From contig NZ_JENB01000024.1 in the NCBI RefSeq assembly GCF_000708715.2, positions 1-64,000 of the forward strand: 64,000 bases of DNA. The letters run 5' to 3'. A program made the position numbers and the translations under genes. This document shows, in pieces, positions 1 to 64,000 of this stretch (its first letter is position 1; each line of letters begins with the position of its first letter). This DNA is from Pseudomonas putida W15Oct28. Lineage in GTDB: Bacteria > Pseudomonadota > Gammaproteobacteria > Pseudomonadales > Pseudomonadaceae. A model generated the notes under the pieces. The model worked only from the letters and a program-made list of their open reading frames with translations. It ran no database searches and had not been told where the DNA came from.

Positions 1-648
1 CCCGCCATTCGGCGGGGCCACCGGGACGGGCGCCGGGGCGGGCGCCGGGGCGGCGGCGGGCGGGTTGACCACCACATACTCCTGGCTGTCAGCCAGGTAC
101 TGGTAATAGGTGTCGGCCACCAGGAAGAACATCGCACCACCTAGCCAGACCTCCTGCGCATAGGGCGGCAGGTAATTGACCCGCACGCCGTAAGGCGGGG
201 TTACCACGATGTAACTGCCACCCTGCGGGCGATACCAGTAGCCACCGGAGTAGAAGTAGTCCGCCCCCCGATAAGGCACTTTCCAGTAGCGGTCGGGGAA
301 ATGATCGACAGTGTGACCCGGTCGATACTGCGGCCCGGGCCCCCAGCCATTGCCATGGCCATCCGGGCGCCCCTGCCAGTCACCACCGGGGCGTTGCCCG
401 GGGCCGCCGGCCTCCCACTGACGGTTATCGCCATGGCGCCGGGGAATGTCCTGGTAGTAGCCCTGCCTTGGCGGCTGGGTCTGACGCACTTCGTCGCGCG
501 AGTTCAGTGACCGACCGGGCGACCCTTCTGGCTGCCCCTGCTGGCCTCGTTCGCCATACCCCTCACCCGGCCCTTCGGCCAAGGCCCCAAGGCTGATGCT
601 CAAGCCCAGCAAACCTACACCTGCCAACTGCCAGATGCGCGACTTCAT
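1..648 (-). CDS. DUF6515-type secreted protein, C-terminus beyond window
   Basis: The frame is open from an ATG at 648 to the window edge (216 codons, no stop). Residues 1–24 form a signal peptide (basic start, hydrophobic core, ALA before a Glu), so the protein is probably exported. Residues 25–110 are rich in Gly, Pro, Arg and Gln and look disordered. About residues 118–185 carry the aromatic signature I associate with DUF6515 proteins: a YFYSGGYWYRP-like stretch, then VVTPPYGV and NYLPPYA, then paired tyrosines. The visible end is an Ala-Pro tract. Function is unknown. The family call rests on pattern recognition. Its own promoter must lie in the 395-bp gap that also holds a candidate small RNA. 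Confidence 0.75.
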   Translation of the reverse strand, partial: MKSRIWQLAGVGLLGLSISLGALAEGPGEGYGERGQQGQPEGSPGRSLNSRDEVRQTQPPRQGYYQDIPRRHGDNRQWEAGGPGQRPGGDWQGRPDGHGNGWGPGPQYRPGHTVDHFPDRYWKVPYRGADYFYSGGYWYRPQGGSYIVVTPPYGVRVNYLPPYAQEVWLGGAMFFLVADTYYQYLADSQEYVVVNPPAAAPAPAPAPVPVAPPNGG

Positions 649-729
649 GGTGTTCCTCTCGGTAGAAAATACGGCAACCACAGCCAGTCTACCGTGACGG
701 CCACACAGGCCAATTAAATTTCCAGACAG

Positions 730-757
730 AAAAAAGGGAGGCCACAGGGCCTCCCTT
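730..757 (-). terminator. Rho-independent terminator, leftward
   Basis: An 8-bp perfect GC-rich stem (GGGAGGCC / GGCCTCCC, extended by AA/TT) with a 4-nt loop is followed on the minus strand by six Ts. It cannot end the Lrp gene, which runs the other way. It therefore implies a leftward transcript starting between about 760 and 1040, with no protein gene in between. Confidence 0.8.
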
Positions 758-930
758 CAGAAATTGTCGTCCGTGCTCGGCACTTGTGGCGCCGGCTCAC
801 CTCACACCGTCTTCTGGAGGGTGTGTAGCCCGGGGGCCGAGTGCATCCTGTTGGATGGCTGGCCGCGACCGCCCGCCTAGGGCGCGTCGCCGTGGACTGA
901 TGTCCGGGCAGTGATTCTGTTGATAAAGAT
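730..930 (-). ncRNA. Candidate structured small RNA or leader RNA
   Basis: Between the DUF6515 gene and the Lrp gene no convincing protein is encoded, yet a strong leftward terminator closes the region. The minus strand upstream of it folds well by eye. One arm is GCGACGCGCCC against GGGCGGTCGC around 876–901. A second is CCGGGCTACACACC against GGTGTGAGGTGAGCCGG around 798–840. An outer CTCGGC/GCCGAG pair is also visible. The 5' end is not defined; 930 is an estimate. It could be a free small RNA or an attenuating leader for the DUF6515 gene 80 nt further on. It does not match the 6S, tmRNA, 4.5S, RsmY/RsmZ or CrcZ sequences I remember. Confidence 0.45.
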
Positions 931-1043
931 ACCGGACAGGTTGCGGCAGAGGATTGCGAAGATTGCTCAGATAAATAGCACTTGCGCAATTTTTCACCCT
1001 GGATTGATAATTCACCGCAATACGAACAGAAAAGGCAAATGCC

Positions 1044-1520
1044 ATGAGCAAACTTGACCGCTACGACCTGAGCATCCTCGCCGAATTGCAGCGCGATGCG
1101 CGCATTTCCAACCAGGAACTGGCCGAACGCATTGGCCTGTCGCCTTCGCCATGCTCGCGTCGGGTCAAGCAACTGGAGGACGATGGCTACATCTCGCGCC
1201 AGGTGGCCCTGCTCGACCGCAAGAAGCTGGGCCTGAGCCTGACCGCCTACGTGCTGATCGGCATGGACCGCCACACCCCGGAGCGCTTCGAAACCTTCGA
1301 AGCGGCCATCCGTATCCTGCCGCAGGTGCTTGAATGCAGCCTGGTCACCGGGATGGATGCCGACTACCAGCTCAAAGTGGTAGTGCCGGACATGGACCAT
1401 TATCAGAAACTGCTTCTAGGCAGCCTGACCCGTATCGAAGGCGTCACCAGCGTGCGATCGAGCTTCGTGCTCAACCAGGTGTTGGCCAGCACCGAGCTGC
1501 CATTGACCCACCTGCGTTAA
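1044..1520 (+). CDS. Lrp/AsnC family transcriptional regulator
   Basis: The 158-residue protein has the usual Lrp/AsnC size. Residues 4–60 form the N-terminal helix-turn-helix, with the family pattern LDRYDLSILAELQRDAR and LSPSPCSRRVKQLEDDGYI. Residues about 68–150 form the RAM/AsnC ligand-binding domain (ECSLVTGMDADYQLKVV). Such proteins form dimers to octamers and usually sense an amino acid. The ligand cannot be read here. The ATG is preceded by AAGGCAA at good spacing. The gene stands alone, divergent from the candidate small RNA, so autoregulation through the shared upstream region is possible. Confidence 0.9.
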   Translation: MSKLDRYDLSILAELQRDARISNQELAERIGLSPSPCSRRVKQLEDDGYISRQVALLDRKKLGLSLTAYVLIGMDRHTPERFETFEAAIRILPQVLECSLVTGMDADYQLKVVVPDMDHYQKLLLGSLTRIEGVTSVRSSFVLNQVLASTELPLTHLR

Positions 1521-1574
1521 ATGCCCACGGTAGCCGGCATATGATCGGCTGCTCAGCCTGCCTGGAGAACACAG

Positions 1575-1778
1575 ATGGATCCCGCCGTATTCGAAGAGTG
1601 GATGATGATCATCCTGGTCACCGTATTGATCGGTTTCATGGGCTTCATCGTCTGGGACCTGGCGAAAAAGTCCAAGGCTGGCAAGTTCGGGACGTTGATC
1701 CTGTTCTTCGTGCTGGGGCTGGGGGTGCTGGCCTTTATCATCAAGAGCGTGGTGGTGGGGTTTTTGGAAGGCGTGTAA
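1575..1778 (+). CDS. DUF2788 small inner-membrane protein
   Basis: A 67-residue protein with two hydrophobic helices (about residues 10–30 and 43–62) separated by a short basic turn, AKKSKAGKFG. The acidic N-terminus (MDPAVFEEW) and spacing match the DUF2788 family of gammaproteobacteria. Function is unknown. It begins 55 bp after the Lrp gene in the same direction and ends just before a REP palindrome, so co-transcription with the regulator is possible. Confidence 0.75.
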   Translation: MDPAVFEEWMMIILVTVLIGFMGFIVWDLAKKSKAGKFGTLILFFVLGLGVLAFIIKSVVVGFLEGV

Positions 1779-1788
1779 AAAGTTTCAG

Positions 1789-1881
1789 GGCCATTCGCGG
1801 GCACGCCCGCTCCCACAGGATTGGCGCTGCCTCCAAGTACTGCGCCGTCCCTGTGGGAGCGGGCGTGCCCGCGAATAGGCC
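1789..1881. repeat. REPIN, class 1 (inverted REP pair)
   Basis: Two inverted copies of the TTCGCGGGC…GCCCGCTCCCACAG REP unit with a 30-bp spacer, lying between the convergent DUF2788 gene and rluE. Confidence 0.9.
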
Positions 1882-1892
1882 CTTGAACTGGA

Positions 1893-2525
1893 CTAAAGCT
1901 TGGCAGGGACCTCGCGCCAACAACCCTGCTCCAGCCCATCCAGCGCCCAATCCCCGATCCGCACCCGCACCAGGCGCAAGGTCGGCAGCCCCACCGCCGC
2001 CGTCATCCGCCGAACCTGGCGGTTACGCCCCTCGCGGATCACCAGTTCCAGCCAGCTGGTCGGCACGCTCTTGCGAAAGCGTACCGGCGGGTTGCGTGGC
2101 CACAGGTCGGGTTCGTCCAGGCGCCGCGCTTCGGCCGGCAAGGTCGGCCCATCGTTCAGCTCCACGCCATCACGCAAGCGCTGCAACTGCTCGTCGCTCG
2201 GCTCACCCTCCACCTGCACCCAGTAAGTCTTGGCCAGCTTGTGCTTGGGGTCGGCGATACGCGCCTGCAGGCCGCCATCGTTGGTCAGCAACAGCAAGCC
2301 TTCACTGTCGCGGTCCAGCCGCCCGGCCGGGTACACGCCTGCAATGTCGATGAAGTCCTTGAGGGTCGCGCGCCCTTCGCCGTCGCTGAACTGGGTCAGC
2401 ACGTCGAACGGTTTGTTGAACAGGATCAGGCGCGGCTCGGCCGGTGGCGCCTTGGGCTGGCGACGCGGGCCGGCGGCAGGCCGCGCCTGGGGGCGGCGCG
2501 GCTTGTTACGGGGTGGCAGTGACAT
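1893..2525 (-). CDS. rluE: 23S rRNA pseudouridine synthase, RluE type
   Basis: A 210-residue member of the RsuA/RluB/E/F family, which isomerises uridine to pseudouridine in rRNA. Residues 1–30 are a basic, Pro/Arg-rich extension. The catalytic core follows from about residue 33 ([13 protein letters not shown]). The family motif [17 protein letters not shown] puts the catalytic aspartate at residue 71, and the C-terminal [11 protein letters not shown] signature is intact. There is no S4 domain, and the short length fits RluE (U2457 of 23S rRNA in E. coli) better than RluB or RluF. The exact target nucleotide is inferred from the family. Confidence 0.88.
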
Positions 2526-2531
2526 GGATCC

Positions 2532-3995
2532 TCAGCGGAACGGCGGCTCATCGAAGCTGCGCAGTTTACGCGAGTGCAGCGAGTTGAGCTCGGTGCGCAG
2601 CAGGTCGAGGGCGGCAATGCCGATCTTAAGGTGCTGGCTGACCGCCCGGTTGTAGAAGGCGTTGGCCGAGCCCGGCAGCTTGATCTCGCTGTGCAGCGGC
2701 TTGTCGGACACACACAGCAAGGTGCCGTACGGCACGCGCAAACGATAACCCTGGGCGGCAATGGTGCCGCTTTCCATGTCCACGGCCACGGCACGCGACA
2801 GGTTGATCAGCGGCCGTTCCTGGGCCCAGCGCAGCTCCCAGTTACGGTCGTCGTAGGTCAGCACGGTGCCGGTGCGCAGGCGCTTCTTAAGCTGTTCACC
2901 ACGCTCGCCGGTAACCTGCGCAGCCGCTTCCTGCAAGGCCAGCTGCACCTCGGCCAGGGCCGGAATCGGGATGTTCGGCGGCACCACCCGGTCGAGAATG
3001 CCGTCACGGCGCATGTAGGCGTGGGCCAGCACGTAGTCGCCGATGGTTTGCGACTGCCGCAGGCCGCCGCAGTGGCCGATCATCAGCCAGCAGTGCGGGC
3101 GCAGCACGGCCAGGTGGTCGGTGATGTTCTTGGCGTTGGATGGGCCTACACCAATGTTGACCAAGGTAACGCCGTCGCCGTCGGCGGCGATCAGGTGGTA
3201 GGCCGGCATCTGGTAGCGGTGCCAGATCACGCTGGCGACCAAAGCCTGGGTTTCACCGTGGTCCATGGCTTTTTCGATCACCACGTTGCCCGGCAGCACC
3301 ATACGCACGAAGCGCGGGTCGTCGCGAAGTTGCTCAAGACCGTGGCTGATGAACTGGTCGACATAACGGTGGTAGTTGGTCAGCAGGATCCACGGCTGCA
3401 CATGGCGCCAGTCGCTGCCGGTGTAGTGCACCAGGCGGCGCAGCGAAAAGTCGACGCGCGCGGCATCGAACAACGCCAGCGGCATGATTTCGGCACGGTC
3501 CCAGTCGTACAGGCCATCGGCAATGTTGTCGGTAGCGGCCGACAGGTCGGTGCTAGGGAACACCCGCGCCAGCTGCGCGGCGGTAATGCCGCTGCCGGCC
3601 AGTTCGTCGCCCTGGTCGACCACGTAAGGGTACGGAATGTTCTGCTCGCTGATGCCCACCTCAACCGTGACGGTGTAGTCGTGCATCAACGGGCGTAGCT
3701 GCTCCAGCAGGTAGCCACGGAACGCGGCGGGCTGGGTGACGGTGACACTGTAGGTGCCGGCAACCTGTACCTTGGCGTAGGCCCGCGTGGTGGCGGCAAC
3801 CTCACCGTGGCTGTGGTAGGTCAGGCGCAGCGCCGGGTAGCGGTACAGGTCGCGTTCATCGGCATTCGGCTCGGTACGGTCCTTCAGGTAACGCTTGAGG
3901 GCCTGGCTAAGGGCCCCGGTGGCCTGTTCATGCAGGGCCGCCAGACGGTCGACGGCCTGTTCGGGGGTATCAACGACTACAAAAGCGTGGCTCAC
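2532..3995 (-). CDS. amn: AMP nucleosidase
   Basis: Splits AMP into adenine and ribose 5-phosphate. The 487-residue product matches the ~484-residue E. coli enzyme. The N-terminal half is the AMP nucleosidase-specific domain, and the C-terminal half is a purine nucleoside phosphorylase-like fold (IGHCGGLRQSQ, then AVDMESGTIAAQGY). I chose the GTG at 3995 because AGGAAG lies six bases before it and MSHAFVVVDTPEQ is a natural start. Extending the frame to 4103 would only translate REP sequence. The gene lies downstream of aidB, separated by a REPIN. Confidence 0.93.
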   Translation of the reverse strand: MSHAFVVVDTPEQAVDRLAALHEQATGALSQALKRYLKDRTEPNADERDLYRYPALRLTYHSHGEVAATTRAYAKVQVAGTYSVTVTQPAAFRGYLLEQLRPLMHDYTVTVEVGISEQNIPYPYVVDQGDELAGSGITAAQLARVFPSTDLSAATDNIADGLYDWDRAEIMPLALFDAARVDFSLRRLVHYTGSDWRHVQPWILLTNYHRYVDQFISHGLEQLRDDPRFVRMVLPGNVVIEKAMDHGETQALVASVIWHRYQMPAYHLIAADGDGVTLVNIGVGPSNAKNITDHLAVLRPHCWLMIGHCGGLRQSQTIGDYVLAHAYMRRDGILDRVVPPNIPIPALAEVQLALQEAAAQVTGERGEQLKKRLRTGTVLTYDDRNWELRWAQERPLINLSRAVAVDMESGTIAAQGYRLRVPYGTLLCVSDKPLHSEIKLPGSANAFYNRAVSQHLKIGIAALDLLRTELNSLHSRKLRSFDEPPFR

Positions 3996-4071
3996 ACTGT
4001 GCTTCCTGTCTGGACATGCATGTGAACCATCTTGCCTGCCTTCTTTGGTAAATACACCCCCATTGATCGCT

Positions 4072-4170
4072 GTTGGCTTCTTCGCGGGCACGCCCGCTCC
4101 CACAGGATATTCGCAACCCTGAGATCAGCACGTTTTCTGTGGGAGCGGGCGCGCCCGCGAAGAAGCCAAC
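4072..4170. repeat. REPIN, class 1
   Basis: Long near-perfect palindrome from GTTGGCTTCTTCGCGGG to its complement, placed between the aidB stop and the amn start. An mRNA spanning both genes would carry a large hairpin here. Confidence 0.9.
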
Positions 4171-5823
4171 TCAGCCCTCCCAGACTGGTGTTGCTCTTGC
4201 GACCAACGCCTCAACATCCACGCCCCGCGGAAGTGCCCCGTACACCCGGCCACCACCTGTCAGGCGGCTGCCGATAAAGGCATCGCTGACCACCGCATTC
4301 CCCGCCTCCAGCAACAGCTTGGCCTGCAACGCCAAGGCAATATCCTCGGTCAGCTGCCGCGCGCGGTACTGCATGTCGCCGGTGTCGGCAAATGCCCCCT
4401 TGAGGTTGCCGATATGCGCTGCCAGGCGCGGGTCGCCATGCCCATCGCCCAATTCGGTGAACAGCGCATCGAGCACGCCCGGCTCCTTGGACAAGGCCCG
4501 CAGCACATCCAGGCACTGCACATTGCCCGAGCCCTCCCAGGTCGAATTGACCGGCGCCTCGCGGTACAGCCGCGGCAGGATGCTGTCTTCCACATAACCC
4601 GCGCCGCCCATGCACTCGGCGGCCTCGTTGATCATGGCCGGCGCCCGTTTGCAGATCCAGTACTTGCCCACCGCCGTGACCAGCCGGGCGAAATGCGCCT
4701 GCTGCGGGTCATCCAACTGCTCCAGCGCCTGCCCCATACGCAGGCTCAGGGCCAGTGCAGCCTCGCTTTCCAGCGCCAGGTCGGCCAGCACGTTCTGCAT
4801 CAGGGGCTGTTCGTTCAGCACCCGCCCGCCGACCTTGCGGTGCGCGCAGTGGTGGGCCGCCTGGGTCAGCGCTTGTCGCATCAGCGCGCTGGAGCCAACC
4901 ATGCAGTCGAAACGGGTCATGGCCACCATCTCGATGATGGTCGGTACACCCCGCCCCTCTTCCCCAATCATCCACGCCAGCGCACCACGGAACTCCACTT
5001 CGCTGGAAGCGTTGGAGCTGTTGCCCAGCTTGTTCTTCAGGCGCTGGATATAGAACTGGTTGCGGTTGTCATCCGGGCGATGGCGCGGCAGCAGGAAGCA
5101 GCTCAGGCCTTTTTCTGTGTGGGCCAGGGTGAGGAAGGCATCGCACATGGGCGCAGAGCAGAACCACTTGTGCCCGACCAGCTCATACGGCTGGCCCGGG
5201 CCAGGTGCGCCTACCGGATACGCCCGCGTGGTATTGGCGCGTACATCGGTGCCGCCCTGCTTCTCGGTCATGGCCATGCCCAAGGTGACACCGGCCTTGT
5301 GCCGGTCGCCAACGTTGCGCGGGTCATATTCGCAGGCAAGGATTTTCGGCAGCCAGTACTCGGCCAGTTCGGGCTGCAGGCGCAGCGCCGGCACGGCGGC
5401 GAATGTCATGGTCAGCGGGCAGCCGGTGCCAGCTTCGGCCTGGCTGTGCAGGTAGGTCATCGACGCCCGCGCCACATGGGCACCTGCGCGGGGCTCGGCC
5501 CACGGCAAAGAAGGTAGGCCGTGCTCGACGGCAGTGCGCATCAGCTCGTGGTAAGCCGGGTGGAACTCCACCAGGTCGATGCGATGGCCGTAGCGGTCAT
5601 GGCTGATGAATTCAGGTTTGTGCGCATTCGCCAGAAAGCCCGCCTGCATCAGCGGGCCACCGGCCAGGGCACCGTAGGCATCGATCCGCGACTCGGCCCA
5701 GCCCGCGCCGAAACGCCGTGACCACTCCTGCAATGGCAGGTCGAGGCGGTACAGGTTGGCACCGTCGAGGGACGGCGGCTGGTTGGTGACTTCGTGGGTT
5801 TCAGCGTACTGGTGCAGGTTCAT
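4171..5823 (-). CDS. aidB: AidB-like acyl-CoA dehydrogenase
   Basis: A 550-residue flavoprotein of the acyl-CoA dehydrogenase superfamily with the longer AidB architecture (E. coli AidB is 541 residues). Visible hallmarks are the N-terminal extension ending in WAEPRAGAHVARA, the FAD/substrate signatures MAMTEKQGGTDVR and GHKWFCSAPMCDAF, and the C-terminal ECMGGAGYVEDS. E. coli AidB binds DNA, is induced by the adaptive response to alkylation and has weak isovaleryl-CoA dehydrogenase activity. Whether this copy acts in DNA protection or in acid catabolism cannot be told from sequence. In P. aeruginosa the homologous gene sits in the same place between amn and ladS. Confidence 0.88.
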   Translation of the reverse strand: MNLHQYAETHEVTNQPPSLDGANLYRLDLPLQEWSRRFGAGWAESRIDAYGALAGGPLMQAGFLANAHKPEFISHDRYGHRIDLVEFHPAYHELMRTAVEHGLPSLPWAEPRAGAHVARASMTYLHSQAEAGTGCPLTMTFAAVPALRLQPELAEYWLPKILACEYDPRNVGDRHKAGVTLGMAMTEKQGGTDVRANTTRAYPVGAPGPGQPYELVGHKWFCSAPMCDAFLTLAHTEKGLSCFLLPRHRPDDNRNQFYIQRLKNKLGNSSNASSEVEFRGALAWMIGEEGRGVPTIIEMVAMTRFDCMVGSSALMRQALTQAAHHCAHRKVGGRVLNEQPLMQNVLADLALESEAALALSLRMGQALEQLDDPQQAHFARLVTAVGKYWICKRAPAMINEAAECMGGAGYVEDSILPRLYREAPVNSTWEGSGNVQCLDVLRALSKEPGVLDALFTELGDGHGDPRLAAHIGNLKGAFADTGDMQYRARQLTEDIALALQAKLLLEAGNAVVSDAFIGSRLTGGGRVYGALPRGVDVEALVARATPVWEG

Positions 5824-5925
5824 CGGGGGCTCCTGGATCCGGGTAGGCTTGAGAGACCCAGTGAAGCACTGCTTGCGGGGGAGTCAAAGGGGCATTAATG
5901 ACTAAACATGTGGTGGGGGTGGCGC

Positions 5926-5955
5926 ATGTCTTGAGAATGCATGAGGGCAGACAGG
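5926..5955 (+). repeat. Dispersed direct repeat, copy 1 (island left flank)
   Basis: ATGTCTTGAGAATGCAT followed by GAGGGCAGACAGG. The first 17 bases recur exactly at 8619–8635 in the same orientation, and the next 13 differ at only two positions. The two copies bracket the PAAR effector, immunity and DUF3077 genes. Confidence 0.8.
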
Positions 5956-6089
5956 CGGTGCCACTCAAAAGGATTTGTAGTCCGATTCTCTATCCTGCGT
6001 AGGACCTTTCCTAAAGCCTCCCCGCCCCGAAAATACCCGTCTACAGGCTGCTAGGTTCCTGGCTCTCATCTTCAAAAAAGAGGCGAGCC

Positions 6090-7496
6090 ATGAGCATGCG
6101 CATGAACATCTTCGGCCGATACCAGGGCCTGGACGGCGACCAAACCACCACCGGCGCTATCTGCATCGCCGGCCGGGCCAGGGGCCGCGTGCATGGCCGC
6201 GACTGGCTGCTCGAAGGCGACAAGACCACACCCTGCCCGTGCTGTGGACAGCCAGGCACCATCGTCGAGGGCGAAGTCCGCTGGCGGCAGGACGGCATAC
6301 CCACGGCAGTGGATGGAGCGATGGTGCAATGCGCATGCCCATCGGGCAGCAATCGCCTGGTTGCAAGTGGTTTCGCACCTGCGGCGTCGCGCAGGGCGCC
6401 TGCACCTGAGCCTGTTCATGAGGCACCGCCACAGGCCCAAGCAAGCAACCAGGTAAGAAGCAGCTATCAACCTGGGGCACATCAGCCCTCAACCGCTGCG
6501 CAAGGCATGGAACCTGGCTTCTACATCGTGCCGCGCTGCATGACGTATCAGGAAGTCCTGGCAGAACTCGGCGCGCCGCAGGCCAACCTGCCTAGCTCGA
6601 TTCTGGAACGACTGAACCCGACCTATCAGCGTGGGTTCAAGGCAGGTGAGATCTTCGTTATTGGCGACGGTTTGCGGCGGCCGGTGTGTACGCGTGAAGA
6701 ACTGACTGCAATGAGTGCGGCGAAGCAGGCGCGGGAAGCGTTGGCAAACCTGACGCCAGAAGAGGCCGAGTTCATGATGCGCCATCAGGCCGAGATTGCC
6801 GGGTTGCTCAGCGATGTGAGCTTGGCGATGGGTGTGAGTGAGGCGATGGTTGGCAAGTCGCTGGATGAGCTCAGCGACATATTGCGAAAAATTGAAGAGC
6901 TGCATAAAAATCAATTTATCAAGCATGGGCATCTTAGGCACCCTGAGTTTTTTGCGAAGCGTCAAAAACTGTTCACTCAATTGAGTGCAAACTTAAAAGC
7001 GACCGTTCTGAACAAACGACTCAACCTCGGGAACTATGAAAACCTGCGCCGGGACTTAGGCATATCGTCAAGAAGCTTGGTGCACCACTGGAGTAAAGCG
7101 GGAGGACCGACACACATCCCTGGTTACTCGACACACTTGGACAAGCTGGCCAAGATGGCTAAATATTTAAGGGCCGGAGGACATATTGGCATCGCTGTTG
7201 GCGGTGGTGGATCTGCTCTGAAAATTTCTGAGGTGTGCAAAGAGGGCAACCCAAATACTTGTAAAAAAGTCAGCGTTACTGAGGCCGGTAATTTTTCAGG
7301 TGGCTTAGCAGGTGGCTGGATGGCAGGAAAACTTTCGGGCAAAATCTCTGCGAAGGTTTGCTGGAGAGTCGGACCCTATGCCTTGGCATGCGGAGTAGTC
7401 ATCACTGGCGGAGGCGCTTTGGCCGGCAGCATCGGTGGCATGGAGGCGGGTGAGGAGTTCGGCGAGTTAGTCTTCGAGGTCTTTGGAGATGATTGA
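6090..7496 (+). CDS. PAAR-domain type VI secretion effector, probable pore-former
   Basis: 468 residues. About residues 1–95 form a PAAR domain (GDQTTTGAICIAGRARGRVHG, then a Cys-rich PCPCCG and CACPSG), the sharp tip that caps VgrG on the type VI spike. Residues 100–135 are a Pro/Gln linker. Residues 135–350 are charged and helical. The C-terminal ~110 residues are Gly-rich and hydrophobic (GIAVGGGGSALK, GLAGGWMAGKLSGK, GVVITGGGALAGSIGGM), like membrane-inserting toxin domains. The C-terminal third is visibly more AT-rich than the N-terminus, which fits exchange of the toxic tip. GAGGCG lies six bases before the ATG. No vgrG, chaperone or type VI core gene is nearby, so it is an orphan effector. 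Pore formation is inference. Confidence 0.8.
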   Translation: MSMRMNIFGRYQGLDGDQTTTGAICIAGRARGRVHGRDWLLEGDKTTPCPCCGQPGTIVEGEVRWRQDGIPTAVDGAMVQCACPSGSNRLVASGFAPAASRRAPAPEPVHEAPPQAQASNQVRSSYQPGAHQPSTAAQGMEPGFYIVPRCMTYQEVLAELGAPQANLPSSILERLNPTYQRGFKAGEIFVIGDGLRRPVCTREELTAMSAAKQAREALANLTPEEAEFMMRHQAEIAGLLSDVSLAMGVSEAMVGKSLDELSDILRKIEELHKNQFIKHGHLRHPEFFAKRQKLFTQLSANLKATVLNKRLNLGNYENLRRDLGISSRSLVHHWSKAGGPTHIPGYSTHLDKLAKMAKYLRAGGHIGIAVGGGGSALKISEVCKEGNPNTCKKVSVTEAGNFSGGLAGGWMAGKLSGKISAKVCWRVGPYALACGVVITGGGALAGSIGGMEAGEEFGELVFEVFGDD

Positions 7497-7875
7497 TCAC
7501 CTTGACGTAAAACTAAGACTATTTCTGTTAGGCACCCCTATATGCCTCGCCTTGATCGGGCTTGCATCTGATATTCACATCGCCTGCTCTCGCCAATATA
7601 AAGAAATGACCTCAGCACTCCAGCGGAGCGCGTGCCTTCCATTTGCGACCGCCATGTGGGGAGAGAAAACAATAGGTTCCAGAATTCTAGTTATTTCTGT
7701 AATCGCTGGCGGCATTGGCTCCCCCGCCTCTAGCATTCGCAGTGGGTTTCTGGATGAGCAAGACCATTTACAATTCCCTAGGTATTTAAGAAGAAAAATA
7801 CTCATTGCATCTTCTCTAAATACTATTGGCATTGTCTGGATAGCAGCATACTACCTAATGAAGCTCATCAAATGA
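7489..7875 (+). CDS. Putative membrane immunity protein for the PAAR effector
   Basis: A 128-residue protein with three hydrophobic helices: about residues 9–31 (LFLLGTPICLALIGL), 66–84 (ILVISVIAGGIG) and 103–126 (IASSLNTIGIVWIAAYYLM). It overlaps the last eight bases of the effector gene, the usual tight coupling of effector and immunity. GAGG nine bases before the ATG supports this start; a TTG at 7483 in the same frame is possible. Its base composition is far more AT-rich than the chromosome around it. An inner-membrane immunity protein is expected if the toxin inserts in the inner membrane. No named family recognised. Confidence 0.7.
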   Translation: MIDHLDVKLRLFLLGTPICLALIGLASDIHIACSRQYKEMTSALQRSACLPFATAMWGEKTIGSRILVISVIAGGIGSPASSIRSGFLDEQDHLQFPRYLRRKILIASSLNTIGIVWIAAYYLMKLIK

Positions 7876-7920
7876 TGATGACAAGAGTATGATTTCAGAT
7901 CAAAGCTGATCGCACAGCTA

Positions 7921-8013
7921 ATTCGCGGCTAAACCCGCTCCCATAACGGATCGCGTATCTTTCAGGTTATGCACAACGCCTGTGGGAGCGGGCTCACCCG
8001 CGAAAGGGCGGGT
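7921..8013. repeat. REPIN, class 1, diverged left half
   Basis: Right half is a normal REP (TGTGGGAGCGGG…CCCGCGAA). The left half is altered (CGCGGCTAAACCCGCTCCCATAA), so this copy is older or decayed. It lies between the immunity gene and the convergent DUF3077 gene. Confidence 0.8.
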
Positions 8014-8030
8014 ACAGCCCATACAAACAG

Positions 8031-8291
8031 TCAGCGCATCAAGCCCAACTCGGCATCATCCAGCAGCGCTTTTGCCATAGCTGAGAAGTAGTGCGAAGCC
8101 CAGAGCATCTGCTGATCGCCATCCATCAAACCAGTCAGCGACAGGTCCCGTGCATAGCCCATCAGTTCCGAGGCTTGCTCGCGGGCGCTGCGGCAGGGAA
8201 TGCCTTCGGCGATGCGGAACAGCGGGTGGGTTTGGCCTTCGCCTTGGAAGAAGTAGGTAACGCCTGGGGTGGTTTTGGTTTCGTCGTTCAT
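8031..8291 (-). CDS. DUF3077 family small protein
   Basis: 86 residues, cytoplasmic, no signal peptide. The core FRIAEGIPCRSAREQASELMGYARDL matches the DUF3077 family common in pseudomonads. The function of the family is unknown. I chose MNDETKTTPGV as the start. The frame remains open to 8459, but that stretch is a palindrome-rich element and is better read as untranslated leader. No clear Shine-Dalgarno precedes the ATG, which may mean the leader structure controls translation. Confidence 0.65.
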   Translation of the reverse strand: MNDETKTTPGVTYFFQGEGQTHPLFRIAEGIPCRSAREQASELMGYARDLSLTGLMDGDQQMLWASHYFSAMAKALLDDAELGLMR

Positions 8292-8310
8292 TGGGTGGGC
8301 ACCATAATGA

Positions 8311-8459
8311 TATGTGTCACCCGTCCGTTTCCACACATAGGGGTGACAGCTGCACACGGGGTGGAAAACCAGGCATGGTGCGAACCCGGTAGACCCGAAG
8401 GTCTCCCGCGTACAGCTGTCATAACGACACGCGCCATATGTCTTGCCAGGTTTCCACAC
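8311..8459 (-). promoter_or_regulatory. Palindrome-rich leader upstream of the DUF3077 gene
   Basis: Several overlapping inverted repeats lie within 150 bp. TGTCACCC (8315–8322) pairs with GGGTGACA (8341–8348). TGACAGCTG (8344–8352) pairs with CAGCTGTCA (8413–8421). A small hairpin AGACC-CGAA-GGTCT sits at 8391–8404. GTGGAAAACC (8361–8370) nearly pairs with GGTTTCCAC (8449–8457). The decamer GTTTCCACAC occurs at both ends. The first two pairings share bases and exclude each other, as in switching leaders. Regulatory function is inferred. Confidence 0.5.
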
Positions 8460-8618
8460 CCGATCACTGAACCGTCAGCGACAGGAAAAGCCTAGAGGGC
8501 GGGATGTGCAGGAACAATCAGACGCGTGTCGACAGGAGTTGTAGGGTATTTCGCAGAGAATGCAGTTACTAGTGCAGATGCGTAGGAAGAGTCTGGAGTT
8601 GTTGTAGGTCGCAAGGGT

Positions 8619-8648
8619 ATGTCTTGAGAATGCATCAGGGCTGACAGG
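8619..8648 (+). repeat. Dispersed direct repeat, copy 2 (island right flank)
   Basis: Second copy of the ATGTCTTGAGAATGCAT repeat, in the same orientation as copy 1. Its last bases (CAGGGCTGA, 8636–8644) also pair with TCAGCCCTG at 8963–8971, so it merges with the outer end of the neighbouring long inverted repeat. Confidence 0.8.
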
Positions 8649-8972
8649 TGCTCGCCACAACAGGTGCAGCGCCTATGAGATCGAGCGCCGCCCGCGCGGC
8701 GCATCGCCGGCAAGCCAGCTCCCACATCTGTTTCGGGCCAGTCTCTCCTGCGCCTTTGGCGCGCGCCCCCTGGGTGCATGGCTGGGGATCGATAAAAAGC
8801 AGCAGCGCAACCTTCGATATCGAAAGGAACAGACAAGGCGGGCAGCGGTGCCCCCACAGGACTGACTGGCCCGAAACAGATGTGGGAGCTGGCTTGCGGG
8901 CGATGCGCCGCGCGGGCGGCGCTCGATCTCATAGGCACTGCACCTGTTGTGGCGAGCCCCCTTCAGCCCTGA
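8636..8972. repeat. Long inverted repeat, ~93–108-bp arms, around class 3 REPs
   Basis: The arms at 8651–8743 and 8864–8956 match as inverted copies at 91 of 93 positions, with weaker pairing extending to 8636 and 8972. The core of each arm is the REP unit GGCAAGCCAGCTCCCACA. The arms carry extra conserved sequence (CGAGCGCCGCCCGCGCGGCG) not found in the other REPs of the window. The 120-bp centre encodes nothing recognisable. The element ends 16 bp from the ladS stop codon. Confidence 0.85.
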
Positions 8973-8987
8973 CCGAGTCCCATGCCT

Positions 8988-10976
8988 TCAAAGCGAGCGC
9001 CGCGCCTGCAGGATATTCGGGCTCATCTGCACCTGCGAAATCGCCATGTTCAAACTCAACTCGAACCGGCTCCCCAACCCGCGCGTCGACTCATGCGCCA
9101 ACCTGGCGCCCAGCAATTCCCCCATCTGCCGGCAGATCGACAAGCCAATCCCCAAGCCGCCATAGCGCCGGGTCATCGACCCGTCGACCTGGAAGAACCG
9201 CTGATACAGGGTCGACTGCTCCAGGTCATCGAAGCCGATACCGCTATCACTGACGGTGAAGGTCAAGGCCAGATCGCCCGGCCCCAACCGGCGGCCGCGC
9301 ACCTGGATCATCACCCCGCCCTGATGGGTGAACTTCAAACCGTTGTCCACCAGGCAACCCAGGCAGTGGGCCAGTTTCTCGCCGTCGCCCAGCAGCCCGT
9401 CTGGCAGGTCGGCCGGGATGTCCAGGCTCAGGTACAAGCCTTTGCGCAGGGCCTGCCCGGCATGGCCGGCGCGCAAGCCCTGCAGCATCGCGCGCAGGCT
9501 GAACGGCGCCGGCTGCGCACGCAGGCGGCCGGCCTGCAATTCAGACAGAGTGAGAATGGCGTCGACCATGTCCATCATGCCTTGGGCCGACCCCACCGCC
9601 GTATGGTGGTACTGGGCCATTTCGGCTTCCATCGGCAGGGTGTGCATCAGCTCCAGCGAGCCGATCACACCATTCATCGGGGTGCGCAGCTCATGGGTCA
9701 CGCTGGCCAGGAACTCGTCCTTCAGGCGGTTGCTCCTGGCCAGTTGCAGGTTCAACTGCTCCAGCGTGCGGCCGGTGTCGCGCAAGGTTTGTGCCTGCTG
9801 CTCGCGCAGGCTGTTGATGCGGTCGGCCAGCGCCAGCGACAGCAACGCCACCTCAAGCGCCGAACCCAGCTGGCTGGCATACATGGTGATGAACACGTTC
9901 GGCAGGTAGCCCAGCACCATCAGGGTGTTGACCAGCCCGCCGAGCAGGAAGGCCGTCCAGGCGATGATGAACCAGCGCGCCACGCGCAAGCCACGCCACC
10001 AGGCGTACAAGCCGGCGCTGAAGATGCTCACGGTGAACAACAACGCCAGCAGTGTGGCCATGCGCAGGGCAATGCCGTAGGGCATGCTCACCGCCAGCAC
10101 CATGACCAGCGCGCCACCCAGCATCAGTAGCTGCAGCAGCCGGTCGAAACCACGGCTGATGTTGCCCATTTGCAGGAAGTGCCGGGCGAACTGGCAACCA
10201 AACAGGCCCGCTGCACCGATGAACAGCGGCGTCGAGGCGTTGGCCCACCAAGGGCTGTCCGGCCAGAAGTAGGCCACGCCCGCACCGTTCACCGACACCT
10301 GGTATAGCCCGAACGAGGCGATATAGAAGATGTAGTAGAGGTAGCTGACGTCGCGCACGCTGAGGTAGATGAACAGGTTGTACACCAGCATCACCAGCAA
10401 CACGCCGTAGATGATCCCCAGCACATACAGGCGCGTGGGCTGATCTTCCATATAGGCTTCAGGGGACCACAGCGCCAGCGGCGCTTGCACCGACCCTTGG
10501 CTGTGCAGCCGCAGGTAGGCGGTGGTCACCTTTCCAGGGGGCAACTGCAGCTTGAACAGGTAGTTGTTCTGCCGGATCTGCCGGCTGTCGTAGGGCAAGG
10601 CATCGCCAGTGCGCTGCGCCAGGCGATATATGCCGCTGTCGTCAGGCAAGTACAGCTCGAGGTGGTCCAGCGGCGGGTAGGCCAGCTCCAGCAGCCACTG
10701 CCGTGGGGCAGCGCTGGGCGCAGCAACGGGGCGCAGCTCGACCTTGAGCCAGAACACCGAGGTGGAATAACCGGCGTTCAGCACGTCTTCATGGTGGGGG
10801 CGGAAGGCTTTGGCGAACCCGGGGGCACTGACCTGGGCGATGCTGGCACTGCCATCGAGGTCTTCGTAAACCTGCATGGCCTTGCCCAATGGAAGATGCC
10901 GGGTAGCGTCGTCGAAATCGACCGCTCCGGCGAGCACGGGCAGCAAGCCCAGAAGCACAATCAGCAAATAGCGCAT
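8988..10976 (-). CDS. ladS: LadS-like sensor histidine kinase lacking the receiver domain
   Basis: 662 residues: signal peptide (1–18), a periplasmic 7TMR-DISMED2 domain (about 25–165), seven membrane helices (about 180–385), then HisKA with H428 in THELRTPMNG and a HATPase ending in GLGIGLSICRQMG…GSRFELSL. Genomic position between aidB and thiD matches P. aeruginosa ladS, whose product promotes GacS signalling toward biofilm and type VI secretion. As I recall, that protein is about 795 residues and ends in a receiver. Here the protein stops 18 residues after the ATPase domain, beside a long inverted repeat. ladS identity is from domains plus synteny; the truncation scenario is inference. Confidence 0.8.
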   Translation of the reverse strand: MRYLLIVLLGLLPVLAGAVDFDDATRHLPLGKAMQVYEDLDGSASIAQVSAPGFAKAFRPHHEDVLNAGYSTSVFWLKVELRPVAAPSAAPRQWLLELAYPPLDHLELYLPDDSGIYRLAQRTGDALPYDSRQIRQNNYLFKLQLPPGKVTTAYLRLHSQGSVQAPLALWSPEAYMEDQPTRLYVLGIIYGVLLVMLVYNLFIYLSVRDVSYLYYIFYIASFGLYQVSVNGAGVAYFWPDSPWWANASTPLFIGAAGLFGCQFARHFLQMGNISRGFDRLLQLLMLGGALVMVLAVSMPYGIALRMATLLALLFTVSIFSAGLYAWWRGLRVARWFIIAWTAFLLGGLVNTLMVLGYLPNVFITMYASQLGSALEVALLSLALADRINSLREQQAQTLRDTGRTLEQLNLQLARSNRLKDEFLASVTHELRTPMNGVIGSLELMHTLPMEAEMAQYHHTAVGSAQGMMDMVDAILTLSELQAGRLRAQPAPFSLRAMLQGLRAGHAGQALRKGLYLSLDIPADLPDGLLGDGEKLAHCLGCLVDNGLKFTHQGGVMIQVRGRRLGPGDLALTFTVSDSGIGFDDLEQSTLYQRFFQVDGSMTRRYGGLGIGLSICRQMGELLGARLAHESTRGLGSRFELSLNMAISQVQMSPNILQARRSL

Positions 10977-11168
10977 ACAGCCCCAGCATGGCCTGTCCGG
11001 TCGCGTCGCGGTAGCCTCCCATCCGTTTGAGACGACGTGATCCTGCAGAACCCGTTTGTCGAGTTATCCGAGCACTCTAGCATAGCTTCGCAACCTGGCA
11101 ATCGGCCATATCAAAAACCAAAGAAAAGGCTCTAAATCAATACTTTCAGAATGTCAGCCAATTAAAAT

Positions 11169-11184
11169 CTGACCGATCGATCAG
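11169..11184. promoter_or_regulatory. Palindromic operator-like site upstream of thiD
   Basis: CTGACCGATCGATCAG matches its own reverse complement at 14 of 16 positions. Size and CGATCG centre resemble TetR-family operators. It lies about 58 bp before the thiD start in the divergent ladS–thiD gap. No TetR gene is present nearby in this window. Confidence 0.35.
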
Positions 11185-11241
11185 TAAAACTCGTTTGTCG
11201 GACGATCCGCCCAAACAGGTTTGGTGGTAAGCTCGCCGACC

Positions 11242-12039
11242 ATGAATACCTACAGCTCCCGCCCCGTTGTCCTCTGTCTCTCCGGCCACGACCCCAGTGG
11301 CGGCGCCGGCCTGCAGGCAGATATCGAAGCCCTGATCGCCCAAGGCTGTCACGCTGCACCCGCAGTGACCGCCCTGACCGTGCAGGATACCGTCAACGTT
11401 TCCGACTTCCGCGTGCTCGACCGCGAGTGGGTACTGGCCCAGGCCAATGCCGTGCTGGCCGACTCCACGGTGGCCGCCGTCAAGCTGGGCATGCTCGGTT
11501 CGATCGAGATGGTCGACACCGTCGCCGAACTGCTGGCCGCCCACCCGCACCTGCCGCTGGTCTGCGACCCGGTACTGCGTGCTGGCGGCGGCGGCCGCCT
11601 GGGCAAGGACGAAGTGGGCTACGCCGTGCGCGAGCGCCTGCTGCCGCTGGCGACCATCGCCACGCCGAACCTGCCCGAAGCCCGCATCCTCGCCGAACTG
11701 CCCGAAGGCACCGCCGACGAATGTGCCGAAAAGCTGCTGCCGTACTGTAGACACCTGCTGATTACCGGCGGTCACGGCGACGAAGACGAAATTCACAACC
11801 CCCTGTACACCCAGGACGGCCAGCTCCACACCTGGACCTGCCAACGCCTGCCGGGCAGCTACCACGGCTCGGGCTGCACCCTGGCCAGCGCCCTGGCTGG
11901 CCGCCTGGCCCTCGGCGAGCAGCTGGAAAGCGCCGTGCGCAGCGCCCTGGACTACACCTGGCGCACCCTGCGTGACGCCGAGCAGCTGGGCAAGGGCCAG
12001 TTCGTGCCACGCCGCCTGCCCCTGGACTTCTGTTCCTGA
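11242..12039 (+). CDS. thiD: Hydroxymethylpyrimidine/phosphomethylpyrimidine kinase
   Basis: Phosphorylates HMP and HMP-P to HMP-PP for thiamine synthesis. The 265-residue ribokinase-fold protein begins [19 protein letters not shown] and shows the conserved [19 protein letters not shown] and [13 protein letters not shown] segments, the last being the anion-hole and catalytic region. Start is the ATG giving MNTYSSRP. thiE follows after 13 bp, so the two are an operon. No TPP riboswitch is visible upstream. Confidence 0.95.
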
Positions 12040-12052
12040 TACGAGGCCTTCA

Positions 12053-12676
12053 ATGAAGCTACGCGGTCTGTATGCAATCACCGACAGCCAGCTGCTCGCC
12101 GGCCGGTTCCTGTCCCATGTCGAGGCGGCACTGGAAGGCGGCGTGTGCCTGCTGCAGTACCGCGACAAAAGTGACGACGCGGCGCGCCGCCTGCGTGAAG
12201 CCGAAGGGCTGATGAAGCTCTGCGAGCGCTATGGCACCCAGCTGCTCATCAACGACGACGCCGAACTGGCCGCACGCCTGGGCGTCGGCGTACACCTGGG
12301 CCAGACCGACGGCCCGCTGACCCCGGCCCGCGCCCTGCTCGGCCGCCGGGCGATCATCGGCTCCACCTGCCACGCCAGCCTCGACCTGGCCGCCCAGGCC
12401 GCCAGCGAAGGCGCCAGCTACGTGGCCTTCGGCCGCTTCTTCAATTCAGTTACCAAGCCGGGCGCGCCCGCCGCCAACGTCGAACTGCTGGAGCAGGCGC
12501 GTGCCCAGGTGAAACTGCCGATTGCCGTGATCGGCGGCATCACCCTCGACAACGCCGCCCCGCTGGTCGCCCACGGCGCCGACCTGCTGGCGGTGATCCA
12601 TGGCCTGTTCGGTGCCGACAGCGCGCAGGAAGTTACCCGCCGCGCCCGCGCCTTCAATGCCTTGTTCGCATCCTGA
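12053..12676 (+). CDS. thiE: Thiamine-phosphate synthase
   Basis: Joins HMP-PP and thiazole phosphate to make thiamine phosphate. 207 residues of TIM-barrel type, beginning [13 protein letters not shown], with LLQYRDKSD (pyrophosphate-binding Arg/Lys), [35 protein letters not shown] and IAVIGGIT, all in family order. GAGGCC precedes the ATG. It sits between thiD and hemL on the same strand with short spacers (17 bp to hemL), so one transcript may serve thiamine and heme synthesis. Confidence 0.95.
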
Positions 12677-12693
12677 TTTCGAGAGAACCTTTC

Positions 12694-13977
12694 ATGTCCC
12701 GTTCCGAAGACCTGTTCGCCAAAGCCCAGAAGCACATCCCCGGCGGCGTCAACTCGCCAGTGCGCGCGTTCAAAAGCGTGGGCGGCACGCCGCTGTTCTT
12801 CAAGCATGCCGAAGGCGCCTACGTCGTTGACGAAGACGACAAGCGCTATGTCGACTACGTCGGCTCCTGGGGCCCGATGATCCTGGGCCACGGCCACCCG
12901 GACGTACTGGATGCGGTACGCAAGCAACTGGAGCACGGCCTGTCCTACGGCGCGCCGACCGCCATGGAAACCGACATGGCCGACCTGGTCTGCTCGCTGG
13001 TGCCGTCCATGGAAATGGTGCGCATGGTCAGCTCGGGCACCGAAGCCACCATGAGTGCCATCCGCCTTGCCCGTGGCTACACCGGCCGTGACGCCATCAT
13101 CAAGTTCGAAGGCTGCTACCACGGCCACTCCGACAGCCTGCTGGTAAAAGCCGGCTCCGGCCTGCTGACCCAGGGCGTGCCAAGCTCGGCCGGCGTGCCG
13201 GCCGACTTCGCCAAGCACACCCTGACCCTGCCGTTCAACGACATCGCCGCGGTCGAGAAAACCCTGGCTGACGTCGGCCAGACCGTGGCCTGTATCATCG
13301 TCGAGCCTGTGGCCGGCAACATGAACTGCGTCCCCCCGGCGCCGGGCTTCCTTGAAGGCCTGCGCGAGCAGTGCGACAAACACGGCGTGGTGCTGATCTT
13401 CGACGAAGTGATGACCGGCTTCCGCGTCTCGCTGGGCGGCGCCCAGGGCCACTATGGCATCAAGCCGGACCTGTCCACCTTCGGCAAGATCGTCGGTGGC
13501 GGCATGCCGGTCGGCTGCTTCGGCGGCAAGCGCGAAATCATGGGCTGCATCGCCCCGCTCGGCCCGGTCTACCAGGCCGGTACCCTGTCGGGCAACCCGC
13601 TGGCCATGGCCGCCGGCCTGACCACCCTGAAGCTGATCAGCCGCCCGGGCTTCCACGCCGAGCTGACCGACTACACCAGCCGCATGCTTGATGGCCTGCA
13701 GCAACGTGCCGATGCCGCTGGCATACCGTTCGTCACCACCCAGGCCGGTGCCATGTTCGGCCTGTACTTCAGCGGCGCCGACGACATCGTCACCTTCGAA
13801 GACGTGATGAGCAGCGATGCCGAACGCTTCAAGCGCTTCTTCCATTTGATGCTGGACGGTGGCGTGTACCTGGCGCCGAGCGCGTTCGAGGCGGGCTTCA
13901 CCTCCATCGCCCATGGCGACAAGGAGCTGCAGATCACCCTGGATGCGGCTGAAAAGGCCTTTGCAGCCCTGAAATAA
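12694..13977 (+). CDS. hemL: Glutamate-1-semialdehyde 2,1-aminomutase
   Basis: PLP enzyme converting glutamate-1-semialdehyde to 5-aminolevulinate in tetrapyrrole synthesis. 427 residues, standard length. The signature [21 protein letters not shown] opens the protein. The aldimine lysine is K265 in [14 protein letters not shown], at the same number as the E. coli enzyme. [17 protein letters not shown] and [11 protein letters not shown] are also intact. It supplies precursor for the cobalamin genes at the right end of the window as well as heme. Confidence 0.97.
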
Positions 13978-13984
13978 GCAGCTG

Positions 13985-14116
13985 CTCCCCTTTGTGGGAG
14001 CGGCCTTGTGTCGCGATAGGGCCGCAAAGCGGCCCCGGCAATTGATGCATTCATGCTGAAGTTCTGGGGCTGCTCCGCAGCCCTATCGCGACACAAGGCC
14101 GCTCCCACAGGGGCCG
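13985..14116. repeat. REPIN, class 2
   Basis: Inverted GTGGGAGCGGCCTTGTGTCGCGATAGGGC units with an inner GGGGC…GCCCC pair. It lies after hemL and may act as its transcript end. Confidence 0.9.
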
Positions 14117-14263
14117 TTACAGGAAATAAATAACCCCGCACAATCAGCTGACTTCCCCAACCAAGCAGAAATTCGAGTAAAACTTTGTAAGGTTGGCGCT
14201 GCTTATCCCATAATGTGCCACCAGAGACATTGGCCGCAGCTTCGCAGAGGTAAGTCGATCCCC

Positions 14264-14809
14264 ATGAACCGCACCGGCCGCGCCCTGACCCTGGGCTGCC
14301 TGTTGCTTCTTCAGCCCCTGCTGGCCTTGGCGGAGGGCGGTAACTCGTTGCTGATTCCGGCGACGGGCCGCTGCACCTTGAATGTTCAGCCTGAAGACCT
14401 GGCAAACGCCCTCAAGGCCTGCGAGCAGACGGCTACCGCGGGGGATGCCCAGGCGCAATTCGAACTGGGCGAGTACTACTACACGCAAACGCCGAAAAAC
14501 CTCAACAAAGCCCTGGACTGGTTCCAGAAGGCTTCGCTGCAGGGCCAGGCCGACGCCCAGTACCGTCTGGGTGCAATGTTCTTCCATGGCGAAGGGGTCA
14601 AGGCCAACAACGTGCAGGCCTACATCCTGCTGAAGATGGCCGCGGTCAACGGTGCCGAAGATGCATTGGACATGGCCGACGAAGTGACCGAGCAAATGCC
14701 CCGCGACGAGCTGGAGCATGCCACCCAGGTGCTCGGCCAGATCTTCCGCAAATACCTGCTGGAACTGCAGAACGCCGAAGGGCGCACGCCGTTCTCGCCA
14801 CTCCCCTGA
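14264..14809 (+). CDS. Secreted Sel1/TPR-repeat protein
   Basis: 181 residues. A signal peptide covers about residues 1–24 (hydrophobic LTLGCLLLLQPLLALA, then EGG). At least two Sel1-like repeats follow: AQFELGEYYYTQTPKNLNKALDWFQKAS and AQYRLGAMFFHGEGVKANNVQAY. Sel1 repeats serve protein–protein contacts, here probably in the periplasm. Partner unknown. The start was taken at MNRTGRALTL because the signal peptide begins there. Convergent with the DUF1820 gene three bases away. Confidence 0.8.
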   Translation: MNRTGRALTLGCLLLLQPLLALAEGGNSLLIPATGRCTLNVQPEDLANALKACEQTATAGDAQAQFELGEYYYTQTPKNLNKALDWFQKASLQGQADAQYRLGAMFFHGEGVKANNVQAYILLKMAAVNGAEDALDMADEVTEQMPRDELEHATQVLGQIFRKYLLELQNAEGRTPFSPLP

Positions 14810-14812
14810 CGG

Positions 14813-15139
14813 TTACTTTTCCGGCATTGGCATCGGGAACGGCATCACATTGCCGCCACCCTTGGCTTCGCTGATCTTTGCCGTGCCCAGGCGCTCCACT
14901 TCGTCGATGCGCACGATCGAGTGCATCGGCACGAAACTGCGGATCACCCCCTCGAACTGGTTCTTGAGCTTCTCCTCGCTCGGGTCCACCACCAGTTGCG
15001 AGCGCTCGCCGAACACGAACTCCTCGATTTCCAGGAAGCCCCACAGGTCGCTCTGGTAGATCTGCTTGGCGTACATCTCGAAGACCTGCCCCTGGTTGAG
15101 GAAGATCACTTTATAGATGGCAGGTTCGCGTTTGCTCAT
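14813..15139 (-). CDS. DUF1820 family protein
   Basis: 108 residues, soluble, no signal peptide. Segments IYKVIFLNQGQVFEMYAK, LWGFLEIEEFVFGE and SFVPMHSIVRIDEVE match the conserved DUF1820 family of gammaproteobacteria. The C-terminus is Pro/Met-rich. No biochemical role is known to me. Start chosen at MSKREPAIYK; an in-frame ATG at 15181 adds residues unlike the family. Confidence 0.82.
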   Translation of the reverse strand: MSKREPAIYKVIFLNQGQVFEMYAKQIYQSDLWGFLEIEEFVFGERSQLVVDPSEEKLKNQFEGVIRSFVPMHSIVRIDEVERLGTAKISEAKGGGNVMPFPMPMPEK

Positions 15140-15218
15140 GTCGGGAGGGATAACACATGCGTAAGAAAAGGGGCGCATCATAGCAGACAGGTTTGCAGAT
15201 CTGTGTCGGCTGTACCGG

Positions 15219-15306
15219 CCTCATCGCCGGCAAGCCAGCTCCCACAGGTACTGTGCAAGCCTGAGGCCTGTGCAGTACCTGTGGGAGCTGGCTTGCCGGC
15301 GATAGG
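15219..15306. repeat. REPIN, class 3
   Basis: Inverted TCGCCGGCAAGCCAGCTCCC units with an inner GTACTG…CAGTAC pair. It occupies the short gap between the DUF1820 gene and phoH, where many pseudomonads carry miaB. Confidence 0.9.
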
Positions 15307-15414
15307 GCTGGAACAGGCCATACATACCGTTGAACGTTTCAGTGCTTTCGCCACTGGCATTCAAGGGTTATTCTTGAGTTCACACCCATTGCCGTCGAGC
15401 GGCTAAAAACGACC

Positions 15415-16413
15415 TTGAACGCACCCATAGAACCCCATCGTTTCCTCCTCGAGCCCTTCGAGGCCCACCGTTTCGCCAACCTGTGCGGGCAGTTCGACGA
15501 GCACTTGCGCCTGATCGAACAGCGCTTGGCCATCGAAATCCGCAACCGCGGCAATCAGTTCGAACTGATCGGCGAACCCAGGATCACCTCTGCGGCCGAA
15601 CAGTTGCTGCGCCGTCTCTACCGCGAGACCAAGGCCACCGACCTGTCGCCGGAAACCGTGCACCTGTACCTGCAGGAATCGGCTGTCGAGAACATCGACA
15701 ACCCGGCCGTCAACGAGGTCAGCGTGTCGCTGCGTACGCGCAAGGGCAACATCCGCCCGCGCGGGCTCAACCAGCAGCGCTACGTGAAGGAAATCCTGGC
15801 CAACGACATCAACTTCGGCGTCGGCCCGGCCGGTACCGGCAAGACCTACCTTGCCGTGGCCTGCGCGGTGGACGCGCTGGAGCGTGAACAGGTGCGCCGT
15901 ATCCTGCTGGTGCGCCCGGCGGTCGAGGCAGGCGAAAAGCTTGGCTTCCTGCCCGGTGACCTGGCACAGAAGATCGACCCGTACCTGCGCCCGCTGTACG
16001 ACGCCCTGTACGAAATGCTCGGCTTCGAACACGTGGCCAAGCTGATCGAACGCCAGGTGATCGAGATCGCCCCGCTGGCCTACATGCGTGGCCGCACCCT
16101 GAACAACAGCTTCATCATCCTCGACGAAAGCCAGAACACCACGCTGGAACAGATGAAAATGTTCCTCACCCGCATCGGCTTCGGCTCCACGGCGGTGATC
16201 ACCGGCGACATCACCCAGGTCGACCTGCCACGTGGCACCAAGTCGGGCCTGGCACATGTCATCGAGGTGCTGAAGGACGTTCCGGGCATCAGCTTTACCC
16301 ACTTCCAACCCAAAGATGTGGTTCGTCACCCACTGGTGCAGCGTATTGTCGAAGCCTACGACCGCTTCGAAGCCCGCCAGGCCAAGCCCGAGGCGCCCGG
16401 CAAAGATGCTTGA
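15415..16413 (+). CDS. ybeZ: PhoH-like ATPase (YbeZ)
   Basis: 332 residues. Walker A is GPAGTGKT at residues 137–144, and Walker B is FIILDESQN near residue 233. The N-terminal ~100 residues form the PhoH-associated RNA-binding-like region. YbeZ works with the RNase YbeY in rRNA processing and ribosome quality control, and ybeY follows with an overlap. The first codon is a TTG without a strong Shine-Dalgarno. I kept it because [16 protein letters not shown] reads naturally, but the start is less certain than the rest. Confidence 0.9.
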
Positions 16414-16879
16414 ACTTGATATCCAACGGGCCACGGATGCTGCCGCCCCGGACGACGCTGCCTTCCGCCGCTGGTGCGAACTGGCACTGCGCCAGCGCAG
16501 CGCCGACTCGGAAATGACCATTCGCCTGGTCGACGAAGCCGAAGGCCGTGAGCTGAACCACACCTACCGGCACAAAGACTACGCGACCAATGTGCTGTCG
16601 TTCCCGGCCGATGTGCCCGACGAACTGCTCGATATTCCGCTGCTGGGCGACCTGGTGATCTGTGTTGCGGTGGTCGAGCGCGAAGCGGCCGAACAAGGCA
16701 AGTCGCTCGAAGCCCACTGGGCGCACCTGGTCATCCACGGTTGCCTGCACCTGCTCGGCTACGACCACATCGATGATGAGGAAGCCGAGGAAATGGAAAG
16801 CCTGGAACGGGAATTGCTGGCAGAACTGGGTCACCCCGACCCGTATGCCGACGATGAAACCGACTCAATCACACACTGA
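16406..16879 (+). CDS. ybeY: Endoribonuclease YbeY
   Basis: Single-strand endoribonuclease needed for 16S rRNA 3'-end maturation and late 70S quality control. 157 residues. The zinc site [11 protein letters not shown] starts at H111. [19 protein letters not shown] is the other conserved segment. The ATG lies inside the end of ybeZ (8-bp overlap), indicating translational coupling. Order phoH–ybeY–corC–lnt is the conserved proteobacterial cluster. Confidence 0.95.
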
Positions 16880-16904
16880 AACACGAAGGATCACGAGAAC
16901 CGCC

Positions 16905-17744
16905 ATGAGCGAAGATCGATCGAGCAACGGGCAAAAGTCCTGGCTGGGCAAACTGACCCAGGCTTTTGCCCATGAGCCGAAAAACCGCCAGGAGCTCCTT
17001 GAGCTGCTGCGCGAAGCCCATCAGAACAAACTGCTGGACAGCGAAGCGCTGACCATCGTCGAAGGCGCCATCCAGGTCGCCGACCTGCAGGTACGCGACA
17101 TCATGGTGCCGCGTTCGCAGATGAACAGCATCAAGGCAGGCCAGTCGCCTCGCGAATTTCTGCCAGCGGTGATCGACGCCGCGCACTCGCGCTACCCGGT
17201 GATCGGTGAAAGCCACGACGATGTGCTCGGGATCCTGCTTGCCAAAGACCTGCTGCCGCTGATCCTCAAGGAGAACGGCGACAGCTTCAACATCAAGGAC
17301 CTGCTGCGCCCGGCCACCTTCGTGCCCGAGTCCAAGCGCCTGAACGTGTTGCTGCGCGAGTTCCGCGCCAACCATAACCACATGGCCATCGTCATCGACG
17401 AATATGGCGGTGTGGCGGGCCTGGTGACCATCGAAGACGTGCTGGAGCAGATCGTCGGCGATATCGAAGACGAGCACGACGTCGAGGAAGACAGCTACAT
17501 CAAGCCGCTGCCAAGCGGTGACTTCCTGGTCAAGGCGCTTACGCCGATCGACAACTTCAACGAGTTCTTCGACAGCGAGTTCTCCGATGACGAGTTCGAC
17601 ACGGTTGGCGGGCTGGTGATGAGTGCCTTCGGCCACCTGCCCAAGCGCAACGAAACCACCGAGATCGGGTCTTACAAGTTCCGCATTCTCAACGCCGACA
17701 GCCGGCGGATACACTTGCTGCGCCTGACCCCGATCACCCGTTAA
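16905..17744 (+). CDS. corC: CorC/YbeX CBS-pair protein
   Basis: 279 residues. Two CBS domains (about 65–185) carry the typical RDIMVPRSQMNSI, SRYPVIGESHDDVLGILLAKDLL and VIDEYGGVAGLVTIEDVLEQIVGDIEDEHD. A CorC_HlyC domain spans about 200–275. There are no membrane helices. The family is linked to magnesium/cobalt homeostasis and, as YbeX, to ribosome metabolism in E. coli. Start is the ATG giving MSEDRSSNGQ. Lies 25 bp after ybeY and 8 bp before lnt. Confidence 0.93.
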   Translation: MSEDRSSNGQKSWLGKLTQAFAHEPKNRQELLELLREAHQNKLLDSEALTIVEGAIQVADLQVRDIMVPRSQMNSIKAGQSPREFLPAVIDAAHSRYPVIGESHDDVLGILLAKDLLPLILKENGDSFNIKDLLRPATFVPESKRLNVLLREFRANHNHMAIVIDEYGGVAGLVTIEDVLEQIVGDIEDEHDVEEDSYIKPLPSGDFLVKALTPIDNFNEFFDSEFSDDEFDTVGGLVMSAFGHLPKRNETTEIGSYKFRILNADSRRIHLLRLTPITR

Positions 17745-17752
17745 GGACAAAC

Positions 17753-19270
17753 ATGCGTTGGATCACCCGCCCCGGCTGGCCCGGTAACCTGCTGGCCCTG
17801 GCGGCCGGTGCTTCCACCCTTCTGGCCCTGGCGCCGTTCGACATCTGGCCGCTGGCCGTGCTGTCCATCGCCATGCTTTACCTTGGCCTGCGCGAGCTTA
17901 GCCCGCGCCAGGCCATGTGGCGGGGCTGGTGGTTCGGTTTCGGCCTGTATGGCGCCGGCACCTGGTGGATCTACGTCAGCATGAACACCTACGGCGGCGC
18001 CTCGCCGCTGCTGGCGATCCTGCTGCTGCTGGCGTTCTTCGCCGCCCTGGCCTGGTTCTTTGCCTTGCCCACCTGGCTGTGGGCACGCTGGCTGAGGCGC
18101 AATGAAGCGCCACTGGCCGACGCCTTGTGCTTCGCCGCCCTGTGGCTGCTGCAAGAGGCCTTCCGCGGCTGGTTCCTCACCGGTTTCCCTTGGCTCTACG
18201 CCGGCTACAGCCAGCTGGACGGCCCACTGGCGGGCTTGGCACCGCTGGGCGGCGTGTGGCTGGTTTCCTTCACCCTGGCGCTCACTGCTGCCTTGCTGTG
18301 CAACCTGCACCGCCTGCGCGCCCGCCCCTCGTTCCTGGCGGTGGCCGGCCTGCTGTTGCTGGCCCCGTGGGCACTGGGCCTGGCGCTCAAGGGGCATGCC
18401 TGGACCAAACCGGCAGGCGACCCACTGAAAGTGGCAGCCATTCAGGGCAACGTCGAGCAGGACCTGAAATGGGACCCGGCGCACATCGACGCGCAACTGG
18501 CGCTGTACCGCGACCTGAGCTTCAGCTCCAAACCGGTGGACCTGCTGATCTGGCCAGAAACCGCAGTGCCGGTGCTAAAGGACCAGGCCCAGGGCTACAT
18601 CGACGTGATGGGCCGCTTCGCTGCCGAGCGGCATTCGGCGCTGATCACCGGCGTGCCGGTGCGTGAAGTGGTGCATCACCAGCGCCGCTACTACAACGGC
18701 ATCACCGTCACCGGTGAAGGCGATGGCACCTACCTCAAGCAGAAGCTGGTGCCGTTTGGTGAATACGTGCCGCTGCAGGACATGCTGCGGGGCATGATCG
18801 AGTTCTTCAACCTGCCCATGTCCGACTTCGCCCGCGGGCCGGAAGACCAGCCGCTGCTGCAGGCCAAGGGTTACCAGATTGCGCCGTACATCTGCTACGA
18901 AGTGGTCTACCCCGAGTTCGCCGCAGGCCTGGCCGCGCGCAGCGACCTGCTGCTGACCATCAGCAACGACACCTGGTTCGGCAAATCGATCGGCCCCTTG
19001 CAGCACCTGCAGATGGCACAGATGCGCGCACTGGAGGCCGGCCGCTGGATGATCCGCGCCACCAACAACGGCGTGACTGCGCTGATCGACCCGTTTGGCC
19101 GCATTACCACGCAGGTTCCGCAGTTCCAGCAGGCGGTGCTGTATGGCGAAGTGGTGCCGATGCAGCAATTGACGCCGTACCTGAAATGGCGCTCGTGGCC
19201 ACTGGCGATTGTCTGCGTGCTGCTGCTGGGCTGGGCATTGCTGGCGGGGCGCATAGCCAAAACCGTCTGA
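17753..19270 (+). CDS. lnt: Apolipoprotein N-acyltransferase
   Basis: Adds the third acyl chain to outer-membrane lipoproteins in the inner membrane. 505 residues. Six or more membrane helices occupy residues 1–215, then a periplasmic C-N hydrolase domain about 220–480, and a final helix. The catalytic triad is visible: Glu in LIWPETAVP, Lys in KQKLVPFGEYVP, and Cys about residue 381 in ICYEVVYPE. It would mature lptE, rlpA and the lipoprotein transglycosylase encoded further along. Confidence 0.95.
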   Translation: MRWITRPGWPGNLLALAAGASTLLALAPFDIWPLAVLSIAMLYLGLRELSPRQAMWRGWWFGFGLYGAGTWWIYVSMNTYGGASPLLAILLLLAFFAALAWFFALPTWLWARWLRRNEAPLADALCFAALWLLQEAFRGWFLTGFPWLYAGYSQLDGPLAGLAPLGGVWLVSFTLALTAALLCNLHRLRARPSFLAVAGLLLLAPWALGLALKGHAWTKPAGDPLKVAAIQGNVEQDLKWDPAHIDAQLALYRDLSFSSKPVDLLIWPETAVPVLKDQAQGYIDVMGRFAAERHSALITGVPVREVVHHQRRYYNGITVTGEGDGTYLKQKLVPFGEYVPLQDMLRGMIEFFNLPMSDFARGPEDQPLLQAKGYQIAPYICYEVVYPEFAAGLAARSDLLLTISNDTWFGKSIGPLQHLQMAQMRALEAGRWMIRATNNGVTALIDPFGRITTQVPQFQQAVLYGEVVPMQQLTPYLKWRSWPLAIVCVLLLGWALLAGRIAKTV

Positions 19271-19285
19271 TTGGCGAGACGCGCC

Positions 19286-19410
19286 CCCCTGTGGGAGCGG
19301 CCTTGTGTCGCGAAAGGGCCGCAGAGCGGCCCCGGTTTTTTTGCATTGATGCTGCAATCTGGGGCTGCTGCGCAGCCCATCGCGACACAAGGCCGCTTCC
19401 ACAGAGGGTT
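19286..19410. repeat. REPIN, class 2
   Basis: Between the convergent lnt and YdcF-like genes; inverted GTGGGAGCGGCCTTGTGTCGCGA units, right copy with one change (CGCTTCCAC). Confidence 0.9.
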
Positions 19411-19425
19411 GTGCAAGCCGGTAAA

Positions 19426-20196
19426 TCAGTAGAACACCCGATACCCCACCAACCCCACCACTTCATTAAGCAACTGCCCGCTCTGCCACATCGCCCGGCT
19501 CTCCGGCAGCAACCCGGCAAACGGCCGTGCATGATCGCGCCCCAGGAACCCCACCGGCGCAGGCACCACCTCAAACCCAGCCTGCTCGAAGCTCCAGCGC
19601 GAGCGCTGCATGTGCCAGGCCTGGGTCACCACCACCACACGGCGAATGCCCAACGGCTGCAACACCTTGGCTGTGAGCTGGGCATTTTCCCAGGTCGTGC
19701 GGCTGGCCTCTTCGCGCCACTTCACCTCGACCGCAAAGTCTTCCTGCAGCCGATCAGCCATCAACCGCGCCTCGCTCGGCGGCGTGCCATAGTGCAGCCC
19801 ACCACTGGTCAACACTGGCAAGCCCGAGGCCTTGGCCAGCCGCGCGGCAAAGCGCATGCGCTCCAGCGCTGTGGCCGTGGGCTGGTCGCTGCCGCCCCAG
19901 GCCGGGTCGCCGCGCTCGCGCCCCGCACCCAGCACCACAATGGCATCGGCCCGGCTCGCCAGGGCGGCCCAGTCGCTCACTGCCAGCGGCGGCTCGCTTT
20001 CCAGCACTCGGGCGGTTTCCTGCACCACCAGCGGCAGGCTCATCAGCCACAGGCCACCAAGCCCCACGGCAAAGCACAGCGCCGCCAGCCGTGGCCGCCG
20101 CGCACGCAGCCACCAGGCCGCAAGCAGCAGCAGGAACAGGATGCCCGGCGGCATCAGCCATTGTTTGATGAAGAATCGGATCGGCATCGGCCACAC
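19426..20196 (-). CDS. YdcF/ElyC-like DUF218 membrane protein
   Basis: 256 residues. Two N-terminal membrane helices (about 10–26 and 34–52) are followed by a DUF218 domain beginning near residue 80: ADAIVVLGAGRERGDPAWGG, then LPVLTSGGLHYGTPPSEARLMADRL and VVVVTQAWHMQRSRWSFEQAGF. Members such as ElyC affect peptidoglycan or envelope homeostasis, but no activity is established for most. It is predicted to sit in the inner membrane. It points toward lnt and is probably transcribed alone. Confidence 0.85.
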   Translation of the reverse strand: MWPMPIRFFIKQWLMPPGILFLLLLAAWWLRARRPRLAALCFAVGLGGLWLMSLPLVVQETARVLESEPPLAVSDWAALASRADAIVVLGAGRERGDPAWGGSDQPTATALERMRFAARLAKASGLPVLTSGGLHYGTPPSEARLMADRLQEDFAVEVKWREEASRTTWENAQLTAKVLQPLGIRRVVVVTQAWHMQRSRWSFEQAGFEVVPAPVGFLGRDHARPFAGLLPESRAMWQSGQLLNEVVGLVGYRVFY

Positions 20197-20322
20197 CTCC
20201 TTGGCAGGGGTGCAGCCTAAAAGGATCGGCGCCGGTCAACAAGGGTGCGACCGGCGCCAATCGTGAGCTGTGTGATATTGAAGAACCGGCGCGCGATGGC
20301 CTGCGGCTGGCATCCTGAACGG

Positions 20323-20637
20323 CTAGCGATGTGGCAGCGTCCTGGACTTCGCCGTATTGGCGGGGCGTTTCTTGTCCTTGAGCCAGATGATCTTGGCCGA
20401 TGTCGGCTCCGCTTGTGGGTAACTGCCGGCACAGGCACTCTGGCGCACCGGGATGGATTCCAGGTAGGCCTTGATCACTTCGAACTCTGCGTGGCTCAGG
20501 CCGCGCAATTCCAGCTCGGCCGGCATCTCGTCGCGCAATCGCACCGAGGTCCTGGCCGCTTCCAGCGCCAGGCCAAGCCGGTCGATCAGGCGTTCATAAA
20601 GCTCCGGCTTGATTGCGGGTAGCTGCGTCTCTCCCAT
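20323..20637 (-). CDS. Hypothetical protein upstream of leuS
   Basis: 104 residues, soluble, no signal peptide. I do not recognise a named family. The N-terminal 70 residues look helical (PELYERLIDRLGLALEAARTSVRLRDEMPAELE, LSHAEFEVIKAYLESI). The C-terminus is basic (KDKKRPANTAKSRTLPHR) and could touch nucleic acid. It is divergent from leuS across a 228-bp gap. P. aeruginosa also has small uncharacterised genes at this position. Confidence 0.7.
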   Translation of the reverse strand: MGETQLPAIKPELYERLIDRLGLALEAARTSVRLRDEMPAELELRGLSHAEFEVIKAYLESIPVRQSACAGSYPQAEPTSAKIIWLKDKKRPANTAKSRTLPHR

Positions 20638-20688
20638 CCGTTCACCTCATTGAAGATAAAGAATATCTCCCCCCACACCTGAGCTTAG

Positions 20689-23472
<2,784 letters not shown>

Positions 23473-23478
23473 TGAAAA

Positions 23479-23507
23479 CGCCCACCCGCAGTGGCTGCGG
23501 GTGGGCG
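23479..23507 (+). other. Perfect 13-bp hairpin between leuS and lptE
   Basis: CGCCCACCCGCAG, loop TGG, and the exact complement, starting seven bases after the leuS stop. No T tract follows, so it is not a standard terminator. It may protect the leuS 3' end or modulate read-through to lptE. Confidence 0.6.
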
Positions 23508-23533
23508 GCACAGGCCCACAAGGGAGCAACAAC

Positions 23534-24139
23534 ATGATCAAACGCAATTTGCTGGTAATCGGCCTGGCGGTCATGCTCAGCGCCTGCGGTTTCCAGCTGC
23601 GCGGCACCGGCTCTACCGAGCTGAGTGTGAAGGAAATGGACGTCAGCGCACGCAATGCCTACGGCCCGACCGTGGTCCAGCTGCGCGAGGTACTGGAGCG
23701 TAGCGGTGTCAACGTGCATGCCGGCGCGCCTTACCGCCTGGTGCTGACCAACGAGCAGGAGCGCGAGCGCTCGGCAACCTACAGCAGCGGTAACCGTACC
23801 GCCGAGTACGAGCTGACCACGGAGCTGAACTACAGCATCCAGGGCCTGAACAACCTGGAACTGATGAGCGACAAGCTGGAAGTGCGCAAGGTCTACGTGC
23901 GTGACGGCTCGAACATCACCGGTTCCGAGCAGGAAGCCAACCGCGCCCGTGAAGAAATGCGCCGCGACCTGGTCAACGCCATGGTCGTGCGCCTGCAGAT
24001 GCTGAGCCCGTCCCAGCTGGACGAGCTGCAGCGCAAAGCCGACGAACGCGCCAAGGCCGAAGCCGACGCGCTGGAGGCCGCCCGCCGTCAGCAGGCCGAA
24101 ACGCCTCAGCAGTCGCCACTGGAAGTACCGGGCAACTAA
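23534..24139 (+). CDS. lptE: LPS-assembly lipoprotein LptE
   Basis: Outer-membrane lipoprotein that plugs LptD and helps insert lipopolysaccharide. 201 residues. The lipobox LSAC places the acylated cysteine at residue 18, followed by GFQLRGTG, the family's opening. The C-terminal ~45 residues are a charged, Ala-rich helix (DERAKAEADALEAARRQQAE) typical of Pseudomonas LptE. AAGGGAG precedes the ATG. leuS–lptE–holA is the conserved order. Confidence 0.94.
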   Translation: MIKRNLLVIGLAVMLSACGFQLRGTGSTELSVKEMDVSARNAYGPTVVQLREVLERSGVNVHAGAPYRLVLTNEQERERSATYSSGNRTAEYELTTELNYSIQGLNNLELMSDKLEVRKVYVRDGSNITGSEQEANRAREEMRRDLVNAMVVRLQMLSPSQLDELQRKADERAKAEADALEAARRQQAETPQQSPLEVPGN

Positions 24140-24147
24140 GCCCGCGT

Positions 24148-24167
24148 GGGGCACCCTCGGGTGCCCC
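24148..24167 (+). other. Perfect hairpin between lptE and holA
   Basis: GGGGCACC-CTCG-GGTGCCCC, nine bases after the lptE stop and 11 before the holA ATG. No T tract. Close enough to the start to affect holA translation. Confidence 0.6.
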
Positions 24168-24178
24168 GCCTGTTTCCC

Positions 24179-25216
24179 ATGAAACTCGCCCCCGCCCAAC
24201 TCAACAAGCACCTGCAAGGCGCTCTGGCACCGGTTTACGTGGTCAGCGGCGACGACCCGCTGCTGTGCCAGGAAGCCGCTGACGCCATTCGCAACGCGGC
24301 ACGCCAGCAAGGCTTCGACGAACGCCAGGTATTCAGTGCCGACGCCAACTTCGACTGGGGCACCCTGCTCCAGGCTGGCGCCAGCCTGTCGCTGTTCGCC
24401 CAGCGCCGCCTGCTGGAATTGCGCCTGCCCTCGGGCAAGCCCGGTGACAAGGGCGCCGCCGCGCTGATGGAATACTGCGCCAGGCCCGCCGAAGACACCG
24501 TGCTGCTGGTCAGCCTGCCCAAGCTCGACGGCAGCGCGCAGAAGACCAAATGGGGCAAGGCCTTGATCGAAGGTGCCCACTGCCAGTTCATCCAGATCTG
24601 GCCGGTGGATGTGCACCAGCTGCCACAGTGGATCAACCAGCGGCTGCAGCAAGCCGGCCTGTCGGCGCAACGTGACGCTGTCGACCTGATCGCTGCGCGC
24701 GTGGAAGGCAACCTGCTGGCCGCCGCGCAGGAAATCGAAAAGCTCAAGCTGCTCTCCGACGGCAACCAGATCACGGTGGAAACCGTGCAGGCGGCTGTCG
24801 CCGACAGCGCCCGCTTCGATGTCTTCGGCCTGGTCGACGCCATTCTCAACGGCGAAGCGGCCCATGCCCTGCGCATGCTCGAAGGCTTGCGGGGTGAAGG
24901 CGTAGAGCCGCCCGTGATCCTCTGGGCCCTGGCCCGTGAACTACGCCAACTGGCCGGGCTGGCCCAACAGTTCAGCCAGGGCGTGCCGCTGGACAAGGCC
25001 TTCAGCCAGGCCCGCCCGCCTATCTGGGACAAACGCCGGCCACTGGTCAGCAAAGCCCTGCAGCGCCTGTCGGCGCAGCGTTGGGGGCAGTTGTTGCAGG
25101 ATGCCCAGCGTATCGATGCCCAGATCAAGGGCCAGGCCGAGGGGTCTCCTTGGACGGGTTTGGCTCGGCTGTCGCTGCTGATGGCTGGCCAGCGACTGGC
25201 TCTTCCCCCCGAGTAA
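24179..25216 (+). CDS. holA: DNA polymerase III delta subunit
   Basis: Opens and loads the beta clamp within the clamp-loader complex. 345 residues, family length. N-terminal domain begins MKLAPAQLNKHLQGALAPVYVVSGDDPLL. The EIEKLKLL and SARFDVFGLVDAILNGEAAHALRML segments mark the central and collar regions. Start is the ATG at this position; an upstream in-frame ATG at 24146 would translate the hairpin. The gene follows lptE by 39 bp. Confidence 0.95.
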   Translation: MKLAPAQLNKHLQGALAPVYVVSGDDPLLCQEAADAIRNAARQQGFDERQVFSADANFDWGTLLQAGASLSLFAQRRLLELRLPSGKPGDKGAAALMEYCARPAEDTVLLVSLPKLDGSAQKTKWGKALIEGAHCQFIQIWPVDVHQLPQWINQRLQQAGLSAQRDAVDLIAARVEGNLLAAAQEIEKLKLLSDGNQITVETVQAAVADSARFDVFGLVDAILNGEAAHALRMLEGLRGEGVEPPVILWALARELRQLAGLAQQFSQGVPLDKAFSQARPPIWDKRRPLVSKALQRLSAQRWGQLLQDAQRIDAQIKGQAEGSPWTGLARLSLLMAGQRLALPPE

Positions 25217-25222
25217 TTGGGG

Positions 25223-25313
25223 TCCCTGTGGGAGCGGGCGTGCCCGCGAATCAGGCGACGCGGTGGATGGCACCGGCTTCGCCGGTGTTCGCGGGCACGC
25301 CCGCTCCCACAGG
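25223..25313. repeat. REPIN, class 1
   Basis: After holA. Inverted CCTGTGGGAGCGGGCGTGCCCGCGAA units with a small inner stem CACCGGCTTCGCCGGTG. Confidence 0.9.
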
Positions 25314-25405
25314 ACTGCGATCGACCATAAACATAATCAATTGGCCCCTACCCGTACCAAGCCCTACAGTGCGCCCCGAAACCCACCCAACCCGGGAACC
25401 CCGCC

Positions 25406-25570
25406 ATGAGCAAAAAGCCGAAAAAGCACGGCCCCAACAAGGCCAAGTCGATCATCGCCCAGCCCCTGTTCCGCTGCCGCCAGGAACAACCGGACAAGGG
25501 CAAGGGCAGCTACCGCCGCGAAGCCTTCCAATCGAGAGATTGGGAGGCTTCTTACTTTTTGGCGGCATGA
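25406..25570 (+). CDS. arfA: Alternative ribosome-rescue factor A
   Basis: 54 residues. The core PLFRCRQEQPDKGKGSYRR matches the ArfA signature (PLFRxRxExxKGKGSYxR in E. coli). The basic N-terminus MSKKPKKHGPNKAK and the WEAS segment also fit. ArfA binds stalled ribosomes lacking a stop codon and recruits RF2 when trans-translation fails. As in E. coli, the coding region contains a strong hairpin followed by Ts before the stop codon. That would yield stop-less mRNA which tmRNA normally tags for destruction. Neighbours are holA and a transglycosylase gene. Confidence 0.9.
   Translation: MSKKPKKHGPNKAKSIIAQPLFRCRQEQPDKGKGSYRREAFQSRDWEASYFLAA
25520..25560 (+). terminator. Rho-independent terminator inside arfA
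   Basis: A 14-bp stem (GAAGCCTTCCAATC against GATTGGGAGGCTTC, one G·U) with a GAGA loop, then TTACTTTTT. It lies entirely before the arfA stop at 25568, so terminated transcripts lack a stop codon. Confidence 0.85.
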
Positions 25571-25630
25571 AAGCATCGCAAGCGCAGGCATGGTATGGTC
25601 GTCACCTGACCTGCAATTCTGGATCTGTGC

Positions 25631-26947
25631 ATGCTCTTCCGTCTTCTCCCCCGTTGGGAAACCCGCCAGCTGATCGCGGCCTCCAGCTTCATCCTGCTCG
25701 TGGCCTGCGCGGAAAAACCCACCGCTGCCGACGCACTGCCGCTGGCCCCTGCCCAACCCGCTCCAGTGGTGACTGTGCCCGGCACAACGCCTGACGTCAG
25801 CACTGAAATCCAGCCTCTGCAAACCTTTGCCCAGTGGCAGGCAGGCTTCCGCCAGCAAGCCCTGCAAGCCGGCATCTCGCCGAGCACGTTCGACAGCGCC
25901 TTCCTCGGCGTCACCCCCGACCTGGACGTGATCAAGGCCGACCGCAGCCAGCCGGAGTTCACCCGCCCGGTATGGGAATACCTCGAAGGCGCCCTGTCGC
26001 CTCTGCGCGTGCGCAACGGCAAGAGGCTGCTGGAGCAGAATGCCGAGCTGCTGACCCGCCTCGAGCAACGCTATGGCGTCGACCGCCAGGTGCTGGTCGC
26101 GGTGTGGGGCATGGAAAGCAACTTCGGTCAGTTCCAGGGCAACAAGTCGGTGATTCGCTCGCTGGCCACGCTGGCCTATGAAGGCCGCCGCCCGCAGTTC
26201 GCCCAGGACCAGCTCATCGCCGCGCTGCAGATCATCCAGCATGGCGACATCCAGCCTGAAGCCATGCGTGGTTCGTGGGCCGGCGCCATGGGCCAGACCC
26301 AGTTCATCCCGACCACCTACAACACCCATGCCGTGGACTTCGACGGTGATGGCCGCCGCGACATCTGGAACAGCACACCAGATGCCCTGGCCTCGACTGC
26401 GCACTACCTGCAAAGCTCGGGCTGGAAGCGTGGTCAGCCATGGGGCTTCGAGGTACAAGTGCCGGCCGGTTTCGATTTCTGGCAAGCCGATGGCGCGTTG
26501 CGCAAGCCGGTGAGCGAGTGGCTGGCGATGGGCGTGAAACTGCCTGCAGGCACGCAATTGCCGGCCAACAGCAACCAGCTGTCTGCCGCCCTGCTGCTGC
26601 CAGCGGGCGCGCGCGGGCCGGCGTTCCTGGTACTGGACAACTTCCGCGCCATTCTCAAGTACAACAACTCATCCTCCTACGCGCTGGCGGTGAGCCTGCT
26701 GGGGGATCGCTTCAGCGGCTGGGGCTTCATTGCCGGCAGCTGGCCGAAAGAAGACCTGCCGCTGAGCCGCAGCGAGCGCATGGAGTTGCAAAACCTGCTG
26801 AACAGCCGCGGGCATGAGGCCGGGAATGCCGATGGCATCATCGGCGCCAATACCCGCAAAGCCATTCGTAATGCCCAGCAAGGGCTGGGGTGGCCGGCGG
26901 ACGGGTATCCGACCCATAAGCTGCTCGAGAGCCTGCGCCGCCAGTGA
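25631..26947 (+). CDS. Lipoprotein lytic murein transglycosylase, MltB family with PG-binding domain
   Basis: 438 residues. The signal peptide ends in lipobox LVAC with the acylated Cys at residue 26, then a Pro/Ala linker to about 60. A GH103/SLT_2 domain follows, with the catalytic Glu at residue 162 in WGMESNFGQ and the supporting GAMGQTQFIPTTY and VDFDGDGRRDIWNS. A C-terminal PG_binding_1 domain spans about 380–436 (GNADGIIGANTRKAIRNAQ). It cleaves peptidoglycan to 1,6-anhydro products at the outer-membrane face. P. aeruginosa has several such enzymes; which ortholog this is cannot be fixed from sequence alone. It is the first of two MltB-type genes in this window. Confidence 0.92.
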   Translation: MLFRLLPRWETRQLIAASSFILLVACAEKPTAADALPLAPAQPAPVVTVPGTTPDVSTEIQPLQTFAQWQAGFRQQALQAGISPSTFDSAFLGVTPDLDVIKADRSQPEFTRPVWEYLEGALSPLRVRNGKRLLEQNAELLTRLEQRYGVDRQVLVAVWGMESNFGQFQGNKSVIRSLATLAYEGRRPQFAQDQLIAALQIIQHGDIQPEAMRGSWAGAMGQTQFIPTTYNTHAVDFDGDGRRDIWNSTPDALASTAHYLQSSGWKRGQPWGFEVQVPAGFDFWQADGALRKPVSEWLAMGVKLPAGTQLPANSNQLSAALLLPAGARGPAFLVLDNFRAILKYNNSSSYALAVSLLGDRFSGWGFIAGSWPKEDLPLSRSERMELQNLLNSRGHEAGNADGIIGANTRKAIRNAQQGLGWPADGYPTHKLLESLRRQ

Positions 26948-26954
26948 CATTTTT

Positions 26955-27074
26955 GGGGCCGCTTTGCGGCCCATCGCGACGCAAGGCCGCTCCTACAGGG
27001 ATCGTGTAACTACAATGTATCGCGATCCCCTGTAGGAGCGGCCTTGTGTCGCGATGGGCTGCAAAGCAGCCCCG
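26955..27074. repeat. REPIN, class 2
   Basis: GGGGC…GCAAGGCCGCTCCTACAGG and its inverted partner, between the convergent transglycosylase gene and ldcA. Confidence 0.9.
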
Positions 27075-27080
27075 ACAATC

Positions 27081-28019
27081 TCAAGCCTTGAACAAATCCT
27101 CTTCCAGCACCAGGCTCTGCCGATCACTGTCCAGCCGAACCCGAGCCCCCAACGGCAAGCACACATTCGGGTCGCAATGCCCACTGCGCCACCCCGCCAG
27201 CACCGGCACACCCAGCGGCGCGAAGGTATCCTCCAGCAACGGCGCCAACGCCGCCGTGGTAATCCCGGCAAAGTCCCCCACCAGCACGCCCTTGACGCCG
27301 TCCAGCTTGCCCGCCAGGCGCAACTGGGTCAGCAGGCGGTCGACCCGGTACAACGGCTCGTTGACGTCTTCGATGAACAGGATGCAACCCTGGGTATCCA
27401 GCTCGGCAAGCGTCCCCATGGTCGCGCCCAGCATCGACAGGTTGCCGCCCAGCAGCGGCCCGCTGGCCACACCCGGCAACACACTGCTCAATGCATAGTC
27501 CGCCGGGTGCACGATCGGCTCGCCTGCCCGCACATGCCCACCCAGCTGCGCCAGCAACGACGACTCGGTCGGAGGCAACTTGGCCCCCAGCAGGTCGGCA
27601 TTGAGCATCCCCCCATGGAAGGTAACCAGCCCGCTATGCCGGTAGATCGCCGTATGCAGCGCGGTGATGTCGCTGTAGCCGATCAACGGCTTGGGGTTGC
27701 GCCGGATAAGCTCGAAGTCGAGCTGGCCCAGCAAGCGCATGCTGCCGTAGCCCCCACGCATGCACAGGATGGCGTCGATGGCCGGGTCGGCAAAGGCATC
27801 GTGCAGGTCCTGCAGGCGCTGTTGGTCCGGCCCTGCCAGGTAACCCTGCGCCTGTAAGGCACCCGGGTAGATACGGCAACGGTAGCCGCGGTCAACGAAC
27901 CACTGGCTGACCTTGTGCGTATCCAGCCGCGCCGCACCCGCCGGGGCGACAATGGCAAAGCAGGCGTTAGCCGGCAGCGCAGCTGGCAGGCCGGGTTGGA
28001 AGGTTTCGGCGCAATTCAT
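27081..28019 (-). CDS. ldcA: Muramoyltetrapeptide (LD-) carboxypeptidase
   Basis: Removes the terminal D-Ala from murein tetrapeptides during cytoplasmic peptidoglycan recycling. 312 residues, peptidase family S66. The nucleophile is S116 in LIGYSDITA, matching Ser115 of the P. aeruginosa enzyme. The Glu/His partners fit FIEDVNEPLYRVDR and GHCDPN. CMRGGYGSMRLL is the other hallmark. AAGGAG six bases before the ATG decides this start over an in-frame ATG 33 bases upstream. No signal peptide. Confidence 0.93.
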   Translation of the reverse strand: MNCAETFQPGLPAALPANACFAIVAPAGAARLDTHKVSQWFVDRGYRCRIYPGALQAQGYLAGPDQQRLQDLHDAFADPAIDAILCMRGGYGSMRLLGQLDFELIRRNPKPLIGYSDITALHTAIYRHSGLVTFHGGMLNADLLGAKLPPTESSLLAQLGGHVRAGEPIVHPADYALSSVLPGVASGPLLGGNLSMLGATMGTLAELDTQGCILFIEDVNEPLYRVDRLLTQLRLAGKLDGVKGVLVGDFAGITTAALAPLLEDTFAPLGVPVLAGWRSGHCDPNVCLPLGARVRLDSDRQSLVLEEDLFKA

Positions 28020-28050
28020 CGCGGCTCCTTGCAGCGGGTGTGGCACAAAC

Positions 28051-28086
28051 AAAAATGCCGATGCCGCCTTTCGGCGTGCATCGGCA
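28051..28086 (-). terminator. Rho-independent terminator after lipA
   Basis: Stem TGCCGATGC…GCATCGGCA with an inner CGCC/GGCG pair, followed on the minus strand by five Ts (28051–28055). Ends the lipoate gene cluster before ldcA. Confidence 0.85.
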
Positions 28087-28106
28087 TGCGTAACTCTGAT
28101 TTTGCC

Positions 28107-29123
28107 TCAGAGCTTGATCTTGGCTTCGTGAGCTTGCTGGTCAGCGTGGTACGAAGAACGCACCAGCGGGCCGGAGGCAACGTTCTTGAAGCCCATCTTG
28201 TACCCTTCCTCGGCGAACCAGGCGAAGGTGTCCGGGTGAACGAAACGTTGCACCGGCAGGTGGCTACGCGATGGCTGCAGGTACTGGCCGAGGGTGAGCA
28301 TGTCGATTTCATGCTCACGCATGCGGTGCATCACCTCGATCACTTCTTCGTCAGTCTCGCCAAGGCCGAGCATCAGGCCCGACTTGGTCGGTACGTGCGG
28401 CACCATCTGCTTGAACTTCTGCAGCAGGTCCAGCGACCAGTCGTAATCCGAACCCGGACGCGCGGCCTTGTACAGGCGCGGCACGGTCTCGAGGTTGTGG
28501 TTGAACACATCTGGCGGCTGTTGTGCGGTGATTTCCAGCGCAACGTCCATGCGGCCACGGTAGTCCGGCACCAGGGTTTCCAGCTGCACACCCGGCGACA
28601 GCGCGCGAATTTCGCGGATGCAGTCGGCAAAGTGCTGGGCACCGCCGTCACGCAGGTCGTCGCGGTCTACCGAGGTGATCACCACGTACTTCAGGCGCAG
28701 GTCGGCAATGGCGACAGCCAGGTTTTTCGGCTCGTCCAGGTCCAGCGGTTTTGGTCGGCCGTGGCCAACGTCGCAGAACGGGCAGCGACGGGTGCAGATG
28801 TCACCCATGATCATGAAGGTGGCGGTGCCACCAGAGAAGCACTCGCCCAGGTTCGGGCAGGAGGCCTCTTCGCACACGCTGTGCAGCTTGTGCTTGCGCA
28901 GCAGTTGCTTGATGCGGTCTACCTCGGGCGAAACCGGGATACGCACGCGGATCCAGTCAGGCTTTTTCGGCAGCTCGTCGGTAGGGATGATCTTTACCGG
29001 GATGCGCGCGACCTTGTCGGCGCCACGCAGTTTAACCCCAGCTTCCACCTTCTTCGGCGCTTGGCGCGGGGTGACATCCTGGGTAGGTATCAGGTTCGGC
29101 ACGGCTTCTTGCACAGTTGTCAT
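28107..29123 (-). CDS. lipA: Lipoyl synthase
   Basis: Radical-SAM enzyme that inserts two sulfurs into octanoyl groups on lipoate-dependent enzymes. 338 residues. The auxiliary cluster cysteines are in [12 protein letters not shown], and the SAM cluster motif is [10 protein letters not shown]. The C-terminal R-S-S-Y (VRSSYHAD) serine ligand is present. lipB lies just upstream in the same direction (2-bp gap), so the octanoyl-transfer and sulfur-insertion steps are co-transcribed. Confidence 0.97.
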
Positions 29124-29125
29124 AT

Positions 29126-29773
29126 TCAGTCGATTCCGCCCGTGAGGGTCGTCTGCTCAGCGTAGTCGAGGTGCTTGACCAGCTGTCCGCGCAGCCTTGT
29201 CCTGACCTCGTCGAGTTCGATCGGGCCTGCCAGATCGCGCAGCTGGGTCATGGCCAGCCCCGCATAGCCGCAGGGGTTGATTCGGCGGAATGGCGCAAGG
29301 TCCATGTCCACGTTCAGGGCAAGGCCGTGGAACGAACGGCCGTTGCGAATTCGCAGGCCGAGGGAGGCAATCTTCGCTCCGTCGACATAGACGCCCGGGG
29401 CATCGGGCTTGGCCGATGCCTGCACGTCGTAACTGGCGAGCAGGCCGATCAGGGCCTGTTCGATACGGCTGACCAACTCGCGTACGCCAAAGCCAAGCCG
29501 GCGCACGTCCAGCAGCAGATAGGCAACCTGCTGACCGGGGCCATGGTAGGTCACCTGGCCGCCGCGGTCGGTCTGCACCACCGGGATATCGCCCGGCACC
29601 AGCAGGTGCTCGGCCTTGCCGGCCTGGCCCTGGGTGAAGACTGCGGGGTGCTCGACCAGCCAGATTTCATCCTGGCTGTCCGGGCTGCGCTGCTCGGTAA
29701 AGCGACGCATGGCCTCCAGCACCGGTTCGTAGGGCTGCAGGCCAAGCTCGCGAAAACCGAGACAGGCGGACAT
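29126..29773 (-). CDS. lipB: Octanoyltransferase
   Basis: Transfers octanoate from acyl carrier protein to lipoyl domains. 215 residues. [20 protein letters not shown] is the family signature. The catalytic Lys lies in [15 protein letters not shown] and the catalytic Cys in [13 protein letters not shown]. The ATG at 29773 overlaps the stop of the upstream ybeD by one base. Confidence 0.96.
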
Positions 29774-30048
29774 CAGAGCACCATTTTCACGATGCCGGTA
29801 GCGCGCAGGGCGCTATTGATGTCGTGCAACTGGTCTTCGCTGGTGGCAACGATGTGCAATTGCACGGTGGTGTACTTGCCTTCCTTGCTCTGGCGCTCAG
29901 CCAAGGACTTCATGTCGACCTCGGCATATTTCATCAGGATCTCGACGACCGTGTCCTTGAAATGGACAACGGTATCGCCGATCACCTTGATCGGGTAATC
30001 AGCGCAAGGGAATTCGATCTTGTGCGACTTGACGTCTGGTTCGCTCAT
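29773..30048 (-). CDS. ybeD: DUF493 family protein (YbeD)
   Basis: 91 residues. The ACT-like ferredoxin fold pattern [15 protein letters not shown]…[23 protein letters not shown] matches YbeD. The conserved dacA–ybeD–lipB order is present here. The molecular role is unresolved; a regulatory link to lipoate or envelope genes is only suggested by gene order. Confidence 0.92.
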
Positions 30049-30069
30049 GGCGGAAACGGCCTCGTAAGC

Positions 30070-30107
30070 CGTGGCAACAACAACGCCCCCGCAAGGAACG
30101 CGGGGGC
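30070..30107 (-). terminator. Terminator after dacA
   Basis: Perfect stem GCCCCCGC / GCGGGGGC with a 7-nt loop (30085–30107), followed on the minus strand by a T-rich GTTGTTGTTGCC. It separates dacA from ybeD–lipB–lipA, though not tightly. Confidence 0.65.
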
Positions 30108-30121
30108 ATGCAGGTCACGTA

Positions 30122-31282
30122 TCAGTTGAACAACCCGAAGAAGAATAGACGGATGCTATCCCACATACGGCGGAAGAAACCACCTTCCTCGACGCCATCG
30201 AGGGCGATCAGGTCGGCGCTGTGAACCACTTTCTCGTCCAGTTTGACTTCCACTTTGCCGATCACGTCACCTTTGGCGATTGGCGCGGTGAGCTGCGGGT
30301 TCATGGTCATCGAAGCCTGCAGGCGCTTAAGCTGGCCTTTAGGCATAGTCATGGTCAGGTCATCAGCCAGGCCAGCCTTGATCTGGCTGGTGGCGCCCTT
30401 CCAGACCGGGGCCTGGGTCAGCTCGGTGCCCTTCTGGTAGAAGGTCTGGGTTTCGAAGAAGCGGAAACCGTAGGTCAGCAGCTTCTGGGTCTCGGCAGCA
30501 CGCGACTGCTCGCTGTTGGTGCCGAACACCACGGCGATCAGGCGCTGGCCATCGCGAACGGCCGAAGCCACCATGCAGTAGCCGGCTTCGTCAGTATGGC
30601 CGGTCTTCAGGCCATCGACGGTCTTGTCACGCCACAGCAGCAGGTTGCGGTTAGGCTGCTTGATGTTGTTCCAGAAGAACTCTTTCTGCGAGTAGATGGC
30701 GTAGTGGGCCGGGTCGACGGTGATGATCGCACGGGCCAGGGTTGCCATGTCATGCGCCGACGAGTAGTGCTCCGGGTTCGGCAGGCCGGTCGGGTTCATG
30801 AAGTGGCTGTTGCTCATGCCCAGGTCGGCAGCCGTCTTGTTCATCATGTCGGCAAAGGCATCTTCGCTGCCGGCGATGTGCTCGGACAGGGCGACCGAGG
30901 CGTCGTTGCCGGACTGGATGATGATGCCGTGCAGCAGGTCGCTGACAGTCACCTGGCTGCCGACCTTGATGAACATGCGCGAACCGCCGGTACGCCAGGC
31001 GTTTTCGCTGACGGTAACCGGGTCGTTCTCACCGATCTGGCCGCGGCGGATGTCCAGGGTGGCGATGTAGGCGGTCATCAGCTTGGTCAGGCTGGCTGGC
31101 GGCAGACGCTCGTCACCGTTGTTCTCGACCAGCACGTTGCCGCTGGACGCGTCCATGAGTACGTAGGACTTGGCTGCCAGTTGCGGTGGCGCCGGCGTCA
31201 TCTGCTCTGCCGCGAAGGCGGCAGGCGTGATCATCAGCAGTACAGGCAGGCAAAGTCGTTTGGCAAGGTTGGTGATGTTCAT
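30122..31282 (-). CDS. dacA: D-alanyl-D-alanine carboxypeptidase (PBP5/6 type)
   Basis: 386 residues. A signal peptide ends near AAFAAEQ. Catalytic SxxK is in PASLTKLMTAY, SGN in QSGNDASVAL and KTG in GLKTGHTDEAG. A C-terminal PBP5-associated beta domain is followed by an amphipathic helix (MWDSIRLFFFGLFN) that anchors it to the periplasmic face of the inner membrane. It trims pentapeptide stems and thereby controls cross-linking. Start chosen at MNITNLAKRL because that begins the signal peptide. Confidence 0.95.
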   Translation of the reverse strand: MNITNLAKRLCLPVLLMITPAAFAAEQMTPAPPQLAAKSYVLMDASSGNVLVENNGDERLPPASLTKLMTAYIATLDIRRGQIGENDPVTVSENAWRTGGSRMFIKVGSQVTVSDLLHGIIIQSGNDASVALSEHIAGSEDAFADMMNKTAADLGMSNSHFMNPTGLPNPEHYSSAHDMATLARAIITVDPAHYAIYSQKEFFWNNIKQPNRNLLLWRDKTVDGLKTGHTDEAGYCMVASAVRDGQRLIAVVFGTNSEQSRAAETQKLLTYGFRFFETQTFYQKGTELTQAPVWKGATSQIKAGLADDLTMTMPKGQLKRLQASMTMNPQLTAPIAKGDVIGKVEVKLDEKVVHSADLIALDGVEEGGFFRRMWDSIRLFFFGLFN

Positions 31283-31475
31283 CCGTCTCTCGAAAATCGC
31301 TAATGGTCTGAGATGTTCCCTGGGCAAGATCGTGTGCCCAGCGCCAGTCAGTCTAGTTTTATGGCCGGTGGCCTGGCCCGCGCATGTGCGGCTTTATGTC
31401 GCTGCGGGCAAAAGCCGTCATTGTACATGGCCGCGCCCGGCAATTCATGACAAAACCGACAGTTTGGTGTTGCCT

Positions 31476-31545
31476 CCTTCGCGGGCACGCCCGCTCCCAC
31501 AGGGTGTCGCCTACCCCTGTGGGAGCGGGCGTGCCCGCGAAGAAG
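31476..31545. repeat. REPIN, class 1, short spacer
   Basis: Inverted CTTCGCGGGCACGCCCGCTCCCACAGG units only a few bases apart, between rlpA and dacA. Confidence 0.9.
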
Positions 31546-31554
31546 ACGACGCGG

Positions 31555-32556
31555 TCAGTCAGCTGTGACCAGCTTGGCCTGCCCCAAGTTCGCCAGGCGG
31601 ATGCTGTCTTGTGCTTGCTGGATCTCGCCCTGGCTGCCGATTGGCCCCAGGCGCACGCGGTGCAGGGTCTGCTGGTTACGCACGATCGAGCTGATGAACA
31701 CCGGTGCACTGACCATGGTGCTTAGCTTGGAGCGCAGCAGTTCGGCGGCGTCCGGGTTGGCAAAGGCGCCTACCTGCAAGAAGCTGCCGCCATTGCCGCC
31801 AGGTACGTTGTTGCCCCCCACCTGCACCGGCACCACCGGCGCTGCATGCTGCTGGGCCGGCGGGGTCCATTGCTCGACACGCCCGGTAGTGGCCGGGATT
31901 GCCTGGGTCTGCGCCATCTGCGGCTCTTTCAGCACCATCGGCGGCGTCTGGCCACGCTGGGCCCACCACTGCTGCGGGTCGATACCCTCGACGCGCACAT
32001 GCGCCGTGCCGGTCTCGGCATAGCCGAGTTTTTTCGCCGCCGCGTAGGACAGGTCGATGATGCGGTCGGAATAGAACGGGCCACGGTCATTCACCCGCAG
32101 GACCACGCTACGGCCGTTGGCCAGGTTGGTCACCCGCACGTAGGCCGGCAGCGGCAAGGTCTTGTGCGCCGCGCTCATGCCATACAGGTCGTACAGCTCG
32201 CCGTTGGCGGTGTTCTGGCCGTGGAACTTGGTGCCGTACCACGACGCGGTGCCCTCGGCGCGGTAATTGCGCGAGTCCTGCATCGGGTAGTAGGTCTTGC
32301 CCAGCACCGTGTAGGGGTTGGCCTTGTAGTTACCGGTGTGCACGGTCGGCGTGGCGTCGGGGATCTTGTTCACATCCACATCCCACCACGGCGCGCCGTC
32401 CTTGTGGGCCCGGTTGATGTCCAGCCCCGGCTGGGTACGTACGACGTTGCCACTGCTTTGCTGGGTCGGGCGGCTGGATGAACAGCTGGCCAGCACCACA
32501 CCAACGGCGAGGCAGGTCAACAGCTTGAAGGAATTGGCAGAAATGATTGCGCGCAT
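31555..32556 (-). CDS. rlpA: Septal ring lytic transglycosylase RlpA
   Basis: 333 residues. Lipobox LASC puts the acylated Cys at residue 25. The double-psi beta-barrel RlpA domain (about 95–185: GTASWYGTKFHGQNTANGELYD, then VLRVNDRGPFYSDRIIDLSYAAAKKLG) cleaves peptidoglycan without stem peptides. A Pro/Gln linker leads to a C-terminal SPOR domain (about 255–330) that binds denuded glycan at the septum. Its ATG overlaps the mltB stop by one base, within the rod-shape operon. Confidence 0.95.
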   Translation of the reverse strand: MRAIISANSFKLLTCLAVGVVLASCSSSRPTQQSSGNVVRTQPGLDINRAHKDGAPWWDVDVNKIPDATPTVHTGNYKANPYTVLGKTYYPMQDSRNYRAEGTASWYGTKFHGQNTANGELYDLYGMSAAHKTLPLPAYVRVTNLANGRSVVLRVNDRGPFYSDRIIDLSYAAAKKLGYAETGTAHVRVEGIDPQQWWAQRGQTPPMVLKEPQMAQTQAIPATTGRVEQWTPPAQQHAAPVVPVQVGGNNVPGGNGGSFLQVGAFANPDAAELLRSKLSTMVSAPVFISSIVRNQQTLHRVRLGPIGSQGEIQQAQDSIRLANLGQAKLVTAD

Positions 32557-33566
32557 TACTTGACGCCCCGTGCTTGAACCAGCTGTTGCGCAAGCTGATG
32601 CACCGCCATGGCATACATCACGCTGCGGTTGTAGCGAGTGATCGCGTAGAAATTCTTGAGACCCAACCAGTACTCGGGGCCATTGTCGCCCTCAAGGCGG
32701 AAGGCCGTGACCGGCAGATCATCGCGCAGCGAATCATGAACCGACCAGCCAAGCGCGCGCAACTCCCCTACCGTTTTCACCGGTTCGATGCCGGTGGTCA
32801 GGCCTTGGTCGGCTCGTGCACCGTCCACCCAGGCGCGGCTGACCACGCCCCCGCCTGCCACCCAGCCATGGCGCTTGAAGTAGCTGGCGACGCTGCCGAT
32901 GGCATCGTCCGGGTTGTTCCAGATATTGATGTGGCCATCGCCGTCGAAGTCCACCGCGTAGTTGCGAAAACTGCTCGGCATGAACTGCGGCAGGCCCATG
33001 GCGCCGGCATAGGAGCCTTTGAGCGTGAGCGGGTCGAGCTGCTCATCACGGGCCAGCAGCAGGAATTCGCGCAGTTCCTTGCGGAAGAACTCGGCCCGCG
33101 GCGGGTAGTCGAAGCCCAGGGTCGACAGCGCGTCGATCACCCGGTAGTTGCCGGTGTTGCGGCCAAAGAACGTTTCCACGCCGATGATCGAAACAATGTA
33201 CTGCGCCGGCACGCCGTATTCCTGCTCGGCACGGGCCAGCACGGCCTCGTGCTGGCGCCAGAAGTCCACACCACGGGCAATGCGCGCGTCGGTGAGGAAC
33301 ATCGGCCGGTAGTCCTTCCAGGGCTTGACCTTTTCGGCCGGGCGCGAGATGGCGTCGAGGATCGACTGCTTGCGCTGCACTTCACGGAAGACGCCCATCA
33401 GTTGCTCAGGGGCAAAACCATGGTCGCGGCTCATTTCGCCAACGAACTCGGCCACCTGCGGTGAGCCTTGATAATCGCCGGCATGGGCCAGCTGTACAGC
33501 GCCGAACAGGCCCACCGCGCCGATCCACGGCGCACAACGGGCAGCCCAGTTACGCACTGCTTGCAT
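32556..33566 (-). CDS. mltB: Lytic murein transglycosylase B
   Basis: 336 residues, GH103. The catalytic Glu is in IGVETFFGRNTG; GAMGLPQFMPSSFRNYAVDFDGDGHINIWNNPDDAI is the family core (split here between motifs). An N-terminal signal peptide ends AQLAHA without a lipobox, so this copy is probably soluble in the periplasm like SltB1. It lies between rodA and rlpA. AAGGTGAAG precedes the chosen ATG. Confidence 0.94.
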   Translation of the reverse strand: MQAVRNWAARCAPWIGAVGLFGAVQLAHAGDYQGSPQVAEFVGEMSRDHGFAPEQLMGVFREVQRKQSILDAISRPAEKVKPWKDYRPMFLTDARIARGVDFWRQHEAVLARAEQEYGVPAQYIVSIIGVETFFGRNTGNYRVIDALSTLGFDYPPRAEFFRKELREFLLLARDEQLDPLTLKGSYAGAMGLPQFMPSSFRNYAVDFDGDGHINIWNNPDDAIGSVASYFKRHGWVAGGGVVSRAWVDGARADQGLTTGIEPVKTVGELRALGWSVHDSLRDDLPVTAFRLEGDNGPEYWLGLKNFYAITRYNRSVMYAMAVHQLAQQLVQARGVK

Positions 33567-33583
33567 GAAATTCTTCACCTTAT

Positions 33584-34726
33584 TCAAACCTGCGCGATCC
33601 ATTTGCGGTGCGTATGGATCGACATCAGAACGCCAAACGCTGACAGCAGCGTCACCAACGATGTTCCGCCATAGCTGATGAAGGGTAGCGGCACGCCCAC
33701 CACGGGCAGGAGGCCGCTGACCATCCCGATATTGACGAACACGTATACAAAGAAGGTCATGGTCAGGCTGCCCGCGAGCAGCTTGCCGAACAGGGTCTGC
33801 GCCTGGGCGGTGATCATCAGGCCACGGCCGATCAGCAGCAGGTAGACGATAAGCAGCAGGCAGATGCCGACCAGGCCGAACTCCTCGCCCAGTACGGCGA
33901 TAATGAAGTCGGTGTGGCTTTCAGGCAGAAAGTCCAGGTGCGACTGGGTGCCGAGCAACCAACCCTTGCCGAATACCCCGCCCGAGCCGATCGCCGCCTT
34001 GGACTGGATGATGTTCCAACCCGTGCCCAACGGGTCGCTTTCCGGGTCGAGGAAGGTCAGTACCCGCTGTTTCTGGTAGTCGTGCATGACGAAGAACCAC
34101 ATCGCCACCGCCACCGGCACCGCCGCCGCCAGCACGCTGAGGATCCAGCGCCAGCGCAGGCCACCCATGAACAGCACGAAGGCGCCGGAGGCGAGAATCA
34201 GCAGCGCCGTGCCCAGGTCGGGCTGGCGCACGATCAGGATGAACGGTACGCCGATCAGCACCAGGCTGATGGCCACGTGCTTCAAGTGCGGCGGCAAGGT
34301 GCGCTTGGACAGGTACCAGGCGATGGTCGCCGGCATGATGATCTTCATGAATTCCGAGGGCTGGAAGCGGATCACCCCGGGGATGTTGATCCAGCGCGTG
34401 GCACCCATGGCGTTGTGGCCCATCACGTCCACCACCACCAGCAACAGCACCCCGGCCAGGTAGGCCAGCGGCACCCAGCGGGCCATGAAGCGTGGTTCCA
34501 GCTGGGCGATGACGAACATCGACACAAGGCCGATGCCGAACGAGGTGGCCTGCTTGAGCAACAGGTCCCAGTTCTTGCCACTGGCCGAATAGAGCACGAA
34601 CAGGCTGCCGGCCGCGAGGGTCAGCAGAATGACCAGCAAGGGGCCGTCGATATGGATGCGCTGCAGAAAGCTGGCGCGCCGACGCATCACATCCTCACTG
34701 GAGAGCATGCGATCGAAATTGTTCAT
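33584..34726 (-). CDS. rodA: Rod-shape SEDS glycosyltransferase RodA
   Basis: 380 residues with about ten membrane helices. SEDS family signatures GAWR-type are replaced by the RodA forms: GATRWINIPGVIRFQPSEFMKI, LPESHTDFIIAVLGEEFG and GVPLPFISYGGTSL. RodA polymerises glycan strands during elongation with the transpeptidase PBP2. The ATG overlaps the mrdA TGA (TGATG), so the pair is translationally coupled. Confidence 0.96.
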   Translation of the reverse strand: MNNFDRMLSSEDVMRRRASFLQRIHIDGPLLVILLTLAAGSLFVLYSASGKNWDLLLKQATSFGIGLVSMFVIAQLEPRFMARWVPLAYLAGVLLLVVVDVMGHNAMGATRWINIPGVIRFQPSEFMKIIMPATIAWYLSKRTLPPHLKHVAISLVLIGVPFILIVRQPDLGTALLILASGAFVLFMGGLRWRWILSVLAAAVPVAVAMWFFVMHDYQKQRVLTFLDPESDPLGTGWNIIQSKAAIGSGGVFGKGWLLGTQSHLDFLPESHTDFIIAVLGEEFGLVGICLLLIVYLLLIGRGLMITAQAQTLFGKLLAGSLTMTFFVYVFVNIGMVSGLLPVVGVPLPFISYGGTSLVTLLSAFGVLMSIHTHRKWIAQV

Positions 34727-36615
34727 CACAGGGCCGATTCCTGGGTAACGGTGGCAGGCACGAACTCGGGCTTGAGCCGGCCGTTTTCGTCGAGCAGCCA
34801 GGCGTCCATGATCTGGCGTACCACGGGCGCAGCGACACCCGAGCCGGACTCACCGTTCTCGACCATCACCGAAATCACGATCTTCGGGTTATCGGCCGGG
34901 GCAAAGGCGACGAACAGGGCGTGGTCGCGGTGGCGCTCCTGAAGCTTGTTGCGGTCGTACTTCTCGCCCTGCTTGATCGCCACCACCTGGGCGGTACCGC
35001 TCTTGCCGGCAATGCGGTACTGGGCGCCGGCGGCAGCCTTGCGCGCAGTACCTCGGGCGCCGTGCATCACCTGCTCCATGCCATGGGTGACCTTGGCCCA
35101 GTCGGACTTGTCACGCAGCATGATGTTTTCCATGGGGTTGTCGTCCACTGGCGCCTGGCCTTCGATGGTCTTGGCCAGGTGCGGGCGGTTCCACACGCCC
35201 TTGTTGGCGATCAGCGCAGTGGCCTGAGCCAGCTGCAGCGGCGTGGCCTGCATGTAGCCCTGGCCGATACCGAGAATCAGGGTTTCACCGGGGAACCACG
35301 CCTGGCGGCGGGTGGCGCGCTTCCATTCGCGCGACGGCATCAACCCGGCAGACTCCTCGAACATATCGAGGGAAACCCGCTGGCCGATGCCGAACTTGTT
35401 CATGTAGCTGGACAGCCGATCGATGCCCATCTTGTGCGCAAGGTCGTAGAAGTAGGTGTCGTTGGAACGCATGATCGCGGTGTCCAGGTCGACCCAGCCA
35501 TCGCCGGAGCGGTTCCAGTTACGGTACTTGTGGTCATAGTTGGGCAGTTGGTAATAGCCCGGGTCGAACACCCGGCTGCTGGCATTGACCACGCCACTGT
35601 CCAGGCCAGCGATGGCCACCGCCGGCTTGATGGTCGAACCGGGCGGGTACAGGCCACGCAGAACGCGGTTGAACAGCGGGCGGTCGATCGAATCGCGCAG
35701 TTCGGCGTAGGCCTTGAAGCTGATGCCGGTGACGAACAGGTTGGGGTCGAAGCTTGGCTGGCTGACCATCGCCAGCACCTCGCCGGTGCGTGGGTCGAGT
35801 GCCACCACTGCGCCACGTCGGCCACCCAGGGCGGCCTCGGCGGCTTCCTGCAGCTTGATGTCCAGGCTCAGCACAATATCCTTCCCCGGTTTCGGGTCGG
35901 TGCGCTTGAGCACCCGTAGCACGCGGCCTCGGGCGTTGGTCTCGACTTCCTCGTAGCCAACCTGGCCGTGCAGGGCGTCTTCGTAGAAGCGCTCGATGCC
36001 GGTCTTGCCGATATGGTGGGTACCGCTGTAGTTCACCGGGTCGAGGGTTTTCAGCTCTTTCTCGTTGATGCGCCCCACATAACCCACCGAATGGGCGAAA
36101 TGCGCCCCCTGCGGGTAATGCCGCACCAGCTGGGCCACCACTTCCACGCCTGGCAGGCGGAACTGGTTCACCGCCACCCGGGCGATCTGCTCTTCGTTGA
36201 GCTCGAACAGGATTGGCACCGGCTCGAACGGCCGACGCCCCTGACGCATGCGCTTCTCGAACAGGGCCCGGTCGTCGGCCGTCAGCTCCAGCACTTCGAC
36301 GATGGTGTCCAGCACTTCCTGCCAGTTACCCGCACGTTCGCGGGTCATCGACAGGCTGAAGCTGGGCCGGTTGTCGGCAACGATCACCCCGTTGCGGTCG
36401 AAGATCAGCCCGCGGGTCGGCGGGATCGGCTGCACGTGCACCCGGTTGTTCTCCGACAGCGTCGAGTGATAGTCGTACTGGATGATCTGCAGGTAGTACA
36501 GCCGCGCGATCAGCACGCAAATAAGCAGCATGATCGCAACCGCGCCGACCACGACGCGGTTGCGCACCAGGCGGGCGTCTTTCTCGTGGTCCTTGAGGCG
36601 GATCGGCTGCGACAT
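34726..36615 (-). CDS. mrdA: Penicillin-binding protein 2
   Basis: Elongation-specific transpeptidase. 629 residues. One N-terminal membrane helix (about 22–44), a pedestal domain (about 60–235), then a transpeptidase domain with SxxK in YPPGSTIKPAVAI, SxN in MRSNDTYFYDLA and KSGT in IAGKSGTAQVV. It pairs with RodA encoded immediately downstream. rlmH begins 16 bp upstream, so ribosome and wall genes share a transcript. Confidence 0.97.
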   Translation of the reverse strand: MSQPIRLKDHEKDARLVRNRVVVGAVAIMLLICVLIARLYYLQIIQYDYHSTLSENNRVHVQPIPPTRGLIFDRNGVIVADNRPSFSLSMTRERAGNWQEVLDTIVEVLELTADDRALFEKRMRQGRRPFEPVPILFELNEEQIARVAVNQFRLPGVEVVAQLVRHYPQGAHFAHSVGYVGRINEKELKTLDPVNYSGTHHIGKTGIERFYEDALHGQVGYEEVETNARGRVLRVLKRTDPKPGKDIVLSLDIKLQEAAEAALGGRRGAVVALDPRTGEVLAMVSQPSFDPNLFVTGISFKAYAELRDSIDRPLFNRVLRGLYPPGSTIKPAVAIAGLDSGVVNASSRVFDPGYYQLPNYDHKYRNWNRSGDGWVDLDTAIMRSNDTYFYDLAHKMGIDRLSSYMNKFGIGQRVSLDMFEESAGLMPSREWKRATRRQAWFPGETLILGIGQGYMQATPLQLAQATALIANKGVWNRPHLAKTIEGQAPVDDNPMENIMLRDKSDWAKVTHGMEQVMHGARGTARKAAAGAQYRIAGKSGTAQVVAIKQGEKYDRNKLQERHRDHALFVAFAPADNPKIVISVMVENGESGSGVAAPVVRQIMDAWLLDENGRLKPEFVPATVTQESAL

Positions 36616-36631
36616 CTGACTGCTTACAGGC

Positions 36632-37099
36632 TCATTTGTGGTAAGGGTGCCCGGACAACACGGTCCAGGCGCGGTAGATCTGCTCGCCGATGAGTATCCT
36701 TACCAACGGGTGCGGCAGGGTCAGCGGCGACAGCGACCAGCGTTGCTCGGCGCGCGCGCAAACCTCAGGCGCCAGGCCTTCCGGGCCGCCCACCATCAAA
36801 TTCACCGTGCGCGCATCCAGGCGCCAGCGGTCCAGCTCGGTCGCCAGCTGCTCGGTGCTCCAGGGCTTGCCATGGACCTCGAGGGTGACAATGCGTTCCC
36901 CAGGCTGAACCTTGCTCAGCATGGCTTCGCCCTCCTGACGGATCAGGCGGGCGACGTCGGCATTCTTGCCACGGGTGTTCAGCGGGATTTCCACCAGCTC
37001 CAGCGACAGCTCGGCGGGCAGGCGCTTGGCATATTCATGCCAGCCTTCCTCGACCCACTTCGGCATGCGCGAGCCGACCGCGATCAGACGCAGACGCAC
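36632..37099 (-). CDS. rlmH: 23S rRNA (pseudouridine1915-N3)-methyltransferase
   Basis: 155-residue SPOUT methyltransferase acting on Ψ1915 of helix 69 in assembled 70S ribosomes. [27 protein letters not shown] (opening), then LMVGGPEGL and [23 protein letters not shown] form the knotted SAM site. Exact family length. It follows rsfS after 9 bp. Confidence 0.96.
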
Positions 37100-37108
37100 G
37101 ACGCTTCC

Positions 37109-37540
37109 TTATTCCCGGTCTTTGATCTTGTCATCGAAGTAGGCGCTGGCGTTTTCCGGGCTGTGATGCTTGGCATCAGCAGCACGGCTCTGCTCGGCAC
37201 CCGCCCACAGACGCTCCAGGTCGTAGAACTGGCGGGCAGCGGCAGTCATCATGTGCACGATGACGTCGTTGAGGTCCAGCAGTACCCAGTCGCTGTCGCC
37301 CTTGCCTTCTTCGCCCAGCGGCTGCGCGCCTTGTTTCTTGACCGCTTCACGGACCTTTTCCAGCATCGCGTTGATCTGGCGGTTGGAGGTACCGGTGGCA
37401 ATGATCATGTAGTCGGTCAGGCTGTGCTTTTCGCGCACGTCGATAACCTGGATGTCCAGGGCCTTGACGTCTTCCAGAGCGCTAATGGTCAGTTTGACCA
37501 GTTCTTCGCCACTGATGCCATTGGTTTTCTGCTTGCTCAT
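37109..37540 (-). CDS. rsfS: Ribosome silencing factor RsfS
   Basis: 143 residues. Binds uL14 on the 50S subunit and blocks 70S formation in stationary phase. Family motifs DIQVIDVREKHSLTDYMIIATGTSNRQINA and WVLLDLNDVIVHMMTAAARQFYDLERLW are complete. A 30-residue polar tail follows. Start at MSKQKTNGIS; the upstream in-frame ATG overlaps nadD and reads unlike the family. Confidence 0.95.
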   Translation of the reverse strand: MSKQKTNGISGEELVKLTISALEDVKALDIQVIDVREKHSLTDYMIIATGTSNRQINAMLEKVREAVKKQGAQPLGEEGKGDSDWVLLDLNDVIVHMMTAAARQFYDLERLWAGAEQSRAADAKHHSPENASAYFDDKIKDRE

Positions 37541-37583
37541 ATAAAACTCGTTCAACTCGTTGGATGAGGCGCCAGAGGCACCG

Positions 37584-38243
37584 TCAGTTAGGCGCACGAT
37601 ACAGTTCGTGCGCCTCGATGTAGGCCAGTACGGCGTCCGGCACCAGGAACCTCACCGATTTGCCGCTGGCCAGCAGCTGTCGGATCTGTGTAGCCGACAC
37701 CGCAAGCGGCGTCTGCCAGACGAACGAAATATTTCCCGCCGGGCCGGACATGGCGGCGGGATCGCTCTCCGAGCGCGCAGCCAGCAGGTTGCGCAGCTCG
37801 TCAGGGGGTTCTACGTCGGCATCCGGCCGTTGCAGCACCAGGATGTGACAATGTTGCAGCAATTCTTCCCAGCGGTGCCAGCCAGGCAGGCCACAGAAGG
37901 CATCCCAGCCCAGCACCAGGAACAGCTGGTCGTTGCCGGCCAGTTCGGCGCGGATCGATTCCAGCGTATCGATGGTGTAAGACGGCTTGTCCCGTTCCAG
38001 CTCGCGGGCATCGACGCTCAGGCAAGCAACGCCCTGCACTGCTTCGCGGACCATGGCCAGGCGATCCTGCGCGGCCACCTGCGGGGTGTCACGGTGCGGC
38101 GGCCGGGCGTTGGGCAACAGGCGCAGCTCGTCCAGCCCCATGAACTCGGCCACTTCCAGCGCGCTGCGCAGGTGGCCGATGTGCACGGGGTCGAAGGTGC
38201 CGCCTAGAATGCCGATGCGCCGGACTGCCTGGGCCTTGCTCAA
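37584..38243 (-). CDS. nadD: Nicotinate-nucleotide adenylyltransferase
   Basis: Makes deamido-NAD. 219 residues. [18 protein letters not shown] holds the (H/T)xGH nucleotidyl-transfer motif, and [28 protein letters not shown] the ISxTxIR-like C-terminal motif. Begins one base after the proA stop region and precedes rsfS, the conserved proA–nadD–rsfS–rlmH order. Confidence 0.96.
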
Positions 38244-38244
38244 C

Positions 38245-39516
38245 TCAGCAGGACCCCTGACCGCGCAGCTGACCGTCGCCGATCACTACGTACTTCTCGC
38301 ACGTCAGGCCTTCGAGGCCGACCGGGCCACGGGCATGCAGCTTGTCGGTGGAAATACCGATTTCCGCACCCAGCCCATACTCGAAACCGTCGGCGAAGCA
38401 GGTCGGGGCGTTGAGCATGACCGACGCCGAGTCGACCTCGGCCATGAACTGGCGGGCTTCACCCTGGTGTTCGCTGATGATCGAGTCGGTGTGGTGCGAG
38501 CCATAGTGGTTGATGTGCTCGATGGCCTGGTCCAGGCCATCGACGACGCGGATCGACAGGATCGCGTCCAGGTACTCGGTGTGCCAGTCGTCTTCAGTGG
38601 CCGGCTTGGCCTCGATCAGCGCGCGGGTGCGCTCGCAGCCCCGCAGCTCCACGCCCTTCTCCTGGAAGCGGCGGGCCATTTCCGGCAGGAAGCGCTCGGC
38701 CACTTGCTGGTCGACCAGCAGGGTTTCCATGGCGCCGCAGATGCCATAACGGTAGGTCTTGGCGTTGAAGGCGACGTTCCAGGCCTTGTCCAGGTCGGCA
38801 TGCTGGCTGACATAGATGTGGCAGATGCCGTCCAGGTGCTTGATGACCGGCACGCGGGCATCGCGGCTGATGCGCTCGATCAGCCCACGGCCGCCACGCG
38901 GCACGATGACGTCAACAAATTGCGGCATGCTGATCAGCGCACCCACGGCTTCGCGGTCGGTAGTCTCGACCACCTGTACCACGGCGGCCGGCAGGCCCGC
39001 TGCGGCCAGGCCACGCTGGATGCAGGTGGCGATGGCGCGGTTGGAGTGAATGGCTTCGGAGCCGCCACGCAGGATGGTCGCGTTACCCGACTTCAGGCAC
39101 AGGCTGGCGGCATCGATGGTCACGTTAGGGCGCGACTCGTAGATGATCCCGATCACCCCCAGCGGCGCGCGCATCTTGCCGACCTGAATACCGGATGGGC
39201 GGTAGCTCAGGTCGCGGATGGCACCGACCGGGTCCGGCAGGCTGGCTACCTGGCGCAGGCCGGTGATCATGCCGTCGATGCGCGCAGGGGTAAGCGCCAG
39301 GCGGTCGAGCAGCGCCGGCTCAAGGCCATTGGCGCGGCCGGCAGCCAGGTCCAGCTCGTTGGCGGCAGTCAGTTCGGCACGGGCAGCATCCAGCGCATCG
39401 GCAGCGGCTTGCAGGGCGCGGTTCTTCTGCGCGGTGCTGGCACGGCCGATCACCCGGGAAGCCTCACGGGCAGCGCGACCCAAACGGGTCATGTAGTCAA
39501 GAACGGACTCAGTCAT
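38245..39516 (-). CDS. proA: Gamma-glutamyl phosphate reductase
   Basis: NADPH-dependent second step of proline synthesis. 423 residues of the aldehyde dehydrogenase superfamily. [20 protein letters not shown] and [11 protein letters not shown] line the cofactor site; the catalytic Cys is in [35 protein letters not shown] closes the protein. The promoter should lie in the gap toward mpg. Confidence 0.97.
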
Positions 39517-39666
39517 GGGTTCGGTGTCTTGGCGAAGGGGAAATCGGCTGATTATAACTGCCGCGCAGGTGTACGCCCAGCGGCGGGTGGCGGATGGTAG
39601 AAAATGGCAGGGGCAATGTGTAGGAAAGATGTAACCAGGGTTATCGAAATTTCTTTCTCCTGTTGC

Positions 39667-39759
39667 GGCCCTTTCGCGGGCGCGCCCGCTCCCACAGGGA
39701 TTTCACAAGGCCTGGGGCTATGCAGTACCTGTGGGAGCGGGCATGCCCGCGAAGAGGCC
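39667..39759. repeat. REPIN, class 1, in the proA–mpg gap
   Basis: Inverted CTTTCGCGGGCGCGCCCGCTCCCACAGG units. The 328-bp divergent gap around it (39517–39844) holds nothing else that I can identify besides presumptive promoters. Confidence 0.9.
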
Positions 39760-39844
39760 GGCACTGCCAAGATCACACTCGATTCAGCCTCGATTAAGCC
39801 ATTCATTGCTATCATCCCCGCCTCCCCAGCCACGAACTGCCCGC

Positions 39845-40513
39845 ATGCCAGCCCTGCCCGACCGCTTTTTCGACCGTGATGCCCAGACCTTGGCCAAGGC
39901 CCTGCTGGGCAAGGTAATCCGCCATCGCCACGGCGACCTGTGGCTGGCTGCGCGCATCATCGAGACCGAGGCCTACTACCTCACCGACAAAGGCAGCCAC
40001 GCCTCGCTCGGCTTCACCGAAAAGCGCAAGGCGCTGTTCCTCGATGGCGGGCACATCTACATGTACTACGCCCGTGGCGGCGACTCGCTGAACTTCAGTG
40101 CCCATGGCCCAGGTAACGCGGTGCTGATCAAGTCTGCCTATCCTTGGCAGGACGCCCGCTCAGGCCCGAACAGCCTGGCGCAGATGCAGTTGAACAACCC
40201 CGACGCCAGCGGCAGGCTGCGCCCGGATGAGCGCCTGTGCGCCGGCCAGACCCTGCTGTGCCGGGCCCTGGGCCTGAAAGTGCCCCACTGGGACGCCCAG
40301 CGCTTCGACGCCGAGCGGCTGTACGTGGAGGATTGCGGCAATGCTGTACCTCGGGTGATCCAGGCCGCGCGGCTGGGCATCCCGCACGGGCGCGACGAGC
40401 ACCTGCCCTACCGCTTCGTCGACGCCGAGTACGCCCGTTTCTGCACGCGGAACCCGTTACGTCGCGGCCAAGTCGAAGGCCGTGACTTCTTCATTCTCGA
40501 ACAAGGAAGCTGA
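39845..40513 (+). CDS. mpg: DNA-3-methyladenine glycosylase (Mpg/AAG type)
   Basis: Excises alkylated purines. 222 residues of the mammalian-type AAG family, not the TagA/AlkA types. LAKALLGKVI, RIIETEAY (catalytic Glu), HASLGFTEKRKALF, GHIYMYYARGGDSLNFSA and a GNAVLIKSAYP segment are in family order. Start at MPALPDRFFD. With AidB elsewhere in the window there are two alkylation-linked genes, but they are 34 kb apart. Confidence 0.92.
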   Translation: MPALPDRFFDRDAQTLAKALLGKVIRHRHGDLWLAARIIETEAYYLTDKGSHASLGFTEKRKALFLDGGHIYMYYARGGDSLNFSAHGPGNAVLIKSAYPWQDARSGPNSLAQMQLNNPDASGRLRPDERLCAGQTLLCRALGLKVPHWDAQRFDAERLYVEDCGNAVPRVIQAARLGIPHGRDEHLPYRFVDAEYARFCTRNPLRRGQVEGRDFFILEQGS

Positions 40514-40515
40514 AC

Positions 40516-41832
40516 ATGGGCCAATGGCTCGACAGCCTGACCGGCTGGCTCAGCGCCAACCCGCAGTGGCTTGGCGTGGCGATATTTCTGGTGGCCTGCG
40601 TCGAATGCCTGGCCATTGCCGGCATCATCGTGCCTGGCACCGTGCTGCTGTTCGCCGTCGCGGTACTGGCCGGCAGCGGTGCCTTCAGCCTGGGCGAAAC
40701 CCTGCTACTGGGTTTTCTCGGCGGCTTGCTGGGCGATGTCGTGTCGTACACGGTGGGCAAGTACTTCCACCAGAATATCCGGCGCCTGCCACTGCTACGC
40801 CATCACCCTGAGTGGATCGGCAGCGCCGAAACCTACTTTCAGCGTTACGGCATTGCCAGCCTGCTGGTGGGGCGCTTCATCGGCCCTTTGCGGCCAATGC
40901 TGCCAATGGTCGCCGGCATGTTCGACATGCCCCTGCCGCGCTTCATCGCCGTCAGCCTTGTAGCCGGGGCCGGCTGGTCGGTCGCCTACCTGCTGCCAGG
41001 CTGGGCTACCGGCGCGGCCATGCGCCTGCCGCTGCCGGAGGGCTTCTGGCTGGATGCCGGCATCATCGCCGGCACCTTGGCCGTACTGATCGGCCTGAGC
41101 CTGAACAGCAGCCTGCGTGACCAACGCCACGGCACCCGGCTGGTCGCCGGCCTGAGCTTCATCGCCCTGGCCGGGATATTCCTCGGCTGGCCGTACCTGC
41201 ACGAATTCGACCAGGGGGTGATGACGCTGGTGCAGGAGCACCGCAGCCAGGTCATCGATGGCGCCGTGGTGCTGGTGACCCGACTGGGTGATTTTCGTAC
41301 CCAACTGTTTCTTGGCGGGCTGCTGACCGGCCTGTTGCTGCTTGCCCGCCAGTGGCGGCACGCATTTTTTGCTGCGGGCGCGCTGATGGGCACGGCGATC
41401 GCCAACGGTACGCTGAAATGGCTGTTCGCCCGGGCACGGCCGGAAGTGCTGACCGACCCGCTGACCAGCTACAGCATGCCCAGCGGGCACAGCTCGGCGT
41501 CGTTTGCGTTCTTCCTGGTGATGGCAGTGCTGGCAGGGCGCGGACAGCCACCACGAATGCGCCTGACCTGGGTGATGCTGGGTTGTATTCCGGCGCTGTC
41601 GATTGCCCTGTCACGGGTTTACCTGGGCGCACACTGGCCAACCGACATCCTCGCCGGGGCGCTGCTGGCGTGCTGTGTGTGTGCGCTTAGCCTGGCAGTG
41701 GTGCAGCGTAAGCAGACGCTGCCGGCCTTGCCGCAGCGTGCGTGGTGGCTGGTGTTGCCGGCATGTATTGCGCTGCTGGCGTTCTTTGCCATGCATGCGC
41801 TGCCTCAGGCTTTGCTCCGGTACCAATATTGA
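40516..41832 (+). CDS. DedA–PAP2 phosphatase fusion membrane protein
   Basis: 438 residues in two membrane modules. Residues 1–200 are DedA/SNARE-associated (GIIVPGTVLLFAVAVLAG, GFLGGLLGDVVSYTVGKY, RFIGPLRPMLPMVAGMF), the family of undecaprenyl-phosphate/phosphatidylethanolamine transporters. Residues about 220–430 are a PAP2 phosphatase with KWLFARARPE, MPSGHSSASF and SRVYLGAHWPTD, all catalytic residues present. A role in recycling undecaprenyl pyrophosphate or lipid phosphates is likely from the pairing but not shown. Two bases after mpg, so co-transcribed. Confidence 0.92.
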   Translation: MGQWLDSLTGWLSANPQWLGVAIFLVACVECLAIAGIIVPGTVLLFAVAVLAGSGAFSLGETLLLGFLGGLLGDVVSYTVGKYFHQNIRRLPLLRHHPEWIGSAETYFQRYGIASLLVGRFIGPLRPMLPMVAGMFDMPLPRFIAVSLVAGAGWSVAYLLPGWATGAAMRLPLPEGFWLDAGIIAGTLAVLIGLSLNSSLRDQRHGTRLVAGLSFIALAGIFLGWPYLHEFDQGVMTLVQEHRSQVIDGAVVLVTRLGDFRTQLFLGGLLTGLLLLARQWRHAFFAAGALMGTAIANGTLKWLFARARPEVLTDPLTSYSMPSGHSSASFAFFLVMAVLAGRGQPPRMRLTWVMLGCIPALSIALSRVYLGAHWPTDILAGALLACCVCALSLAVVQRKQTLPALPQRAWWLVLPACIALLAFFAMHALPQALLRYQY

Positions 41833-41871
41833 TGTCGCCTGCCCCAAACGGGCATCACGATCCGTGTAGGA

Positions 41872-41981
41872 GCGGCCTTGCGTCGCGATGGGCCGCACAG
41901 CGGCCCCGACAATTTGTGCAGCGCTGCTGAAATTATGGGGCTGCTTTGCAGCCCATCGCGACACAAGGCCGCTCCTACAAA
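41872..41981. repeat. REPIN, class 2
   Basis: TGTAGGAGCGGCCTTGCGTCGCGATGGGC and inverted partner, between the convergent DedA–PAP2 and LON-domain genes. Confidence 0.9.
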
Positions 41982-42006
41982 AGCCGTGCGGAATGCAGGT
42001 AAGCCA

Positions 42007-42597
42007 TCAGGCAAACAGCTCACCCTGAATCCGCTCCAGCAATTTCTGGATCTCGCCCAACCGCTGCTGCGGCGAGTCGAGGGTCAGCAGGTCCAGCTTG
42101 TCTTCTTCCATGAACGGCAGCAGGTACGCCAGCTGATTGGCCAGTGCCTGGCGCCCGTCCACCGGGCGCGGCATGTCCAGCGCCTCGACCATCGGGTGCT
42201 CGCCTAGCGCCACCAGCAGCGCCAGCAGGTCGTCATCGGCCTCGAGCAACGGGCTGTCCGCCTGCTCCGGTAGCCATTGCACCTGCCCCACCAGCAACTG
42301 GTCCTTCTGCACCTCGGTGCTTTCCAGGTTGAAGCGCCGTACGCCTTCGACGCGAATACCCAGCAAACCGTTATCCTGCTGCACGAAGTCGCGGATCACC
42401 GCTTCGCAACCGATCGACGCGACCATTGGTGGCGCCTTGCCAACCTGCTCGCCCTCCAGGATGCAGACCACCCCAAAGCCTTCGCCCTGCTTCATGCAGC
42501 GCCCGATCATGTCCAGGTAGCGTGCCTCGAAAATCTGCAAATCGAGAAAGCAACCCGGGAACAGCACGGTATTGAGCGGAAACAGCGGTAGTGTCAT
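42007..42597 (-). CDS. LON substrate-binding-domain protein
   Basis: 196 residues consisting only of the N-terminal Lon domain (LPLFPLNTVLFPGCFLDLQIFEARYLDMI, then GVVCILEG). There is no ATPase or protease part. Such stand-alone PUA-like proteins are widespread in proteobacteria; their partner is unknown. GAGG seven bases before the ATG supports this start over the GTG directly upstream. Last gene of the LrgA–LrgB–LON set. Confidence 0.9.
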   Translation of the reverse strand: MTLPLFPLNTVLFPGCFLDLQIFEARYLDMIGRCMKQGEGFGVVCILEGEQVGKAPPMVASIGCEAVIRDFVQQDNGLLGIRVEGVRRFNLESTEVQKDQLLVGQVQWLPEQADSPLLEADDDLLALLVALGEHPMVEALDMPRPVDGRQALANQLAYLLPFMEEDKLDLLTLDSPQQRLGEIQKLLERIQGELFA

Positions 42598-42606
42598 CAC
42601 AATTCC

Positions 42607-43323
42607 TCAAGCCACCAGGCTGACTGCCAGCGGCAGGAACACTGCCGTGGCTACCCCCATCAAGCTCATCGCCAGCGCGGCAAAAGCGCCGCATTCGTCA
42701 CCTTCCTGCAGGGCGACCGAAGTACCCACCGCATGCGCGGTCACACCCAGCGACATGCCGCGCGCCTCCGGGCTGTGCACGCCAAAGCGACTCAGCAGCG
42801 CCGGGCCGAAGATCGCGCCGATCACCCCGGTGATCAGTACGAACACTGCCGCCAGGGCCGCCACACCGCCAATCTGCTCTGCCACCAGCATGGCGATTGG
42901 CGAGGTCACCGACTTGGGTGCCATGGTCATCAGGATCATGTGTTCTGCACCGAACCACCAGCCTAGCAACAGGCAGCAGAGCGTGGCGAACAGGCCCCCG
43001 ATTACCAGCGTAGTAAATGTGGGCCAGAACAGCTGCCGGATACGCCGCAAGTTGAGATAGAGCGGCACAGCCAGCGCCACGGTGGCGGGGCCCAGCAGGA
43101 TGTTCATGATTTCGGTGCTCTTGCGGTACTCGCTGTACTCGATGCCGCACAGCAGCAGCACGCCGATTACCAGCAACATCGACACCAATACCGGCTGCAG
43201 GAAGATCCAGCGGGTTTTCTCGTAGGCCGCCAGCACCACCTGGTACGCACCGAGCGTGATACCGATACCGAACAAAGGATGGTGCACCACGGCATCCAGC
43301 GCGCCTTGCCAATCGAGCATCAT
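42607..43323 (-). CDS. lrgB: LrgB/CidB family membrane protein
   Basis: 238 residues, about six membrane helices. AGLNKVSP-like diagnostic regions appear as MTMAPKSVTSPIAMLVAEQIGG and SLGVTAHAVGTSVALQEGDECGAFAALAM. Partner of the LrgA/CidA holin-like protein encoded just upstream with a four-base overlap. The pair affects murein hydrolase export, autolysis or metabolite transport in other bacteria. Confidence 0.93.
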   Translation of the reverse strand: MMLDWQGALDAVVHHPLFGIGITLGAYQVVLAAYEKTRWIFLQPVLVSMLLVIGVLLLCGIEYSEYRKSTEIMNILLGPATVALAVPLYLNLRRIRQLFWPTFTTLVIGGLFATLCCLLLGWWFGAEHMILMTMAPKSVTSPIAMLVAEQIGGVAALAAVFVLITGVIGAIFGPALLSRFGVHSPEARGMSLGVTAHAVGTSVALQEGDECGAFAALAMSLMGVATAVFLPLAVSLVA

Positions 43324-43682
43324 GGCTGCTCCTCGCGCTTGCCCTGGCGATGGATGAGTTTTTGCATCAGCACACCGACAAACACCAGCGTCACCAGGCA
43401 GGAAATCAGCAGGGCACCAGCAATCGCCCAGAAGTCGGCGGCGATGTCCTTGGCGTATACCATCACCCCCACTGCCGGCGGCACCAGCAACAGCGGCAGG
43501 TAGCGCAGCAGGCTGCTGGCCGCCTCGTTCAGCGGCTTGCCCACCTCACCGCGGGCCATGAGGAAGAACAACAGCAGCACCAGGCCGATGATCGGCCCCG
43601 GCAGAAACGGCACCAACAGGTGATTGATCGCCGTCCCCAGCAGCTGGAACAGGACCAGCCAGGTCAAACCACGCAACAGCAT
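43320..43682 (-). CDS. lrgA: LrgA/CidA family holin-like protein
   Basis: 120 residues, four membrane helices (LTWLVLFQLLGTAI, LPGPIIGLVLLLFFLM, LLRYLPLLLVPPAVGVMVY, ALLISCLVTLVFVGVLMQ) and a basic tail, the CidA/LrgA pattern. Two ATGs are in frame. I chose the second because GAGGGAG lies six bases before it. Overlaps lrgB, so they are translated together. Confidence 0.92.
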   Translation of the reverse strand: MLLRGLTWLVLFQLLGTAINHLLVPFLPGPIIGLVLLLFFLMARGEVGKPLNEAASSLLRYLPLLLVPPAVGVMVYAKDIAADFWAIAGALLISCLVTLVFVGVLMQKLIHRQGKREEQP

Positions 43683-43825
43683 AAGCATCTCCCTCGGGCA
43701 TGGCCGCCATTATAAGCACGCACAGCTATATACCGATATTCGCCGAAAAGCAGACAACTTGACTGAAACGGTTCGCCGTGCTGATCTTGCACTTTCGTAC
43801 CAACTGACAACCTGGAGAGTCCGCG

Positions 43826-44281
43826 ATGCCCTATGTACCGGTTACAGAGCTTTCGCAATACGTTGGTAAGGAACTGGGCCGCTCCGCCTGGCTGAAAATC
43901 GACCAGCAGCGCATCAACCTGTTCGCCGAGGCGACGGGCGATTTCCAATACATCCATGTCGACCCTGAAAAGGCGGCGAAAACCCCGTTTGGCGGCACGA
44001 TCGCCCACGGCTTCCTGACATTGTCACTGATCCCCAAGCTGATCGAGGACATCCTGGTCCTGCCAGAAGGGCTGAAGATGGTGGTGAACTACGGACTGGA
44101 CAGCGTGCGGTTCATCCAGCCGGTCAAGGTCGACAGCCAGGTCAGGCTGAAGGTGGACCTGGCCGAGGTGGTGGAGAAGAAGCCGGGGCAATGGTTGCTC
44201 AAGGCGATTGCCACGCTGGAGATCGAAGGGGAAGAGAAGCCTGCTTATATAGCTGAGTCGCTGTCGCTCTGTTTCGTCTGA
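43826..44281 (+). CDS. MaoC-like hydratase
   Basis: 151 residues, single hot-dog domain. The hydratase-2 signature is clear: INLFAEATGDFQYIHVDPEKAAKTPFGGTIAHGFLTLSL, holding the catalytic Asp and His. It probably hydrates (R)-enoyl-CoA and could feed polyhydroxyalkanoate monomers, but substrate is not readable. Monocistronic; GGAGAG precedes the ATG. Confidence 0.9.
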   Translation: MPYVPVTELSQYVGKELGRSAWLKIDQQRINLFAEATGDFQYIHVDPEKAAKTPFGGTIAHGFLTLSLIPKLIEDILVLPEGLKMVVNYGLDSVRFIQPVKVDSQVRLKVDLAEVVEKKPGQWLLKAIATLEIEGEEKPAYIAESLSLCFV

Positions 44282-44296
44282 TACACCACGATCTCT

Positions 44297-44411
44297 ATGG
44301 GAGCGGCCTTGCGTCGCGATTGGGCTGCGGAGCAGCCCCAGGTCTCTGCACCCTGCCGAAATTGCCGGGGCCGCTCCGCGGCCCTTTCGCGACACAAGGC
44401 CGCTCCCACAG
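44297..44411. repeat. REPIN, class 2
   Basis: Inverted GGGAGCGGCCTTGCGTCGCGA units after the MaoC gene. With the MITE that follows it fills most of the 390-bp gap before prmA. Confidence 0.9.
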
Positions 44412-44479
44412 GGTCCATCTCTGGTCTTCTCTACAAACCCCCCGCACTCGCGTAAACTGCCAGCCTTCGCGCAGCCTAG

Positions 44480-44633
44480 GGTTTGTACGAAAAGTCGCCG
44501 AGCGGCGATCAGGCAAGGCGAAAACAGGCGAGGAACGGTCGGAGTCGCGCTCGACTTTACGGGTTGTAAATGAGCATTCCGAGCCTGTTTTCAACGCAGC
44601 ATGATCGTCGCGCAGGCACTTTTTGTACAAAGC
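44480..44633. mobile_element. 154-bp MITE with CTAG target duplication (IS5-like ends)
   Basis: The ends are inverted repeats GGTTTGTACGAAAAGTC and (complement of right end) GCTTTGTACAAAAAGTG, identical at 14 of 17 positions. CTAG flanks both sides (44476–44479 and 44634–44637), the 4-bp YTAR duplication type known from the IS5 group. Internally the element is a loose palindrome (GCGAAAACAGGCGAGGAA against TTCCGAGCCTGTTTTCAACGC) and encodes no protein. It ends 38 bp before the prmA ATG and so replaces part of that gene's upstream region. Confidence 0.75.
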
Positions 44634-44671
44634 CTAGGGCTGCCCCTGTCGATTTACCAAAGGTGCCCGCC

Positions 44672-45550
44672 ATGCCCTGGCTGCAAGTACGCCTGGCCAT
44701 CAGCCCGGAACAAGCCGAAACCTACGAAGATGCCCTGCTCGAAGTAGGCGCCGTCTCGGTCACGTTCATGGACGCCGAAGATCAACCGATCTTCGAGCCA
44801 GACCTCAACACCACCCCGCTGTGGTCGCACACCCACCTGCTGGCACTGTTCGAGGCCGATGCCGAGCCTGAGCAGGTGTTTGCCCACCTGCGCCTGCTGA
44901 CCGGCGCCGAGCTGCCACAGCACCAGGCCGAGGTGATCGAGGACCAGGACTGGGAGCGCAGCTGGATGGACAACTTCCAGCCCATGCGTTTCGGCCGCCG
45001 CCTGTGGATCGTGCCAAGCTGGCACGAGGCCCCGGAAAAGGACGCCGTCAACCTGCTGCTGGACCCGGGCCTGGCCTTCGGCACCGGCACCCACCCGACC
45101 ACCGCCCTGTGCCTGGAATGGCTCGACGGCCAGCAACTCGAAGGTACCCAGGTGCTGGACTTCGGCTGCGGTTCGGGCATCCTGGCCATCGCCTCGCTGC
45201 TGCTGGGGGCCCGTGAAGCGGTCGGTACCGACATCGACGTGCAGGCCATCGAGGCTTCTCGCGACAATGCCCAGCGCAACGGCATCGCCGATGAAAAGCT
45301 GGCGCTTTACCTGCCCGAGCACATGCCGGCCATGCAGGCCGACGTGCTGGTCGCCAACATCCTCGCAGGCCCCCTGGTGTCGCTGGCGCCGCAGTTGTCC
45401 GGCCTGGTTCGCCCAGGTGGCCTGCTGGCGCTGTCCGGCATTCTGGCCGAACAGGGCGAGGACGTGGCTGCGGCCTACGCCGCCGACTTCGAGCTGGACC
45501 CGATCGTCGTCCGCGACGGCTGGGTGCGCATCAGTGGTCGCCGCCGCTAA
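44672..45550 (+). CDS. prmA: Ribosomal protein L11 methyltransferase
   Basis: 292 residues. N-terminal L11-recognition domain ([42 protein letters not shown]) and a Rossmann methyltransferase with [15 protein letters not shown] and motif [14 protein letters not shown]. It trimethylates ribosomal protein L11. Start at MPWLQV; an in-frame ATG farther upstream lies within the MITE and is not used by the family. Confidence 0.96.
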
Positions 45551-45592
45551 GCGGGCCTAGAATATCTTTCTGCACAGCTCCCGGATTGCCGC

Positions 45593-46951
45593 ATGACCGA
45601 CAGTTTCGTCACCCAGTGCCCGCATTGCCAGACCAGCTTTCGCGTCACCCACCACCAGTTGAGCGTGGCCCGCGGCGTGGTGCGCTGCGGCCATTGCCTG
45701 CAGGTGTTCAATGCCGCCAAGCAACTGCTGGAGCAGAACCGTGCCAGCGAACCTGAGGTACCGGTACCGGTGCCTGTGCCTGCGGCGCCTGCCGAGCCAG
45801 TGGCAGAGCCGGCGATTACGCCCGAGCCTGTCACCCGCGAGCGCAGCATCACGCCTGACGAGGACTGGGCGCTGACCGCCCAGGCGCTGGACGCACTCGA
45901 CCTCGACCAGGAACTGGCACGCCTGGAGCGCCGCGGCCAACCGGCCCCGGCACGCCCCGCCAACCTGGATGACGGGCTGCAGGCGCGGCGTGACGAACTG
46001 CACCCGGACGAGCATGCGGACGACCTGTTCGGCAACGCCACCGATGAGCCTTTCGAGCCGCAAACGCCAGCAGAACCTGCCCCGGTGCTGCTGGCGCCAG
46101 AACCCCTGGAGCTGGACCTGGAGCCTGCACCCGGTGAGCGCACCGAGCCGACCCTGGGCAGTAACCTTGACCTGGGCATCGATGACGAGCCGCCCGTACA
46201 CCGCGCAGCCGAAATCGACGACCAGCCCACATTCAGCGAAGCGCTACGCGCCAGCGATGACGAAATCCCGGAAAAAGGCCTGAGCGCCCGCGACGATGAA
46301 CCGCTGGCGCTGCACCTGTCGGCGCGCGACGGCGAGCCTGTCGAGCCGCTGCCGGGTGAGCGCCTGGAGCCAGGCCTTGCCAGCAAGCCCGAGCGCACGG
46401 CGCGCAAGGAACCGCTGGTCGATGTGGTTGACGACCCGCTGCAGCTGGGCTGGGAAAAACCCGCGCCCAACTGGGGCAAGCGCCTGCTGTGGGGCTTCCT
46501 GACCCTGCTGGCCGCTGGCCTGCTGGCGTTCCAGTATGTGTGGTTCCACTTCGACGAAATGGCCCGCCAGGACCAGTACCGGCCGATCTTCCAGCAAATC
46601 TGCCCGATTATCGGGTGCCAGGTACCGACCCGCGTCGATATCGCAAGAATCAAGAGCAGCAACCTGGTGGTGCGCAGCCACCCGGACTTCAAAGGCGCAC
46701 TGATCGTCGATGCGATCATCTACAACCGTGCGCCGTTCGCCCAGCCGTTCCCGCTGCTGGAACTGCGCTTTGCCGACCTCAATGGCCAGCTGATCGCCAG
46801 CCGGCGCTTCAAGCCCAGCGAGTACCTGTCTGGCGAGTTGGCCGGGCGTGGCGACATGCCAAGCCAGACGCCGATCCATATCGCCCTGGACATCCTCGAC
46901 CCGGGGCCGAAGGCCGTGAACTACAGCCTCAGCTTCCGTTCGCCGGAGTAA
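45593..46951 (+). CDS. Zinc-ribbon (MJ0042) and DUF3426 membrane protein
   Basis: 452 residues. Residues 7–41 form an MJ0042-type zinc ribbon with two CxxC knuckles (CPHC and CGHC). Residues 50–290 are acidic, Pro/Glu-rich and low in complexity, with repeated SARD-(D/G)-EP and EPLELDLEP phrases. A membrane helix (about 293–313, LLWGFLTLLAAGLLAFQYVWF) leads to the DUF3426 domain in the periplasm. Function unknown. The protein is long because of the acidic linker. Sits between prmA and dusB as in other pseudomonads. Confidence 0.88.
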   Translation: MTDSFVTQCPHCQTSFRVTHHQLSVARGVVRCGHCLQVFNAAKQLLEQNRASEPEVPVPVPVPAAPAEPVAEPAITPEPVTRERSITPDEDWALTAQALDALDLDQELARLERRGQPAPARPANLDDGLQARRDELHPDEHADDLFGNATDEPFEPQTPAEPAPVLLAPEPLELDLEPAPGERTEPTLGSNLDLGIDDEPPVHRAAEIDDQPTFSEALRASDDEIPEKGLSARDDEPLALHLSARDGEPVEPLPGERLEPGLASKPERTARKEPLVDVVDDPLQLGWEKPAPNWGKRLLWGFLTLLAAGLLAFQYVWFHFDEMARQDQYRPIFQQICPIIGCQVPTRVDIARIKSSNLVVRSHPDFKGALIVDAIIYNRAPFAQPFPLLELRFADLNGQLIASRRFKPSEYLSGELAGRGDMPSQTPIHIALDILDPGPKAVNYSLSFRSPE

Positions 46952-46964
46952 GCAGCAGGCCTGC

Positions 46965-46985
46965 CGGGGGCGCATTGCGCCCCCG
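46965..46985 (+). terminator. GC-rich hairpin after the DUF3426 gene
   Basis: CGGGGGCGC-ATT-GCGCCCCCG, a perfect 9-bp stem 13 bases after the stop codon. T tract absent, so terminator activity is uncertain. Confidence 0.5.
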
Positions 46986-47125
46986 AGCCCTCACGCATAC
47001 CAAATGTCATAAGCCGACAACTGTTCAGATTTTATCCAAATCCATCTTTATCCGGTCACCGAGAGCGGGTATCATGCCCACCCTTTTTCGAACTCCAAGA
47101 TTCGGCCCCACAACAGGGATCACCT

Positions 47126-48139
47126 ATGTCGGCGGTACGCATCGGCCCATACACACTACGTAACAACCTGATCCTCGCGCCCATGGCCGGGGTCACGGAC
47201 CAGCCTTTCCGTACACTTTGCAAGCGCCTGGGCGCGGGCATGGTGGTGTCGGAAATGGTCTCCAGCGACATGAGCCTGTGGAACAGCCGCAAGTCGAGCC
47301 TGCGCCGCATCCATGAAGGTGATCCCGAGCCACGCTCGGTGCAGATCGCCGGTGGTGATGCGCAGATGATGGCTGCGGCAGCAAAGGCCAACGTCGAAGC
47401 GGGTGCCCAGATCATCGACATCAACATGGGCTGCCCGGCAAAAAAAGTCTGCAACAAAGCTGCAGGCTCTGCTTTATTGAGAGATGAAGCCTTGGTCAGC
47501 GAGATCCTCCACGCCGTGGTCGGCGCTGTGGACGTCCCGGTGACCCTGAAGATCCGCACCGGTTGGGACCGGGCAAACAAGAACGGCCTGAACGTGGCGA
47601 AGATCGCCGAACAGGCCGGCATCCAGGCGCTGGCGGTGCATGGCCGCACACGCGCCGACCTGTACACCGGCGAAGCCGAATACGACACCATCGCGGCCAT
47701 CAAGCAAGCGGTGTCTATCCCGGTCTTTGCCAATGGCGATATCACCTCGCCAGAAAAGGCCCGGGCGGTGCTGGATGCCACCGGGGTCGACGGCCTGTTG
47801 ATCGGCCGGGCTGCCCAGGGGCGGCCATGGATCTTTCGCGAGATCGAGCATTACCTGCGCACTGGCGAATACCTGCCAGCGCCGCAACTGGACGAAGTGG
47901 AACGCATCCTGCTGGAGCACCTGGCCGCGTTGCATGCCTTTTATGGCGATGTGATGGGCGTACGTATCGCCCGCAAGCACGTTGGCTGGTACCTGGCAAC
48001 ACGACCCGGCGGCAAGGAGTTTCGCTCCCGGTTCAACGCTTTGGAAGACACACAAGCGCAGTGCGCCAACGTTCGCGCGTTTTTCAGTGAACGTCGACAG
48101 AGCCTTGAGACAGAGGACGGACAAGGGGTGGCCGCATGA
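47126..48139 (+). CDS. dusB: tRNA-dihydrouridine synthase B
   Basis: 337 residues, FMN-dependent TIM barrel. [35 protein letters not shown] (catalytic Cys) and [16 protein letters not shown] with [12 protein letters not shown] are in order. It reduces specific uridines in tRNA D-loops. fis follows with a 4-bp overlap; dusB–fis is the conserved operon and its upstream region (46986–47125) should hold the growth-phase-controlled fis promoter. Confidence 0.95.
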
Positions 48140-48456
48140 CGATGATGACCGAGAATTTTGTGAGTGGAACAACGCCCGTGAGCGACAACGCCAACCTGAA
48201 ACAGCACCTCAACACGCCGAGCGAAGAGGGCCAGACCCTTCGCGACAGCGTCGAGAAGGCGCTGCACAACTACTTCGCCCACCTGGAAGGCGCGACCGTG
48301 ACGGACGTGTACAACCTGGTGCTCTCCGAAGTGGAGGCGCCCCTGCTCGAAAGCGTGATGAACTACGTGAAGGGCAACCAGACCAAGGCCAGCGAGATGC
48401 TCGGGCTGAACCGAGGCACCCTGCGCAAGAAGCTCAAGCAGTACGACTTGCTGTAA
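48136..48456 (+). CDS. fis: Nucleoid protein Fis
   Basis: 106 residues. The C-terminal helix-turn-helix [26 protein letters not shown] is almost invariant in Fis. The preceding helices [41 protein letters not shown] fit the dimerisation core (shown here in parts). The N-terminal 30 residues are longer than E. coli Fis, as usual in Pseudomonas. It activates rRNA and growth-rate-linked genes. Confidence 0.95.
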
Positions 48457-48473
48457 GCCAGAATCCCAACCAG

Positions 48474-48507
48474 AAAAGGCGGCTCCCTGAACAGAGGCGC
48501 CTTTTTT
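48474..48507 (+). terminator. Rho-independent terminator after fis
   Basis: AAAAGGCG … CGCCTTTTTT, with loop CTCCCTGAACAGAGG region between, ending 30 bases before the purH ATG. Confidence 0.8.
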
Positions 48508-48537
48508 GCAGACTCCACCGCGTTATTGGAACCCGAA

Positions 48538-50145
48538 ATGACCGACCAGACTACCCGCCTGCCAGTCCGCCGCGCCCTGATCAGCGTCTCCGACAAGACC
48601 GGTATCCTCGAATTCGCCCGTGAGCTGCAGCAGCTCGGTGTCGAGATCCTGTCCACCGGCGGCACCTACAAGCTGCTCAAGGACAACGGCGTAAACGCGG
48701 TGGAAGTGGCCGACTACACCGGCTTCGCCGAAATGATGGATGGCCGGGTCAAGACCCTGCACCCGAAAATCCACGGTGGCATCCTCGGCCGTCGCGGCAC
48801 CGACGACGCCATCATGAGCGAGCACGGCATCAAGCCGATCGACCTGGTTGCGGTCAACCTGTACCCGTTCGAAGCCACCATTTCCAAGCCTGGCTGTGAC
48901 CTGCCGACCGCCATCGAGAACATCGACATCGGCGGCCCGACCATGGTCCGTTCGGCAGCCAAGAACCACAAAGACGTCGCCATCGTGGTCAACGCCAGCG
49001 ACTACGCCGGCATCGTCGAAGGCCTCAAGGCCGGCGGCCTGACCTACGCCCAGCGCTTCGACCTGATGCTCAAGGCGTTCGAGCATACCGCCGCCTACGA
49101 CGGCATGATCGCCAACTACATGGGCACCATCGACCAGGCCAAAGAGACCCTTTCGACTTCCGAACGCAGCGAATTCCCGCGCACCTTCAACAGCCAGTTC
49201 GTCAAGGCCCAGGAAATGCGCTACGGCGAGAACCCGCACCAGAGCGCGGCGTTCTACGTAGAAGCCAAAAAAGGCGAAGCCAGCATTTCCACCGCCATCC
49301 AGCTGCAGGGCAAAGAGCTGTCGTTCAACAACGTGGCCGACACCGACGCCGCGCTGGAGTGCGTGAAGAGCTTCGTCAAGCCAGCCTGTGTCATCGTCAA
49401 GCACGCCAACCCGTGCGGTGTGGCCGTTGTGCCTGAAGACGAAGGCGGCATCCGCAAGGCCTACGACCTGGCCTACGCCACTGACACCGAGTCGGCCTTC
49501 GGCGGCATCATTGCCTTCAACCGCGAACTGGACGGCGAAACCGCCAAGGCCATCGTCGAGCGCCAGTTCGTCGAAGTCATCATCGCCCCGAAAATTTCCC
49601 AGGCTGCCCGCGACGTGGTAGCTGCCAAGCAGAACGTACGCCTGCTGGAGTGCGGCGAGTGGCCAGCTGAGCGCGCTGCCGGTTGGGACTTCAAGCGCGT
49701 CAACGGTGGCCTGCTGGTGCAAAGCCGCGATATCGGCATGATCACCGCCGACGACCTGAAGATCGTCACCAAGCGTGCCCCGACCGAGCAAGAGGTCCAC
49801 GACCTGGTGTTTGCCTGGAAGGTGGCCAAGTTCGTCAAGTCCAACGCCATTGTCTACGCCAAGCAGCGCCAGACCATCGGCGTCGGCGCTGGCCAGATGA
49901 GCCGCGTCAACTCCGCTCGTATTGCTGCAATCAAGGCAGAGCATGCTGGCCTGCAAGTGCAGGGCGCAGTCATGGCATCGGACGCGTTCTTCCCGTTCCG
50001 TGATGGCATCGACAATGCGGCTAAAGTGGGTATCAGCGCCGTGATCCAGCCGGGTGGCTCGATGCGTGATGCCGAGGTGATTGCCGCCGCTGACGAAGCC
50101 GGCATCGCGATGGTGTTCACCGGTATGCGCCACTTCCGCCACTGA
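48538..50145 (+). CDS. purH: Bifunctional AICAR formyltransferase/IMP cyclohydrolase
   Basis: Last two steps of IMP synthesis. 535 residues. The N-terminal MGS-like cyclohydrolase begins [21 protein letters not shown] and includes [18 protein letters not shown]. The C-terminal transformylase includes KHANPCG and AFGGIIAFN, and ends SDAFFPFRD…[13 protein letters not shown]. Start at [10 protein letters not shown]. Followed by purD after a 182-bp structured gap. Confidence 0.97.
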
Positions 50146-50163
50146 TTTACGGCAATCGGCCGC

Positions 50164-50270
50164 ACTGAAGCAGGCATCTGCTGCGTTGGGGCCGGTTCCG
50201 CTGATGCTCATTGCCAGAAGGCAACTCCGCTCATCGGAACCGGCCCCGCCTTGCATCTACCTGCTTCATT
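50164..50270 (+). promoter_or_regulatory. Long nested hairpin in the purH–purD gap
   Basis: Three concentric pairs: TGAAGCAGG (50166–50174) with CCTGCTTCA (50260–50268); GGGGCCGGTTCC (50188–50199) with GGAACCGGCCCC (50236–50247); TTGCC-AGAA-GGCAA (50211–50224). All arms are perfect. No T tract follows, so it is more likely an mRNA-processing, attenuation or stability element than a simple terminator. Confidence 0.55.
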
Positions 50271-50327
50271 GCGACCTCGTACAGCGTGAGGCTTCGCCTT
50301 GCGCCCGAAAGAATTCGAGGTTTTGAC

Positions 50328-51623
50328 ATGAAAGTTTTGATCATCGGCAGCGGCGGCCGTGAGCACGCCCTGGCCTGGAAAGTTGCCCAGGACCCACGCG
50401 TCGAGAAAGTCTTCGTTGCCCCAGGCAACGCCGGCACCGCCATTGAAGCCAAGTGCGAGAACGTCGCCATCGACGTGTGCGCCCTGGAGCAACTGGCCGA
50501 CTTCGCCGAAAAGAACGTCGACCTGACCATCGTCGGCCCGGAAGCACCACTGGTCATCGGTGTGGTGGACCTGTTCCGCAGCCGTGGCCTGGACTGCTTC
50601 GGCCCAACCAAGGGTGCGGCCCAGCTGGAAGGCTCCAAGGCCTTCACCAAGGACTTCCTGGCGCGTCACAAGATCCCGACCGCCGACTACCAGAACTTCA
50701 CCGAAATCGAGCCGGCGCTGGCCTACCTGCAAGAAAAAGGTGCGCCGATCGTGATCAAGGCCGACGGCCTGGCTGCGGGCAAAGGCGTGATCGTCGCCAT
50801 GACCCTCGAAGAAGCCGAAGCCGCCGTGCGTGACATGCTGGCCGGCAACGCCTTCGGTGAAGCCGGTTCGCGTGTGGTGATCGAAGAGTTCCTCGATGGC
50901 GAAGAAGCCAGCTTCATCGTCATGGTCGACGGCCACAACGTGCTGCCCATGGCCACCAGCCAGGACCACAAGCGCGTCGGCGATCAGGACACCGGCCCGA
51001 ACACGGGCGGCATGGGTGCCTACTCCCCTGCCCCGGTCGTTACCGCTGACGTGCACCAGCGCGTGATGGACCAGGTGATCTGGCCAACCGTGCGCGGCAT
51101 GGCCGAGGAAGGCAACGTCTACACCGGCTTCCTCTACGCTGGCCTGATGATCGACAAGGCGGGCAACCCCAAAGTCATCGAGTTCAACTGCCGCTTCGGC
51201 GACCCAGAAACCCAGCCAGTCATGCTGCGCCTGGAGTCGAGCCTGGTGCTGTTGATCGAGGCTGCCTTCGCCAAGGCGCTGGACAAGGTCGAAGCCCAGT
51301 GGGACCCGCGCCCGAGCCTGGGCGTTGTGCTGGCAGCTGGCGGTTACCCGGGCGATTACGCCAAGGGCGACGTGATCAGCGGCCTGGACGCAGCAGCCAA
51401 GATCGAAGGCAAGGTGTTCCATGCCGGTACTTCGCTCAAGGACGGCCAAGTGGCCACCAACGGCGGGCGCGTGCTGTGCGCCACGGCAATGGGCAGCACG
51501 GTTGCCGATGCGCAGCAGCAGGCTTACCGCCTGGCCAGGGAAGTAAGCTGGAACGGTAGTTTCTACCGCACTGACATCGGCTACCGGGCCATCGCCCGCG
51601 AGCGCGGTGAGCACCAGCAGTAA
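50328..51623 (+). CDS. purD: Phosphoribosylamine–glycine ligase
   Basis: Second step of purine synthesis. 431 residues, ATP-grasp fold. MKVLIIGSGGREHALAWK opens the protein; IVIKADGLAAGKGVIVA is the ATP site; QDHKRVGDQDTGPNTGGMGAYSP and FNCRFGDPETQ are the family signatures. Start at this ATG; the open frame upstream covers the hairpin region. retS follows after 150 bp that contain an imperfect GC-rich hairpin (51634–51680). Confidence 0.97.
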   Translation: MKVLIIGSGGREHALAWKVAQDPRVEKVFVAPGNAGTAIEAKCENVAIDVCALEQLADFAEKNVDLTIVGPEAPLVIGVVDLFRSRGLDCFGPTKGAAQLEGSKAFTKDFLARHKIPTADYQNFTEIEPALAYLQEKGAPIVIKADGLAAGKGVIVAMTLEEAEAAVRDMLAGNAFGEAGSRVVIEEFLDGEEASFIVMVDGHNVLPMATSQDHKRVGDQDTGPNTGGMGAYSPAPVVTADVHQRVMDQVIWPTVRGMAEEGNVYTGFLYAGLMIDKAGNPKVIEFNCRFGDPETQPVMLRLESSLVLLIEAAFAKALDKVEAQWDPRPSLGVVLAAGGYPGDYAKGDVISGLDAAAKIEGKVFHAGTSLKDGQVATNGGRVLCATAMGSTVADAQQQAYRLAREVSWNGSFYRTDIGYRAIARERGEHQQ

Positions 51624-51773
51624 GCACTACCGGAGCGCCGTGCCGCCCAGGGCTGTCAACCGCCCGGCGCACGGCATCCGGCTCGTCGACAAGACCCGGC
51701 ACGGGCCTTGCCTTCGACTTGGCGCGCCGCGCATAGTTAGTACCCGGCACATCGGCTAAGAAGGGATTTCGTA

Positions 51774-54545
51774 GTGCGTCGGCTTCGGATTGCCTCAGCT
51801 CTGATCGTCACCTTGCTGACCTTGCTCTGCATGTTACCGGCTGCAGCCGAACATGACGGAGGCTGGACCGTTTTGCTCGACGAACAGGCCAACCTGCAAC
51901 TGAGCGATGTGCGCTCCGAGCGCTACCGTAACCAGTTCAGCCCCCTGATCCTTGCCGAACTGGACGCCGCCCCGCCGGAACAGGCCTTGTGGCTGCACTA
52001 CCGCCTGGAACCCGGCGACCAGGAGCAACTGCTCCGGGTATTCGCCCCCGACCTGTCTGGCCTTGACCTCTACGCCCTCGAAGGCGACCAACTTCTGCGT
52101 CAGCTGCACCACGGGCGCCAGGCCGGCAATGCCAGCCCGACCCTGCGTGGCAGCGACCATGTACTGCCCCTGCCCAACAGCAAGCAACCGCTGGACATCT
52201 ACCTGCGCCTGGTCTCCGAGCACCAGTTGCGCCCGGCCATCAGCCTGGAGCCGGCAGCCGTAGCCGCCTCGGACCAGAGCCAGCCACTGCTGTTCGGCAT
52301 GCTGTTCGGCGGCCTGGTCATGCTGATCCTGCACAACCTGATCCGCTTCCTCTACAGCCGTTCCACCACCACTCTGATTTTGGCGCTGTACCACGGCCTG
52401 ATGCTGCTCAGCGGCCTGATCCTGCTGAACCTCAGCGGCCCCTGGTGGCACGTGTGGCACAACGCGCAAACCCCGGCCGCCTACCTGACACTGGTACTGG
52501 CCGGCCTGGCGGGGCTGTATTTCACCCAGCATTTCTTCAACCCGTGCAACTCACCGCGGCTCAACCGCCTGCTGCAGGGCGAAATGTTGGTGGTGGGGGT
52601 CAGCGGGCTGGTGCTGTTGTTCGTCGACACCCTGCCCCTGAACCTGATGACCTACGCCCTGATGGCCCTGGGGAGCGTGAGCATGCTGCTGGTCAGCAGC
52701 TATCACTGGTACCGGGGCTACGCACCCGGGCGCCTGTTCAGCCTGGCCATGGTGGTGTTCAACCTGGGCGGCCTGGTGTTGCTGCCGGCACTGCTGGGCC
52801 TGACCCGCACCTCGACGCCCTGGCTGCTGTGCGTCTTGCTGGGGTTGGCCGTGGCCAGTGGCCTGCTGCTCAACCTGGCAGTCAGCGAGCGCCTGCGCCG
52901 CATGAGCGAGGAGCGCTTCAGCGCCAGCCGTGCCTTGGCCGCCAGCGATGCCGAAATCAACGCCAAGGCCGAGTTCCTGGCCAAGATCAGCCACGAAATC
53001 CGCACCCCCATGAACGGCGTGCTGGGCATGACTGAACTGCTGCTGGGCACACCGCTGTCAGTCAAACAACGTGACTACGTGCAGACCATCCACAGCGCCG
53101 GCAACGAGCTGCTGACGCTGATCAACGAGATTCTCGACATTTCCAAGCTGGAGTCCCGGCAGATCGAGCTGGATGACGTGCAGTTCGACCTCAATGCGCT
53201 GATCGAGGATTGCCTGAACATCTTCCGCGCCAAGGCCGAGCAGCAGAACATCGAGCTGATCAGCTTCACCCAGCCGCAAGTACCGCGGGTGATCAGCGGC
53301 GACCCGACGCGTCTGCGCCAAGCCTTGTCGAGCCTGCTGGAAAACGCCCTGAAAAACACCGACCAGGGCGAGATCCTGCTGGTTGTGGCGCTGGACCAAC
53401 GGGGTGAGCTACCGCGCCTGCGCATCGCCGTGCAGGACAGCGGCGAGCCGTTGCCCGCCGCAGACCGGGAAGCCTTGTTGCAGGCCGAGCTGCACAGCCA
53501 CCACTTCCTGTCCAGCAACAAGCTCGGCGGCCACCTTGGGCTGGTCATCGCCAAACAGCTGATCGGCCTGATGCAGGGCGAGTTCGGCATCAAGAGCAGC
53601 ACCGGCATGGGCAACACCTTGTGGCTGACCCTGCCGCTGGACCCTTCTCGCCTGGAACAGCCCCCGGCCGACCTCGATAGCCCGCTGCGTGATGCCCGCG
53701 TGCTGGTGGTGGACGACAATGACACCTGCCGCAAGGTGCTGGTCCAGCAGTGCAGCGCCTGGGGCATGAACGTCAGCGCGGTGCCGTCGGGCAAGGAGGC
53801 CCTGGCCCTGTTGCGCACCAAGGCGCACCTGCGCGACTACTTCGACGCGGTGCTGCTGGACCAGAACATGCCCGGCATGACCGGCATGCAGCTGGCCGCC
53901 AAGATCAAGGAAGACCCCAGCCTGAACCACGACATCCTGGTGGTGATGCTCACCGGCATCAGCAATGCACCGAGTAAGGTCATCGCGCGCAACGCCGGGG
54001 TCAAACGCATACTTGCCAAGCCGGTGGCCGGCTACACGCTGAAGACCACCCTGGCCGAAGAACTGGCCCAGCGCGGCCGCGATCAGGCGGTGCCGGCCAG
54101 CCTGCCCGGTGTCCCGCAGGCACTGGACCTGCCCGGCGACTTCCGCGTGCTGGTCGCCGAGGACAACAGCATTTCGACCAAGGTGATACGCGGCATGCTC
54201 GGCAAGCTCAACCTTGAGCCCGACACCGCCTGCAATGGCGAAGAGGCCCTGCAGGCGATGAAAGCCCAGCGCTATGACCTGGTGCTGATGGACTGCGAGA
54301 TGCCGATTCTGGACGGTTTCTCGGCCACCCAGCAGCTGCGCGCCTGGGAAACCGCCAACCAGCGCCAGCGCACCCCGGTGGTGGCGCTGACCGCGCACAT
54401 TCTGACTGAACACAAGGAACGCGCCCGTCTGGCGGGCATGGACGGGCACATGGCCAAGCCGGTCGAGCTGTCGCAGTTGCGCGAACTGATCCAGTACTGG
54501 GCCAATCACCGGGAAGCCAAGGTGGACCCGGCGCATACTTCCTAG
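51774..54545 (+). CDS. retS: RetS-type hybrid sensor kinase
   Basis: 923 residues: signal peptide (about 1–25), 7TMR-DISMED2 (about 30–165), seven membrane helices (about 180–375), HisKA with H407 in AKISHEIRTPMNG, a HATPase, and two receivers with D696 (VLLDQNMPGMTG) and D840 (LVLMDCEMPILDG). Domain order, size (P. aeruginosa RetS is about 942) and position after purH–purD identify RetS, which blocks GacS and so keeps RsmA active. The HATPase G1 box reads DSGEPL rather than DxGxG, consistent with a protein that interferes rather than phosphorylates. GTG start with AAGAAGGGA upstream. Confidence 0.9.
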   Translation: MRRLRIASALIVTLLTLLCMLPAAAEHDGGWTVLLDEQANLQLSDVRSERYRNQFSPLILAELDAAPPEQALWLHYRLEPGDQEQLLRVFAPDLSGLDLYALEGDQLLRQLHHGRQAGNASPTLRGSDHVLPLPNSKQPLDIYLRLVSEHQLRPAISLEPAAVAASDQSQPLLFGMLFGGLVMLILHNLIRFLYSRSTTTLILALYHGLMLLSGLILLNLSGPWWHVWHNAQTPAAYLTLVLAGLAGLYFTQHFFNPCNSPRLNRLLQGEMLVVGVSGLVLLFVDTLPLNLMTYALMALGSVSMLLVSSYHWYRGYAPGRLFSLAMVVFNLGGLVLLPALLGLTRTSTPWLLCVLLGLAVASGLLLNLAVSERLRRMSEERFSASRALAASDAEINAKAEFLAKISHEIRTPMNGVLGMTELLLGTPLSVKQRDYVQTIHSAGNELLTLINEILDISKLESRQIELDDVQFDLNALIEDCLNIFRAKAEQQNIELISFTQPQVPRVISGDPTRLRQALSSLLENALKNTDQGEILLVVALDQRGELPRLRIAVQDSGEPLPAADREALLQAELHSHHFLSSNKLGGHLGLVIAKQLIGLMQGEFGIKSSTGMGNTLWLTLPLDPSRLEQPPADLDSPLRDARVLVVDDNDTCRKVLVQQCSAWGMNVSAVPSGKEALALLRTKAHLRDYFDAVLLDQNMPGMTGMQLAAKIKEDPSLNHDILVVMLTGISNAPSKVIARNAGVKRILAKPVAGYTLKTTLAEELAQRGRDQAVPASLPGVPQALDLPGDFRVLVAEDNSISTKVIRGMLGKLNLEPDTACNGEEALQAMKAQRYDLVLMDCEMPILDGFSATQQLRAWETANQRQRTPVVALTAHILTEHKERARLAGMDGHMAKPVELSQLRELIQYWANHREAKVDPAHTS

Positions 54546-54590
54546 ACTACGCTGTCGAGCAGTGAACACTGCTCACAAGATCTCTACGGC

Positions 54591-54682
54591 CCCTGTGGGA
54601 GCGGGAGCGCCCGCGAAGAAGCCACCTCGCTGTATGGCACCGGCTCTGCCGGTGTTCGCGGGCATGCCCGCTCCCACAGAGA
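54591..54682. repeat. REPIN, class 1
   Basis: CCTGTGGGAGCGGGAGCGCCCGCGAA and inverted partner between retS and marC, with an inner GCACCGGC…GCCGGTG stem as in the copy after holA. Confidence 0.9.
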
Positions 54683-54739
54683 TAGCGCACTTGGTGCACC
54701 GAGCGCGCATCCTTCTTAAGTTTCCGAGGATCAGCACTC

Positions 54740-55336
54740 ATGCTCCATGAGTTGTTCAGCGTCTACCTGAAAATGCTTGTGCTCTACAGCCCGTTCTTCG
54801 TGCTGTCGTGCTTCATCAGCCTGACCCGCGGCCACTCCAGCAAGGAGCGCAAGCAACTGGCCTGGAAGGTAGCCTTCGCAGCCCTGGTCGCCAGCGTGCT
54901 GCTGTACCTGTTCGGTCGGGTGATCTTCGGCATCTTCGGCATCACCGCCGACGCCTTCCGCATCGGTGCCGGCAGCGTGCTGTTCATTTCGGCATTGGGC
55001 ATGGCCCAGGGCAAGCCGGCGGTACAGGCCGATAACGTACAGCAGGATGTGACCATCGTGCCGCTGACCATTCCGCTGACGGTTGGCCCCGGTACCATCG
55101 GTGCACTGTTGGTGATGGGTGTAAGCCAGCCGCACTGGGACGACAAACTGCTGGCCATCGTCAGTATCGCGCTGGCCAGCTTCACCGTCGGCCTGGTGCT
55201 TTACCTGTCGCACGGTATCGAGCGGATCCTGGGCGACCAGGGCCTGCAGATCGTCAGCCGTCTGATGGGGCTGTTCGTCTGTGCCCTGGCGGCGCAGATC
55301 ATCTTTACCGGGATCAAAGGGTACCTGGTGCCTTAA
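54740..55336 (+). CDS. marC: MarC family inner-membrane protein
   Basis: 198 residues, six membrane helices. VPLTIPLTVGPGTIGALLVMG is the MarC signature. The family was once linked to multiple antibiotic resistance, a role later withdrawn; true function is unknown. Its last four bases overlap the end of the convergent neighbouring gene. Confidence 0.92.
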   Translation: MLHELFSVYLKMLVLYSPFFVLSCFISLTRGHSSKERKQLAWKVAFAALVASVLLYLFGRVIFGIFGITADAFRIGAGSVLFISALGMAQGKPAVQADNVQQDVTIVPLTIPLTVGPGTIGALLVMGVSQPHWDDKLLAIVSIALASFTVGLVLYLSHGIERILGDQGLQIVSRLMGLFVCALAAQIIFTGIKGYLVP

Positions 55337-55956
55337 ATGGCATAGTCATGAATGCGCGCGAGGGATACCTTGACCACGCTTTCCTGCACTTTTGCCAATA
55401 CGCTGTTCTCAAAGGCCAGAATATTGAACCGGACCAGTTCCGCACGCACATTCTTGTAACTGCGCTTGCGGCTGATGAACCCTGCACTGAAAACAGACTG
55501 CTTGTCCGTTTCGTGGTAAATCACCATGTCGACACGGTTATTACCGGCCGGCGCGCAGGCCAACACTTGAAAGTGCTGCATCTCGAATGCCTTTTTCTCA
55601 AGTTCCTTCAGCACCGACGGCTTGGTCAGCAACGTTTGAATGGACACTTTGACCGACGAAGCAAAGCTGTCCCCGGCAGTTTTAGACAGGGTCTGCAGCA
55701 CGTGATCCGTCTGTTGCGTACGCGTCTTGTCCGGCCAATGGATCTGCTCAGCCGTTACCGCATCCCACCCCATGAATTTGAGCTGGTTACGGTAATAAGC
55801 GAACCAGTCTTTAATCAGCCCCTCCTTGTAAGCGGTATCAGTGGCGCGTTCGGCCATCGCCAGGGCCAGCTTCACCTTGTTTTTCTGCGCGGTATCAATG
55901 CCCGGCAAGAACGAAACAATCCCAGCGCCGATCACGGCAGACATGGCTTCACTCAT
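55333..55956 (-). CDS. Unknown protein C of a three-paralog cluster
   Basis: 207 residues, no signal peptide, no family recognised. After a short hydrophobic start (AVIGAGIVSFLPGIDTAQ) comes a helical part with LALAMAERATDTAYKEG, DWFAYYRNQLKFMGW, then a mixed C-terminal half with NNRVDMVIYHETD and RAELVRFNILAFENSVLAKVQESV, ending RIHDYAI. These landmarks align one to one with protein A. Its ATG overlaps the stop of protein B, so the two are coupled. Base composition is lower in GC than the flanking genes. A structural or toxin-like hetero-assembly is possible, but no function is shown. Confidence 0.7.
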   Translation of the reverse strand: MSEAMSAVIGAGIVSFLPGIDTAQKNKVKLALAMAERATDTAYKEGLIKDWFAYYRNQLKFMGWDAVTAEQIHWPDKTRTQQTDHVLQTLSKTAGDSFASSVKVSIQTLLTKPSVLKELEKKAFEMQHFQVLACAPAGNNRVDMVIYHETDKQSVFSAGFISRKRSYKNVRAELVRFNILAFENSVLAKVQESVVKVSLARIHDYAI

Positions 55957-56642
55957 GATGCTGCTCCTGTAGGTTGTGCGTAAGGGTCGAACCGGTAAAC
56001 GGCCTGTGCATCCTTGGTTTTCATCAAGGCCTGCAATTCATCACGCTGGCGTTGGAAGCGTCCTTCATCCAACGCCAGGGAAACGCCGTTGAACTCGGCC
56101 TCGCCCTCAAGTACTTGTTCGCCCAGAAATGTCTCCAGCGAAACTAGCGAGAGTGGCTTGTCGATTTGCAGCGAGATGCTGCACAGGTCCAGCGCCGGCC
56201 CCGGCTTGAGTACGCCAAGTTCGATGACCAACGTGGAGCACTGCGCCTGATCATGCGCGCAGAACTTCAGCAAGTGCCGCAAGCCTTCCGCAGATTGGCC
56301 AAGGCCCGTTTTTATCGCCGCCAGCACGGCCTCATGGCGAAGCGAACGCATCTTCAGCCACGCTTCAAGTGGCTGTATATGCGCGTTGCGCACAGGTCGC
56401 CCCAACGGTTTCAGGTCATGGGTACTGGCCAGCTTGATCCAGCCCAGTTGGCGGTAGGCCTCCCGATACGCGGCATACCAGCTTTCATAATGGTCAACGC
56501 GTGAACCGGCGTGCTTGTTGGCTACCAACTGTGCGTACAGGACTGAATCGAAAGCGGCCTGGCGTTGTGCCTCGACTGCGCCGGGCGAATACAGCAATGC
56601 TGTTCCGCCAATCAACATCAGTTGCTCAGCTGCTCTATCCAT
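55953..56642 (-). CDS. Unknown protein B of a three-paralog cluster
   Basis: 229 residues, cytoplasmic by appearance, no named family. It opens with LMLIGGTALLYSPGAVEAQRQ, then LYAQLVANKHAGSRVDHYESWYAAYREAYRQLGW (quoted in part as the aromatic W-Y-x-x-Y…L-G-W pattern shared by proteins A and C). The C-terminal half carries STLVIELGVL and GEAEFNGVSLALDEGRFQ, the counterparts of the other two. It is the most diverged of the three. Separated from gene A by a 59-bp spacer with a strong hairpin and overlapping gene C by 4 bp. Confidence 0.7.
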   Translation of the reverse strand: MDRAAEQLMLIGGTALLYSPGAVEAQRQAAFDSVLYAQLVANKHAGSRVDHYESWYAAYREAYRQLGWIKLASTHDLKPLGRPVRNAHIQPLEAWLKMRSLRHEAVLAAIKTGLGQSAEGLRHLLKFCAHDQAQCSTLVIELGVLKPGPALDLCSISLQIDKPLSLVSLETFLGEQVLEGEAEFNGVSLALDEGRFQRQRDELQALMKTKDAQAVYRFDPYAQPTGAAS

Positions 56643-56672
56643 CGTGTTACCTCGTCACAAAGAACCGAACAA

Positions 56673-56695
56673 GGCGGCGTTGCGACTACGCCGCC
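56673..56695 (-). other. Hairpin between genes A and B of the paralog cluster
   Basis: GGCGGCGT-(7 nt)-ACGCCGCC, perfect 8-bp stem, seven bases after the gene A stop. On the minus strand it is followed by TTGTTCGGTTCTTT, so it could partly terminate or protect the gene A message and raise A over B and C. Confidence 0.55.
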
Positions 56696-56701
56696 GAGCA
56701 A

Positions 56702-57382
56702 TCAGATGTCGTACTCGAGCACGTTCTCGACACTGCGCACGCCGAGTTTGTTTTCTACGGTTTCGCGGATTTTGTCGTAGACAAAGTTATTGAGGGTGAG
56801 CACTGCCGTGCCGGCGTAGTACGCGGTCTTGTCCAGCTTCCACTGAATGCCGAGCACGTCGTCGTCCAGTGTTGGGGCAGAGGTCTGGATGCAGCTCACC
56901 ACCATGACCACATCGTTGTTTGCGGTTTCAATACAAGCGGCCATGCCAACCATGCCCCTGGCTTTGTTCTTGCGCTTGTGGTCGATCACCTTGGCGTCGT
57001 TTTCGACCGTGGTCAGTTTGTCGAAGGCCCGCTTTGCCACTTCACCCAGCTTGGTGCCGCCCAGCATCGCATTGCCAACCACACCTATGGTGCGGATGGC
57101 CACGGCGCCCACGGTGACGGACAGTTCCGCCGAAGTTTCAAGTTCGAAGGTACGGCGTGGGATGGTAAAGCCCAGGTCACGCATGACATCGATGAATTTG
57201 TCGTACCACTCCCGGCTCTGCTTTTCGGCGTTAAAAGCTTTGTCGGCGACCAATGTGGCGAAGTGGAAGGCATTTTTCACATCGTGACGGCTTTGCGCAG
57301 ACATGCCCGCGCCGCAGGCAAGCAGGTTGCCTTCTACCAGCATGGCGGCATCGGTGGTGGTGATTTGGGTTGCATCGGACAT
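56702..57382 (-). CDS. Unknown protein A of a three-paralog cluster
   Basis: 226 residues, no signal peptide. Thr-rich start (ATQITTTDAAM), then GNLLACGAGMSAQSRHD, FATLVADKAFNAEKQS, EWYDKFIDVMRDLGF, the same order as in B and C. A Gly/Val-rich hydrophobic stretch (LSVTVGAVAIRTIGVVGNAMLGGT) sits mid-protein. The C-terminal half has NNDVVMVVSCIQTSAP, YYAGTAVLTLNNFVYDKIRETV and the end NVLEYDI. First gene of the set, with a good AAGGAG eight bases before the ATG and a hairpin in its leader. No function can be assigned from sequence alone. Confidence 0.75.
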   Translation of the reverse strand: MSDATQITTTDAAMLVEGNLLACGAGMSAQSRHDVKNAFHFATLVADKAFNAEKQSREWYDKFIDVMRDLGFTIPRRTFELETSAELSVTVGAVAIRTIGVVGNAMLGGTKLGEVAKRAFDKLTTVENDAKVIDHKRKNKARGMVGMAACIETANNDVVMVVSCIQTSAPTLDDDVLGIQWKLDKTAYYAGTAVLTLNNFVYDKIRETVENKLGVRSVENVLEYDI

Positions 57383-57399
57383 TGGAAACTCCTTGATGG

Positions 57400-57421
57400 T
57401 TGCCCCTTGAGTCAGGGGCAA
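57400..57421 (-). promoter_or_regulatory. Leader hairpin upstream of gene A
   Basis: TTGCCCCT-TGAGTC-AGGGGCAA, perfect 8-bp stem just upstream of the AAGGAG of gene A. A second palindrome pair, AGCGCGCT twice around 8 nt (57433–57456), lies farther upstream. Either may be an operator or an mRNA-stabilising 5' hairpin. Confidence 0.45.
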
Positions 57422-57474
57422 TCACCTTAGCCAGCGCGCTGGTCACAAAGCGCGCTGAAGGGTTTCCGACGCAA

Positions 57475-59163
57475 CTAGCTGGCGGTGGGGTACCAACGCG
57501 GCGTGTAGGCCCACACCCCACCCGACAGGCGAGGGAATACACAGGTTGTAGAGGAGCCGACCAGAACCATGGTGCGCATATCGACCATTTCCGGCAGCAG
57601 CTCGGCCAAGGTGACTACCTTAAGCGTCTGCCCCGGCCTACCGATGTCGCGCCCAAGGACTACAGGCGTGTTCCCCTCGCGGTGGCGACGCACAACCTCC
57701 AGCGCCACCCCGAGCTGGTGCGGCCTGGACTTGGAAATCGGGTTGTAGAAGGCCAGCACCAGGTCGGCCTGGGCCGCCAGGTCCAGGCGCTTTTCAATGA
57801 TCGACCAGGGCTTGAGGTTGTCCGACAGCGACATCACACAGAAGTCATGCCCCAGCGGTGCCCCCGCCTGCGCAGCCGTAGCGAGCGAGGCCGACACCCC
57901 AGGCAGGATCTCGAGGTCGACGCGCTGCCAGGCCGGGTCACTGGATTCGTGTAGCGCTTCGAGCACTGCAGCGGCCATGGCGAACACACCAGGGTCGCCC
58001 GACGAGACCACCACCACCGAACGGCCTTGGGCCGCCAGCTCGAAGGCATGCCGGGCGCGTTGCATCTCTTCACGGTTGTCGGTGCAGTGCAGCACCTGAT
58101 CGCCACGGAACGGCCCGGCCATGCGCACATAGGTTTCGTACCCAAGCACATCCTCGGCCCGCGCCAGCTCGGCCTTGACCGCCGGCACCATCAGTTCGGC
58201 GGCCCCCGGGCCCAGGCCGATAACAGCCAGACGACCACGACGGCGGCCAACCTGCGCCACATCGACCGGGGCAGGCGCCACTGCGATGACCACTTCGGCC
58301 TGTTCTATCAACTCTGCGCCTGGCAACGCTGCAGCCACCATGCTGGCCACATCGCCTGGCCTGGCAGCGAAGCGCAAGGCGACACCCAAAGCCTGAGCAG
58401 CCTCGTGCAAGGCACTGTCGGCCATGGCTTGTTCGTCCGCCAGCACACAGGCAACAGATGGCTCGGCGATACCGGCCTGCTGCAACGCAGCACGAATGCC
58501 GTGCAGGTTGCCACCTGCAACACCCACCACCACCGAGCGCGGGTGGATCAGCAGTTCGTCGCGGTTGGCCGGGCGGGCCTGATGCCCCACATGGATGGTG
58601 CGCCGGGCTGCTTCGCTGGCAGGCAACTGCACCTGTTGCAACCACGGCGCATCACCTTCGATGCGCACCGCCTCGCCAGCCAGCAAATCAGAGACAAAGC
58701 GCTTGCCTTGCTCGATGTCCGCCAATGCATAACCCTGCGGCGGGTTCAGCAGGCAAGTGCCGAAACGCAGCTCGCCACTGGTGGTGATCGCAGCAGCAAC
58801 GCCCAGTGCCTCTGCGATTTCGCGTGCCATCACGTTCACGCCACCCAGGCCACCGAGCAGCGGCACCACTGCACTGCCATCCTCGGCCACGGCCAGAACC
58901 GGCGGCTCGCTGCCTTTCTCGCTGAGCAGGCTGGCCAGGCTGCGGATGACGATGCCCGCAGCACACAGGGCGATGATCGGCGTGTCCTGCTGGTACAGCC
59001 CGCGCAAGGTATCGCCGAACGAGGTGTAAGACTGGTCGGCACCCTCGACACGCCCCTTCAGGCCATGGAGGGTGGCCTGTGGATAACAGTGCTGGATACG
59101 TTGCGCCGTCGCCAGGCTGCCCGGGCCGAGAATGACGATCGCCGGCGCCTTGTGGATGCTCAT
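57475..59163 (-). CDS. cobJ: CbiG–CobJ fusion: precorrin-3B C17-methyltransferase
   Basis: 562 residues. About residues 8–300 are CbiG/CobE-like ([54 protein letters not shown]). About residues 310–550 are the CobJ methyltransferase ([59 protein letters not shown]). CobJ contracts the ring and methylates C17. The ATG overlaps the cobI stop (ATGA). Fusion of these two is common in Pseudomonas; in the aerobic route the CbiG-like half may act as CobE. Confidence 0.93.
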
Positions 59164-59894
59164 CCCTGCCATTTTTCCCCCGGCACGATGATCAGCGAGA
59201 AGTACGGCGACGACTGCGGGTCGACCTGGTCCAGCGGCACAATCTTCTGGTTGGCCATGGTGGCACGCTCCACATACAGCGCACGCCCGTCCAGGCCCAG
59301 TTCGGCCAGGACGTCACGTACTTTGGGGAAGTTGCGGCCAAGCTTCATGATCACCGCCGCATCGGCGTCGGCCAGTCGGCGCTTCAGCTCTTCGGCCGGC
59401 AATACGCCCGACAATACCGACAGGCTTTGGTTGCGGTACACCAGCGGCGCGCCCAGTACCGAGGCGCCACCGAGCATCGAGCAGACGCCAGGGATCACTT
59501 CGGCCTCATAGCGCTGCGCCAGGCGGTCGTGCAGGTACATGTAGGAACCGTAGAAGAACGGGTCGCCTTCGCAGATCACCGCCACGTCGCGGCCGGCATC
59601 CAGGTGCTCGGCCACCTGCACGCTGGCTTCGTCGTAGAAGTCGCTGATCACCTGCTCATAGGACAGCGGCGCAGGCAGGGCCTCGGTGGTTACCGGATAG
59701 ACCAGCGGCAACAGCGTCTGCTCGGCTTGCAGGTGCGCCTCAATGATGCCGAAGGCATTGCCACGCTTGCCCTTGGCCACGAAGTAGCCGACCACTGGCG
59801 CTTCGCGCAGCAGGCGCAGGGCCTTGAGGGTGATCAGTTCAGGGTCGCCCGGGCCCACGCCCAGGCCCAGCAGACGTCCACGCGGCGCCATCAT
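59160..59894 (-). CDS. cobI: Precorrin-2 C20-methyltransferase
   Basis: 244 residues. [40 protein letters not shown] and [20 protein letters not shown] are the SAM-dependent tetrapyrrole methylase motifs of the CobI/CbiL type. Overlaps cobH by ATGA at its start and cobJ at its end, so the four cob genes form a tightly coupled operon. Confidence 0.95.
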
Positions 59895-60517
59895 TCCACC
59901 TCCGTGGCGAGGGCGTTGACCGCAGCGGCGGCCATCGCGCTACCGCCCAGGCGGCCTTGCATGATCACGAACGGCACACCACGGCTGTCGGCGGCGAGCA
60001 TCGCCTTGGACTCGGCAGCGCCGACGAAACCGACCGGGAAGCCGAGGATGAGCGCCGGCTTGGGTGCGCCCGCGTCAATCATCTCCAGCAGGTAGAACAG
60101 GGCGGTAGGCGCGTTGCCGATCACCACCACGCTGCCTTCCAGGTACGGGCGCCACAGCTCCAGGGCTACGGCAGAGCGGGTATTGCCGGCGTCCTTGGCC
60201 AGGCCCGGCACGCTAGGGTCGCGCAGGGTGCAGATGACTTTGTTGTCTGCTGGCAGGCGGGCCCGGGTGATGCCTTCGGCAACCATGTGCGCATCGCACA
60301 GGATCGGCGCGCCGTTGAGCAGCGCCTCGCGACCGGCCCGGCCGGCGCCTTCGGAGAACTGCAGGCCATCGATGGCGTCGACCATGCCACAGGCGTGGAT
60401 CACGCGCACGGCGAGCTTTTCGAGGTCTGCGGGGATCCGCTCGAGTCGGGCTTCCTCACGGATGATCCGGAAGGAATTGCGATAGATCTCCTGACCATCG
60501 CGGATGTAGTCAATCAT
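59891..60517 (-). CDS. cobH: Precorrin-8X methylmutase
   Basis: 208 residues. Moves a methyl group from C11 to C12 to give hydrogenobyrinate. [32 protein letters not shown] (catalytic His), [15 protein letters not shown], and [16 protein letters not shown] are all present. Start at MIDYIRDGQ, which overlaps the cobG end by eight bases. Confidence 0.96.
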
Positions 60518-61841
60518 CAAGGTGCTCCGTCGGCAGGTCGAGCATGGCGCCTGCTTCATTCAAGGTAAGGTCGGTGGCGCGCAGGGCGCCGAAGCCCGGT
60601 TGGCGCGCGTCACGCAGATAGAGGTCATAACGGCCCGGCGAACGGGCCAGCAGGGTGGCCGGGGCAACATGGGCCACGGCGCAGGAACGGGGGCAGCCAG
60701 ACAAGTGCACGCTGGCGGGCACGCCAGGGCCCAGCAGCGCGGCCAGGGCAACCGCGTCGGCCTTGGTCTCGCCAAGGGCCTTGGCGCAGCCGCTGGCACC
60801 GGTACAGGCGCTGATGCGCGCCAGGGGTTCTTGGTCGTGGCACAGCAGCCCCAGCGCAGACAGGTCGGCCTGGGCCTGGTCGATGTGGTGTGCTTGCAGG
60901 TTGGTCAGCACCAGGCTTTGCCAGGGGCTCAGGCGCAGGCTGCCGTCGCCCAGCTCACGGGCAATCCGCGCGGCACCGCGCAACATGGCCGGGGTCAGGC
61001 GGCCTTGGGGCGGGGCTACGCCAAGGGCCACGCCCTGCGCCTGCGGCAGCTTGCCCAGCCACGAGGCGTGGTGCTGCTCACGGCGCCAGGCGAGCACGAC
61101 GGCATCGCGGCGGATATCCAGGCCAAGCCCATCGACGAAATCGGTTGCCGGGTACACCTCAAGCAACTGGCGCATGCGCGACTGCGCCGGGGTTGCCAGG
61201 TCGAGGAAGCGCTCCAGCACCGCGCGCACCAGCGCCTGGCCCTGCGCCAGCGGCACCGCGCCCAGCACCTGGCCGTCCGCCGGGCAGCCCGCCAACCCAA
61301 ACGCCAGCCAGTTCTGCTGCCCCAGGCGCAGGGCCGATAGCCACAGGTCGTGGGGGTGTTCGAGCATGGTCAGGCGTTCGCCGGCATCCAGCTGCACGGC
61401 GAACTTGGCCGACAATTGGTGAAAACGCGGGGTGCCTTCCAACAGGCCGAGGATCTGCCCTGCCAACGGCCGGGCGTCCAGCAGCATCGCCGGGTCATGC
61501 CCGGCCAGCGGGCTGAGCATCAGGTTACGCACATCGTCACCGGCCGCGTCGCGCGGGCCCAGGCCGGCGGCGAGCAGTGTCTCGACCAGGGCGCGATGCT
61601 CGTTGCCAATGCCGCGGATCTGCAGGTTGCCACGGTTGGTGGCCTCGATCACGCCGCCGGCGAAGCGCTCGGCTGCCGCCGCCACCGCTTCGGCCTGCTC
61701 GGCCAACAGCAAGCCGCCCGGCAGCTTGATACGGCAGATGCCGCCATCACGGGCACTGACAATGCGCCACAACCCCGGGCAGGCCGAGGGGCGGGGCGAA
61801 ACGTTGGGGGCATGGGCCTGCGTCAAAGGGGCGTCCGGCAA
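60510..61841 (-). CDS. cobG: Precorrin-3B synthase
   Basis: 443 residues, nitrite/sulfite reductase-like with two half domains. ISACTGASGCAKALGETKADA and VHLSGCPRSCAVAHVAPATLL hold the four Cys that bind the [4Fe-4S] cluster (CxxxxxC and CxxxC). It uses O2 to hydroxylate precorrin-3A, marking the aerobic pathway. A CATAAT at about 61876 (minus strand) may be the −10 of the cobGHIJ promoter. No cobalamin riboswitch box is visible upstream. Confidence 0.93.
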   Translation of the reverse strand: MPDAPLTQAHAPNVSPRPSACPGLWRIVSARDGGICRIKLPGGLLLAEQAEAVAAAAERFAGGVIEATNRGNLQIRGIGNEHRALVETLLAAGLGPRDAAGDDVRNLMLSPLAGHDPAMLLDARPLAGQILGLLEGTPRFHQLSAKFAVQLDAGERLTMLEHPHDLWLSALRLGQQNWLAFGLAGCPADGQVLGAVPLAQGQALVRAVLERFLDLATPAQSRMRQLLEVYPATDFVDGLGLDIRRDAVVLAWRREQHHASWLGKLPQAQGVALGVAPPQGRLTPAMLRGAARIARELGDGSLRLSPWQSLVLTNLQAHHIDQAQADLSALGLLCHDQEPLARISACTGASGCAKALGETKADAVALAALLGPGVPASVHLSGCPRSCAVAHVAPATLLARSPGRYDLYLRDARQPGFGALRATDLTLNEAGAMLDLPTEHLDD

Positions 61842-61956
61842 TCTGTGAAAATGCGCTTGAGTGTAGAAGGCGCGGTATTATGCCTGCTTTGTCCGGCGGC
61901 ATGAAAAGCCGGTGGTCGAGCATCCTCAGCGATTGAGGAAAAATTCAGGACCGCGT

Positions 61957-62049
61957 CGCCTTCTTCGCGGGCTTGCCCGCTCCCACAGGATCACCGCTGC
62001 CCACAACGGCTGCGCTGTACCTGTGGGAGCGGGCAAGCCCGCGAAGGGG
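61957..62049. repeat. REPIN, class 1, between divergent cob arms
   Basis: CTTCTTCGCGGGCTTGCCCGCTCCCACAGG and inverted partner, inside the cobG–cobL divergent gap, unusually close to the cobL start. Confidence 0.9.
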
Positions 62050-62084
62050 CGCGAAGCGGCCCCAAAAATGACGGAATGAAATAC

Positions 62085-63296
62085 ATGGCACCCTGGCTGA
62101 CAGTAGTAGGCATCGGCGAAGACGGCTTTAGTGGCCTGGGCAAGCAGGCCCGGCGCGCGCTGCTGGGCGCTGCGCGGGTCTTCGGCAGCCCGCGCCAGTT
62201 GGCCCTGCTGCCGCGCTGCGTGCCCGGCGAGCGGCTGGGCTGGCCAAGCCCGTTCTCGCTGGCCCCGGTGCTGGCCCTGCGCGGCGAGCCAGTGTGCGTG
62301 CTGGCCAGCGGCGACCCGATGTTCTTCGGCGTCGGCGCCAGCCTGGCGCGGCAGGTGCCCGCCGATGAAATGCGCGTGCTGTCGATGCCCTCCTCGTGCG
62401 CCCTGGCCGCCGCCCGCCTGGGCTGGCCGTTGCAGGAGGTGCAGGTGGTGTCTCTGGTGGCCCGCCCCTTGGCGGCGCTGAATGCCCACCTGCACAGCGG
62501 TGTGCGCCTACTGGTGTTGAGCAATGATGGCGACAGCCCGGCGGCAATTGCCGCCCTGCTGCGCGAGCGTGGCTTCGGGCCAAGCCGCCTGCGGATTTTC
62601 GAGCACTTGGGTGGCCAGGAAGAACGCGAGCTGGCCGGCACCGCCCAGGGCTGGCCGCACGCCAATATCGCAGCGCTCAACCTGGTGGCCATCGAGTGCC
62701 TTGCCGAGCCCGATGCCCCACGCCTGCACCGGCTGGCCGGGCTGCCGGACAGCGCCTTCCGGCACGACGGCCAGCTGACCAAACGCGATGTCCGCGCCAT
62801 CACCCTGGCGCGCCTGGCACCGCAGCCCGGCGAGCTGCTGTGGGACGTGGGCGCGGGCTGCGGCTCGATCGGCATCGAATGGATGCGCGCCCACCCGGCC
62901 TGCCGCACCTTGGCTATCGAAGCTGATGAGGGCCGCCAAGCTTTTATCGAACACAATCGTGACGCGCTGGGTGTACCCGGCCTGCAACTGGTCTGCGGCA
63001 AGGCGCCTGCGGCACTGCAAGGCCTGGAGCAGCCCGATGCAATCTTCATCGGCGGCGGCGTCACCCGCGAAGGCGTGCTGGGCCTGTGTTGGGCCAACCT
63101 GCGCCCCGGCGGGCGGCTGGTGGCCAACGCAGTAACCTTGCAAAGCGAACTGGCCCTGGCGCATTTCCGCGAGCAGCACGGTGGTGAGCTGACCCGCATC
63201 CATGTCGCCCATGCCCAGCCCCTGGGCGCGTTCGACACCTGGCGCCAGGCGCTGCCAATCACCCTGCTGGAAGTGGTGAAACCCGCCGATGCGTGA
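62085..63296 (+). CDS. cobL: Precorrin-6Y C5,15-methyltransferase (decarboxylating)
   Basis: 403 residues in two parts: an N-terminal CbiE-type methylase ([33 protein letters not shown]) and a C-terminal CbiT-type methylase ([34 protein letters not shown]). It methylates C5 and C15 and decarboxylates the acetate side chain. I prefer the start at MAPWLTVVG; an ATG nine bases earlier (MKYMAP) is possible, and neither has a strong Shine-Dalgarno. Overlaps cbiD by eight bases. Confidence 0.94.
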
Positions 63297-64000
63297 AGAA
63301 ACCCGTGAACAGCCCGCGCCCCTGCGCAGCGGCCTGACCACCGGCAGTTGCGCCACCGCCACCAGCCTGGCGGCCGCTCGCTTGCTGCTGAACGGCGAAA
63401 GCAGCGACGCCGTCAGCATTACCCTGCCCAAGGGCAAGGTGGTGCAGATGCGCCTGGAATTCTGCCGCCTGATTGGCGAGCGCGCAGAAGCCGGCACCCT
63501 CAAGGATGCTGGCGACGACCCGGACGTGACCCACGGCGCCCTGCTCTACAGCCAGATACGCCTGCTGGGCGAACCGGGTATCCGCTTTGTCGCCGGGGCC
63601 GGCGTCGGCACTGTGACCCGCCCGGGGCTGGTGCTGGCGGTGGGCGAGCCGGCCATCAACCCGGTGCCACGGCGCATGATCACTGAACACCTGCAACGCC
63701 TGGCCGAAGAATGCGGCTATCTCGGCGGCTTCGAGGTCACGGTCAATGTGCAGGGCGGCGACCAACTCGCCCTCAAGACCATGAACCCGCGCCTGGGCAT
63801 CCTCGGCGGGCTGTCGATCCTCGGCACCAGCGGCATCGTGCGGCCGTTCTCCTGTGCGGCCTACATCGCTTCGATCCACCAGGGTATCGATGTAGCCCAC
63901 ACCAACGGCTTCACGCACATTGCCGCGTGCACCGGCAACGCCAGCGAAGACACCATGCGCCGGGTCTACGGCCTGCCGGAAATCGCCCTGATCGAGATGG
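63289..64000 (+). CDS. cbiD: Cobalt-precorrin-5B C1-methyltransferase, C-terminus beyond window
   Basis: 237 residues visible. [22 protein letters not shown] is the CbiD opening signature, followed by [25 protein letters not shown] and [20 protein letters not shown]. It methylates C1 during ring contraction. CbiD belongs by name to the anaerobic route, yet here follows the aerobic CobL; pseudomonads commonly use it in place of CobF. The gene runs off the right edge. Confidence 0.94.

Follow-up and report, generated by a model that had tools for sequence, protein, structure and literature searches.

MITEs are usually regarded as decayed insertion sequences (IS) with idle interiors, and the interior of a MITE is often assumed to derive from its autonomous element. 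REP elements are handled as single-stranded DNA. They are palindromes tagged with GTAG or CGTC, according to the available text of PMC3733652. The IS427 group (IS1248, ISPpa2 and relatives) is described in the accessible part of PMC3281130 as having 2-bp repeats in 10 of 11 rows, lengths of 832-865 bp and two overlapping frames with a frameshift motif, one member having a natural single frame. MITEPsy1 of Pseudomonas syringae pv. phaseolicola is 100 nt long, with GGAAGGTCTGAAAAAGCC ends and a 4-nt duplication (CTAG or YTAA), and MITEPsy1-like sequences have been reported in P. stutzeri, Marinobacter and others (available sections of PMC3189936). The repeats R178, R6, R0 and R2 of P. fluorescens are intergenic; R178, which is 101 bp long and has an inverted repeat inside it, is present in each of the three strains (excerpt of PMC2718517). 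The Coxiella elements QMITE1 and QMITE2, of about 400 and 190 bp, have stable folded interiors, and QMITE1 is reported in the portion of PMC5896051 at hand to carry an IHF site and to be without relatives in other genomes.

The stretch analysed here (64,000 nt of Pseudomonas putida W15Oct28, hereafter the window) contains an element in front of prmA that a preliminary description had taken for a 154-bp MITE bounded by CTAG duplications. Read directly, the sequence starts GGTTTGTACGAAAAGT at 44480, finishes ACTTTTTGTACAAAGC at 44633 and leaves 38 nt to the prmA ATG, exactly the spacing first given. An inverted-repeat finder returned two 40-nt arms (44475-44514 and 44599-44638) with 80% complementarity, and the element folds stably both as RNA (-85.3 kcal/mol; z -9.7 against 200 shuffles) and as DNA (-49.9; z -8.9 against shuffles). 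The family is present at five places in its own genome. A search for copies in Pseudomonas revealed a dispersed repeat: 220 of 298 genomes of the genus gave a DNA match (own genome counted; some of these matches cover the interior only). Plasmid records contained 14 matches and the phage records searched contained none. Arms, fold and dispersed copies confirm a terminally repeated, MITE-like element in front of prmA, which shares with MITEs the terminal inverted repeats, the target duplication, the multicopy state and a related autonomous element with the same ends (Table 1).

Table 1. Features of the prmA element, its surroundings and the second core in the window.
Feature	Position	Strand	Remarks
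MITE-like element	44479..44634	+	156 bp with 2-bp target duplication; 44480-44633 (154 bp) if CTAG is counted as duplicated
Left TA target duplication	44477..44478		Inside CTAG 44476-44479
Right TA target duplication	44635..44636		Inside CTAG 44634-44637
Left terminal repeat GGGTTTGTACGAAAAGT	44479..44495	+	Read in the sequence
Right terminal repeat GGCTTTGTACAAAAAGT	44618..44634	-	Letters given for the minus strand
Conserved hairpin core, long variant	44509..44603	+	95 nt, extra apical segment; model R1, E 1.1e-14
Conserved TAAACT	44453..44458	+	Putative promoter-like -10 motif, upstream of the insertion
prmA, ribosomal protein L11 methyltransferase	44672..45550	+	TIGR00406, E 6.7e-91
Second hairpin core, between purH and purD	50177..50258	-	E 2.4e-12
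Whole palindrome round the second core	50158..50276	-	Ends unlike those of the prmA element

The target site was read from 92 distinct copies in which a script placed both ends with at most three mismatches per end; failures were left uncounted, and orthologous insertions with differing flanks were entered separately. TA flanked the element on both sides in 53 of the 92 copies. In all 53, the base inside the TA was G on the left and C on the right, the base outside varied (left C33, T17, G2, A1; right G32, A20, C1), and only 17 were CTAG/CTAG. The flanks of the remaining 39 copies were decayed, shifted or different. Because the inner G and C are invariant and the outer bases variable, the element duplicates TA within YTAR and is 156 bp long (44479-44634). 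The CTAG duplication initially proposed is therefore not supported and copies without it exist, the boundaries themselves agreeing among copies. The YTAR preference comes from the present copies and not from the available text of PMC3281130. In 11 of 67 named copies (L126, L130, L131, L133, L141, L148, L151, L155, L156, L188 and L190), the start of the element was the stop codon of the upstream gene, as called by a crude gene finder; such insertions are as expected if TAG stop codons provide YTAR sites.

The start of prmA was matched in 38 of the 57 genomes searched (own genome counted), and 30 loci were read, including that of the window. The start was recognised in 29 of these loci, among which that of the window is the only one to have a core within 300 nt of it. 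A GTAAACT-like motif stands 41-84 nt before the prmA start in all of the other 28 and 220 nt before it in the window, upstream of the insertion. A scan for sigma-70 consensus sites near prmA found none. An empty site was present in three near relatives (L037-L039), which carry GCAGCCTCGGGCTGCC unoccupied; the window splits the same site into GCAGCCTA...TAGGGCTGCC, with one base differing. The GTAAACT-like motif is a putative prmA promoter. Since it stands upstream of the insertion, the element would lengthen the prmA 5' leader by about 157 nt and leave the promoter in place, so that of the two roles first suggested for it, promoter or leader, the latter is retained. Translation from an ATG at 44570, which lies within the element and in the prmA frame, would extend the protein by 34 residues; use of this ATG is disfavoured by AAAGGTG before 44672, which is conserved in many relatives. 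A REP-like long inverted repeat (44300-44406; 40-nt arms, 88% complementary) lies between a MaoC-like gene and the prmA element.

Two IS elements of the same genome (L067 and L068) have CTAG-flanked ends, [GT]CTCTGTACGAAA, that deviate slightly from those of the prmA element. Each has its transposase in two frames, and the frames of L067 give matches to NCBIfam IS5_3 and to Pfam DUF4096 and DDE_Tnp_1. Insertion sequences with the same ends as the prmA element were found in relatives (L106-L108 and L116). One of about 0.94 kb lies in G259, a genome that also carries a 99%-identical copy of the prmA element; its 283-aa IS5_3 transposase is uninterrupted, its ends are GGCTTTGTACGAAAAGT and GGCTTTGTACGAAAACC, and its flanks, like those of the other IS with these ends, are of the YTAR kind. 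The IS of G291 measures about 0.91 kb; its ends are GGTTTTGTACGAAAAGTCG and GGCTTTGTACGAAAAGT, and its transposase occupies two frames. The final transposase codons of these IS fall within the terminal repeat. The TA duplication, the size and the IS5_3 match suggest that the ends of the prmA element, and the IS that share them, belong to the IS427 group of the IS5 family, and the IS of G259 and G291 are likely helpers of the prmA element. The IS5-family origin assigned to the ends in the preliminary description is borne out by these IS and their transposases, which also make probable the mobilisation by an IS5-group transposase that it proposed.

The interior of the prmA element is palindromic, as first described, and is also conserved far outside the element, which could not be seen from the window itself. 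When the whole element was searched for across the class, 31 of 369 genomes gave a match, mostly in the interior only, and reading of these loci showed the same hairpin within other outer arms. In an alignment of 25 sequences, the core consists of CAAGGC, a stem, GA/GA, a stem, GSA/GA with a bulged A, and a final stem and loop, with AACGC opposite. The core model has 81 positions and 26 pairs, of which 14 have changed on both sides. Pairing was found in 96.9% of cells in the 25 sequences from which the structure itself was derived, and double-change cells numbered 67, whereas shuffles averaged 19.8 and slid versions never exceeded 17. In 73 rows from loci outside the model, with the alignment fitted to the model, 89.7% of pairs were Watson-Crick, 4.9% were G-U and 5.4% were neither. 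The 17 internal-loop and bulge columns of these rows had a mean of about 1.6 bits against 1.07 for paired columns, and the GA, A and AAC loop bases on the 3' side reached 1.58-2.0 bits; all unpaired columns together (1.09 bits) equalled the paired ones, because the apical loop and the edges vary. The flanks of the core, taken ungapped over 45 positions on each side, did not exceed 0.93 bits and were mostly below 0.5. A literature search returned no description of the core, which is weak evidence of absence, most subscription journals lying outside the search.

Across the phylum, model R1 matched 94 of 398 genomes and 39 of 212 genera (own counted), in a scan with stricter filters and at most 11 candidates scored per genome. 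The copy number rises to 127 in one Pseudomonas. The 2-Mb genome G784 contains 148 cores and 331 forward and 318 reverse matches to the end sequence (control, 0); its elements L302-L311 are 121 bp long, with a shortened core and GTAACTGCTCAG ends. By reading, the core is surrounded by no fewer than nine distinct end sequences: GGGTTTGTACGAAAA in the window; CAGGCTGTTGAAAAA in L200, L201, L208 and L232; GGGCGCCTCTAAAAA, with variants, in L205, L209, L212 and L217; CCTACTGTGTCACAA in L204; GAGCCTGTTCACGAT or GAACCTGTTCAAGAT in L222 and L207; AGAGGGTGTTTACAAA in L241 and L247; TAGGGCGTGTTGACATT in L257 and L258; AAGGAGCCTCTGATTAA in L196, L251 and L321; and the ends of L302-L311. Several of these types are known from one copy each, and in the scan of 86 loci for end types the script found no core in 13 and arms too weak for trust in several others.

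Ends of core-bearing elements were traced to three types of IS, all IS5-related. In addition to those of the prmA element, CAGGCTGTTGAAAAA ends occur on the IS5-family loci L289 and L291 (L291 scores above the cut-off of the IS5_4 model, and L289 is a fragment below it), and GAACCTGTTCACGAT ends, with one base changed relative to the core-bearing type, occur on the Moraxella locus L320, annotated as an IS5 family transposase with a broken frame. Searches for an autonomous IS behind the GTAACTGCTCAG ends of G784 and the TAGGGCGTGTTGACATT ends of G743 and G754 recovered no transposase frame; the contigs of G743 break at this end. Single-arm searches of plasmids were informative for CAGGCTGTTGAAAAA, GAGCCTGTTCACGAT and CCTCTGATTAA ends and gave chance-level matches only for CCTCTAAAAAT and TGTTGACATT ends.

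Different ends were also found round nearly identical cores in one host. On the Halomonas replicon NZ_CP040452, L321 with CCTCTGATTAA ends and L322 with GGGTTTGTACG ends have cores that are 93% identical, and the same two end types in G683 accompany cores that are 94-95% identical. Elements with the same ends in different hosts have cores 78-86% identical (seven pairs); where the ends are of the window's type, the range is 80-85%. Among Pseudomonas cores, two with CTCTAAAAAC ends are 93-95% identical to that of the window and one with GAGCCTGTTCACGAT ends is 84% identical to it, these identities all being computed with gaps omitted on few, author-chosen pairs. Cores that are alike despite different ends in one host are predicted by an exchange of ends, but not if the elements simply descend from a single IS. 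An unsystematic look among the loci read turned up no intermediate that combined an old end with a new one.

The account that we consider probable is that a non-autonomous hairpin core rides on resident insertion sequences by exchanging its ends. The outer part of the prmA element, made of IS427-type repeats of the IS5 family, would be recognised in trans by a resident IS427-group transposase, which would insert the element at YTAR and duplicate TA. The inner part, a core hairpin of some 81 nt that was not found in the IS-type loci examined, would stay constant across a dispersed family whose members have different terminal repeats in different hosts and sometimes within one host. The core would thus be the real unit of inheritance, picking up an end from any active insertion sequence. 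As the element is a long palindrome, DNA repair or template switching may rewrite one arm after the other, which would turn a single acquired end into a pair, and the element with paired new ends could then spread through that transposase. The hairpin itself may be kept for an action of folded DNA, as a cruciform or as a single strand at the replication fork, that aids spread or tolerance. Our confidence is high for the description of the core and its elements, moderate for end exchange and lower for the role of the hairpin.

The alternative that survives best, though unlikely, is that the pairing is kept without selection by hairpin-templated correction, one arm being copied onto the other in a family that is merely old. 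The 67 double-change cells with few single-side intermediates would fit such correction. So would blocks like CGGTCGGAGTCGCG, which occupy the left arm of certain copies, other copies having them inverted on the right arm or on both arms (L131, L135, L161 and L196); they are consistent with copying between arms, which may also turn one acquired end into two. However, correction of this kind would erase the mismatched loop positions, and most of these are strongly conserved. Moreover, most mismatches persist where the stem has been replaced, as in the second core of the window. There, the long stem differs (GGGGCCGGTTCCG vs CGGAACCGGCCCC), while CAAGGC, the GGA/GA loop, the bulged A and AACGC are kept and the outer GA/GA loop is altered. 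The outer ends of this second core are TGAAGCAGG, and it may be an old fixed copy. As the origin of arm symmetry, templated correction may nevertheless form part of the end-exchange account.

It is distinctly unlikely that the core is instead a structured RNA (a small RNA, a leader regulator or a processing site) made from flanking promoters, a reading to which the stable fold, the tandem GA internal loops, the bulged A and the location of the core in the prmA leader would lend themselves. A crude gene finder placed the 67 named copies between co-directional genes (++18, --8), converging genes (11) and diverging genes (19), inside a gene (1) or at an edge (10). The 18 of 26 copies between co-directional genes that share the gene direction would suit an RNA, but 18 versus 8 gives p of about 0.08 (calculated by hand), and 30 copies lie between diverging or converging genes. 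No Rfam 15 family reached the gathering score in window positions 44250-44750, where all sub-threshold matches fell on the REP-like repeat, and none reached threshold at 12 loci, where the two sub-threshold matches, of microRNA type, were both in L275. G-U cells (38) were no commoner than A-C cells (34) in 95 rows with one conserved G-T pair omitted (p 0.72, indicative only since the rows are related). Because selection on an RNA should favour G-U, the pairing looks like a matter of DNA, and a hairpin acting as RNA was rejected on these counts.

A bias towards one replication strand, expected if single-stranded lagging DNA matters, was sought in four single-contig genomes with the midpoint taken as the terminus, dnaA-like frames being recognised by eye at the contig start in G265 and G113. 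The counts are among the matches listed (104 of 127 in G265, 46 of 70 in G113, 70 of 83 in G202 and 80 of 94 in G078). On contig C1 of G265, the first half had 12+/31- and the second half 40+/21- among the matches listed (p 0.0003), and the halves of G078 had 20+/25- and 24+/11-, again among those listed (p 0.04). G113 and G202 showed no replication-strand bias among the matches listed (p 1). The bias was therefore present in two of four genomes only, and the expectation was set aside.

An ordinary MITE, formed by internal deletion of an IS427-group IS and left with a leftover or random, functionless interior, would account for the ends, the TA duplication, the multicopy state and the IS with the same ends. 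This reading is already hard to keep and we hold it to be very improbable: the core was absent from the 55 loci fetched for IS5-type transposases or IS ends, which speaks against an interior taken from the autonomous element, and it covaries, extends over many genera and occurs with other ends. Equally improbable is a separate mobile hairpin inserting into the centre of unrelated IS-derived palindromes: core and arms do act as modules, but no core-free palindrome with these arms was seen among the own-genome end matches listed, which were core copies, IS or IS remnants, or singles near the control number (34 vs 24).

The exchange of ends by a hairpin core might extend to a wider generalisation, which we advance tentatively and think somewhat less likely to be right than wrong: a class of mobile DNA found throughout the Proteobacteria in which the heritable unit would be a folded DNA hairpin, the ends would be disposable, the core would outlive the transposases it exploits and the hairpin would perform a conserved step as single-stranded or cruciform DNA. 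In the elements described here the interior is conserved and the ends are variable over 39 of 212 sampled genera. If ends are indeed exchanged, this would explain how non-autonomous elements persist after the extinction of their helpers, and the core may unite under one name repeat families that have been described strain by strain. A defined DNA hairpin that retains its loops through replacement of the stem would then give a clean handle on the host or transposition factor by which it is read. The hairpin carries a caution too, in that a covarying hairpin in a genome is not necessarily an RNA.

Taken alone, the prmA element adds one more ordinary member to the MITEs; what makes it a new variant is the interior, a structured core common to elements with different ends. 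Like the IS427 group, the IS found here have a TA duplication, a size of 0.91-0.95 kb and a match to NCBIfam IS5_3, whereas the prmA element has no transposase and an interior not found in the IS-type loci examined. MITEPsy1, as far as its available description goes, is likewise a small Pseudomonas element with IS5-like ends, but the ends and the length of the prmA element, by which alone the two were compared, differ from it. The size and repeat structure of R178 would fit the core, a likeness by published description only, from the excerpt available, that serves as a lead. QMITE1 and QMITE2 resemble the present elements as MITEs with a stable folded interior; in the text available, their sizes differ and QMITE1 has an IHF site, in contrast to the shared hairpin of the elements studied here. 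Finally, REP elements and the core are alike as conserved hairpins dispersed in bacterial genomes, but in the 25-sequence alignment the core differs from REP and BIME sequences in having an invariant CAAGGC beside the stem and no GTAG or CGTC tag, and it lies inside terminal repeats with a target duplication.
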